IMG/VR virus record: IMGVR_UViG_3300036978_000139 | Location: 1-37,202 of that record | Length of the DNA stretch: 37,202 nucleotides | Direction: 5' to 3' (one strand) | From: a virus | Shown: positions 1 to 37,202 of the stretch, in pieces | How positions within the stretch are numbered: position 1 is the stretch's first letter | Layout: every line of letters starts with the position of its first letter | The notes under the pieces: model-generated | The model's input: only the letters and a program-made list of their open reading frames with translations | The model's database searches: none | Told to the model about the DNA's origin: nothing | Made by a program: the position numbers and the translations under genes

Positions 1-127
1 TCGAAGAATCTGTCGAGATCGCGGCGGTTGGAGTCAGGAAGAACCTCTTCGAGACCGTATTCGATCGCGTCGAACGAGTCGCTTGTGAAACGGCGGCTTG
101 TGCGGGGATATCCAGCACCAGCGGCGA
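1..127. repeat. Terminal direct repeat, left copy (circular-contig overlap)
   Basis: These 127 bases are identical to the last 127 bases of the window. The major capsid frame continues correctly when the two copies are superimposed, so the window is a circular sequence of about 37,075 bp. A length of exactly 127 matches a common assembler k-mer, so this is probably an assembly overlap rather than a physical phage terminus. Confidence 0.95.
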
Positions 128-314
128 TCTTGAGTGCGTCGTCGTTGAGGGCTTCGGAGTCGCCGAGGTTCAATTTCAGATATGCGCCGGAGCGAACGTC
201 TGAGGAGAACACGGGCATGACTTCTGTGCCGATGAACAAATTGTTTTTGTTGGAAAGACCTTCAAAAACGGCCTGCGCAATATCAGCGCGGATGGTTGTG
301 TATGAGAGTGCCAT
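1..314 (-). CDS. Major capsid protein, N-terminal part (gene wraps through the window ends)
   Basis: The gene begins with ATG at 314 (protein starts MALSYTTIRADIAQ) and runs off the left edge. Joined through the 127-bp overlap to the frame ending at 36439, it gives 951 nt, a 316-residue protein with no frame break. This part carries about the first 104 residues, including the stretch around VFSSDVRSGAYLKL typical of the start of HK97-fold capsid proteins. It sits 13 nt after the decoration gene and before a terminator, the usual protease-decoration-capsid order of lambda-like head modules. No Shine-Dalgarno sequence precedes the start (leader TAATCACCCAAT). The capsid call rests mainly on gene order and fold-like features, and it is strong because protease, decoration and portal genes are all adjacent. 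Confidence 0.85.
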   Translation of the reverse strand, partial: MALSYTTIRADIAQAVFEGLSNKNNLFIGTEVMPVFSSDVRSGAYLKLNLGDSEALNDDALKIAAGAGYPRTSRRFTSDSFDAIEYGLEEVLPDSNRRDLDRFF

Positions 315-327
315 ATTGGGTGATTAG

Positions 328-690
328 TTATTGGTTGAATTTAGGAACGTATTCGACGATGTCACCGGCTACGCCGCTGTTGATCGCGATGCCGAGAGTC
401 GCGGCGCTGGCTGCGAGCGTTCCGACGATGGTTCCGTTCGTCACAGCGAAAACCGAGCTGCCTGCGGTAACGATACCGGCGGCGGCTACGATGCCGAACT
501 GCGATGGGAAAAACATTTTAACAGCGCCTTGATCAGCGGCTGCGGTGTCGTCTTGGACAACCCCGATTGCTGCGGCTCCGGTTGATGCGGCTTGCGCCGC
601 GTTGTCGCCTGACACGCTCACGAGAGTGTTGGCGCTGATAGCGGAAGCGAAGTTAAAACTCCGGATTCCTAGGTCGTTTTGTGTTGCCAT
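328..690 (-). CDS. Capsid decoration (cement) protein, DUF2190/gpD-like
   Basis: This 120-residue, Ala/Gly/Val-rich beta protein has no charged helices. Its C-terminal half alternates short beta strands and glycines (FGIVAAAGIVTAGSSVFAV, then IAINSGVAGDIVEYVP), the pattern of DUF2190-type capsid cement proteins that bind the outside of the capsid at symmetry axes. It lies directly between protease-scaffold and major capsid genes, which is where lambda gpD-like proteins are encoded. The start at 690 follows a leader without a Shine-Dalgarno motif. The role is assigned from position plus strand pattern; a trimer or fold cannot be proved from sequence alone. Confidence 0.75.
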   Translation of the reverse strand: MATQNDLGIRSFNFASAISANTLVSVSGDNAAQAASTGAAAIGVVQDDTAAADQGAVKMFFPSQFGIVAAAGIVTAGSSVFAVTNGTIVGTLAASAATLGIAINSGVAGDIVEYVPKFNQ

Positions 691-703
691 AAATTAGGTG
701 GGA

Positions 704-1561
704 TTAAAAGTTGAGTTGGTTGTTGTCGCGGGCTTCGATGTAGGCTTCGCGGTGGTTGCGCATTGCGAAGCGGATAGCTTCGGTGCGGCTGCCGAGTTCC
801 TCGGTCTTCTGGGTGATGATCGCTTTCAAGTCGAATTTCTCTTCGGCTTTCTCTTCAGCAACGACAGACGCCTTTACTGGAGCGGCTCCGAAGTTCGAGA
901 TGATCGTGTCAAGTTTGGCTTCGAGTTTGGAAATTGCGCTGAGTTCAGCGGCCATCTCTTCCTTCATAGGCTCTGCGGCTGGCTCTTCGGCTGGCATTTC
1001 CATTTTGTTCTTGTAGTCGCCGAAGGCGGTTTCAAGAGCGGCGAGACGAGAAACGATGTCGGCGATGCTGACCTCGTCCTCCTTTGGTTCGATTTCGATT
1101 GTTGCGTCTTCCATTTGTTGGAAAAATTTGTCAACTTGCTTTGCTGTAAAACTGAAAAGACCTGTCGCATTTGCGGCAGGAGTTTGCACGAGATCGGCGC
1201 TGTAGAGTTCGGTGCAACTTGCGAAGTCCATTCCATCCACTTCGCGGATCGGCCCGCTGAATGCGATGCTGATACCGAATGTGTCGGGGAGTTTGCTTGA
1301 AATCTCCAAGACGTAATCACGCATTGGCGATGTTTGAAGCAGGTTGAGATCGCCGAGAAGTTGCGATCCGACGATGCGGAAATTGTTTACAAAGCCGACG
1401 ATGTCCTTGATGCCTGCGCCGTGATCGAGGTTGACCTTCACGCCGCCCTTGTATGACTCCGCGCATTCTTTGACTTCCATCAAAGTCTGCTCGTCAACGT
1501 ATAGCCCGTGGCCTTTTGCTTCTCCGATTGAAATTATTGATACGCCTTCGATGACATCCAT
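704..1561 (-). CDS. Prohead serine protease fused to scaffold domain
   Basis: The protein has 285 residues. The first 140 form a capsid-maturation protease: a His in VNLDHG (H47), a Ser in FGISIAFSG (S98) and the conserved block CTELYSADLVQTPAANATG (about 116-134), which closes the catalytic domain in many prohead proteases. Residues about 150-255 are rich in Glu, Ala and Lys and predicted coiled coil, as expected for a scaffold delta-domain that fills the procapsid and is then digested. A basic/acidic tail ends the protein. It is encoded just before decoration and capsid genes. Catalytic residue assignment is by motif resemblance. The fused protease-scaffold layout is like lambda gpC/Nu3 and P2 gpO. 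Confidence 0.82.
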   Translation of the reverse strand: MDVIEGVSIISIGEAKGHGLYVDEQTLMEVKECAESYKGGVKVNLDHGAGIKDIVGFVNNFRIVGSQLLGDLNLLQTSPMRDYVLEISSKLPDTFGISIAFSGPIREVDGMDFASCTELYSADLVQTPAANATGLFSFTAKQVDKFFQQMEDATIEIEPKEDEVSIADIVSRLAALETAFGDYKNKMEMPAEEPAAEPMKEEMAAELSAISKLEAKLDTIISNFGAAPVKASVVAEEKAEEKFDLKAIITQKTEELGSRTEAIRFAMRNHREAYIEARDNNQLNF

Positions 1562-1580
1562 GCGAAGGCGCGGATGTCAA

Positions 1581-2051
1581 TTAGTCGGAATACCTATGCA
1601 CTATGTCGTCTAGAATCTGTTGCTCAAGCGCGGACTGAACAACGGCCATGATCTGCGCCTCGTCATCTGGAGCGCATCCCACGATCTCGAATGATGTTGA
1701 TATCCGTTGCCTCACCCTCGATGAGCACAAATGCGTGCGCGTTCCTGTTGCTTCCACCATCGCAAAGCAATCAATACCGACTCCGCTGAGATTTATTCCT
1801 GTTTGGCATCCTTCGATTTTAAATGACGAGGAAACTTCTACACTTGGAGCATGGCAAGTGATTCGGGTTTTGTTCCCACGAACATTAACAATGGTGTCCT
1901 TGCGTAATCTCTCCCCTCCACCGCCTCCAGTCAGATCGGTTGGCGAGATTGGAGGCGCGATCTGCGCCACCAATAGCCCCTGCACGCCGATTGATAGCGG
2001 CGTCGGGCTTGCCAGCAAGCCTTGCGTTGCAATGAGCAAGGATGCGATCAT
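1581..2051 (-). CDS. Hypothetical protein in the portal-protease interval
   Basis: This 156-residue protein is not recognised. The N-terminal 35 residues are hydrophobic with prolines (start MIASLLIATQGLLA), followed by a Gly5 run (TDLTGGGGG). The remainder contains several short beta-like segments and four to five cysteines. It ends in a helix-rich tail. It lies 3 nt after the preceding structural gene and 19 nt before the protease gene, so it is co-transcribed with head genes. A virion accessory role is an inference from position only. Confidence 0.6.
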   Translation of the reverse strand: MIASLLIATQGLLASPTPLSIGVQGLLVAQIAPPISPTDLTGGGGGERLRKDTIVNVRGNKTRITCHAPSVEVSSSFKIEGCQTGINLSGVGIDCFAMVEATGTRTHLCSSRVRQRISTSFEIVGCAPDDEAQIMAVVQSALEQQILDDIVHRYSD

Positions 2052-2054
2052 TCT

Positions 2055-2813
2055 TTAAATCCGAGTGACAACCGTATTCGTCGTTCCGTCGCCGGTGATC
2101 GCTTGCGTAATTGCGCCGGATGATCGCTGAGTTGGCGTGACGGTTAGAGCGTTTGCAATATCGAGGCCGTGTATCCCGTGTATCTCGCCGATCTCAGTCA
2201 GTTCTGGCGTAAGTTCCGTCCGCATCGCGCCTGTGAAAAGCGTGACTGCGCTTGTCGCGAAGGCCACCGACTCGATGACGGCGACTTGAAATTGATGCAC
2301 ATTTGCGGCTGCGTGGTTTTGCGCGTTTAGTAACAATTCGTTGTTTGCGTTGGTCGATCGCACGATGCGTCCTCCGTAGGTTCCGGCTGTCGTGTGGCTG
2401 GACATCAATTCGTCCCAGACTGCGCTTGCATTTGCTACCGCAGTTGGTGGCGTTGTGTATGACGCGCTGGCAAGCCTACTAGAAGTTGCAACATCAATGC
2501 GTGCGAGTTCCACGCCAAGCTCCGATCTTACGGCTATTGCAGTCCCTGATGTTGTGGCAGTTGAAAGATCATTCACAAGAATCTCAGCCAATCCGTTCCA
2601 CGCAATCGAACCGCTGGCAATAGGCGTCGTTGAATTATAGAAAGCAACTTGATATGTCCCCGCTGTGATCGCTGGCATATTGCCCGTATAGAAACGAGTT
2701 GTTCCAATCTCCGCGCAAGTTATCGATGAACCTACCGTGATTCCAGATTTAAAGAGTTGAGCCGTTACCGTTAGTCCTGTTGCCGGTTGCGCCGTGTTTA
2801 ATTCGTTTGCCAT
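2055..2813 (-). CDS. Putative virion structural protein, beta-rich
   Basis: This 252-residue protein is rich in Thr, Ser and Ala. Its N-terminal 90 residues (TGLTVTAQLFKSGITVGSS, then MPAITAGTYQVAFYNST) look like an immunoglobulin-like beta sandwich. The C-terminal half is more helical, with repeated Ala-Asn segments and a final Thr-rich strand. No enzyme motif is visible. It belongs to a run of six tightly packed genes between portal and protease that look like surface or fibre components. No known family can be named with confidence. The leader CTCTTAAAATATGG contains no Shine-Dalgarno motif. Confidence 0.65.
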   Translation of the reverse strand: MANELNTAQPATGLTVTAQLFKSGITVGSSITCAEIGTTRFYTGNMPAITAGTYQVAFYNSTTPIASGSIAWNGLAEILVNDLSTATTSGTAIAVRSELGVELARIDVATSSRLASASYTTPPTAVANASAVWDELMSSHTTAGTYGGRIVRSTNANNELLLNAQNHAAANVHQFQVAVIESVAFATSAVTLFTGAMRTELTPELTEIGEIHGIHGLDIANALTVTPTQRSSGAITQAITGDGTTNTVVTRI

Positions 2814-2816
2814 ATT

Positions 2817-3242
2817 TTAAGAGTTCAATATTGCGATTGCTTCTTGCGTTGTTTCTGTGAATCCAAATGGAGCATTTGTCCAATCGCTTCGAGGCGCTTG
2901 ATCTGCCGCATAGGCTGCAATCATTCCATCTGTCCAACCCTTAACTGCCGTTAATTTTGGCGAGGATTTACCTGCTGAAATTAGCTGTCCGCTCAAATCT
3001 AAAAGCGTCACAAGCCCGGTTGAATTGTATCCTTCCTTGTTCAACCATTCTTCTGCTGTCCACGAAGGCGGTGGAGGAATTATCCATTGACCATTATCCC
3101 AAATTGCATTTGGCGCTGGCTTAGGTGAGGCCGCAATCCACTCTTGAAGTTTTGGGTTATTTGTCTCTTCCCAAGTGTCGATCAAGGATTGTGCCAAATC
3201 ACGAAGGTCGGAAGGATTTGTTCGATTGTAATAATTAGGCAT
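2817..3242 (-). CDS. Hypothetical Trp/Pro-rich structural-region protein
   Basis: This 141-residue protein is not recognised. It has an N-terminal helical segment (DLRDLAQSLIDTWEETNN), a central Pro/Trp-rich stretch (GQWIIPPPPSWTAEEW) and a C-terminal part rich in Ala and Trp. It overlaps the end of the LamG gene by 8 nt and is followed 4 nt later by the next gene, which implies translation as part of the same operon. It may be an accessory partner or attachment piece for the neighbouring surface proteins. That is inference from order. Confidence 0.6.
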   Translation of the reverse strand: MPNYYNRTNPSDLRDLAQSLIDTWEETNNPKLQEWIAASPKPAPNAIWDNGQWIIPPPPSWTAEEWLNKEGYNSTGLVTLLDLSGQLISAGKSSPKLTAVKGWTDGMIAAYAADQAPRSDWTNAPFGFTETTQEAIAILNS

Positions 3243-3858
3243 AGACTCTCGTATGGTTCGCTACGGTGGCGCCGTTGTTGTTGGTGATGACGTGTCCGCC
3301 TTTTTGGTCGATCAGGTTGCGAACGAGCGGAGCGTAGAATACAAGCGACTGCGGGCGGATTTTGTCGCAGGTCATGCCTTTGGCGAGGGAGGCGATTTCA
3401 GCGGCGGTGAGGGCGGCGTTCCAGATGCCGACTTCGGCAATGAGGCCGTACATAAATTGAATTGCGGTTGCCGTCCCAGCGTAAAATGCCCCAATATTTG
3501 TAAATGTCGGAGTAATTGCCGCAACAGTTGTTGTGTTTACTGGTCCAGCAACGCCATTTGTGTATGCAGTTCTGCTTGACCCGCTCACAAACACGCCAGC
3601 GTAATGATTCCAAATATTCGCAGATACTATGCCGCCGTTTGCAACTGCGTTAACATTGCCCTGATCTGCGATACGGAATTGCGTGCCGTTTAGATTTAGA
3701 CGTAAAACTGACACCGCCGTTTTAGACGATACGCTAACAAGGTCTTTTGCGAACGCTACATTGTCCAAATAAGCCCATACCGCCATGGTGCAGGGACGAT
3801 TTACAACGGCTGACCCCACTTCTAAAAACTGATTAGTCCCGTTGAAATTGTAAGCCAT
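3235..3858 (-). CDS. LamG/concanavalin-like carbohydrate-binding virion protein
   Basis: The protein has 207 residues. Residues 1-165 show the laminin-G-like jelly-roll pattern: opening YNFNGTNQFLEVGS, TMAVWAYLD, a long strand series, WNHYAGVFVSGSSRTAYTNG, and the closing IAEVGIWNAALTAAEIASLA. This signature is common in bacterial and phage LamG_3 proteins that bind sugars or decorate virions. A C-terminal tail of about 45 residues follows. The gene abuts its upstream neighbour (stop and start share base 3858). Its position between portal and protease is unusual for a surface lectin. It may decorate the capsid or a collar, helping the particle stick to host polysaccharide (inference). Confidence 0.78.
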   Translation of the reverse strand: MAYNFNGTNQFLEVGSAVVNRPCTMAVWAYLDNVAFAKDLVSVSSKTAVSVLRLNLNGTQFRIADQGNVNAVANGGIVSANIWNHYAGVFVSGSSRTAYTNGVAGPVNTTTVAAITPTFTNIGAFYAGTATAIQFMYGLIAEVGIWNAALTAAEIASLAKGMTCDKIRPQSLVFYAPLVRNLIDQKGGHVITNNNGATVANHTRVYA

Positions 3859-4361
3859 TACGCCGCGCTCCTTATTTCAACGGCGATCAACTCAGCGTCA
3901 CCTGTCATAGTGTCTGATGCGCTTGTTGCGTTGCGCGTGACTTTCAAACGGAATGCATCGCCGGTGGTAACGGAATCGATTGTTGTAAGCGTAATCTCTG
4001 TATAATTTGGGATGCCGCTTGTCCCGCTTGTTGATTCCGTTGCGCTTGCTGCCGTGTCGAATGAGTCGGCGTCCATGTCGGTAGTCATCCGCTCCAATGC
4101 GACTTGCCAAACACAATTTCCTGTCGTGGCAGTTGTCGCGGCCCAGATCAAGCGTATCTTAAGGCCGCTTGAAAGTATCGCGAACTGAGGAATTACATCT
4201 AGAAAAACAGAGTTCTCGATTGTCGTATCGTCGAAATCTAAAACGGCGATGGAGTTTCGCGTGTCGAGCGTTGCAAATGCTGTAGCAGGCGGTTGGTTTT
4301 CGCGTGGCGTAAACGTGCAAAAAGTGCCGACGCCATTTTGCAGAATGTTTGACGCGATCAT
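3858..4361 (-). CDS. Putative virion beta-sandwich protein
   Basis: The 167-residue protein has alternating hydrophobic strands throughout. It includes a segment near residues 28-45 (AFATLDTRNSIAVLDFDD) and a later IRLIWAATTATTGNCVWQVAL stretch that resemble jelly-roll proteins found beside fibre genes in many environmental phages. It ends ELIAVEIRSAA. It overlaps the preceding gene by 4 nt (ATGA). No catalytic residues are evident. It is probably part of the same surface assembly as the LamG protein; the exact family is not identified. Confidence 0.65.
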   Translation of the reverse strand: MIASNILQNGVGTFCTFTPRENQPPATAFATLDTRNSIAVLDFDDTTIENSVFLDVIPQFAILSSGLKIRLIWAATTATTGNCVWQVALERMTTDMDADSFDTAASATESTSGTSGIPNYTEITLTTIDSVTTGDAFRLKVTRNATSASDTMTGDAELIAVEIRSAA

Positions 4362-4771
4362 GCGAGCAATATCAACGCGTTTGTTTCGGTTGGTTTTGGA
4401 AACTTGAGTTCAAACGTGCCGTCAAATACGCCGCGCTCGCCTCCAAATGCGAGCACGCACATTACGGCATTATCTTTTGACGCATTGTAAACAACAGCTC
4501 CGGCAGCCTGGAATGATGCGCGACTCAGTTTAATATCATCGAACGATACCCAAGCCGACTTCCCTGCAACGCCAGTCTTGAATCCCGATAGTTTTATTCC
4601 ACCGGATTCATACCCGTTGCCGCTGATCTCGCCGTTCGGCGTGTATTTCTGAAGCTCCGGCCCGATCTTCGCATCCGTTCTGTATAGCGCGATTTTGTAT
4701 TGATCGTTCGGTTGGTGCAGCCCTATCAAAAAGGCTTGCTTGGCTGAGAGTGCGATTCCTTGTGTTATCAT
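4358..4771 (-). CDS. Conserved phage structural protein downstream of portal
   Basis: The protein has 137 residues. Its layout is seen in many phage virion proteins: an N-terminal segment (FLIGLHQPNDQYKIALYRTD), a Gly-rich middle (GEISGNGYESGGIKLSG), a strand with WVSFDDIKLS, and AAGAVVYNASKDNAVMCVL near the end. I recall this architecture from fibre and neck regions of environmental phages, but no experimentally assigned function is known to me. It overlaps the end of the portal gene by 4 nt (ATGA) and is translationally coupled to it. Confidence 0.68.
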   Translation of the reverse strand: MITQGIALSAKQAFLIGLHQPNDQYKIALYRTDAKIGPELQKYTPNGEISGNGYESGGIKLSGFKTGVAGKSAWVSFDDIKLSRASFQAAGAVVYNASKDNAVMCVLAFGGERGVFDGTFELKFPKPTETNALILLA

Positions 4772-6957
4772 TTGGCTTGTGCTTGGCAGACGGCTGCGCG
4801 TTGTGCGGTTTCTGGGTATTCTGAAATCATTAGATCATCTCCCATACAGCGGGAAACAAAGTCAGGTTGCGACTCGCCGATAGATGGGGTTGGCATAACC
4901 ATTTCGGAAATCAAATTAACGCCGTTGAATCTGCCGTGTTGATCCCGCGAAAACTTCATTTCTTTTTGCTTTGATGCAGCTTCCTTTGCGGCCATTGATT
5001 TAGTTTTCGCTGCGGCCCATACTTGCCCAGCGTCTCCGCCCCACAATGCCCATGCGATGCGTCCGGCGGATGGGAAGCCGTCTTCATCTTGTTGAAAACC
5101 CTGCCCCTTTTTATCAACTTCATGACGTGAAAAGTAGGAGTGCATCCGCTTCACCGTATCGTCCGACAAGTTCTTGCCGTTGCTAATGTCGCGAGCGCGT
5201 GCAACGCCTACGGCTGTGCCGCCTCGGTTGTGCTCTTCGCGCCATTTCAAGCCCTTTAGTGCCTCTTCTACCATTCCTTTGCTTGGCTTGTTCTCGTCTG
5301 CGAGTTCGGAAAGTTGCTCTGTAGCTTGAACCTCACTTTGCGGAACTTGAGATTGAACTAATTCGGCGGCGCTCACTTCATCCATTCCGAAGACAACGCG
5401 AAGAATTACGGATACTTGCTCGGCGGACAATCCGCCCGAAGCGAGTTGAGTAAGAATCGTTGAAACTGCAAAGGTTCCGTTTGCTCCAATGCTTTCAATT
5501 AGCGGAACAGGCTTTTGCTCTGAATCGTTCGCGCTGGCCGGAACAGAATCGGAAATGCGGTTTGGCTGGATGTCGAACTCTTGACCAAGCTCCTTGATCA
5601 TGTTCGCTTCTTTGGCCCGTGCGCGAAGTGCCTCTTCGTAGTCTTCGCCCATGTCGGAATAAATCTGTCCGGCTGTCTTCAAGCCAGCTTTCCACAATGC
5701 GATGTCGGCAGATGCTTCCCGTCCGTAGTCAATGCTAACCTTGGCGGGCCAGCACCAACGGCCATCGAGAAGAAACTCGGAATCTGGAATGAGTCCGCGT
5801 GCGGCGGCGTCGAGAAGGATAATATTTTTTATCCTGTCGAGGAATTTGCCTTCCAACAACCCACGCCACCGCAGGAACGTGCGCTCTGCCATTGCCGCTT
5901 CCATGCGTGCCATAGGCCCGCTCTTGTCGGCATCGAATGCGAAGCCGTAGGGAAGCCCGACAGCCATGCAAATATGGGCTTGAATGAGTCGGATAAATTC
6001 TCCGAATGCGCCCGTCGGACGATCCGACTTGAACATCTCCATTTTCTCGCCAGCTGTCAGATAGTTGACCGTGCCAGGGTCGAGCGACTGCAAGCGTGCG
6101 ACCTGTCCTTGATCGTTTGAGTTGCCCCGTGCGAAGTAGTCGCCAGCGTCAGCTGCGCCACTCTCGGTGGTAATGATGCCGCTTTGATACGAAGCGTATT
6201 TGATCGCCTGCACTTCGGCTTTAATCGCTTCTTGCAGATCGCGGGTTGCGTTTAACGCAGTAGCGAAAGCACTCCGCCCACGGTATTCATCAAGTCTTGC
6301 TGCATCGAAAAGGTGGATAAACTCTTTTGCAACAATATCAACAGGAGAAACATACTGGTTATTGATAGTACGCGTAAAAATAGTGTATGAAACGGGTCTT
6401 CCATAGTCGTCTACGTTGATGCCGCCAATGTATTTGTCAGTATCTGTGCGGTCGTAAGGCGACCCGATGCGGTCAGCTTCGACGCTTTGCAGCTTTAGGT
6501 CTTCGCCGTCTCTAACAATTATGAATCCGCAGTCGCCATCTCGCAGCATTGCCGTCACGGAAAGCTGCAAAAGCGTTGTGAAATTGTGGCGACCTAAAAA
6601 GTCGCACTCGTTCGTCCACTTCTGCCAATACTTTTCGATCTTCGTATCAACATCGTGATCTCCGGTTCGGGCTTGGTATGCGATGCGCCCGGAAACGTAG
6701 GTTGCAAATTTGAGAAGGAGCGAACGGACGGGAGGAAAGTTGTCGGCGAGATCGCGAGCGGCTCGGATGAGCGAAAGTCTTTCGCGAGTTCCCGCGGTAT
6801 CTTCGCCGCCGGACACTCCGCGACTGATCCCGCGCTTCTCGCTCGTCAATGCTGAATCGAAACGTCCGAAGTTGCGGAGTTTCGCCTGGTTGACCATGCG
6901 GTCGAGAGCGGCCTTAGGCGCAACAAGAGAAAGGGCTTTTGTGATTAGGTCTTGCAT
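4768..6957 (-). CDS. Portal protein (lambda gpB family) with long C-terminal extension
   Basis: The protein has 729 residues. Residues about 1-500 match lambda-type portal proteins: an N-terminal arm rich in Arg, FPPVRSLLLKFATYVSGRIAY, a central region with LRDGDCGFIIV and a stem region with IRLIQAHICMAVGLPYGFAF. The portal forms the dodecameric DNA channel at the capsid vertex. Residues about 575-660 add a separate domain (GGTAVGVARARDISNG, MHSYFSRHEVDKKG, AGRIAWALWGGDAGQVW). A terminal motif with FVSRCMGDDLMISEYPETAQ and RAAVC follows. Both modules occur appended to phage head proteins, with unknown roles. It begins 1 nt into the gpW-like gene's stop (TAATG). Confidence 0.88.
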   Translation of the reverse strand: MQDLITKALSLVAPKAALDRMVNQAKLRNFGRFDSALTSEKRGISRGVSGGEDTAGTRERLSLIRAARDLADNFPPVRSLLLKFATYVSGRIAYQARTGDHDVDTKIEKYWQKWTNECDFLGRHNFTTLLQLSVTAMLRDGDCGFIIVRDGEDLKLQSVEADRIGSPYDRTDTDKYIGGINVDDYGRPVSYTIFTRTINNQYVSPVDIVAKEFIHLFDAARLDEYRGRSAFATALNATRDLQEAIKAEVQAIKYASYQSGIITTESGAADAGDYFARGNSNDQGQVARLQSLDPGTVNYLTAGEKMEMFKSDRPTGAFGEFIRLIQAHICMAVGLPYGFAFDADKSGPMARMEAAMAERTFLRWRGLLEGKFLDRIKNIILLDAAARGLIPDSEFLLDGRWCWPAKVSIDYGREASADIALWKAGLKTAGQIYSDMGEDYEEALRARAKEANMIKELGQEFDIQPNRISDSVPASANDSEQKPVPLIESIGANGTFAVSTILTQLASGGLSAEQVSVILRVVFGMDEVSAAELVQSQVPQSEVQATEQLSELADENKPSKGMVEEALKGLKWREEHNRGGTAVGVARARDISNGKNLSDDTVKRMHSYFSRHEVDKKGQGFQQDEDGFPSAGRIAWALWGGDAGQVWAAAKTKSMAAKEAASKQKEMKFSRDQHGRFNGVNLISEMVMPTPSIGESQPDFVSRCMGDDLMISEYPETAQRAAVCQAQAK

Positions 6958-7205
6958 TATGGGCGCTGGGTTGGGAACGTCGGCGTGAACCTTCTTACAC
7001 GAGTTCCGCTGGCGTTGTCAAGTGCCGCTTGCAATTCCTTGATAGTCTGTGCCACCTCGGCAAGATTAGCGCGAGTAAACGAGCGCCCCGCGATGCTATA
7101 CGACGCGCCTGCAACGGCTATTGCCTTCAAGCAAGCCGTAAAATCGCCCTGCAATTCTTGCAGAGTTGCAAGCGGCAGGCCAAAAAATGATTTGTTCATC
7201 GCCAT
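6957..7205 (-). CDS. Head-tail connector, gpW-like
   Basis: This 82-residue protein lies between large terminase and portal, the position of lambda gpW. It opens with the pattern LATLQELQGDFTACLKA and then a small beta turn, ASYSIAGRSFTRANLAE, which is typical of gpW-family proteins that plug the portal and join head to tail. It ends with an Arg/Pro-rich tail. This is one of few genes with a strong ribosome-binding site (AAGGAG, 7-8 nt before the ATG at 7205). Length and gene order both fit the family. Confidence 0.78.
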   Translation of the reverse strand: MAMNKSFFGLPLATLQELQGDFTACLKAIAVAGASYSIAGRSFTRANLAEVAQTIKELQAALDNASGTRVRRFTPTFPTQRP

Positions 7206-7341
7206 TTAAATGCTCCTTGTGTCAAAAATAAACCCTAGCCCGAAGCGTCCTTCGGATTCATCTGTCGATTCAGAATGTCTGTTGCGCATGGCAAGCCAGC
7301 CAGATGGCGTGACGGGTCACGCATTGGTAGATATGTCAAAA
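7206..7341. other. Intergenic gap with small hairpin
   Basis: This 136-bp gap separates large terminase from gpW. It holds a 6-bp hairpin (CCGAAG/CTTCGG at 7240-7255 with loop CGTC), 7 nt before a T-rich stretch on the minus strand, and then the AAGGAG ribosome-binding site of the gpW gene. The hairpin may weakly terminate or stabilise the transcript. A 29-codon frame inside it has no support as a gene. Confidence 0.4.
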
Positions 7342-9072
7342 CTAGCTCTCCGCGCCTATAGGCAAAACGCCTGCCAGCATAGCGGACGCAAGCGCGATGC
7401 ACTCGCAGTCCCAAAGGTGGTTCGGCCTGCCTCCGATGCGAACCCATCGTTGCTCGACTTGTTTGGTCTTGGAGTTCGTTACGTCCTTCTTCATCTCCGA
7501 CAACATCTGCTTGCGATAGTCTTCGGACACGTCCCGCGCGACTTCCCATTTCGGCGTGGCGTCAGCCTGGCGAAGTGAAGCCAATTTATCCTTGATGCCT
7601 TCGTTGCTGAAAAAGAAATACGCGCACTTCAAACCGTCGCTTCCGGCCTGCGCTCCTTCGATCTTGGAAACGAAGCGCCGCGTGCGCCTGCCGTTGTCAA
7701 TATGGTAAAAGCCGTCCTGTCCCGAACCGTGCGATGCCGTCCACCCACGCCGAGCGCATTGTTCGTAAACAAGCGGAGTATCGTAGCCAGCATCAACGAC
7801 GACGCACCGCGGCATGATGTCGAATTGTTGCTGAATGGCGTCGAGCGTTTCCCAAGTCAGCGGCCTTGACTCATGCAAGAGCATGGACGAGCCGTCCACT
7901 CGGAAGGCGCGGACGACGGCCCAGAAGTGATCGCGTTGCTTGTCCACGCACATAAAGCGCCGATGCTCGCCGTCGATCTTTTGGCCTTCGAGATATTCCG
8001 CCTTGGCGTAGTCGCCGGTCGTTATCTCCGGAAGATCGCTCGTTACTTCGTCTTGCCAAGTCTGCGCCTTACGCTTCTGAATAAATTGTTTGAGCGGCTC
8101 CAGGTTCCCGCTGCTCTTGGCTTCGTTGGCCTCGATCCACTCTTTGACTATGCTGAACCACGGTATCCACCAGACGGCGTAAGCCGGATACTCGAACGAG
8201 CGATGACCGCGCACCGGATGCGGGTTTAGTGCACGATACGTTGCAGAATTTGCAAGGTTTCGTCTAGTCGATGCGTCGTCTTTATAGCGCGTTTCGCAAT
8301 GCTCGCACTTCATTCTCACCGAGTCCTGCACTTTATCCCAAAGAATGCCGCCCTTCTCGTCACGTTCGGACGTGTATTCGATCTGGTCGAACAAGTACCG
8401 CTGCCAGTTCCCACAATGGGAACACGTCCAGCCCCAGACTTCTCGCGTTCCGCTGTCCCATTCAGCATCCGCTTCGTGTCCTGCGTCCCATCCTTGCGAA
8501 ACTAAGAGCGTCTTTCGGTTCCATCTGTCGTGATGTCGGGCCTTTAGTTCCTTTATCATGCCGCTTTTCCACCTCCAGACTTCATCGCCAATGCAGTATC
8601 GCATGGATTTTTCTTGTAGGTTGGTCATGTTCGCGCCGCCTGCGAATAGAACCATGTGCGGAAATAGGATCGTGGTCTTGCGCAAGGCGTGCCGGTCTTC
8701 TGGGAACAGGTCTTTGACCGGCTGGCACTCGTTGAAGATCGGCAACAGGCGCGACTCCGTCCAGTCTTTGACCATGTCGTCAGTCTGACCGACGAACAAA
8801 GTAGGCCCAGGCTTTTGTGCGACGATGAAACACGCGAGTGTTTCCATCATCGTCGTCTTCCCGCCCCCAGTCGGTGCGCGAAGAAATACCTGTGTCGTTT
8901 CGTCGTCGCTTGCTGCTAATAGTGGCGCATTCAACCAAGGCGCCACCGAAGGGTCGAAGCGCGAAGCGCGGTCTGAGTTTGGGAAGCTGACGTGGTCGGA
9001 TGCCCAGTCTAAGATCGTGCCGTCGAATGCAAGTTTGATTCCGTCGCGGATGCCTTGTGCTAGTGGATTCAT
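7342..9072 (-). CDS. Terminase large subunit, GpA family
   Basis: This 576-residue protein is the ATP-driven packaging motor and nuclease. The ATPase domain has Walker A APTGGGKTT (66-74) and Walker B MRYCIGDE (157-164). A zinc-binding insertion with CSHC (217-220) and CEHC (256-259) is typical of GpA-type terminases. The nuclease domain shows acidic residues in FMCVDKQRDHFW (D377) and VVVDAGYDT (D427). GpA terminases are associated with cos packaging in lambda, so cohesive ends are likely for the real virion DNA (inference). It overlaps the small upstream gene by 4 nt (ATGA). The C-terminus, about residues 500-576, is the likely portal-contact region. Confidence 0.93.
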   Translation of the reverse strand: MNPLAQGIRDGIKLAFDGTILDWASDHVSFPNSDRASRFDPSVAPWLNAPLLAASDDETTQVFLRAPTGGGKTTMMETLACFIVAQKPGPTLFVGQTDDMVKDWTESRLLPIFNECQPVKDLFPEDRHALRKTTILFPHMVLFAGGANMTNLQEKSMRYCIGDEVWRWKSGMIKELKARHHDRWNRKTLLVSQGWDAGHEADAEWDSGTREVWGWTCSHCGNWQRYLFDQIEYTSERDEKGGILWDKVQDSVRMKCEHCETRYKDDASTRRNLANSATYRALNPHPVRGHRSFEYPAYAVWWIPWFSIVKEWIEANEAKSSGNLEPLKQFIQKRKAQTWQDEVTSDLPEITTGDYAKAEYLEGQKIDGEHRRFMCVDKQRDHFWAVVRAFRVDGSSMLLHESRPLTWETLDAIQQQFDIMPRCVVVDAGYDTPLVYEQCARRGWTASHGSGQDGFYHIDNGRRTRRFVSKIEGAQAGSDGLKCAYFFFSNEGIKDKLASLRQADATPKWEVARDVSEDYRKQMLSEMKKDVTNSKTKQVEQRWVRIGGRPNHLWDCECIALASAMLAGVLPIGAES

Positions 9073-9278
9073 CGCATTCCAAAAATTTGCTTGAGCGCGT
9101 CGAGATTCCCCGACGGCGGTTGTTTAGATGTCGGCTCCTCTTCTCCGTCATACATGGCAATTTCCCATGTCGTTTCAAACATCTTGCGAAGCCCGGCAGC
9201 GGACATCGTTATCATTCCTTCACCGTCGAATGAAGGATTGCGCTTTGAGTAAATTTTCCAGAGTTCTTTTTTCGTCAT
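9069..9278 (-). CDS. Small protein before large terminase
   Basis: This 69-residue protein begins MTKKELWKIYSKRNPSF. It has a short helical N-terminus, a middle with AAGLRKMFETTWEIAMYDGEE, and a C-terminal LDALKQIFGMR. The ATG at 9278 is chosen because the longer open frame upstream is Arg/Ser-rich shadow sequence of the neighbouring gene. It overlaps the terminase start by 4 nt. Small proteins of this style, starting MTKxELWxxYxxKNPxF, recur beside terminase genes in phages, but I know of no function. Confidence 0.65.
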   Translation of the reverse strand: MTKKELWKIYSKRNPSFDGEGMITMSAAGLRKMFETTWEIAMYDGEEEPTSKQPPSGNLDALKQIFGMR

Positions 9279-9300
9279 ATAGTTCAAGCCTAGTTTGAAC

Positions 9301-9519
9301 CTAGTCGTAATTTCGGCAGAGCTTGAACATCTTTTCGATGGCGTTGCGGACGTGCGGCCATTCCTCTTTGTCGAAGCGTAGCTTTTGTTCGTCTTGGCTG
9401 ATCTCCAAAAATTCACCACCGGCCTCGTCGACGATCTCGATCTCGGTGACGCTGTCGTCAAATATCTGCTCTCCCTTTACTCCGACTATCATTTTTGTTG
9501 TTCGTGTTTCGTATGTCAT
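9301..9519 (-). CDS. Small acidic hypothetical protein
   Basis: This 72-residue protein starts MTYETRTTKMIVGVKGEQIF. It is acidic, with predicted beta strands in the first half and a C-terminal helix (WPHVRNAIEKMFKLCRN). It is not recognised. It lies between the small and large terminase genes. Its start follows an A/C-rich leader with GAACACGAAAGGGTATAAATT, so there is at best a weak ribosome-binding site. Confidence 0.6.
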   Translation of the reverse strand: MTYETRTTKMIVGVKGEQIFDDSVTEIEIVDEAGGEFLEISQDEQKLRFDKEEWPHVRNAIEKMFKLCRNYD

Positions 9520-9562
9520 AATTTATACCCTTTCGTGTTCATTTTGTTCATCAGTTGTTTGA

Positions 9563-10012
9563 TTATACCTTTTCAAGCTCATTTCGGATCTCGGCCAAGA
9601 TAGCCTGCGTGCGCTCGTGCAGTTTCTTCCGCAAGCTAGCTTCATCGAGTCCGGCCAATGCGCCCGATGCGTCGTTGACCAATGCCGCGAGCTTGGCGCT
9701 AAAGATCGCGCCGATGCGGATACCGGCTTCGCGCACAACGGCGATCTCGACCAACTCGCCTCGGTCTTGTTGAAGGCGGACGCGAATGCGTTCGGATTCG
9801 AGCAGGGTTTTCTCAAGTCGTGCTTCGTTCAGCGTAGCTGGTGCGGCTTTGCCCGACGCTTGTAAATATTCGTCGCGCCATTTTGTAGCGTCCTCGACCG
9901 ACGTTGTGGGACAGCCCATTTTCACCCATTTATGGACGGCAACTTTGGAAACTCCCCACGCATCCGCGATGACTTGGAGCGTTACTTTGTTAACCTTGGT
10001 TTTTTTGATCAT
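9563..10012 (-). CDS. Terminase small subunit, Nu1-like
   Basis: The protein has 149 residues. Residues 5-45 form a winged-helix/HTH DNA-binding domain (VTLQVIADAWGVSKVAVHKW) with the Nu1-style ending MGCPTTSVEDATKWRDEYL. A basic helical region follows (NEARLEKTLLESERIRVRLQ) and then an assembly region and a helix-rich C-terminus. It recognises the packaging site and recruits the large subunit. ATG at 10012 is preferred over a TTG two codons upstream. It lies two small genes upstream of large terminase, with an 86-bp leader that could hold the packaging site. Confidence 0.82.
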   Translation of the reverse strand: MIKKTKVNKVTLQVIADAWGVSKVAVHKWVKMGCPTTSVEDATKWRDEYLQASGKAAPATLNEARLEKTLLESERIRVRLQQDRGELVEIAVVREAGIRIGAIFSAKLAALVNDASGALAGLDEASLRKKLHERTQAILAEIRNELEKV

Positions 10013-10040
10013 GCACAAGAGAGCAAAGAGAGTTCATTGA

Positions 10041-10065
10041 CCCGTATGGATCAGCAACTTACGGG
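10041..10065. other. Inverted repeat upstream of small terminase, possible packaging-site element
   Basis: Six-base arms CCCGTA and TACGGG, separated by 13 nt, lie in the 86-bp non-coding stretch directly before the small terminase gene. In lambda-like phages the cos site occupies this spot. No known cos sequence can be recognised here, so this is only a positional candidate. Confidence 0.3.
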
Positions 10066-10098
10066 AGCCTCCTAATTTTTTACAAAAGTTCTTAAACA

Positions 10099-10943
10099 TT
10101 ATATTAAATCAAACTGATGACTTGCAGGCTCCTTTGATCCTTTTCTTATATTGTCGAGACGAAGCATTGGTCTAAGGTTGGATATGTGATTTGCCATTCT
10201 TCTATCATTAGGATTTGTTAGATCAAATGCAGACAATGGCACAACATGATCAATAGTCCACTTTGTTCCATGATTATCCCATTTCATTCCGTTCTTAAAC
10301 TGAGATTCCAATCTAATCATTGCGTCATTAAATGAACATCCAATATAATCTTCTGTCCTCATCTCTCTATTTCCCTTAATATGATCAATAACCCTCTTGA
10401 TGTTTCGTCTCATTATTAGCCTAGTTTTTTGTATCGAAGTAAGTGGAATATCCCTTTTTATCTTTGCTGTGCTTCTCCTAATCCTTCTGTCAGCCTGAGA
10501 ATCCCTGCTAATTAAATCTAAGGCATTTGTCCTAGAAGAAAGAAGCTCTCTTTTCCCAGCAGTTTTGTTTGATCCTATCGGATTGTAAACACCGCTTCTA
10601 ATCATTTTAATCCTAACAGAAACGTGACTCATTGCCATAACCTTTCCTATAGTCTTTATCCCATATCCCAAAGATTGTAGGCAAGACATACATTGAACCA
10701 TTGACCCTAACTTATTTATTGTTTTGGCATAGCATTCATGGCAGCAATACTTTTGCTGTGGGCTTCCACATGAGAATTGGTTTGAGCATCGGATACATTG
10801 TTTTTGATATTTGATAGGGTTGTAGCCTTTGGCCTTCCCCCCTTCATTCCGTTCATCTTTGATGACTCGGCTTTCTTCTTCGACTTCAAAGAACCAAGGA
10901 TTTTCCCGATGTTGATTTGCTGATTGCAGTGTGGGCATTTCAT
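10099..10943 (-). CDS. Zinc-ribbon HNH endonuclease, apparently joined by -1 frameshift
   Basis: Two frames appear to form one protein of about 281 residues. The first frame starts at 10943 (MKCPHCNQQINIGKILG), contains a CPHC knuckle and reaches KMNGMKGG at codon 36. The second frame supplies a further zinc-finger region (CIRCSNQFSCG, YCCHEC), a basic helical linker, and a C-terminal HNH nuclease with FNDAMIRLESQFKNGMKW, WTIDHVVPLSAFD and SNLRPMLRLDNIRKG. The frames are connected exactly by a -1 shift at G GGG GGA (10842-10836). The zero frame alone would stop after 75 residues at 10716. The start at 10943 is supported by AGGA about 10 nt upstream. The region is visibly more AT-rich than its neighbours, suggesting recent acquisition. 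It may be a homing-type nuclease, or a packaging-associated HNH like that of HK97. Confidence 0.6.
10836..10842 (-). other. Candidate -1 slippery heptamer G GGG GGA
   Basis: The zero-frame codons are AAG GGG GGA. Slipping back one base gives GGG GGG and then AAG GCC AAA, which is the frame of the HNH region. The site lies in the purine tract AAGGGGGGAAGG. I find only a weak hairpin downstream (GCC-AAA-GGC), so stimulation is uncertain. A genuine indel in the G run is the main alternative. Confidence 0.45.
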
Positions 10944-10971
10944 TAAACATATATCCTATCTGCTAGGATTG

Positions 10972-11505
10972 TCAATTCAATTTATTGTAAATGTCCACGA
11001 TTGGCTTGAGCGAAACGCGCAATGATTCACGCTCATCAGCCCGCCATTGCTCCACCGGCTTGCGCGTGAACAGGTCGGTGAAGGATCGTTGTAGTTTGCC
11101 CGCGTAGGTCAGCCAATGCGTGCTCGCGCCCGTGGTGCGTTCGGGGTCATTCTCTTCGCGCCCCGCTGATCCTGGGGGAGGAAGGATGCCGAGCATCTGC
11201 GCTCCGAGTTTGGCCATGTCGGCAGGCCATAGGTCTAGCTCAAGCTGGTCGCGGTTACGCGCCAAGTGAATTGCCTTGGCCGCCTTGTCTGGATCGATAC
11301 CGAGCGATGCGAGCCATTCGTTGCGGTTGCCGCGAACGTGATCCTTTGCGACCATTAGCATCTGCCCGCAGTCTGCCATGCGTAGGACGGCAGCGCGTGC
11401 GTTACCCTTGGCCGTTACGGCTAGGGCGTTAGCTTCCGCGTAAGCGGTGCGGATCTCTGTTTCAATGACTGGCAGCGTGAGCGCCGTGATTTCGTTTGGT
11501 TCCAT
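10972..11505 (-). CDS. DUF3102-like phage protein
   Basis: This 177-residue, mainly helical protein contains VLRMADCGQMLMVAKDHVRGNRNEWLAS near residues 40-67, the pattern of DUF3102-type proteins found in phages and mobile elements. A later segment, LGIDPDKAAKAIHLARNRD, also fits. The C-terminal part (STHWLTYAGKLQRSFTDLFT) is helical. Function is unknown; DNA-associated roles are often assumed for relatives. It overlaps the end of the HTH gene by 44 nt and precedes the HNH gene. The start at 11505 follows the leader CCAACACGAACAAAT, which lacks a Shine-Dalgarno motif. Confidence 0.6.
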   Translation of the reverse strand: MEPNEITALTLPVIETEIRTAYAEANALAVTAKGNARAAVLRMADCGQMLMVAKDHVRGNRNEWLASLGIDPDKAAKAIHLARNRDQLELDLWPADMAKLGAQMLGILPPPGSAGREENDPERTTGASTHWLTYAGKLQRSFTDLFTRKPVEQWRADERESLRVSLKPIVDIYNKLN

Positions 11506-11902
11506 ATTTGTTCGTGTTGGTTTTTCTGTATGTATTTCGAGCCTCCTCGCTCTTGAGTGATGTGCTAGGCGGCAGGCCCGTTGTGTCGAGAAAGTCCATT
11601 GCTATTTTCGAGATCGCCTGCTTGGTGCAACCCAGCTCCCGCCCCGCTTCCAGCATACTCATGCCCGCGGTAAGCGGATGACCTAAAGCGAACGCCACGC
11701 CCCACAGCGTTTTGCTTCGGCTGTAACCGTGTTCTGCTAGGAATGAGATCGTTTTGTTCAGCACAACCAGGAGCTTCTCCGATGCTTCTCGATACGCCGT
11801 CATGCGAAAGGCGTGGCCCGCTGTGGGGTCGTCGAACGAATAAAAGTCTGGCGTGTAGCTTGCTTCGTCGTATTCCGCCGCGTCGCGTGCTTGGTCGTGC
11901 AT
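11462..11902 (-). CDS. Helix-turn-helix DNA-binding protein, possible operon regulator
   Basis: The protein has 146 residues. An acidic N-terminal region (EYDEASYTPDFYSFDD) precedes a helical middle, and a clear helix-turn-helix sits near residues 90-120 (MSMLEAGRELGCTKQAISKI). A Thr/Asn/Lys-rich tail follows. The ATG at 11902 is chosen because a longer reading to 12034 would begin upstream of the predicted transcription start. It is the first gene after an operator-like promoter and heads the packaging genes. That position suggests an autoregulator or a switch to late expression (inference). It could instead be a small-terminase-like DNA-binding protein. Confidence 0.65.
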   Translation of the reverse strand: MHDQARDAAEYDEASYTPDFYSFDDPTAGHAFRMTAYREASEKLLVVLNKTISFLAEHGYSRSKTLWGVAFALGHPLTAGMSMLEAGRELGCTKQAISKIAMDFLDTTGLPPSTSLKSEEARNTYRKTNTNKYGTKRNHGAHAASH

Positions 11903-12011
11903 CGAATACTTTTTGTGCCATATCTTTTTTGTATTGCAAATAGTTTCTTGTTTTTTTGCTCTGAATAAAGGGCGCTTTGCTGCCGCTCCCACCAAGAAAA
12001 ACAGTGGCTTT

Positions 12012-12050
12012 TTTATAGGCATCCAAACATCCACGTATCAACGCCTATAA
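12012..12050 (-). promoter_or_regulatory. Sigma70-like promoter overlapped by an inverted repeat
   Basis: On the minus strand TTGATA (12041-12036) is followed after 18 nt by TATAAA (12017-12012). An 8-bp inverted repeat, TTATAGGC/GCCTATAA, has one arm over the -10 element (12013-12020) and the other just upstream of the -35 (12043-12050), so a bound dimer could block the promoter. It lies in the 156-bp gap after the helicase gene and 110 nt before the HTH gene. The remaining leader is A-rich with no gene. Confidence 0.6.
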
Positions 12051-12058
12051 GTGTTAAA

Positions 12059-13321
12059 TTATTTCGTCTTCACCCGATCGACAAAGCGCGAGATGCCGCC
12101 TTGCATTAGAACCGGCGCGGAAACGTGGCGTTCGCCGTTTCTGTTTTTCATAAGTTTAATTTCTGAGTCTGGATGGTTTGCATGATCTATGTGCAGGACA
12201 TAGTCGGCATGATGCCCGATACCGCGTGACTCGCGAAGCTCACCTTTGTCATTTAGTTGAGATGCGGTCAGGACGCAAACATTTAAATGCAGCGCCATCA
12301 ACTTCAGTCTGCGCACAACTTCGCTCACCTGTTGTTCGCGTGTCTCACTTTTGCTATCGGCGGACGGAGAGCAAAGCTGAATGTAGTCCACAACGATCCA
12401 GTCAAGGCCGGTTCGCTTTTGTTGTCGGCAAATAGATTCGATGGTGTCGATGTCCGATACTTGGTCGCAAATTGTGATCGGTAATGCCGATATTTCGGCG
12501 ATACCTTTTTGCATTCCAGCCAGGTGTTGTTTGTTTGGGTTTTCGTATGCGGACACGCAACGCCATCCGCTTTTAGATGCGACTAAACGGCAGATGACCT
12601 GAAGCGCACCCATCTCTAGCGAGAAAATGATGCCCGTCTTGGCGTTTATAGCCCCGTGCAGGGCTGTTTGGAGCAAAGCAATAGACTTACCGCCCGAAGT
12701 CTCGCTTGCGAACACTGCGAGCGTTCCCCGCTCAAATCCGCCGTTGAGCTTTTCATCCAGTCCGGTGACGCCGGTATGGAAGCGTTCGGGTTGGGTCGTC
12801 TTTTCGAGTTCGTTCAAGAGTTCGGTGCATTGCTGCTTGAGCGATAGCGCCCCGACTTGTTCCTCGTCCGAGTCTGCCAAGTGTTGAGCGATGCCGTTGA
12901 GATCCGCCCGCATTTCGCGGATGTCGTCTTTGCTCTCGTGCAGCTTCGCCATCGCCTTTCGATACCGGCGGGCCTTGAGCAAGTCTTTCCTGAAGTCCAA
13001 GGCCGCGACAGCATCTCCGGTGGGATATGCCGTGAATGCTTCGGTGACGCCGTGGTATCCGCCCACGTCGAAGATCATTCCCTTTTCTTCAAGCACAGCC
13101 TGGAGTCGGAAGATGTCGGACTTGTAGCCTTCGTTGTGACACTCCTTGGCCGCTGAGAGCAAGGCTCGGTTTGCGTGCTCGAAGAACAGATCCGCGTCCC
13201 ACTTCGCCGCGTCCAAGACTTCGTAGTTTTGGAGCAAGATCGAGATCGCCGCTTTCTCTGCCGAAGGTGCGGTCGGGACTGCTGATCTGGTTGGTGTCTC
13301 TTCTCGTTTTAAAATTGCCAT
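12059..13321 (-). CDS. Replicative DNA helicase, DnaB-like
   Basis: The protein has 420 residues. An N-terminal helical DnaB domain (about 20-150, AEKAAISILLQN...) is followed by a RecA-fold motor. Visible are Walker A ASETSGGKS (205-213), the SLEM motif (234-237) and Walker B WIVVDYIQL (308-316, D312). Further conserved blocks are EVVRRLKLMALHLNVCVLT with SQLN and the C-terminal LMKNRNGE. It unwinds DNA at the fork and is shorter than bacterial DnaB (about 470). It is encoded just after an iteron-like array and a replisome-organiser-like gene, completing a replication-initiation module. Its start lies in an A-rich leader (AACAAAAAGAACTCACAAG). Confidence 0.9.
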   Translation of the reverse strand: MAILKREETPTRSAVPTAPSAEKAAISILLQNYEVLDAAKWDADLFFEHANRALLSAAKECHNEGYKSDIFRLQAVLEEKGMIFDVGGYHGVTEAFTAYPTGDAVAALDFRKDLLKARRYRKAMAKLHESKDDIREMRADLNGIAQHLADSDEEQVGALSLKQQCTELLNELEKTTQPERFHTGVTGLDEKLNGGFERGTLAVFASETSGGKSIALLQTALHGAINAKTGIIFSLEMGALQVICRLVASKSGWRCVSAYENPNKQHLAGMQKGIAEISALPITICDQVSDIDTIESICRQQKRTGLDWIVVDYIQLCSPSADSKSETREQQVSEVVRRLKLMALHLNVCVLTASQLNDKGELRESRGIGHHADYVLHIDHANHPDSEIKLMKNRNGERHVSAPVLMQGGISRFVDRVKTK

Positions 13322-13349
13322 CTTGTGAGTTCTTTTTGTTCCCCCTAGT

Positions 13350-13411
13350 GGCTCGCCTCTCGCCTTAAGCGAGAGAGGCGAAGCCTATCTATCTATGATA
13401 ATAGATAGATA
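13350..13411. repeat. Two adjacent hairpins in the replication intergenic region
   Basis: The first, 13350-13385, is an imperfect 14-bp stem (CTCTCGC/GCGAGAG core, flanked by GGCTCGC/GCGAAGCC with bulges). The second, 13386-13411, is a perfect 11-bp AT-rich stem TATCTATCTAT/ATAGATAGATA with a GATA loop. Another TCTATCTATCTA stretch follows. Neither is followed by a T-run on either strand, so they do not look like terminators. They sit next to the tandem repeats at 13438. Confidence 0.75.
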
Positions 13412-13437
13412 TTCTATCTATCTAGTCCACCTATGGT

Positions 13438-13481
13438 TTGTGTTGGGTTAGAGTTGGGTTTGCGTTGGGTTTCATTTGGGT
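13438..13481. repeat. Four 11-bp tandem repeats, iteron-like; candidate origin or operator
   Basis: Four contiguous 11-bp units are TTGTGTTGGGT, TAGAGTTGGGT, TTGCGTTGGGT and TTCATTTGGGT. The GTTGGGT core is exact in three copies and has one change in the fourth. The spacing is close to one DNA turn, so a protein would contact the same face. The array occupies the 163-bp gap between the replisome-organiser-like gene and the DnaB-like helicase, beside AT-rich hairpins, as expected of an iteron origin. Confidence 0.65.
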
Positions 13482-13484
13482 TAT

Positions 13485-13850
13485 TTATAGACGCATACCG
13501 ACTGGCTTTTTTGCAGGCTTTGGAGCGTCACTTTTCGGACGCCCTCCTTTTTTGCCGTTGCGATAATTCGCGAACAATTTCTTGTTCTGATCCTGCCATT
13601 GATGCAACACAAGCGCATCTCCTTCGCGCCTTGCGTAGCCGCTTTCTATGAGTGCGTTTTCTAGTTGCATCGGGTCACCTTCCCAGTCGGCTATCGCTGC
13701 GACTATTTCCGCTGACTTTTCTATCCTTTCGCACTTGCGAAACTGGCATTGCGACCACAATTTGAGAAGGCTGAAAACGCCTGCGTGACCGGCTAGGCGT
13801 AGCAGGATCTTGGTTTTGTAGTGGTCTGGAAAGTCGGGTGATAGGATCAT
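13485..13850 (-). CDS. Replisome organiser / helicase-loader-like winged-helix protein
   Basis: This 121-residue protein starts MILSPDFPDHYKTKILLRLA. The following LLKLWSQCQ, AAIADWEGDPMQLENALIES, GYARREGDALVLHQW and KKGGRPK pattern is characteristic of short phage replication proteins with a DnaD/replisome-organiser-like N-terminus. These proteins bind the origin or load the helicase. It overlaps the ParB-fusion gene by 4 nt (ATGA), which fixes the start at 13850. It lacks a long C-terminal domain, so it may act only in origin recognition. The iteron-like array lies immediately downstream and could be its target (inference). Confidence 0.7.
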   Translation of the reverse strand: MILSPDFPDHYKTKILLRLAGHAGVFSLLKLWSQCQFRKCERIEKSAEIVAAIADWEGDPMQLENALIESGYARREGDALVLHQWQDQNKKLFANYRNGKKGGRPKSDAPKPAKKPVGMRL

Positions 13851-14761
13851 GGTGCAAATAATTTTATTAAAGAGTCTCCGTGGCATCGTTGAGGATAACA
13901 ATGACAGCAAAGAACCTTACCCTTCAATTCATTTCCTGAATCGGTAAATGAGTCTTTGTTTGGCGCGTAATGCTCTTCAAAGTAATCACAGACCCGATCT
14001 CGATCGCCGTCTTGACCAAGAATAAATGGATTACCCCATTTACTTGTTCGATCAATTGCCACCATCTTGCCGTTTTGGGTCGCCCATTGGATTAGATGCT
14101 TGTCTCGTTGGAAGTTGGCGACTACGGTCTCCCCGGCCTCCACTTTGGCCTTTCTTTCGATCTCGTCGGGAAGCCACTCCGGTTCGGTAGGCTTGCGAGC
14201 GACTTCTTTCATAGCGTCTTGCAATGTCATTTTACCGGCCTTTACTTTTTCAAATGCTTCAGGTGCTTCTGATTTTACTTTTGCAGCCTGATTGACATAT
14301 GTCCGGTTCGTGTTGAAAAGCTCAGCGGCTTTGGTTGCAGCCTCACGCTCTTGGCGCGGTTGGGCCTGTTCCACAATTTTTTGTGTAATAGGTTCTGCCT
14401 TTGCTTGTGTCGCGGCCTGCTTCTCCCGCCGCTCTTTCTCCACCTGCCCCGCAATCACCGACAAAACATCCTCAGCCTCGACTGCAATCGTTGCCCATTG
14501 CCCCTTGTTCAGATTGCGACGTTTGTTTGTTCGCATCACCAACTGCAATGCCGCAGATTGATCACCATCGAATGTTTTAATTGCTGGGGATATACCAATG
14601 GCTTGACAGGCTCGATACCTATTCCACCCATCAAGAATTGCTCCGTCATAAACAATGACGGGTTGGCTTTGGTCAAAGCCGTTGTTTCGTATGTCTTCCA
14701 GTAGTCGGTTGAAATCTTCCTCGTTGGCTTCTGGGAAGATGTTTAATGCGTGTTTTTTCAT
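13847..14761 (-). CDS. ParB-like nuclease/CTPase-fold protein fused to DUF4326
   Basis: The protein has 304 residues. Residues 1-75 are a ParB/sulfiredoxin-like domain with PVIVYDGAILDGWNRYRACQ (34-53). Residues about 78-165 include RRNLNKGQWATIAVE and an HTH-like segment (AAELFNTNRTYVNQAA). After a charged linker, residues about 225-304 form a DUF4326 domain: TSKWGNPFILGQDG (239-252) and GKVLCCHCYPQRCHGDSLI (281-299), with conserved Cys/His. DUF4326 has no assigned biochemical activity that I know. The first codon overlaps the stop of the HNH gene (ATGA), and the gene overlaps the replisome organiser. It probably binds phage DNA during replication or marks it. The combination is unusual. Confidence 0.85.
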   Translation of the reverse strand: MKKHALNIFPEANEEDFNRLLEDIRNNGFDQSQPVIVYDGAILDGWNRYRACQAIGISPAIKTFDGDQSAALQLVMRTNKRRNLNKGQWATIAVEAEDVLSVIAGQVEKERREKQAATQAKAEPITQKIVEQAQPRQEREAATKAAELFNTNRTYVNQAAKVKSEAPEAFEKVKAGKMTLQDAMKEVARKPTEPEWLPDEIERKAKVEAGETVVANFQRDKHLIQWATQNGKMVAIDRTSKWGNPFILGQDGDRDRVCDYFEEHYAPNKDSFTDSGNELKGKVLCCHCYPQRCHGDSLIKLFAP

Positions 14762-15668
14762 TTGTTGTGTTGTTGTTTATGGCATGATGCGCATAAAATT
14801 GTTAATGCACTATCTGGGTATTCCCAAGGCAAGAATTCAAAGTTATAGTATCTATGGTGGATGTGAAGAGGTTCATTTCCATCTGCGGCCCCGCAGGCTT
14901 GACATTTGTTGCCCCTATTTTTGAGTATGGCCAAGCGCCTTCTACGCCATCGAACATCGGCAAGAAGAGCGGGATAGAACCGCTTTTGCACTTTTTTAGC
15001 CTATGGATATGTGGGCAGCACCAAACATTGCGCCTGTTTACAAGAGTTCCTAAAACAAGCCATTTTTCATAGTCTGGATTACTTATCTGTAGGTTTTCAA
15101 ACAACCTAAATGGTGTCTGTGTATTGAACCTTAGATATTCATACACCTCCTGTCCTACAATATTTGTTTCGTGGTTGACTCCCTGTAGACTTGTCCAAGA
15201 AATCATAGGCTTGTATGGGAAATCCTTCTGGCATTTGATTGCTCCAAATGATTCTTCATCTTGCTCATCACATTCCCTGTAAGCCATAGCTGCCCCCATT
15301 TCTTTTGGTGCCTTCATTACAATAATGCTTTTCCTCTCATTATTTTGAAAGTTTATTGGGTCAATGTCTCCTGTTTGAATAGAGCATTTATTTAAAAGAA
15401 GTATTCTTTCATCCCTATCAATCAGTTTCGATATGCTTTTTATTGATATTGGTTCAAATGTTTCATCACGTGTATCTTTTGGATGCTTAACCATTTCAAT
15501 ATCGCAAACACTCCATATTTTGATATCCACATTATCGAATGGATGTAGTGGGTAAATTCTAATAAGACCCAAGTGCGGAGAAACGGCGATGGCGCATTGC
15601 GTTTCCCTTCCATCCTTCAACCTGTTTGGAGCGCCTTTAGCCAGGATAACTATGCGATCTTTTATCAT
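14758..15668 (-). CDS. OB-like domain plus HNH endonuclease, apparently made by -1 frameshift
   Basis: The zero frame starts at 15668 (MIKDRIVILAKGAPNRLK) and its meaningful part ends at RNVWCCPHIHRLKK, codon 226. It then runs on for 62 shadow codons to a stop at 14802. A -1 shift at A AAA AAG (14997-14991) enters the frame QKRFYPALLADVRWRRRR, which carries a complete HNH module: CQACG, LHIHHRYYNFEFLPWEYPD, and LCASCHKQQH. The product would be about 303 residues. The N-terminal part resembles dual-OB-type domains only weakly. The HNH frame can also start independently at GTG 14991, giving 77 residues. Its stop overlaps the ParB start by 4 nt, so it is embedded in the operon. The region is AT-rich, suggesting acquisition. 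Confidence 0.62.
14968..14997 (-). other. Candidate -1 frameshift signal: A AAA AAG plus hairpin
   Basis: The heptamer A AAA AAG (14997-14991) is read in zero frame as CTA AAA AAG. Six bases later begins a 5-bp hairpin AGCGG/CCGCT (14984-14980 with 14972-14968, 7-nt loop). Heptamer, phase, direction and 5-9 nt spacer all match dnaX-type bacterial signals. The shifted frame is closed upstream by TAG at 15003-15001, so it cannot encode the N-terminal part itself. Confidence 0.6.
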
Positions 15669-15685
15669 AATTTATTAAAAAGAAA

Positions 15686-15745
15686 TCCCGCAATACGTCC
15701 ATGTGAGAATAGGCCAACAGCGAGCCGGATGGATGTATTGCGGGA
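15686..15745 (-). terminator. Long 16-bp inverted repeat before the OB-HNH gene
   Basis: Arms TCCCGCAATACGTCCA (15686-15701) and TGGATGTATTGCGGGA (15730-15745) pair over 16 bp with one mismatch that is G-U in RNA. The loop is 28 nt. On the minus strand the stem is followed by ATTTCTTTTTAAT, so it can act as a terminator for the upstream genes, although the loop is long. It ends 18 nt before the OB-HNH start codon, inside the 134-bp gap 15669-15802, which holds no gene. Confidence 0.5.
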
Positions 15746-15802
15746 AAAAGTTGGTTTCATTTGCTGTATTGAACGGCTTCTCACAGCCGCGTGTAAATTA
15801 GA

Positions 15803-15982
15803 TCAAGATTTAAGCCGTGTCAAATATCTTTGCAAAGTCTCCTCAGCTTCTTCCTCGATCCACCGCGTGGCCTGCGTTACTACCTCAACCCAAGTGCCGT
15901 CGATCTGGACTTCCCAGTCCCAACGGTAGCAGTCATCCTGGTGGTTGGGCCAGCATCGTAGCGGATACCCGCGCCAATTCAT
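15803..15982 (-). CDS. Small Trp-rich hypothetical protein
   Basis: This 59-residue protein starts MNWRGYPLRCWPNHQDDCYR, followed by beta strands (WDWEVQIDGTWVEVV) and a C-terminal amphipathic helix (TRWIEEEAEETLQRYLTRL). The start at 15982 is a judgement; an ATG four codons earlier (15994) is equally possible. It overlaps or abuts the stop of the coiled-coil gene. Small phage proteins with a similar strand-strand-helix layout are common, but none has a known function that I can name. Confidence 0.5.
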   Translation of the reverse strand: MNWRGYPLRCWPNHQDDCYRWDWEVQIDGTWVEVVTQATRWIEEEAEETLQRYLTRLKS

Positions 15983-15986
15983 TTTG

Positions 15987-16166
15987 TTATTCATCTTGGC
16001 CGGATAGGAATTGGCAGAGTCGTCGGTTGTCTTTTCGCAGTTCATCGTTTTCGTTATCTAAGTATTCGATCCGTTTATTTAATAAGTCTACAAGCAATTC
16101 AAGATCAGCCATCTGCTCTTTAACTAGTCTTGCGAGATTTAACATCTTTGTGATGCCGTCGAACAT
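15987..16166 (-). CDS. Small coiled-coil protein
   Basis: This 59-residue protein (MFDGITKMLNLARLVKEQ at the start, QFLSGQDE at the end) is almost entirely helical. Heptad-spaced leucines and isoleucines run through MADLELLVDLLNKRIEYLDN, as in a short leucine zipper. It overlaps the preceding small gene by 47 nt in a different frame and ends at TAA just inside the next gene's start region. It may dimerise or bind a partner protein. The coiled-coil pattern is the only evidence beyond gene packing. Confidence 0.5.
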   Translation of the reverse strand: MFDGITKMLNLARLVKEQMADLELLVDLLNKRIEYLDNENDELRKDNRRLCQFLSGQDE

Positions 16167-16329
16167 AATCTGAGATTCTTTCTAAGTGGGTTTCCGCGAG
16201 TGCTCTCCCCTCCGGCGTGTCGTCGTATGTATGCTGGTAGACCGGTAGCGGGTCGCCCCGTTCCAACCTTAGCCCAACAGGACATTCATTTATGCAAATA
16301 CACAACCGGAGAGAGAGAGTTCCATTCAT
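16120..16329 (-). CDS. Small hypothetical protein in recombination operon
   Basis: This 69-residue protein has an N-terminus with several Cys (CICINECPVG) and a central segment PLPVYQHTYDDTPEGRALAE. It ends with a basic helix, RISDYVRRHHKDVKSRKTS. It begins 3 nt after the SSB-like gene stops and overlaps the coiled-coil gene. It is not recognised. The alternative is that only the in-frame shorter version from an internal ATG is made. Confidence 0.45.
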   Translation of the reverse strand: MNGTLSLRLCICINECPVGLRLERGDPLPVYQHTYDDTPEGRALAETHLERISDYVRRHHKDVKSRKTS

Positions 16330-16332
16330 TTC

Positions 16333-16839
16333 TTAAAACGGAATATCGTCGGTTTCGTCTTGGGGTTGAGCAACGTATCCGTTGCTTTTGGCTACGATAT
16401 GCTTGTCAGTTTTTGCCGCTGGCTTGCGCCGGTTGCCTAGCCATTTCGTTTTCTCGTCACCGAACAACCACCGCTCCACGCAGTTGAACTGGTGATCTGG
16501 GTTTGTCTGTCCTGGCTCTACTCCAATGAGACAGACTCCCTTTTCGCCTATTAGGTCTTCCGCTTCTACGGTTACGTCTTCGCCTGGGATGACTGCACGT
16601 CCGATGCTAGAAAGAACCTGATCAACTTTCCACGCAGCCTTTGGCGTAAAAGTTAAGTGTTCCCACATCTTCGGCCCCTCCACGCCGCCTTCAAGAATGA
16701 CGGCTACGTCGAGCTTAATGGTCGGGTTTCCGGCTTGGCTTGTCTTCTCGACCGCCTTGATAATTTCGACTTCGTATGTTCCAGGCTCGACGAAATAAAT
16801 TGCGGCCTGCTTTGGTTCACTTGCTTTATATGTTGGCAT
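16333..16839 (-). CDS. Single-stranded DNA-binding-like protein with acidic tail
   Basis: The protein has 168 residues. A beta-rich N-terminal 115 residues (PGTYEVEIIKAVEKTSQAG, NPTIKLDVAVILEG, WEHLTFTPKAAWKVDQVLSS) fits an OB-fold DUF669-like single-strand binder. A flexible Lys/Gln-rich linker leads to the C-terminal DETDDIPF, the acidic tail used by SSB proteins to recruit partners. It is encoded between the Cas4-like nuclease and small genes and is probably the SSB of the Sak4 recombination system. Its leader is a pure A/C stretch (ACCAACAACAACAAAATAG), with no Shine-Dalgarno motif. A 96-bp gap upstream (16840-16935) holds nothing else that I recognise. Confidence 0.75.
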   Translation of the reverse strand: MPTYKASEPKQAAIYFVEPGTYEVEIIKAVEKTSQAGNPTIKLDVAVILEGGVEGPKMWEHLTFTPKAAWKVDQVLSSIGRAVIPGEDVTVEAEDLIGEKGVCLIGVEPGQTNPDHQFNCVERWLFGDEKTKWLGNRRKPAAKTDKHIVAKSNGYVAQPQDETDDIPF

Positions 16840-16935
16840 TTGTATTTTCTATTTTGTTGTTGTTGGTCAGCGTTTTTTAGGATGCGCTGCCCCCTTTTGC
16901 CCCTGCCGCCGGATATTTCCAGCAAGGCGAGGAAA

Positions 16936-17949
16936 TTATTTAACCTTGGTCTGTCTAAGTTGCGTTGTCGGCGCTCCGGCTTTGATCGCCGCTGTATCCG
17001 GCTCCACGCCGTTATTGGCGCAAAGTTCCAGATAACTCTTTTCTGATAGCTTACCGCCCATTGCTAAGATCAATGTCTCTTTTGTTATGTTTTGGCTGGC
17101 TTTGGCGATTGCTTCTGTTTCCACAAATTTCCTTCCGCTCATGCTTGTTAGTTTCCATCCGGGCACTTCGTCCCCATTTTCGAGTCTCGTCTTGAGATGA
17201 CCGAGCACCGGCTCGGCGATCTCCTTTTCTGCGAGCTTCCACTCCTTCGCGAATGCTCCCATCGACTCCGCTGTTGCGAGTATACGCTGGCGGATCGCAT
17301 CAATGCTGTTTCCGTTGATGTTTGGGATAAGCGCGATAGCACTCTCAGCCTGCCGCACGATGGCATGGCAGTTGTTGTAGTGCTTACACCAGCTGCAATA
17401 CTCGCAAGGCGTCGGCTTCGCATCCGCACTTGTTGCGCGGTCGATTGTGCGCTGGGTGATCTGCTTAGCCTCTTCATATGAAAAGTCGTAGCTACGGATC
17501 ATGCTTTGATCGACATATATGACGTGGGCAGTCCATGACGTGTCGAAATTATCTTCCATACACGCCAATGCGTAGGCCGCGAGCTGCTCGCGGTAGTTCC
17601 GCACTTGGCCAGTTTTTATGTCTGCGACCCATTTCTGCTCTTTACAGACTGCGTCCGCCGTGCCGAGCTTTGATAGTCCAGGAACTGCCATCGCCAAGTA
17701 CTCTTCGCGGGTTTCGATAAACGATCCTTTTGCAAGTCGCTTGAGTTGTTTAACCCCGAAGTCGATGGGGCTAAAATCAAAGCCTACGACATCCGCCATA
17801 GGATCAAGCTCGCCCCCTGCTATTAGGTTTCGGATCGCAAGATCGACAGCGGTTCCGCGCTCCGCTGCCGCGCTCGTTCCGCTTGCTCCCTCAAAGAGAG
17901 CGCACTCGGCAAGTTTGGGAAGCGTTGAAGGTGATATTTCTTTACTCAC
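16936..17949 (-). CDS. Cas4/RecB-like PD-(D/E)XK exonuclease with Cys cluster (DUF2800-like)
   Basis: The protein has 337 residues. The nuclease core shows AAERGTAVDLAI (28-39), GTADAV (D99), VADIKTGQ (D110, K112) and the QLAAYALA motif (from Q122), the PD-(D/E)XK set of Cas4/RecB nucleases. Cysteines at 16, 182, 185, 188 and 194 (CEYCSWCKHYNNC) fit an iron-sulfur or zinc-binding cluster. The C-terminal 120 residues are helical. It probably resects DNA ends for the adjacent Sak4-like recombinase and SSB. The start is GTG at 17949. Cas4-like phage proteins can also interact with host CRISPR, but no cas gene is nearby. Confidence 0.82.
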   Translation of the reverse strand: MSKEISPSTLPKLAECALFEGASGTSAAAERGTAVDLAIRNLIAGGELDPMADVVGFDFSPIDFGVKQLKRLAKGSFIETREEYLAMAVPGLSKLGTADAVCKEQKWVADIKTGQVRNYREQLAAYALACMEDNFDTSWTAHVIYVDQSMIRSYDFSYEEAKQITQRTIDRATSADAKPTPCEYCSWCKHYNNCHAIVRQAESAIALIPNINGNSIDAIRQRILATAESMGAFAKEWKLAEKEIAEPVLGHLKTRLENGDEVPGWKLTSMSGRKFVETEAIAKASQNITKETLILAMGGKLSEKSYLELCANNGVEPDTAAIKAGAPTTQLRQTKVK

Positions 17950-18003
17950 TTTATTTCAATTCCTTAAGGTATAAGTTCCGTTGCAAATAATGGGTAGTAT
18001 TTG

Positions 18004-18933
18004 TCACGAGTTTGCCTTCCTCCATTCGACCGCCGTATTGACGAATTGATCGACCCGAAGCGCAACGCGCTCCAGATACTCCGGTGCGCAGTCACGCCAA
18101 GTCTGCTCGGATGTTAGCACTCCGCGCCCGATCAAGAACTGATTCACTGCGCCTTCGTGCTCTGCGAGTCGGGCCTGCCAGCCGACCATTTCGTCGGAGT
18201 CAACGATATGATCGGGCTGTTTAGTTGCAACAACTTCGAACAAGTGCGCGACCGATGCCCATTCGAGCGGGAGTTCTTCCGCAAGGCCGCTGCGGGTCTT
18301 GGCGTCGTAGGCTGCGGAGTGCGTAGTTAGGAGGATCCGCTCCTTGCCTCCGATACCTTTTCCTTTGCCGGAGTCGGTAGTGCTTACCTTAGTCTTAAAC
18401 CTTAAGAACCAAAGCTCGTCAGCGAACTCTTTCAAGAGCGGAGCCGATTGCTTGCTAAGTTTCAACTCGTATCGGTCGTAGGCCGCGAGAGCGTCAGGCG
18501 CTTCAAAGCGGACGATCTTGCTGTGAGCGATAAGAACGACGTTCTTTCCGGCGTCAATGAGTTGATCGACGGATGACAAGAACCGGCTCATGCGCTCTGC
18601 GACCATTACCCACCCTTTACCGAAGCCAAAATCTTCGATGCTGGTCTTTTTGGTGCTGGCGAGTAGGTCTTCAACGCAAAGGCGCTCCGCCCAGTCTGCC
18701 GAGTCTATAACGATGGTTTTGTAGTCGGTCGCCTTGGCCTCAGTTAACGCATCGGTTAACTGCTTCCAAGTGCTGATCTCGCAGCGGTCAACGTCCAGGT
18801 GGGACGTGCCGCCCTCGATGTCGAGAAATAGCGGCTTCGGGAACTTGGCCGCGAATGTTGATTTGCCTACGCTCTCAACTCCGTAGAGTACTACGCGCTG
18901 GGCGCGGGTTTGTTTTCCTTTTGTTATTTTCAT
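18004..18933 (-). CDS. Sak4-like RecA-family recombinase ATPase (AAA_24)
   Basis: The protein has 309 residues. Walker A is GVESVGKST (18-26) and Walker B is TIVIDSAD (73-80). Later conserved segments include VVLIAHSKIVRFE (sensor His) and LKLSKQSAPLLKEFADELW. This AAA_24/Sak4 family provides phage single-strand annealing and strand exchange, and it usually works with a phage SSB. Here the SSB-like and nuclease genes follow directly. The first codons overlap the end of the RuvC-like gene by 4 nt (ATGA). The leader before it contains AAAGGA, a possible ribosome-binding site at long spacing. It is near the usual Sak4 length, with a C-terminal helical extension of about 70 residues. Confidence 0.85.
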   Translation of the reverse strand: MKITKGKQTRAQRVVLYGVESVGKSTFAAKFPKPLFLDIEGGTSHLDVDRCEISTWKQLTDALTEAKATDYKTIVIDSADWAERLCVEDLLASTKKTSIEDFGFGKGWVMVAERMSRFLSSVDQLIDAGKNVVLIAHSKIVRFEAPDALAAYDRYELKLSKQSAPLLKEFADELWFLRFKTKVSTTDSGKGKGIGGKERILLTTHSAAYDAKTRSGLAEELPLEWASVAHLFEVVATKQPDHIVDSDEMVGWQARLAEHEGAVNQFLIGRGVLTSEQTWRDCAPEYLERVALRVDQFVNTAVEWRKANS

Positions 18934-19376
18934 TTTTTATTTTCCTTTGTTGTTTGTGCTGCGAATACGGCCACAGCGAGTGCCGCCCAAGAATGGGATT
19001 TGATGCCGTAGGTTGGCCCCGGCTGGGCCTTTGTTCCCTGTGGCCCGATCTTGTCGAGCAAGGCTTGGCGAATGTTCGCGTCCTTGGCCCGCATCGTGCC
19101 GCATAGGAAAAGCTTAATGTCTTTACGAAAGATCAACTCGACGTCCACCCGTGCAACTTCGATGAACCTACCGATCCAGACACAAGTTTCAAATGTCGAA
19201 GCCCCTACCGCCATACCGTAGCTGGCGATCATCTCGCAAGCAACGCGGTCGTATTCGCGACCGATAAGAATCTGGCGGATCTCGGCATTGGGAAGGTGAC
19301 CGTGGTCAACAATCTTTTGCTGGTCGTATTGCACGAACGCGCTGTGCGTCGTTCCTGGGTCGAGTGCTAATATCAT
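18930..19376 (-). CDS. RuvC-like Holliday junction resolvase
   Basis: The protein has 148 residues with an RNase H fold. The first strand is MILALDPGTTHSAF (D6), the second acidic residue is in VACEMIAS (E48), and the C-terminal helix is IKSHSWAALAVAVFAA (H128 replacing one of the usual Asp residues). RuvC-like enzymes cut branched DNA so that replicated or recombined phage genomes can be packaged. It lies directly before the Sak4-like gene. The replaced carboxylate is common in phage versions and does not argue against activity. The start is fixed by the motif; the gene begins inside the previous small gene. Confidence 0.85.
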   Translation of the reverse strand: MILALDPGTTHSAFVQYDQQKIVDHGHLPNAEIRQILIGREYDRVACEMIASYGMAVGASTFETCVWIGRFIEVARVDVELIFRKDIKLFLCGTMRAKDANIRQALLDKIGPQGTKAQPGPTYGIKSHSWAALAVAVFAAQTTKENKK

Positions 19377-19617
19377 TTTTTAAAGCTCTTGTTTTGATTT
19401 TGTCGGCTGGCAGGGCGAGGACATCGCATATGCCTTGAAATGCTTTTGATCGTATAAAGTGAATTGCCGAGTTGCGATCTAGTTCCTGTTCTTCGTTTAG
19501 CTGTTTGCTCAGGAAGACCTTCTCGCTTTGAAGGTCGGCAACGGTCTGCTGGATCATCCCGCACAATAAATTGCGGGTGAATTGGCATTCCGCGTCATGT
19601 AATTCTTCAAGGGTCAT
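19306..19617 (-). CDS. Hypothetical helical protein overlapping the resolvase
   Basis: This 103-residue protein is mostly helical (MTLEELHDAECQFTRNLLCG, VADLQSEKVFLSKQLNEEQ) with a basic, less structured end that overlaps the resolvase by 71 nt in another frame. Such long overlap is unusual, so the last 20 or so residues may be tolerated read-through. It is not recognised. It starts 1 nt after the stop of the membrane protein gene. Coiled-coil character and position suggest an accessory role in the recombination operon. Confidence 0.5.
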   Translation of the reverse strand: MTLEELHDAECQFTRNLLCGMIQQTVADLQSEKVFLSKQLNEEQELDRNSAIHFIRSKAFQGICDVLALPADKIKTRALKNDISTRPRNDAQRVRAIRPAKDC

Positions 19618-19618
19618 G

Positions 19619-19771
19619 CTAGCGGCGCTCCCGTTTGATCTGGCGGTTCATCCACCAGCGGCGGGTCTTTTCAGCCTCGGTGTGCGCTTTCATATTTCCG
19701 AGGGTGTAGCCACCGGCGAAGGCCGAGGTGATGCAGACCGCGAAGAGAATGAGAAAATTGATAGGTTCCAT
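19619..19771 (-). CDS. Small single-pass membrane protein
   Basis: This 50-residue protein begins MEPINFLILFAVCITSAFAG, a transmembrane helix, followed by a basic tail ending WWMNRQIKRERR. It has no lipobox and no known family. It starts 10 nt after the preceding gene and stops 1 nt before the next ATG, so it fits the operon well. An early-expressed small membrane protein could modify the host envelope or block superinfection, but that is speculation. Confidence 0.55.
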   Translation of the reverse strand: MEPINFLILFAVCITSAFAGGYTLGNMKAHTEAEKTRRWWMNRQIKRERR

Positions 19772-19781
19772 GTGTTTAAAA

Positions 19782-20147
19782 TTATGCTGGAATGAGATCG
19801 ACTAGGTTATTGGATTTGCTCAAAGCGCGATACCCTGTTGGGGTATCGTTGCCATTGATTATAATGTGTGCTGGTATTGTTGCCCCGTTTGGACGATTTT
19901 CAAGTTTCCCAGAAACCATTGTGATCTGGCGAGTCTCGCTGTTAAAGACCCAAAAGGGAGCCGTCATTTTGTATGCGCTGCGGTACGAGTTAGGAACCGA
20001 GGCGCGTGTTGAGATTCCAGACTTAACGACATATCCTGCGGCTTCCAACTCCTCAATGCGTGTTGCTAGATTTTTTGCTGCGCTCTCCGATACGGAGTGG
20101 GTGTATTTCGTTAGGTTTGCGGGAGCTTGTTTGATTTCGATTTTCAT
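19782..20147 (-). CDS. Hypothetical early protein
   Basis: This 121-residue protein starts MKIEIKQAPANLTKYTHSVS. It has an N-terminal helix pair (ESAAKNLATRIEELEAAGYV), a central beta region with SYRSAYKMTAPFWVF, and a C-terminal part ending GYRALSKSNNLVDLIPA. It is not recognised. The ATG at 20147 is preferred over an in-frame TTG at 20222 because it follows a clean A/C-rich leader, but the longer form is possible. It is the first gene after a terminator, so a promoter should lie between about 20150 and 20320. Confidence 0.55.
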   Translation of the reverse strand: MKIEIKQAPANLTKYTHSVSESAAKNLATRIEELEAAGYVVKSGISTRASVPNSYRSAYKMTAPFWVFNSETRQITMVSGKLENRPNGATIPAHIIINGNDTPTGYRALSKSNNLVDLIPA

Positions 20148-20230
20148 TTGGTGTTTTCTGTTTTGGTTTCTTCGTTCGGGTTCGTCCCGTTCGATGTGCA
20201 AACCCTCATTCATTCCCTTCAAGATGAAAA

Positions 20231-20256
20231 GAAAAATTTTCGCGAAGTGCGAAAAT
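20231..20256 (-). terminator. Rho-independent terminator after the winged-helix gene
   Basis: On the minus strand the perfect stem TTTTCGC/GCGAAAA with loop ACTTC is followed by TTTTTCTTTT. It lies in the 174-bp gap 20148-20321 downstream of the winged-helix gene and upstream of the replication operon, separating the two transcripts. The AT-rich stem is also a palindrome, so an operator role is possible. Confidence 0.6.
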
Positions 20257-20321
20257 AAATCTGGGGAAAAGTCTTTACAAATGAGCGCAACTAATGCCCA
20301 TGAGCCTCTGCGGGCTTTTTT

Positions 20322-20600
20322 TTATTTTGAGATCGGGCGGTATAAATTTACCTCGCGAGCGCCTTGGTTTGTCTGTATCGTTGCTTTTTTTGATTCAATC
20401 ATCCCTTTTCCAACCAATGTCTGCACGCGAGAAGTGATGGATGCGATTGTGAGCTTCGACTCTTCAGCAATGGTTCGCACGGTCTTCCAGCCTTGCTTGG
20501 CTAGGTCTTTCTCGCTCTCTACTTTTGTTGTTGAGTAGAAGGCGCCCCATGCTTTATTTACAGCGGCAATAGCCACGGGTTGTTTTGTCGTCTTTCGCAT
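20322..20600 (-). CDS. Winged-helix DNA-binding protein
   Basis: The protein has 92 residues. Residues about 35-85 contain a winged helix: WKTVRTIAEESKLTIASITS for the recognition region, followed by RVQTLVGKGMIESKKATIQ and REVNLYRPISK for the wing. It resembles MarR-like or replication-type small DNA binders, without enough detail to name a family. It overlaps the end of the phosphoesterase gene by 43 nt and is followed by a terminator. It may regulate the neighbouring early promoter (inference). Confidence 0.65.
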   Translation of the reverse strand: MRKTTKQPVAIAAVNKAWGAFYSTTKVESEKDLAKQGWKTVRTIAEESKLTIASITSRVQTLVGKGMIESKKATIQTNQGAREVNLYRPISK

Positions 20601-21280
20601 AAGTTAATGTTTATTGAGTTATCTTTGTAGTAGCCGTACGCGAAGCCCTGCGACCATCCGAAAGTTGCACGGCGGGTGCTCGCGTATTCCATGTCGAAAC
20701 GCGCCAGCATCCCGACGCAATATCCCGACGGCCCGTCAAGCGTGCGAGCGCGTTCCCAGCCTACGCGGTGAAGGTGCGCTAATACACATTGCCCGTAGGT
20801 TTCGGCGTGATCGCGGATGGCCTGCACGTTATACATATAGCCGTGGATAAACTTGCATCCACCTAACTCTAAGTAGCTACGAATATGATACGGGTATAAT
20901 TTCGCTTTGAGTTCCTTCGCCGTCTTCTCGATGGCTTGGATTGTTAGCGTAGCGGCGTGAGCCGCTAGAGCGTTTGGCGACGACGCGAGCTTGTAGAGCC
21001 GAGCTTCGTGGTTGCCGTAGAGAATATGCTGCGGCCTGAGTTCGTGCAGGAAGTCGATACCGGCGCTGAGATCGTCCGAGATGCTGGCGGCGCGGTCGCT
21101 TGAGTTCGGGTCTGAAATAGCTCCAGAACGGAAAGCGGCCAAGTCCAAGAAGTCGCCGAGATGGATGGTCGTGTCGGGCTTCCAACGATCTTTAAAAGTC
21201 AAGACGGCCTTTCGAGCATCTGGGTCTATCTGATCCCCGTGAGAGCACCCGACTGCCATCCATTTTTTCCAGCCTTTCAT
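20558..21280 (-). CDS. Calcineurin-like metallophosphoesterase
   Basis: This 240-residue protein has the metallophosphoesterase motifs: GCSHGD (11-16, a variant of GDxH), HLGDFLD (40-46, GDxxD), YGNHEAR (88-94, GNHE), FIHG (H146) and LAHLH (H169, H171). They bind two metal ions and hydrolyse phosphoester bonds in nucleic acids or nucleotides. A phage enzyme of this type may process DNA ends, cyclic or modified nucleotides, or host signals; the substrate is unknown. The ATG at 21280 overlaps the previous stop (ATGA), which decides the start over an upstream in-frame ATG. It is the first enzyme gene after the lysis block. Confidence 0.82.
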   Translation of the reverse strand: MKGWKKWMAVGCSHGDQIDPDARKAVLTFKDRWKPDTTIHLGDFLDLAAFRSGAISDPNSSDRAASISDDLSAGIDFLHELRPQHILYGNHEARLYKLASSPNALAAHAATLTIQAIEKTAKELKAKLYPYHIRSYLELGGCKFIHGYMYNVQAIRDHAETYGQCVLAHLHRVGWERARTLDGPSGYCVGMLARFDMEYASTRRATFGWSQGFAYGYYKDNSININLCERRQNNPWLLPL

Positions 21281-21501
21281 ATCAGTTCCGGAATATTGCG
21301 CTTGGTTCGTTCTTCCCAAATCCACGCACGGACGGCTTCCATCGTATCTTCGTCCATTTTCGCAAACGCTCCGCTTTCGTGCTTGAGAGCGCTTCGGAGT
21401 TCTTGGTCTATGTCATCCACCAATATCAAAATATCGAGAGCTTTGCAGGCAACCTCGTGCTCGTATCGCTCGGTCTCGTCGTATTCAAGTGTCATTTTCA
21501 T
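21277..21501 (-). CDS. Small conserved phage protein, helical
   Basis: This 74-residue protein starts MKMTLEYDETERYEHEVACK. The segment LDILILVDDIDQELRSALKHE is typical of a small phage family with the pattern MKATLEF...DLDQxLRxxIKxE that I recall from many siphovirus genomes, where no function is known. The start at 21501 overlaps the upstream gene by 4 nt (ATGA), and its stop overlaps the phosphoesterase start. The longer upstream frame is Arg-rich shadow sequence. Confidence 0.7.
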   Translation of the reverse strand: MKMTLEYDETERYEHEVACKALDILILVDDIDQELRSALKHESGAFAKMDEDTMEAVRAWIWEERTKRNIPELI

Positions 21502-21740
21502 GCTTCGTCCTCCTCCTCTTCTTCTTCTAGGTCTGGAAATAAAATACTGAAAGAATCGCTCGCTAGTCCCTCGACGGCGTATTTGTTGCCGAAGACAAAT
21601 TCCCCGTGCATGGTCTCCCCGCCTTGCTCCCACGATACGATGGTTAGCCCGCAGTCGTAATGCTCGGATAGCAATCGTTTCGCTTCCGCGAGTGCTTCTG
21701 TGCGCTCAGATTCAACCGTCGGTTGTTTCTTTTTTTTCAA
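21498..21740 (-). CDS. Small protein with acidic tail
   Basis: This 80-residue protein has a basic N-terminus (MKKKKQPTVESERT), a helix, and a central part with LTIVSWEQGGETMHGEFVFG. The tail DLEEEEEEDEA is strongly acidic. It is not recognised. It overlaps both neighbours by 4 nt (ATGA). The acidic tail could mimic DNA, as some anti-restriction proteins do, but eight or nine acidic residues are too few for a firm claim. Confidence 0.55.
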   Translation of the reverse strand: MKKKKQPTVESERTEALAEAKRLLSEHYDCGLTIVSWEQGGETMHGEFVFGNKYAVEGLASDSFSILFPDLEEEEEEDEA

Positions 21741-22210
21741 GCAAGTATGTCTATTTTTTTCGATACTCTAGTGCGTAAAATTGTGAGCATTTCCCGCTCG
21801 GTCATTCCTTTCGCCCAATGCGGACGAAGCTGATAGTGCGGCTCGTCAACAAACTTCCAGTCTCCTCCCCATTCAAGGCCGAGGCTCTTGCCGAGCGTGC
21901 CTAGCTCGTTGTAGATCGGATGCTCTCCGCAATACTCTTTGCCGCGAAAAATACCAATATCGAAAGCGATGCCGAAGTTGTGATTCGAGTGCCCCGCTGG
22001 TGCATTCGTGACCTTTTTCCCTGGAGTCGTGCGGCCCCTCGCATAGAGCGCATCTTGCTCCATATACGATCGCGTGCCGCTGATGATCTTAACGTCACAA
22101 CCAACCTTTGCAGAGATGACCTTTGCAACGCCTAGGAAGGCCCGCGCGGCCTTTTGTGCTTCGGGGTGGAGCGTTGCCAAGTTGATCTCGGATCGTTCGT
22201 CGAACGTCAT
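21737..22210 (-). CDS. M15-family L-alanyl-D-glutamate-type endopeptidase (endolysin)
   Basis: The protein has 157 residues. The zinc site reads GHSNHNFGIAFD (73-84: H77 and D84), with the second part VDEPHYQL (121-128: catalytic D122, ligand H125). The Arg/Ser segment IISGTRS (43-48) is also family-typical. Enzymes of the VanY/M15 group, such as the T5 endolysin, cut peptide stems in Gram-negative peptidoglycan. There is no signal peptide, so release depends on the adjacent holin-like proteins. No cell-wall binding domain is present, and the length is normal for the family. It overlaps the lipoprotein gene by 4 nt. Confidence 0.88.
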   Translation of the reverse strand: MTFDERSEINLATLHPEAQKAARAFLGVAKVISAKVGCDVKIISGTRSYMEQDALYARGRTTPGKKVTNAPAGHSNHNFGIAFDIGIFRGKEYCGEHPIYNELGTLGKSLGLEWGGDWKFVDEPHYQLRPHWAKGMTEREMLTILRTRVSKKIDILA

Positions 22211-22377
22211 TTATCGTGGAGAGTTTTTGAGAATTCTGGTGTGTAACAAAAAGTTCCGTAATCCGTCTTGACGCATAAAGCCGGATTATTGAATCCAGCG
22301 CATGAAGTCAGAAACGCCATTCCAAGAAACGCGAAGGAGAGAGCGATCATCCAAAGCGCAATGGTTCTTGCGTTCAT
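22207..22377 (-). CDS. Small lipoprotein of the lysis cassette, possible spanin
   Basis: This 56-residue protein has a signal peptide with hydrophobic core (ALWMIALSFAFLGMAFL) and a lipobox LTSC, predicting lipidation at C26. The mature part is about 30 residues and contains two further cysteines (LCVKTDYGTFCYT). It lies between a holin-like gene and the M15 endopeptidase, with 4-nt overlaps on both sides. This is the position of outer-membrane spanin (Rz1-type) subunits, though no inner-membrane partner is obvious. A Gram-negative host is implied. Confidence 0.65.
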   Translation of the reverse strand: MNARTIALWMIALSFAFLGMAFLTSCAGFNNPALCVKTDYGTFCYTPEFSKTLHDK

Positions 22378-22538
22378 TTTTCCTTACGGAAGATTTCGAT
22401 GAGTCCGATTATCGCGGCAAACGCCGCGCCTATCGCGTCCCACTTTGCTGGTTCCAAGCTCAAACCGGCAAGGGCTCCGATTATCGCGACCCCGCGAATG
22501 GTGGACGGCTCCTTCAATTTTGCGAATAGTGTTTTCAT
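22374..22538 (-). CDS. Small holin-like membrane protein
   Basis: The protein has 54 residues (MKTLFAKLKEPSTIRGVAII at the start). Two hydrophobic segments, about 15-28 and 35-49 (WDAIGAAFAAIIGLIEIF), flank a short polar loop, and the end is basic (RKEK). The pattern KLKEPSTIRG...EIFRKE is common in small phage proteins annotated as holins. Holins open the inner membrane at lysis. It overlaps its neighbours by 4 nt on both sides. Experimental holin activity cannot be judged from sequence. Confidence 0.65.
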   Translation of the reverse strand: MKTLFAKLKEPSTIRGVAIIGALAGLSLEPAKWDAIGAAFAAIIGLIEIFRKEK

Positions 22539-22702
22539 GGTTTTTTAGGTCGAGTCATTTTATACAGCGATACCGCACCGATGCAAATTCCCATCAGAAG
22601 CGAAAGAATGCGAAGCCATGCTTCGACTTCGGAGAACGATATCAGAACGGCGGCGGCGGGCGCGGACGTGCCGACGAGTGTGTGGAAAGCGTGGCTGTCC
22701 AT
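22535..22702 (-). CDS. Small membrane protein of the lysis cassette
   Basis: This 55-residue protein starts MDSHAFHTLVGTSAPAAAVL. One or two hydrophobic stretches are visible (AAAVLISF and LRILSLLMGICIGAVSLY), with the basic end KMTRPKKP. The ATG shares a base with the TAA of the preceding gene (TAATG), which fixes the start at 22702. Its length, topology and position make it a second holin or antiholin candidate. Confidence 0.58.
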   Translation of the reverse strand: MDSHAFHTLVGTSAPAAAVLISFSEVEAWLRILSLLMGICIGAVSLYKMTRPKKP

Positions 22703-24006
22703 TAACTCAGTCCGCCTTGGCTGATGAGTTCCTCGGTAAGCGTGCATGGCTGCAATATGATCGTGCTGCGCTCGCCTGCGGTCGTTAGCTCGATCTCGAT
22801 CTCGGTCGTGACCGATGTGGCGTTGAGCAACAGGTCGCGGACGCCGAACGTATTAAAATCAACGGATGCTGTCTTTCCTGCGGCTGCGCTCAAGCCGCTC
22901 TGGACTTGAAGTGTCGGCAAGTCGGTGAAGCCTTTGTCTCCGCTGAAATTGATGTCGTAGTAACTATTCTGAACTCCGACAACCGTAGCGTTGCCTGTGC
23001 CGATGCTATCGAGTGCTTGCAATGCCGTTTGGAGTTGCGCGGCGGTCGTGCCTGCGTCCAGCGGGGTTGTCTGCCGTAGGACGGTTGTGGCAACGCTCCC
23101 TGTCGTCACCGTGCCTGTGCCGGTCGTGATTGCTACGGCTCCAGCAGTTAGTCCAAGCAAAAACTCGGTTGTTTGCGGAATTGAGCGAACGAAATATTGG
23201 AGGCCAGCCGTGTATCCGGTGAGCGCGGTGAACCCTGTTAAAACGACAGGTTGGGCGAGCGTCAGGCCGTGGTTGCTCGTCGTAATAAATACGCCATCCG
23301 TGATCGTGCTTGCGATATCGACGTTGTAGGTCGGAACCGTGAAGCGATAGCTGCCGAGATACGGAGCACGCGAAAATGTCACGCGCTGAATTTCGTTGTT
23401 GAGCGTCGAACCTGTTAGCGTTGTTGCTACGCTGACCGTCATGGCTGTGCCGAGATCCGTCCAAGTCGGCTCGTAGACTGCGGGAGCAAGACGGAGTTGA
23501 AGCTCTTGAATTTCGGCGTTGGTGGCATCTCCTGCGAGCCGCTCGTCGATGAGAGCGGTCGTGGTTGGAATTAGTCTGGCGAAGTTCCCTGTAATTGCGC
23601 CCTGCGTTCCTGCGCTGTTGAACGATACAACGAAATTGGTTGCCATCGTGCCGTCAACGCTGACCGACCCTGCGGCGGTAATTGTCGAGAGCGAGTTGAG
23701 AGCTGACGAAATCGCGCCTGCGGTCGCGCTGAACGCGATTGCTCCGCTGGTCTGACCGCCGAAGGACAGCGTGAATGTTCCGCTGGCTGGAACTCCTGTG
23801 CGGCTTCCTACGCCGAATTTTACATCCGTTCCGGTGTAGTCGATCACATTAAACGGAGCGGATACGTTGCCTGTCGCCTCCAGAAAATAAAGGTTGATCG
23901 CGCCGTTGTCGCCCTTGACGAATCGTTGCGTTGTAGCCGGTGCTAGACTCGTTAGGCTGGTCGCCAATCGGCGGTTGGTAGTGTCAATAAATAGGTCGCG
24001 TGCCAT
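22702..24006 (-). CDS. Tail-region beta-sandwich structural protein
   Basis: The protein has 434 residues, rich in Thr, Gly, Ala and Val. The N-terminus (ARDLFIDTTNRRLATSLTSL) and ATTQRFVKGDNGAINLYFLE form a domain I recall from distal tail or baseplate-region proteins of environmental phages. Central and C-terminal parts contain filamin-like repeats with FTLSFGGQTSGAIAF and a segment YDINFSGDKGFTDLPTL. No enzyme motif is seen. It follows the tail tip genes and precedes lysis genes, so it is likely a tail fibre or receptor-contacting protein. The start is at 24006, directly after the TAA of its neighbour. Confidence 0.62.
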   Translation of the reverse strand: MARDLFIDTTNRRLATSLTSLAPATTQRFVKGDNGAINLYFLEATGNVSAPFNVIDYTGTDVKFGVGSRTGVPASGTFTLSFGGQTSGAIAFSATAGAISSALNSLSTITAAGSVSVDGTMATNFVVSFNSAGTQGAITGNFARLIPTTTALIDERLAGDATNAEIQELQLRLAPAVYEPTWTDLGTAMTVSVATTLTGSTLNNEIQRVTFSRAPYLGSYRFTVPTYNVDIASTITDGVFITTSNHGLTLAQPVVLTGFTALTGYTAGLQYFVRSIPQTTEFLLGLTAGAVAITTGTGTVTTGSVATTVLRQTTPLDAGTTAAQLQTALQALDSIGTGNATVVGVQNSYYDINFSGDKGFTDLPTLQVQSGLSAAAGKTASVDFNTFGVRDLLLNATSVTTEIEIELTTAGERSTIILQPCTLTEELISQGGLS

Positions 24007-24273
24007 TTATTCGGGTGTTTTGTCAACAGCTTCCCATTTCCCTATCGGGCACTTTTCGGTCGCCATGCGGAGTTTTGCCCATGTGCTGCATCCGCACTTA
24101 CGACAGCGGCCCGTGTTGTGCAGCGCGGTGGCGTCCCATTCGGGGCAGGCTTTGCAGATGTCTTGTCGAGTGGCGAGTGCTTCGGGCGGCGTGGTGGCGA
24201 AGCCTGCGCGAGCGAAGCGATGCGCGGCGTGGCCGAATCGGGCGAGCATTTGGGCGCGGCGTTCGGCTATCAT
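24007..24273 (-). CDS. Cys-rich zinc-finger-like small protein
   Basis: The protein has 88 residues. A basic helix (MIAERRAQMLARFGHAA) precedes a metal-binding region: ICKACPEWD, GRCRKCGCSTWAKLRMA and TEKCPIGKW. About seven cysteines are spaced as in small zinc ribbons. Relatives with a CPxGKW ending occur in phage tail-tip regions. The role is unknown; it may be a structural or assembly factor. It overlaps the upstream gene by 4 nt (ATGA). Confidence 0.65.
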   Translation of the reverse strand: MIAERRAQMLARFGHAAHRFARAGFATTPPEALATRQDICKACPEWDATALHNTGRCRKCGCSTWAKLRMATEKCPIGKWEAVDKTPE

Positions 24274-24767
24274 GAGAATACAAATACTGCTTTAGAGGAT
24301 GGTCGGCCATACCATGAATATGGATACCAGTAAAAAGCAGGGAGAGTGATGCCGTTTATCTTAAAATCCGTTTTGTTTGAAGTAAGCCCCAATACGTCAC
24401 CACAATATCCAGAATATGTTGGGACCTCGTCTTGCCCCTCTTCATTACGATGCCAAAAACCCATTAAAAAACATGGCGACCCTCTTTGATAAACAAAATA
24501 GCCGAAAAAAGGACTGCCATATCCTGACCATTCCGCGTATACTTGATCATCAATTATTTCAAAGTAAGCAGCGGTTGAACCAAATAGAGTGCATTGAGAT
24601 GCACTTGTAAGATTATTAAGTATGTTGTAAATTCTGCTTGGCACTTTAACCATATCACACGGGCACACCACAGGAGCACCACAACACGCGCAATTCACAG
24701 CGCGAAGGCCGTTGTCGGTTTTGGTCTTGATCGCTCCTTCTGGTGTGCGGCCTAGAATCATGGGCAT
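24270..24767 (-). CDS. Cys- and aromatic-rich tail-region protein
   Basis: This 165-residue protein starts MPMILGRTPEGAIKTKTDNG. An N-terminal cluster, VNCACCGAPVVCPCDMVK, holds five cysteines and could bind a metal. The rest is unusually rich in Tyr, Phe, Trp and Gly (WSGYGSPFFGYFVYQRGSP and PAFYWYPYSWYGRPS). Such aromatic content suits a sugar-binding surface. The start could be the ATG at 24767 or two codons later; both overlap the previous gene. It is AT-rich relative to its neighbours. Family not recognised. Confidence 0.6.
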   Translation of the reverse strand: MPMILGRTPEGAIKTKTDNGLRAVNCACCGAPVVCPCDMVKVPSRIYNILNNLTSASQCTLFGSTAAYFEIIDDQVYAEWSGYGSPFFGYFVYQRGSPCFLMGFWHRNEEGQDEVPTYSGYCGDVLGLTSNKTDFKINGITLPAFYWYPYSWYGRPSSKAVFVFS

Positions 24768-25030
24768 TCTTCGGTTGCAATCCAAGTAAGCCCGCCGCTT
24801 ATCGCGCCTAGAACATATGTGCCGCCGCTTGGAACGGCAGGGATTTTAAGTTTTCGACTTTGATGTTCTCCAATGCGAACAGTTTCCACTAATGAGTCAT
24901 CCGCATCAAGAGCGGCCATTGCAAAATCTTTCATGAGGTCGCCAGCGGATATTTGCGTCGGGTATCCGCCACCGCCTGCGACTTTTGCGGCTTTTACCTT
25001 GTTCTCGAAATCAACTGGAAATGTTATCAT
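24758..25030 (-). CDS. Small tail-tip protein
   Basis: This 90-residue protein starts MITFPVDFENKVKAAKVAGG. It contains a helical segment (SAGDLMKDFAMAALDADDS) and a final beta region (PSGGTYVLGAISGGLTWIAT). It is not recognised. The ATG at 25030 is chosen because the longer frame would extend into the preceding gene. Its stop overlaps the next start by about 10 nt. Position among tail-tip genes is the only functional clue. Confidence 0.6.
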   Translation of the reverse strand: MITFPVDFENKVKAAKVAGGGGYPTQISAGDLMKDFAMAALDADDSLVETVRIGEHQSRKLKIPAVPSGGTYVLGAISGGLTWIATEECP

Positions 25031-25031
25031 T

Positions 25032-25649
25032 TTAAAATTCCAAAACTTGAACTCCACTTATTGCAACTGTAATCTCTTCAAACTCTCCGTACGACTGCGA
25101 CTGATAGTTAATAACGGCTGGCCGCCAGCTCCCCGATAGTGCGGCAAATCCTTGAACTAAAACGGGCCTAAAATCATCGCCAGAAGTAATGTCAGCATTA
25201 AAATCATATTGCTCGCTTGCGGTTAAAACTCTTTTTACAATCTTTGTTTTTAAGCGATATACACCAGTCTTCGTGTATGCAGCTAATATTACGACACCAT
25301 TGACAATAAGTTCTGGCACAGATTGAGAAAATGTCGTCGTGCTATATTCATACCGTGATATTCCTCTCGTATTTGCTCGGCCATATCCATTAACAATAAA
25401 GTCTGTCATGCCGTCTGGACGCACATTTTCAGAAACATTTGGGAAAATCCGAATTGAGTCAACGGAACGGATATCTGTATTTGTTGGAAATACATCGCCA
25501 ACTTCAAGACTAGACCTAAACCTGTTAGATAGATCCGTTCTTCCAACGAATGTTTGAGAGACTTGGATTAAACCGCTATCGTAATAATTAACCGTTCTAG
25601 GTAATATTTCGATTAGGGATCCTGCATTTTTTTCATAAATTGTTTGCAT
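25032..25649 (-). CDS. Distal tail/tail-tip candidate
   Basis: This 205-residue protein is the first gene after the tape measure. It is beta-rich with alternating hydrophobic residues (QVSQTFVGRTDLSNRFRSSL, later GISRYEYSTTTFSQSVPELI and YGEFEEITVAISGVQVLEF). The position is that of distal tail or tail-tip hub proteins in siphoviruses. No known signature is definite. It starts 4 nt after the tape measure stop with no clear ribosome-binding site. Confidence 0.55.
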   Translation of the reverse strand: MQTIYEKNAGSLIEILPRTVNYYDSGLIQVSQTFVGRTDLSNRFRSSLEVGDVFPTNTDIRSVDSIRIFPNVSENVRPDGMTDFIVNGYGRANTRGISRYEYSTTTFSQSVPELIVNGVVILAAYTKTGVYRLKTKIVKRVLTASEQYDFNADITSGDDFRPVLVQGFAALSGSWRPAVINYQSQSYGEFEEITVAISGVQVLEF

Positions 25650-25653
25650 AATC

Positions 25654-28053
25654 TTAAGTGCTTAACGCTGCTGTCGGTAATTTTGGTTCAATCTTTTCAA
25701 TCAATTTAAGGATAGATTTAACCATGTCATCAAGTTTCATTGGCTTATCTTTTTCTGCGGATTTCGCTTCACCCTCTTTTTTCATGCCTTCCCCTAGTCC
25801 TTTTTTAGCAGATTCCAAGCTCTTGCTCATCTTGTCGCTTGGGAATTGGCCTTCGGTTCGGATTTTGTAAAGCTCATCACGCATTTCAGATGACGTTTTC
25901 CCCATCGTATCTAGTCCGTAATCTTTCGCAATGTCCGAAAGTGCCCTTCTATCGGTTCCAGATCCAACTCCTCGAATCATCGCCTCCTGCTCTCTGGTTC
26001 TAATCTGCGCTCCCGTTGCTTCAGCAGCTGCATAAGCCCCTTTACTGATTTGCTCTTGTGCTCTCTTCATTAATGCTCCGCTTGGGTCGATTGCTTCAGA
26101 TTCTTGGCGTGCTTTAATATCTGTTCCGATCTTGGTGGCAAGAGATTTTTGCACTCGCTCGGCCTCGCGTGCGGCACGAGCAATCTCGTTTGCCATTTTC
26201 GTGGCCTCACCTTCTCCGAATCCTGTCTTTTTTAAATCCTCAATTGTTTTGCGAAGTGATTCTGCATTTTTTAATGCTTCTGATTCTTGGAAATTCCCAG
26301 CCGCAATCGCGTTGTTAATTGCAAGCTGCGCGGCGTTCTCTTCACGTTTGAGCCTCAAGACCTCTTCAAGTTTTGCTTGTTTTTCCTCTTCAGCTTTTGC
26401 GGATTTTACAGCGTCTTCTGCCGCTTTAGATTGGCCTTTTTTGTATTCGTCAAAGTATTTGCGCGCCTCCTGCTCGGCTGCCGCTTGCTCTTTTGTTGTC
26501 TCACTCACAGCGGTCGTCTGTTTGTCTTGCGATTTTGTGATACTTTGCGTCAGTCGATCAATTTCCTGCTGGTGCTTTTCTAAGTCTGTAAACAGCGGAG
26601 GAACGCCAGCCATGTTTTCTTTAAAATTCTGCGGGATATTGCCCATCGACTCACCTGCTTTTTCCGCTGCAAGTTGTGCAGCGATAGGTATGCGTTGCAA
26701 TGCCAAATCTGCCGATAATGCCCCTGCATCAGCACTGTCTTTTAGTCCTTCGGCAATCCTACTAAAAGCTGGGCCGAGATTCGTGAAAGTTTCAAATAGC
26801 GTTCCTGACACCACTTTCTTTATGTAGCCGGCAACAAAATCAAATGTTGACGTTATAGTCATAATCAATGGACTGCTTGATGCGAATTGATCTTTTATAA
26901 AATCCCCAATTGTTTTGAAAGCCGCGACCATATTGGTGTAAACGCTGTTTGCGGTCTCTTTAAATTGCAGTTGGATTGCCTGTCCTACAATTTTAAATGC
27001 CGTGCCCATTTCGCCAGCATCAATAGCATCTACGGCGGCCTGGAATCCCTTCATTCCTTCGCCCGCCCCTGTAAAAAACCCTGCTAGTTCTTGGCCTAGC
27101 TTTGCCGCATCAATGCGAGTTAATGCCGTTGTTAGCGCATCCAATGCCGGTTTTACTTTGTCGATAATTCCAGCCGCAAATTCAACAAATTTTCCACTAA
27201 TAATAACAACTGCATCAGATATCCGGTCAAATTGCTTTGCGCCTTCTTTCATTATTTGCGGAAGCGTTCCTAATTGAGACTTTGCCGTGTCAATCTCACC
27301 ATCCATGTCGGCAAACATCTGATTCAATGCACCGCCAGATTTACCAAATATCTCCATCGAGACGGCGGCACGCTCCGCAGGATCGGGAATTCCAGCAATC
27401 GCTTTTCCTATTGCGCGGAGTTGCTCGTCTGGTGATAAGCTTTGAAGCGTAGAAAGCGGGATACCTAGTTTCGTAAACGCATCAGCCGCCTTGCTGCTCC
27501 CATCGCCAGCGTCAACAATGGCCTTTTGCATTTTATTTAGAATAGGCCCAAGTGAATCGGCCCCGACTCCTGTATTTTGGAATGCTCGCTCCAAGATCAA
27601 AAGTTGATCAACAGCAACCCCCGTGCGGTCTGAAAGCTCTGCAAGCCTTCCGCCCATATTCAAAGCATCCCCAAAACTCTGCACGGTCTTTTGAGCAACG
27701 GCAAACGCCGCCTCGATCGCCATTGATCCAACTTTAGCAGCGGCTCCGGCGAGCGTTGCGCCTACGGCTATTTTCCCAAAACCAATTTCTCCCTTTTTCC
27801 CTGTGTCCTCTGCCGCTGTTCCAAGGGCCTTTACTTGGGTTGTCGTGCCTTGCGACTGGTCGCCGATGGCCTTGATGTTTTTCTCCATCGACGTCACTTG
27901 ACCGATGCGCTTCATCGTTCCTTCAAGTTCGGTCATGGACAGCTCGCCGCCTTTAACCTTGTCTTTGAGGCTATTTAATTCCCCCTGAACGGCCTTTAGT
28001 GTCTTCTCAAGTCCTGTGTCTGTTGCTCCAAATTCTACGGTTACGTCTGCCAT
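25654..28053 (-). CDS. Tape measure protein
   Basis: The 799-residue protein is the longest in the genome and almost entirely helical. An N-terminal coiled coil (GLEKTLKAVQGELNSLKDKV) precedes a Gly/Ala-rich hydrophobic region (GKIAVGATLAGAAAKVGSMA) and the tape-measure signature DRTGVAVDQLLILERAFQ, NTGVGADSLGPILNKM and RAAVSMEIFGKSGG. Long Glu/Lys/Ala coiled coils and a C-terminal charged tail follow. It sets tail length and is ejected with DNA. At about 1.5 Angstrom per residue the tail would be near 120 nm (rule-of-thumb inference). It lies after the tail chaperones, as in most siphoviruses. Confidence 0.92.
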   Translation of the reverse strand: MADVTVEFGATDTGLEKTLKAVQGELNSLKDKVKGGELSMTELEGTMKRIGQVTSMEKNIKAIGDQSQGTTTQVKALGTAAEDTGKKGEIGFGKIAVGATLAGAAAKVGSMAIEAAFAVAQKTVQSFGDALNMGGRLAELSDRTGVAVDQLLILERAFQNTGVGADSLGPILNKMQKAIVDAGDGSSKAADAFTKLGIPLSTLQSLSPDEQLRAIGKAIAGIPDPAERAAVSMEIFGKSGGALNQMFADMDGEIDTAKSQLGTLPQIMKEGAKQFDRISDAVVIISGKFVEFAAGIIDKVKPALDALTTALTRIDAAKLGQELAGFFTGAGEGMKGFQAAVDAIDAGEMGTAFKIVGQAIQLQFKETANSVYTNMVAAFKTIGDFIKDQFASSSPLIMTITSTFDFVAGYIKKVVSGTLFETFTNLGPAFSRIAEGLKDSADAGALSADLALQRIPIAAQLAAEKAGESMGNIPQNFKENMAGVPPLFTDLEKHQQEIDRLTQSITKSQDKQTTAVSETTKEQAAAEQEARKYFDEYKKGQSKAAEDAVKSAKAEEEKQAKLEEVLRLKREENAAQLAINNAIAAGNFQESEALKNAESLRKTIEDLKKTGFGEGEATKMANEIARAAREAERVQKSLATKIGTDIKARQESEAIDPSGALMKRAQEQISKGAYAAAEATGAQIRTREQEAMIRGVGSGTDRRALSDIAKDYGLDTMGKTSSEMRDELYKIRTEGQFPSDKMSKSLESAKKGLGEGMKKEGEAKSAEKDKPMKLDDMVKSILKLIEKIEPKLPTAALST

Positions 28054-28057
28054 ATCG

Positions 28058-28912
28058 TTATGTTTCTATTAGCCCTTTTTGTCTCTTTTTTAAGATAGCT
28101 TCCATTTGCTTTTTCATCTTTGTTGCAACAACTGATTTGGCGCGTAGCTCCTCGCTCGCTGGAATAACATTGCTTGCCCAGGGGATATTGTTTGTCATTT
28201 CAACCCTTGGATTTTTTAAGTCCGATGTCATGTCCTGCACGCGCCCGTTATCGAAGTCGCCGGTATGCCTTGTGACCCATTTCGGAAAGCCTGCGGTGAG
28301 ACTTCCTTTATTCACTTTTTTGAGCTTCAAAGCGCACGATGCCCATCCTGCCTTGGCAATACCTACCTTTTTCAAGACAGACTCTTTGTAAGCGTTCATC
28401 GTGGACTCGCTCACAAACATTTTGTCCAAGAATTTCCAGCGTCCGATAGTCCGATCCCGCGAGCCTGCGGATGACATCTTGCCATTCACAAAAAACTTCT
28501 TGTGGAATGATCGCATATCCGACTGCGACGCATCGGGCCGAAAATAGCTTTTCTCTGTCCCGTAGGCGTAGCCGTCTTTTCCAATGAATAAGCGGACGTT
28601 TTCGCCTGTTTTATACCAAGCGTATCCACCGGCATCCTTCATCGCATCGCCGATGATGCCAAAAATTCCAACGCGGCGCCGCGAATGCACAGCACTTGAT
28701 GATCTGCCCCCGACGAGATCGCGAGTGATCGCCTTTTCCCCTGTCAGTTTAGCCTTGTCATCCGCACCGAACGGCTGCGTGCGCCTAGCCAACTCCACGC
28801 AAAGCAAACGAGCGTTGAGCATAACGGCGTCAGGAATCGTGACTTCGCGGATCGTCGCGTAGTCTTTCATGATCTGCTCAAATTTCACATTCTCGAATTT
28901 GAATTTTGCCAT
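28058..28912 (-). CDS. Hypothetical tail-assembly region protein
   Basis: This 284-residue basic protein begins MAKFKFENVKFEQIMKDYAT. It has a helical N-terminus (VMLNARLLCVELARRTQPFG), a central region with aromatic residues (GYAWYKTGENVRLFIGKDGY) and a Lys-rich C-terminal helix ending ILKKRQKGLIET. The ATG at 28912 is used because the upstream 15 codons overlap the frameshift part of the chaperone gene and look like shadow. It overlaps that gene by 35 nt. The position between chaperones and tape measure is unusual. Function unknown; virion or tail assembly is likely. Confidence 0.62.
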   Translation of the reverse strand: MAKFKFENVKFEQIMKDYATIREVTIPDAVMLNARLLCVELARRTQPFGADDKAKLTGEKAITRDLVGGRSSSAVHSRRRVGIFGIIGDAMKDAGGYAWYKTGENVRLFIGKDGYAYGTEKSYFRPDASQSDMRSFHKKFFVNGKMSSAGSRDRTIGRWKFLDKMFVSESTMNAYKESVLKKVGIAKAGWASCALKLKKVNKGSLTAGFPKWVTRHTGDFDNGRVQDMTSDLKNPRVEMTNNIPWASNVIPASEELRAKSVVATKMKKQMEAILKKRQKGLIET

Positions 28913-29527
28913 ATTTAGCCAAGGTGTCTTCAATAGTGGCGAGAGCGTCAACATCAACGCTAGCCTTATTATTCGCCCACGCGGAATGCCGTCCGTTTAC
29001 GTAGTCGTCTGCGTGTAGGATTTGAAGACCTACCGAAAACGGCAGTTCCTCCATGATCTCTCGAAAGCCCCAACCCGTGGCTTTTACTAGCCGGTAAGCA
29101 TATACCGCAAGCCAGTTGGGGCGGTTTAGTTTCCCGATCCTGAGCCTTCACCGCTCTCGGATGATGGAGATGATGCGTTGTAAAGGTCGAAGGCTACGCC
29201 CATCGCTTCTGACATTACACCAGTTTCGTGATGGTGAGTCATGTTCTTTTCAATCCAAGAATCTACGGAATTAGTGAACGTGTCGCGATCATTTACAACC
29301 CCACGAATCACGCTGGTCGGCTCGGAGTGAAGGAAAGTAAATGCAGCCGCTTTCCAAACTGGATCCATATTGCCGCTGAAAATCTCGTTGCGTTGCATCC
29401 ATGAGATAGTAAGCGCCGTGATAGGTCGCAGGGTGCGTCCGTTTACTTTCTTCGGCCCGTCTTCCATCGCTTGAATGCGGAGAATTTCGTCGTCTTTTAC
29501 TAGGTCTGTGTTTTGTGTCTTTTTCAT
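28878..29527 (-). CDS. Tail assembly chaperone GT form, made by -1 frameshift
   Basis: The first 133 codons are the G form. At G GGA AAC (29135-29129), immediately before the TAA stop, a -1 slip continues into a frame that reads GKLNRPNWLAVYAYRLVKA, then GWGFREIMEELPFSVGLQIL and HADDYVNGRHSAWANN. It stops at TGA 28878, adding 83 residues for a total of 216. As with lambda gpG/gpGT, the longer form would bind the tape measure and tail tube subunits. The extension has good protein character and lies one gene before the tape measure, which supports a real product. Only a small fraction of ribosomes would shift. Confidence 0.78.
29104..29135 (-). other. -1 frameshift signal of the tail chaperone gene
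   Basis: Slippery heptamer G GGA AAC (29135-29129) is followed by TAA and then a hairpin with ACCGC/GCGGT arms (29125-29121 with 29108-29104, 12-nt loop). The heptamer is of the same class as lambda's G GGA AAG, in the same gene position. Confidence 0.78.
29126..29527 (-). CDS. Tail assembly chaperone, G form
   Basis: This 133-residue protein is the zero-frame product of the chaperone gene. It starts MKKTQNTDLVKDDEILRIQA, is mostly helical (ITALTISWMQRNEIFSGNMD), and ends in a Ser/Gly/Glu-rich linker (SSPSSESGEGSGSGN), as expected of a hinge to the T part. The stop codon directly follows the slippery sequence. It is needed in excess over the GT form for tail assembly in lambda-like systems. 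Its start shares a base with the stop of the preceding gene. Confidence 0.78.
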   Translation of the reverse strand: MKKTQNTDLVKDDEILRIQAMEDGPKKVNGRTLRPITALTISWMQRNEIFSGNMDPVWKAAAFTFLHSEPTSVIRGVVNDRDTFTNSVDSWIEKNMTHHHETGVMSEAMGVAFDLYNASSPSSESGEGSGSGN

Positions 29528-29925
29528 TATTTTAAAAATCTTGTCATTTCCTGCTTGGTCTTGTCCGAAGCGTTCTCCGAAATCGCAATGCGCTTGCCGT
29601 TGTGCTCGATCTCGATCAAGCGCGGAGTGTTGCGGATGATGTCCACCAAGACGTCCCTGTTTGCCAATGCGGCGCGGATGTAGCAGAGCGGGTTCTCTGG
29701 GTCTTTTGCTTCGAGTTCGTCGCCTTCCTTGGTCATCTGCCGGTATATCTGCGAAGCGTCTTGGCCTTTGTCGTTCTCGCCTTCAAACCAAAACTCCGTT
29801 GACTCTTTGCCGTCGGTGCGAACCAGTCGAGTGACTGGCGGGAAGTTCATTTTAAAGCCCATCGTCGCGAGCGCGACAGCGGCTTTTAGGTTGATCGTGT
29901 GAAAGAATTTCTTGTTTGCGTCCAT
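29527..29925 (-). CDS. Tail region protein upstream of chaperones
   Basis: This 132-residue protein starts MDANKKFFHTINLKAAVALA. It has a central beta segment (VTRLVRTDGKESTEFWFEGE), a helix (DASQIYRQMTKEGDELEAKD), and a C-terminal part ending IAISENASDKTKQEMTRFLK. It is not recognised. It lies between tail tube and tail chaperone genes and follows a terminator, so it may head a second tail transcript. A role in tail assembly is inferred from position. Confidence 0.6.
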   Translation of the reverse strand: MDANKKFFHTINLKAAVALATMGFKMNFPPVTRLVRTDGKESTEFWFEGENDKGQDASQIYRQMTKEGDELEAKDPENPLCYIRAALANRDVLVDIIRNTPRLIEIEHNGKRIAISENASDKTKQEMTRFLK

Positions 29926-29931
29926 ATGTAT

Positions 29932-29961
29932 AAAAAGGCGGCTCCCTTTAGCCGGGGAGCC
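29932..29961 (-). terminator. Terminator after tail tube gene
   Basis: On the minus strand the perfect 7-bp stem GGCTCCC/GGGAGCC (29961-29955 with 29946-29940, 8-nt loop) is followed by GCC and TTTTT. It lies in the gap between the tail tube and the next gene, and probably reduces read-through so that the tube protein is made in excess. Confidence 0.75.
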
Positions 29962-29981
29962 AGCGGCATGAGCCAGGGTTC

Positions 29982-30347
29982 TTAGACGATCTCGGGGTAT
30001 TGAGTCGCGGAAACGGTGATCGTTTTGAATGTGCCTGCGCCTGTGGTTTCGGAAACGGAATCGACGATAACTGCACCGCCGGAAACGCCGTAGGAGGACG
30101 TATCGTTGGCGAGAGTGAGCACGTTGGCGAGTTCGTAGGCAACGCCTCCGTTGATGACGCCATCAAGGCTGATAGTGGCGGACTTGTTAAAATACGCAAC
30201 TGCGACGGTATCGCCGAGCGCGTCCATTACGGTTGCTTTGTCCGACTGAACGGAGCGGGAGAAAGAATTGAGCAGAAGCCCAGTCTCTTGAAGGAGTCCG
30301 AACTCAACGCCGGACGCTACGGATGATGTGATGACGGTTGCTGGCAT
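29982..30347 (-). CDS. Major tail tube protein candidate
   Basis: This 121-residue protein is beta-rich: MPATVITSSVASGVEFGLLQ, DKATVMDALGDTVAVAYFNK, SATISLDGVINGGVAYELAN and a C-terminal FKTITVSATQYPEIV. The pattern of a tube-fold protein with a loop of small residues is visible, but no diagnostic motif. A strong terminator follows, typical of an abundant structural product. The order tail completion, tube, chaperones, tape measure supports the assignment. Its short length (tube proteins are often 130-250) leaves some doubt. Confidence 0.68.
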   Translation of the reverse strand: MPATVITSSVASGVEFGLLQETGLLLNSFSRSVQSDKATVMDALGDTVAVAYFNKSATISLDGVINGGVAYELANVLTLANDTSSYGVSGGAVIVDSVSETTGAGTFKTITVSATQYPEIV

Positions 30348-30365
30348 GATATTTCGTGAAAAATG

Positions 30366-30812
30366 TCAACTTGCGAAAAGCGCGGCGTGCACGGTTATCG
30401 TTACCGACCTCTCAAAATGCCGCTCGTTTGAAGAAAGCGATACCGGCCCGTCTCGAAGGATGCCGAAAACGAAAGCGTATTGCGGACGCACGGCGTTGAG
30501 CTTTGTCTTGAGTCCGGTTATGTCGTGCGAGACGCAGAGCACTTGTGACCACAAGTTTTCCATTGCCATTTGATCCATGTCGTCGGCCTGAACGATCAAC
30601 GCGATATCGACGGAGAATTGAAAGATAGCTGAGTCGATAATGCTCTCCCGCTGCCTTGTGCATTTTACGAAGCAGGCTGGCAGCGTCATCGTGCCGAAGT
30701 TCTCCGCTGCCGTAACCACCAAAGCGCTCTGCATCTCTTGCTGTAATGCAAGAACGAAAGTATCAGTCAGCGCCTTTTCAAGAGTCAGCGTGTAAGTCGA
30801 GTCCGTTATCAT
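30366..30812 (-). CDS. Tail terminator/completion candidate
   Basis: This 148-residue protein starts MITDSTYTLTLEKALTDTFV. Alternating helix and strand segments (QSALVVTAAENFGTMTLP, FQFSVDIALIVQADD, then HFERSVTITVHAALFA) resemble small tail completion proteins. It directly precedes the tail tube gene. An in-frame TTG at 30842 is possible, but the ATG at 30812 is preferred; either start overlaps the previous gene. Confidence 0.55.
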   Translation of the reverse strand: MITDSTYTLTLEKALTDTFVLALQQEMQSALVVTAAENFGTMTLPACFVKCTRQRESIIDSAIFQFSVDIALIVQADDMDQMAMENLWSQVLCVSHDITGLKTKLNAVRPQYAFVFGILRDGPVSLSSNERHFERSVTITVHAALFAS

Positions 30813-31014
30813 TCCCTTGGGCGGTAACGTCAACAAGCCCAAGCCGAGCGATCTCTGCGTCGCATTCGTCTTTTGTTCCTACGAATAGCACGCTTTGCGT
30901 CGAGATCGCCTTTTCTGTTTCGTCGAAAAATATGATCGTGCTCCCATCGTAAACGAGCTTCCATGTGGTTGACTCGTCGAATGCCCAGCCCTGTTCGTTA
31001 GGTAGAATTATCAT
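30778..31014 (-). CDS. Small acidic hypothetical protein
   Basis: This 78-residue protein starts MIILPNEQGWAFDESTTWKL, with strands (WKLVYDGSTIIFFDETEKAI) followed by a helix (VGTKDECDAEIARLGL). It overlaps the PATR-type gene by 4 nt (ATGA) and the next gene by 35 nt. It is not recognised. Its place in the fibre cluster suggests a small accessory or chaperone of the fibre, as found beside many phage fibre genes. Confidence 0.55.
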   Translation of the reverse strand: MIILPNEQGWAFDESTTWKLVYDGSTIIFFDETEKAISTQSVLFVGTKDECDAEIARLGLVDVTAQGNDNGLDLHADS

Positions 31015-31868
31015 GCGATGGTGAGCGTAGAGGTTGCCGAGTTGTATGTGCCGGTTCGCCCTGGAGCACCGACCAAAGTGACCGATGCGTAGGTGTTAGT
31101 CGTCGATCCGGCGAAGAAACGAAACGTCATTCCTGCGGTTGGAGGGACGTTGAAAGAAACAGAAAGACCAGCTCCAAATGTGGCCGTTGCCGTTGATGCT
31201 CCGTTGGTTTTGGAGGCTACAATAGAGCCAGCTTGTCGGTTGGTTGAGCCTGTGTAAGTCAGCGTTGACGCAGTTAAATTAATTATGCCGTTGCCTGTTT
31301 TGTTTATACCGCCGCTCCCCGCGATATTGCCTGTAACCGTTATTGTGTTGGCTCCGGCGGTGCGATATTGCAACGTGGTTCCAGTATTGATTTGAAAATT
31401 ATTTGGAAGAGTTACATTGCCCCCCGTGATAATTTGGCAGTTGCCTTGCGCCGTAAACAACCCTGTTCCAAAAGCATTGCCAGACGAATATGTTATTGTT
31501 GCGGTTCCAGAGCTTGGGGCAAACACCGTTCCCCCAGAATAAGTATTGTTCCCTCCGAGAGTAAGAGTCCCCGTCCCAGTTTTTGTAAGATAACCAGTTC
31601 CACTAATGACTCCACTTAGTGTTGAAGCGACTGTCCCTGATATCACTATTTGACCGTCGTTTATTTGTGTCGGCCCCGTGTAGGTGCACGCTCCCGAAAA
31701 TGTGAGGCCGCCGCTGCCATTTTTTACAATTCCGATAGTCCCTGAAATAGCAGTTGAGACGGTAATCGCCAAGTATTGCATAAACTGCAAAAATGAAGAC
31801 GATACGCTGATAATGCCTATTACGGTTGATCCTTGCACTCTCGCTGCGGTGGAATCGGTTAATTTCAT
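31011..31868 (-). CDS. Fibre-cluster protein with autotransporter-type (PATR) beta repeats
   Basis: The protein has 285 residues. After a hydrophobic N-terminal segment (VIGIISVSSSFLQFMQYLAI), repeats of the autotransporter-associated beta-strand type appear: IVKNGSGGLTFSGACTYTG, LTKTGTGTLTLGGNNTYSGG and INKTGNGIINLTASTLTYTG. These build a right-handed beta helix. PATR repeats are typical of very large surface proteins of some Gram-negative bacteria, so this is likely a host-derived adhesive fibre domain. The ATG at 31868 overlaps the preceding fibre gene (ATGA); the longer upstream frame is shadow. Confidence 0.75.
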   Translation of the reverse strand: MKLTDSTAARVQGSTVIGIISVSSSFLQFMQYLAITVSTAISGTIGIVKNGSGGLTFSGACTYTGPTQINDGQIVISGTVASTLSGVISGTGYLTKTGTGTLTLGGNNTYSGGTVFAPSSGTATITYSSGNAFGTGLFTAQGNCQIITGGNVTLPNNFQINTGTTLQYRTAGANTITVTGNIAGSGGINKTGNGIINLTASTLTYTGSTNRQAGSIVASKTNGASTATATFGAGLSVSFNVPPTAGMTFRFFAGSTTNTYASVTLVGAPGRTGTYNSATSTLTIA

Positions 31869-33121
31869 CCAACTATAATATATAGCGTGTTTGCTGCTGG
31901 CGAAGTGATCGCGGAATAACCCGCAGACGTGATCTGCATCATATTCGTGAGCTGAGTTGCGCCCGTGATGCCGGTCGTTACCGATCCGACCTTTCCGCTG
32001 AGATCCACTGAGAGTCCGCTGATCGTTCCGACGGTCAAAGTTGAGTTCGTCCAAAGCGTAACGGCTGAGTTCCAAAGGATCGTCTGGTTGTTAATTGGCG
32101 AAGTGATCAACACGTCGTGCAGTTCCTCAAGCTCAAATCCGTTTTGCGGGCGGATGTATAGCTGGCCGTTGCCAGCATTTGCCCGTTCTACAACGCCGAT
32201 GAAAACTATGTGGTCGGGTTGCGTTGGCTTAACTCGCGTGAATGCGCCTGGGGTCGTGTCGAGATAGACGGAATCTCCTTCCGCATACGGCGAGCCAAGT
32301 GAAAGCCCGTCAAGGACGCCTTGAGTAATTATGAATCCGTTTTGGTTTGCACCGATGCTTTCGGCAACAAGTCCGATGGTTTTGGACGAGCTTGAATCAG
32401 CCACATTGGATGCTCTTTTTACGCTTGCGCGGTTGCCTGTTGCACCGAAAAGATAGACTACCTCGCCTTTATTTAGAGTTGTTGCCTCTGCGTTGCGAAC
32501 GTAGGCCACTAGCATCGATCCCATTTGAAGCTGCACGTTGCCGCCTGCCAGACCGACTTGTGGAGTGCCTTCGGTCGTGTTCCAAAACATCTTGCCTATT
32601 GCTGCCGTTTCGGTTGCCGCTACGTTAAAATTTAGCGAGTCCGCAGGAACGTCTGCCAACATCGAGATCGTGCGAGACTGCGATAAGTCGCCGCCGCCTG
32701 TCAGCCCTGTTCCTGCCGTTATCGCTGTTATCTTGAGCGCCTTGGCGTCAAGCGCACTTTGTAAATCGGTCTGGTTTGCGAGAGTGCCCGTAATACTTCC
32801 CCATGTCACAGAAGACAGCTTTGAATCAAGAACCGTTTGAAGATCGGTCTGGTTCGAGAGCGTGCCAGCGATGCCACCCCAAATTGCAGAACCGCCGCCA
32901 CCGCCGCCTGTTACCCATTCGGTGTCATAGTTCGCATTGCTTTTCTTCGCGAGCACTTGCCCCGTGAAGCCGCCCGTAACTACACCCGGACCCGCTGGCC
33001 CCAATGGCCCCTGCGATCCGGTCGGCCCCGCTGCGCCCGTTACCAACTCGGTGCGGAGAATTGGCTGATAGTCTACCTCTGGGACTTCGCGGCCCTCGTC
33101 TTCTGGAAAGAAAATGCTCAT
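31865..33121 (-). CDS. Tail fibre protein with collagen-like segment
   Basis: The protein has 418 residues. A short acidic N-terminus is followed by a collagen-like Gly-X-Y stretch (GAAGPTGSQGPLGPAGPG) and a Gly5 run. Two repeats follow: IAGTLSNQTDLQTVLDSK and ITGTLANQTDLQSALDAK. Next comes a trimeric-fibre-like region with ITAGTGLTGGGDLSQSRTIS. The C-terminal half contains LNKGEVVYLFGATGNRASVK, a fold common in phage fibres, and ends in Thr/Ser-rich strands. Trimerisation through the collagen-like part is expected. It overlaps the preceding gene by 4 nt. Confidence 0.78.
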   Translation of the reverse strand: MSIFFPEDEGREVPEVDYQPILRTELVTGAAGPTGSQGPLGPAGPGVVTGGFTGQVLAKKSNANYDTEWVTGGGGGGSAIWGGIAGTLSNQTDLQTVLDSKLSSVTWGSITGTLANQTDLQSALDAKALKITAITAGTGLTGGGDLSQSRTISMLADVPADSLNFNVAATETAAIGKMFWNTTEGTPQVGLAGGNVQLQMGSMLVAYVRNAEATTLNKGEVVYLFGATGNRASVKRASNVADSSSSKTIGLVAESIGANQNGFIITQGVLDGLSLGSPYAEGDSVYLDTTPGAFTRVKPTQPDHIVFIGVVERANAGNGQLYIRPQNGFELEELHDVLITSPINNQTILWNSAVTLWTNSTLTVGTISGLSVDLSGKVGSVTTGITGATQLTNMMQITSAGYSAITSPAANTLYIIVG

Positions 33122-33426
33122 TTGTTAATGTCCTCAAGCGTGAAATCGACGGATACGGCGTCTTGGGAAAGCTCTGCGGACGTAACGCGAAAGCGCCTGC
33201 CGCCGATAACGAGAACGTCACCGAGTGAAATGGTCTGAACGAAAGCGTCGTAGATCGCCGTTATGGTCATGGATGCCGAGTCCATGAATCCGCCATCCGC
33301 CAGGCTGTTGTCGCGCCGGTATGTTGTCCGGTTCGCAAGAAAGTTGCGCTCTCCGAACGCAACTGCCAAAGGCAGTTCGTTCATTATCGCGCTTAAATCG
33401 TTCGTAAAAATGTCGAGCAGTCCCAC
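33118..33426 (-). CDS. Head-tail joining protein candidate (gpFII-like)
   Basis: This 102-residue protein starts at GTG 33426 (MGLLDIFTNDLSAIMNELPL). It contains beta strands ITAIYDAFVQTISLGDVLVI, then GRRFRVTSAELSQDAVSVD, like small head completion proteins that follow capsid genes in lambda-like phages. It is the first structural gene after the glycosyltransferase block. The assignment depends on length, strand content and place in the gene order. Confidence 0.5.
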   Translation of the reverse strand: MGLLDIFTNDLSAIMNELPLAVAFGERNFLANRTTYRRDNSLADGGFMDSASMTITAIYDAFVQTISLGDVLVIGGRRFRVTSAELSQDAVSVDFTLEDINK

Positions 33427-33441
33427 AAAGGGGACGATGCG

Positions 33442-34104
33442 TCAAAACTTGCGCTCTACACGTCTCTGGTTCGGGTGCTTGAAGTCGTGCTTCGGGCTGT
33501 CTGAAATATGAACCCAACTTTTGCGGAGCGCGGATGCAAGGATGCTGGTCGAAGTGTTGATCGTAACGACCTCTTGCGCGTCTCGAATATACGCGCACAT
33601 ATATTCTATGCTTTCAAACTCAGCCATCCCGTGAGCGGCCTTCCCAGCGCAAAGAACGGGTCGTCCGTTGGCGACTTGGTGCGCTACGGTAATGACGTCT
33701 CGAACGTCGATCTTTTTATCCTGCGAGTATCCGGTAGGAAAGCAAAGAACCCAAGACCTGAGTTCGGGCGGCGTCACTATTGCGGGCGAGTTGAGCACTA
33801 TCTGGCGGTCGATGTCTTTTCCTTCGGGAAATAGTCCGTAAACGTAGTCGCTCCAGCCCAGCGGACTCGCGCAAAAGTCTTCATGCAGGTCTGGCCAGAT
33901 TTGCAAGTTGATGACGCGGTGGAATCCGCTGTGGTCATTTTGTGGGTAAAGCGGCTTGCAGTAGTCTACCATCTCGAAAAGACCGTGATACTCCGGCAAA
34001 CATTCAAACATTACATCGTGGCCTTGATCCGCAAAATGCTTTGCTATCGGCAAGCACCGCGCGATGTCTCCGAGCCGCAAATGATAAACAATTAGGATGT
34101 TCAA
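33442..34104 (-). CDS. Glycosyltransferase, GT-B/GT9-like
   Basis: This 220-residue protein begins at TTG 34104, which overlaps the TGA of the preceding gene (NILIVYHLRLGDIARCLPIA). The start of a GT-B nucleotide-sugar fold is visible: a strand, a Gly-Asp loop and FADQGHDVMFECLPE. It ends with a domain bearing VITVAHQVANGRPVLCAGKA and VVTINTSTSILASAL, which resembles the acceptor-recognition region of heptosyltransferase-type (GT9) enzymes. An in-frame start at 34143 is possible. It would transfer sugar to a phage or host polymer; the substrate is unknown. Confidence 0.65.
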   Translation of the reverse strand: MNILIVYHLRLGDIARCLPIAKHFADQGHDVMFECLPEYHGLFEMVDYCKPLYPQNDHSGFHRVINLQIWPDLHEDFCASPLGWSDYVYGLFPEGKDIDRQIVLNSPAIVTPPELRSWVLCFPTGYSQDKKIDVRDVITVAHQVANGRPVLCAGKAAHGMAEFESIEYMCAYIRDAQEVVTINTSTSILASALRKSWVHISDSPKHDFKHPNQRRVERKF

Positions 34105-34685
34105 AACGTATAATATTGATCTGCTGTTTTCCCTGCCACCCATCCGTGGAATCCGAACGAACGATCCGGCCCTGCCGTGTTTTCTTCAACGTAATGCTCC
34201 CAAGAGAACGCTGCCGCTACGTTTACCGGAGCGTATTTGATGCCGTTATCTCGAAAGCCTTGCTCCATTGTTCGACACAAGAAAACATCGCCTGCCTCTC
34301 CCTTCCAAAGCGCCTCGGCCTTTGCTGCCATTTGCAAGAATTTCTGGCTTTGGAGCGTGAATCCTGTGTTGCCGACACGATGTCCGACGTTCCAGAACGC
34401 AGGCCAAGGCGCTCCTATCAGGTCGTATTCAATCCATGAATCCTGCCAAAGATGCGGGTTTGCAATGAATCCGTCGTGCGTGCAAATGAGCGCGTGAGAA
34501 GTGTCGATATAGTCGGCAAATCGACCCAGTTCCCAATGCATCGCTTGCTGATATGTGCAATCCTCCGCGATATAAACGGCATCACCGAATCCACCCAGAC
34601 CGCAAAGGTGCTTGAATAGCTTCCCGCTTTGTTCGTGCCTAGATTTTAAGCCTTCAAAGACGATGAGAGTGACGTCCTTATTCAT
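34101..34685 (-). CDS. DUF5672-family glycosyltransferase-like protein
   Basis: The protein has 194 residues. Conserved DUF5672 blocks are visible: HALICTHDGFIANPHLW, EYDLIGAPWPAFWNVG, RVGNTGFTLQSQKFLQMA and GDVFLCRTMEQGF. FSWEHYVEENTAG and a Phe-rich end (RSFGFHGW) follow. DUF5672 proteins are glycosyltransferase-like and found in surface polysaccharide clusters; the exact reaction is not known to me. It overlaps the upstream GT2 gene by 4 nt and the downstream GT-B gene by 4 nt, so the three are made together. Confidence 0.8.
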   Translation of the reverse strand: MNKDVTLIVFEGLKSRHEQSGKLFKHLCGLGGFGDAVYIAEDCTYQQAMHWELGRFADYIDTSHALICTHDGFIANPHLWQDSWIEYDLIGAPWPAFWNVGHRVGNTGFTLQSQKFLQMAAKAEALWKGEAGDVFLCRTMEQGFRDNGIKYAPVNVAAAFSWEHYVEENTAGPDRSFGFHGWVAGKTADQYYTF

Positions 34686-36355
34686 TTCGCGTGGAGTTCT
34701 TCAAAAATTCTCTTCGCTCTTTCATACTCTGCCGGATCGTTTCCACGTTGATATGTCGCATCGAGCTGACGCTCTTCAAAAAACGGGTGATGGTGTACGA
34801 TAGCAATGTCACGAGCATCAATAATCGCCCCATTCTTCGCGGCACGAAAGGTGAAGTCGGTATCGCTGTAGACGTTTCGGAATCTTGGGTTAAATAGTCC
34901 ATTTTCTTGAAAATATTTACACGTTAAGATCGCCATGCAAAGTAATTCATCTTTGCGGTAGCCGTCGGAGATGCGAAGCACTTGCGGCTTTGAAATATCA
35001 AGACGCTTTTCGATCATCTCATCCCACCCTGGCGGGCACTCCCAGTCGTCGGACAGCTGAATAATAATATCACCAGTCGCTTGCGCGGCTCCAAGGTTCC
35101 ACGCTCCGACGGAAAAACCACCCTCTTTTTGCGTCACAGACCGGAAGCGTTTTAGAACGTCCGCTGTCTCGTCGTCGTGATCTACCGCAAAGATATGTTC
35201 TACGCGCTCTGGGTGCGTTGCGCGTGACAACCATAGCGTCATGCATTGAACGGCCTCTACCGGCCTTCCGCGCGTTGCATGGACGAGCGATATCTTGGGC
35301 TTACTCGATCCTGCCAACGTCTCGCGCTCGATCTCTTCGGCGTCTTCGTTGCGTCCGAGCAAGCGGAGAACCCATGCGTAAAGTTGATCTCCCTTCCATC
35401 CATACCACTCCTTGCGGTGCGTCCATTGCGGGAACTTAGGCGTCGGAACTTCGAGCATTTCTTCTACGACTTTTAGCGCTTCTTGGTATTTTTTAGCATC
35501 AAGCAGAATGCTTGCCTCCAGTCCGTAGGCTTCGCGGCGCTTCGGCTCAAGTGCTCGCGCCTTGCGTGCAAGGTTGAGCGATGTTGCGCCTGACGTCAGG
35601 TTAGCACAGTTTAACAATACTTCGTAGCGATTGACGCCATCCAGATCGCTCAAGGCCAATGCTTCGGAGCCGTATTTTGCGGCGAGTTCTTTGTCGCCTG
35701 CGATGAAGTTCTCGTAGTGTAGGTAAAACTTGAAATGCGAAGTCATCCGATCTTGGTGCATCAGAATGCGGCGGTTGCGCTCGCTGCTGTTCCTGTGACC
35801 TAGCGGCGGTTGGTGAACTATCTCCAAGTCACGTCGCATATAAACTTGAACGTCCTTCGTAGGCTGCGCGTTTTCGTGAACTGGACGATGCCACCATGCC
35901 GTGTGATAACGGAAGAATCGCTCGCGTGGTGCGCGTTTGCCTTGTTCTGGAATAACGTAGTCGGTCAAGATCCAGTCTTGTTCTGACGGACATTCTTCAA
36001 GCGCGGCCAATGTAGGCGCGACCATTGCCGGTTCAATGATGTCGTCGCAGTCTGCCCACATAACCCAGCCTTCCTTGCCAGCTAGCTCGTAAGCCTTCGC
36101 AAATGCTTTGTTCCTGGCTTCGCCGAAATTGTCGAGATGTTCCCAGTCTGCGACTAGCGGAGAGTTGAGATATTCGTCAACGTGGCAACCGAGTTCCTTT
36201 GCTATTTCAAGAGTTCGATCTGGCTTGAGTGCTCCGATTGCGCGAACGATAACAATCTCGTCGCATATCTGTTGGAGCGACTTAACGCATCGCTCGATGC
36301 GCGGCTCTTCGTTGCCGCAAATTAAGCCTGCGACCAGCTTCTGTTTTTGTTTCAT
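34682..36355 (-). CDS. Dual-domain glycosyltransferase family 2 protein
   Basis: The protein has 557 residues. Residues 1-230 form a GT2 domain: AGLICGNEEPRIERCVKSLQ and the metal-binding WADCDD (100-105). A middle helical part, about 230-370, looks like TPR repeats (LLNCANLTSGATSLNLARKA, SILLDAKKYQEALKVVEEML). A second GT-A-type region, about 372-550, contains KISLVHATRGRPVEAVQCM, IIQLSDDWECPPGW and a His-rich DIAIVHHHPFFEE. Two transferase modules in one protein suggest sequential sugar addition. The ATG at 36355 follows the capsid terminator; the longer frame to 36583 lies inside the capsid gene and is rejected. Confidence 0.85.
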   Translation of the reverse strand: MKQKQKLVAGLICGNEEPRIERCVKSLQQICDEIVIVRAIGALKPDRTLEIAKELGCHVDEYLNSPLVADWEHLDNFGEARNKAFAKAYELAGKEGWVMWADCDDIIEPAMVAPTLAALEECPSEQDWILTDYVIPEQGKRAPRERFFRYHTAWWHRPVHENAQPTKDVQVYMRRDLEIVHQPPLGHRNSSERNRRILMHQDRMTSHFKFYLHYENFIAGDKELAAKYGSEALALSDLDGVNRYEVLLNCANLTSGATSLNLARKARALEPKRREAYGLEASILLDAKKYQEALKVVEEMLEVPTPKFPQWTHRKEWYGWKGDQLYAWVLRLLGRNEDAEEIERETLAGSSKPKISLVHATRGRPVEAVQCMTLWLSRATHPERVEHIFAVDHDDETADVLKRFRSVTQKEGGFSVGAWNLGAAQATGDIIIQLSDDWECPPGWDEMIEKRLDISKPQVLRISDGYRKDELLCMAILTCKYFQENGLFNPRFRNVYSDTDFTFRAAKNGAIIDARDIAIVHHHPFFEERQLDATYQRGNDPAEYERAKRIFEELHAK

Positions 36356-36386
36356 GTTTACACTTGAAGTATATGTCAACAAAAAC

Positions 36387-36416
36387 AAAAAAGCCACCCC
36401 TTTCGAGGTGGCTTTT
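36387..36416 (-). terminator. Strong terminator after the major capsid gene
   Basis: On the minus strand the stem AAAAGCCACC/GGTGGCTTTT (36416-36407 with 36398-36389) with loop TCGAAAGG runs into a T-tract. It lies between the capsid stop (36439) and the glycosyltransferase start (36355). It would give high capsid output while allowing limited read-through into the sugar genes. Confidence 0.88.
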
Positions 36417-36438
36417 CCGATGCTACTTGCGGGGAATC

Positions 36439-37202
36439 TTAGAATCCAGTCGTGATGCGGATGATGCTCGATCCGTCGATGACTTTCTCGGCGCTGTTCT
36501 GACGAACACGGAGAACGTCGGCGCGGCGGGCTTCGTCGCGATAGGTTTCGGAGACGAAAGGTACGGGGCTGTCTGCGGCCCATACGATCGTGCGACCGAA
36601 TCCACCACCGGAGAAGTCACCGCCAACCGTGTTGGCGAGGGCCATGTAGGTGTTAGACCATATGAATCCACCCGAATAAACTTGGCCCTTTTTGGCTGTG
36701 TTTTTCGGGGCGCGTCCAACGAGAACGCGATCGACTCCGACAGCGGCGGCCACTTCGCCTTCGCTGAGGAGACGGCTTTGATCGGAAGGAACGATGCCGA
36801 AGAACTGGTTCTGCACTTTAGCCGAGCGGCGGATGCGCTCGAACACAGGCATGGACATGATCAAGGTGTTAGCAAGAACGCCGTATTTGGCGAGTTCGAG
36901 CTTTGCTGCGGCAACGTCGCCGGGGACATCGAAGCTGGTGATGTTTGCTTCTGTGTAGGCTGCGCTGGCGCTGATCGCTGTCAGTCCGTTGGCGGCGAAT
37001 GCTGCGGAAGCAACACGAGCCTCGTGGCTGACTTGGATCTGGCGAAGAAGCATCGCGGCGATGTTCACCTCGGTATCGAAGAATCTGTCGAGATCGCGGC
37101 GGTTGGAGTCAGGAAGAACCTCTTCGAGACCGTATTCGATCGCGTCGAACGAGTCGCTTGTGAAACGGCGGCTTGTGCGGGGATATCCAGCACCAGCGGC
37201 GA
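36439..37202 (-). CDS. Major capsid protein, C-terminal part (continues at 1-314)
   Basis: This is the larger part of the 316-residue capsid protein; bases 37076-37202 duplicate 1-127. Here lie the P-domain-like helix (TEVNIAAMLLRQIQVSHEAR), FDVPGDVAAAKLELAKYGVL, the loop NTLIMSMPVFERIRRS, the strand region VGVDRVLVGRAPKNTAKKG and the C-terminal ADSPVPFVSETYRDEARRAD and DGSSIIRITTGF. The pattern VLANTLIMSMPVFERI is common in HK97-fold capsids of lambda-like phages. A strong terminator follows 23 nt after the stop. Confidence 0.88.
   Translation of the reverse strand, partial: AAGAGYPRTSRRFTSDSFDAIEYGLEEVLPDSNRRDLDRFFDTEVNIAAMLLRQIQVSHEARVASAAFAANGLTAISASAAYTEANITSFDVPGDVAAAKLELAKYGVLANTLIMSMPVFERIRRSAKVQNQFFGIVPSDQSRLLSEGEVAAAVGVDRVLVGRAPKNTAKKGQVYSGGFIWSNTYMALANTVGGDFSGGGFGRTIVWAADSPVPFVSETYRDEARRADVLRVRQNSAEKVIDGSSIIRITTGF
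37076..37202. repeat. Terminal direct repeat, right copy (circular-contig overlap)
   Basis: This is an exact copy of bases 1-127. See the left copy for interpretation; it shows the window is one full turn of a circular sequence plus 127 bases. Confidence 0.95.

Follow-up and report, generated by a model that had tools for sequence, protein, structure and literature searches.

The dnaX gene of Escherichia coli (tau/gamma) gives two products with a common N-terminal part, using an A AAA AAG heptamer followed by a stem-loop. The product of the shift ends almost immediately and is the shortened form. In phages, the known frameshifts mainly fix the ratios among tail-assembly proteins, and those of the lambda G/GT type employ a -1 shift to make two forms differing in their C-termini. 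In influenza A virus, the PA-X frameshift exchanges C-termini across an overlap (PMC5009743).

The window analysed here is the whole 37,202-bp record of a phage, IMG/VR virus record IMGVR_UViG_3300036978_000139. Judging from its sequence, one of its genes is probably decoded by programmed -1 ribosomal frameshifting into a 288-aa form with a tail of its own and a 303-aa form ending in an HNH domain. This gene resembles dnaX in its A AAA AAG heptamer, in the similar spacing of its stem-loop and in two products with a common N-terminal part, but the phage slip would add an HNH domain, the zero-frame product possesses its own constrained tail, and no clear counterpart of the upstream Shine-Dalgarno element of dnaX was found at the site. 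It is similar to the lambda G/GT type as a phage gene with a -1 shift and two forms of different C-termini; that type, however, comprises structural genes with other slip sites, whereas the gene in the window is a DNA-metabolism gene with a nuclease. PA-X differs in its +1 shift, in belonging to an RNA virus and in its unrelated proteins. Proteins of the PDC-M19B/phrog_25907 group show a distant match to the N-terminal part, the same domain length and predicted OB folds, but all relatives examined are standalone proteins without HNH, often located beside DUF488 and ending in QxSLF. Standalone phage HNH proteins (phrog_119 and others) share the HNH core and the domain start but are encoded by single-frame genes, while the HNH of the window would be reached through the -1 frame of another gene. 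No published report of a frameshift-expressed HNH gene was found in the open-access literature.

Structure of the gene and its slippery site

The features of the gene are listed in Table 1. As the preliminary description stated, the heptamer stands in the X_XXY_YYZ phase for a -1 slip at the end of the 226-codon domain, the HNH frame is coupled through ATGA to the next gene, and fold prediction returns a 5-bp stem (AGCGG/CCGCU) after a 6-nt spacer. The identity of A AAA AAG as the dnaX slippery heptamer likewise agrees with the literature, where A_AAA_AAG is reported to serve in dnaX and to rank with the sequences most prone to shifting in E. coli (PMC5009743). The TAG described as closing the -1 frame upstream is present in the window and in the related contig L002 and absent from the related contigs L003 and L004. 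Just upstream of the gene start, at 15687-15744, the inverted repeat CCCGCAATAC...GTATTGCGGG and the T-rich run after it have a terminator-like appearance.

Table 1. Coordinates of the frameshift gene and associated features in the window
Feature	Position	Strand	Remarks
Zero-frame ORF, 288 aa	14802-15668	-	ORF reading of window
Codons 1-226, N-terminal part common to both products	14991..15668	-	Predicted tandem OB folds; distant kin of phrog_25907 and PADLOC PDC-M19B
Slippery heptamer A AAA AAG, -1 slip phase	14991..14997	-	Present in 4/4 relatives including the window
Invariant 48-nt block	14938..14985	-	Identical in 4 contigs differing by ~19% elsewhere
Hairpin 1 (predicted), AGCGG-UUCUAUC-CCGCU	14968..14984	-	-5.7 kcal/mol; 6 nt after heptamer
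Hairpin 2 (predicted), CUUCUUGCC...GGCGUAGAAG	14939..14967	-	-8.8 kcal/mol; abuts hairpin 1
Zero-frame tail, 62 codons + TAA	14802..14990	-	Purifying selection
QMEMNLF in zero-frame tail	14865..14885	-	Sliding-clamp-motif-like, invariant in 4/4 contigs; putative function
-1 frame, complete HNH domain (CxxC, HxHH, CxxCH), ends TGA	14758..14991	-	303-aa fusion with codons 1-226
TAG shutting -1 frame upstream	15001..15003	-	Window and L002
Next gene, ParB-like N-terminal part + DUF4326	13847..14761	-	Start overlaps HNH stop (ATGA)

The window contains 17 copies of A AAA AAG against 13.6 expected, a number near chance, so that the heptamer by itself is no evidence. Of the copies that stand in phase within called ORFs, no other has a recognisable domain downstream, and none has as strong a 3' fold. 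A dnaX-like Shine-Dalgarno stimulator 10-14 nt before the heptamer could not be clearly identified, the best pairing being -2.8 kcal/mol. Two more in-phase copies with long open -1 frames are found at 11924-12014; these lie upstream of or near a likelier ATG start and are probably untranslated.

Scanning IMG/VR with the N-terminal part as query yielded three other contigs, L002 (98% identical to the window) and L003 and L004 (both 90%, and so about 10% divergent in protein), and scans using other parts of the gene added no more relatives with this arrangement. All three match the window in heptamer and slip phase, have the same gene downstream and encode a zero-frame protein of 288 residues and a fusion of 303. 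The four contigs represent only two clades and are mosaic, and thus correspond to few independent events. Comparison of 14802-15668 with the three relatives displays near-identical and divergent stretches in a patchwork that continues across the start of the next gene and is, on these alignments, the mark of recent recombination. Since the same arrangement occurs in contigs of different metagenomes, sequencing error is excluded. A broader reading, that the HNH part is a decaying or frame-broken remnant or that the frame break is such an error, could draw on the tandem-OB and HNH relatives elsewhere, which are separate single-frame genes. Against it stand the identical break in all four contigs, the HNH metal and catalytic motifs retained in both clades, and HNH changes that are fewer, with no stops, than under a model of zero-frame constraint only; the four contigs together with the dual constraint described below lead us to reject error or decay, the least probable of the readings considered.

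In the N-terminal part, 126 of 678 positions distinguish the window from L003, yet the 48 nt that begin 5 nt past the heptamer are identical. When the 25 differences of the overlap were placed at random with codon-position weights, a 48-nt run had P of about 0.005 and one starting at the site P of about 0.0005, both values being post hoc as the block was spotted before it was tested. Two hairpins predicted in tandem have the bounds of the block, give or take 1 nt at either end; with their 6-nt spacer, they place a 3' structure within the range of 5-9 nt downstream. The 50 nt at the hairpins fold better than 99.7% of equally long windows from the first 1,000 nt, outdo every window of the N-terminal part and form the strongest local fold in the gene. 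Compared with dinucleotide shuffles, no unusual stability of the hairpins was seen (z ~0), and the element has no Rfam match. As the block is invariant across the four contigs, no covariation is demonstrable. Slippage of the polymerase at the A6 run would produce a mixed mRNA pool and from it the same fusion with no slip of the ribosome. There are six A residues at the site, but A6 is a short run for polymerase slippage, and conserved hairpins at ribosomal spacing would not be needed; we regard this origin of the fusion as very improbable.

Two C-terminal endings in overlapping frames

The zero frame had been described as losing its protein character exactly at the heptamer. This proved incorrect: 62 more codons are open in 4/4 relatives and are under purifying selection. 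Between the window and L003, the 25 changes in the overlap fall at the first, second and third zero-frame codon positions in the numbers 1, 7 and 17; the zero-frame tail has a dN/dS of 0.10 and the HNH frame one of 0.43. Simulation under constraint on the HNH frame only gave at least 17 zero-frame third-position changes in 0 of 2,000 runs as long as omega did not exceed 0.43, and raising omega to 1 brought the share to 0.05%, so that P is below 0.001 for the zero-frame pattern of this pair under HNH-only constraint. Simulation under constraint on the zero frame only (omega 0.05-0.1) always exceeded the observed number of HNH changes, and about three quarters of the runs acquired a stop in the HNH frame. 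The other two sequence pairs point in the same direction more weakly, the pairs are non-independent, and the contigs are mosaic. By this pattern of substitutions, the zero-frame tail and the HNH frame are both coding and both kept by selection, and the zero-frame product, with its constrained tail of 62 residues, is not a truncated by-product.

The tail contains the heptapeptide QMEMNLF, which is fixed in the four contigs while the overlapping HNH residues vary (D/N, N/D, P/S, L/F). Nearly all bacterial relatives of the N-terminal part carry QGSLF, QMSLL, QTSLF and similar sequences (QxSLF-type) at their C-terminal end, as do most viral relatives; Gordonia gp43 has QISLF near its end, and a Natronococcus relative ends in QPGLDSF, resembling the archaeal PIP box. 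Such pentapeptides are a known form of beta-clamp-binding motifs. EMNLF fits the relaxed motif [QE][LM][SDN]LF, as do 0.03% of shuffled tails, and does not fit the strict motif, for position 1 of the pentapeptide is not Q; looser patterns are found in 3% of shuffled tails. All these patterns were picked after the tail was seen, and clamp binding is accordingly put forward as a hypothesis, in which the zero-frame tail may contact the sliding clamp.

The -1 part keeps the HNH core in both clades. It scores 20.8 bits against Pfam HNH, just below the cut-off of 21.4, and 6e-10 against the PHROG HNH family, and would be expected to cut DNA. It resembles standalone phage HNH proteins starting near the beginning of the -1 part, which suggests an origin by the joining of a complete HNH gene to the OB gene. 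An in-frame OB-HNH fusion was not encountered among the single-frame relatives inspected, and a motif search around the relatives (22 viral and 25 bacterial loci) revealed no HNH neighbours. Matches to the HNH part in Acinetobacter and crAss genomes are located in unannotated stretches. Elsewhere in the window, the protein encoded at 10099-10950 has no Pfam match, and its C-terminal part (WTIDHVVPLSAF...N..NLRPM) resembles another HNH nuclease.

The main rival of frameshifting is internal initiation, with two overlapping genes that have their own starts and with HNH made alone, as a product of roughly 77 residues and 9 kDa, from GTG 14991 in the window clade and from an upstream GTG in L003 and L004. 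The best argument for a separate start is the N-terminus of the standalone HNH relatives, which roughly coincides with the beginning of the -1 part. In L003 and L004, a -1-frame GTG of their own precedes the -1 junction by 30 nt, with AAGGA 7 nt before it; strong Shine-Dalgarno sequences are rare in the genes of this phage, and their absence at 14991 is no bar. The codon following the slip is however GTC in L003 and L004, which rules out GTG 14991 as a conserved start, and the upstream GTG of these two contigs is a forced by-product of Trp-Cys codons, its counterpart in the window being followed by a TAG that cuts it off. Two different starts would therefore be needed. Internal initiation further leaves the conserved heptamer and the structure just past the start unexplained, and structure at that place would impede initiation. 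We consider it unlikely. Among the checked genes of the phage, only ~16% show strong Shine-Dalgarno pairing and many starts are A-rich, which suggests that the host uses Shine-Dalgarno sequences little.

The N-terminal part and the PDC-M19B family

The N-terminal part has no Pfam or NCBIfam match. It matches phrog_25907 at 3e-9 and PADLOC PDC-M19B at E 6.8e-7, the latter match covering only residues 1-84 against a model of 269 positions. PADLOC uses the label PDC for phage defence candidates, and no published defence test of PDC-M19 was found in the open-access literature. Relatives in PDC-M19B/phrog_25907 are standalone proteins of ~255-285 residues, distributed amongst Proteobacteria (often adjoining a DUF488 gene, PDC-M19A), haloarchaea and phages including Gordonia phage (gp43). 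A DUF488 partner (M19A) is not found in the window record, where the neighbour is the ParB-like/DUF4326 gene. In a Haloquadratum plasmid (L007:2974-5164), the gene next to the homologue encodes ParB-HTH-DUF488, and a neighbourhood of OB and ParB recurs in Haloquadratum and the window. In the Gordonia phage (L081:1018-4780), the gene for the homologue gp43 is flanked by those for the immunity repressor and the integrase, a position where phages usually carry genes for defence or exclusion.

The structure model of the N-terminal part from the window is weak (pLDDT 56), while a good one (pLDDT 84) was obtained for an Acidithiobacillus relative. Foldseek searches with both models retrieved OB-fold proteins, mostly binding single-stranded DNA (RPA, telomere-end-binding, HIN, SSB and RecO), and the matches of the weaker model were trusted only once the homologue had also given OB. 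The best VIA Z is 8.9 over 75 residues (rmsd 2.4), for which reason the assignment of the second half is weaker. The N-terminal part is thus predicted to consist of tandem OB folds, the second half less firmly, in keeping with the earlier label "OB", and would bind DNA. Proteins of the PDC-M19B/phrog_25907 group (L033-L065, L085-L108, L007, L008, L081) combine predicted tandem OB folds with, nearly always, a C-terminal QxSLF-type motif, and these two features could define the role of the family.

Decoding of the gene and its meaning

Programmed frameshifting is the best-supported explanation, because the heptamer and hairpins are conserved in two clades, the alternative GTG start is unconserved, and the structure search is consistent with the label OB. 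The 303-residue fusion first proposed to accompany a separate N-terminal form is partly supported by this evidence; what has changed is the zero-frame form, which carries a constrained tail. Ribosomes staying in frame would produce a 288-residue protein with the tandem-OB DNA-binding part and the conserved 62-residue tail, and ribosomes slipping at A AAA AAG, aided by the two hairpins just downstream, would replace the tail by the HNH nuclease in a 303-residue fusion, in which the two parts meet at HRLKK-VQKR. The calculated masses of the two products are 32.9 and 35.4 kDa. One mRNA would in this way give a DNA-binding protein with and without nuclease. Slippage itself, and its efficiency, we infer from these sequence features. 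A more specific version, offered tentatively and as less likely than not, is that the slip of the ribosome picks either a clamp-binding tail or HNH for a protein that is tandem-OB kin of candidate defence proteins, the two C-termini being dual-coded in the same 186 nt.

Such a slip would control the presence of a nuclease on a DNA-binding protein, both endings being under selection in overlapping frames, and gene callers would miss a nuclease of this sort. For the uncharacterised candidate defence family PDC-M19B, the comparison suggests a link with tandem OB folds and with a motif of the clamp type that lends itself to direct testing.
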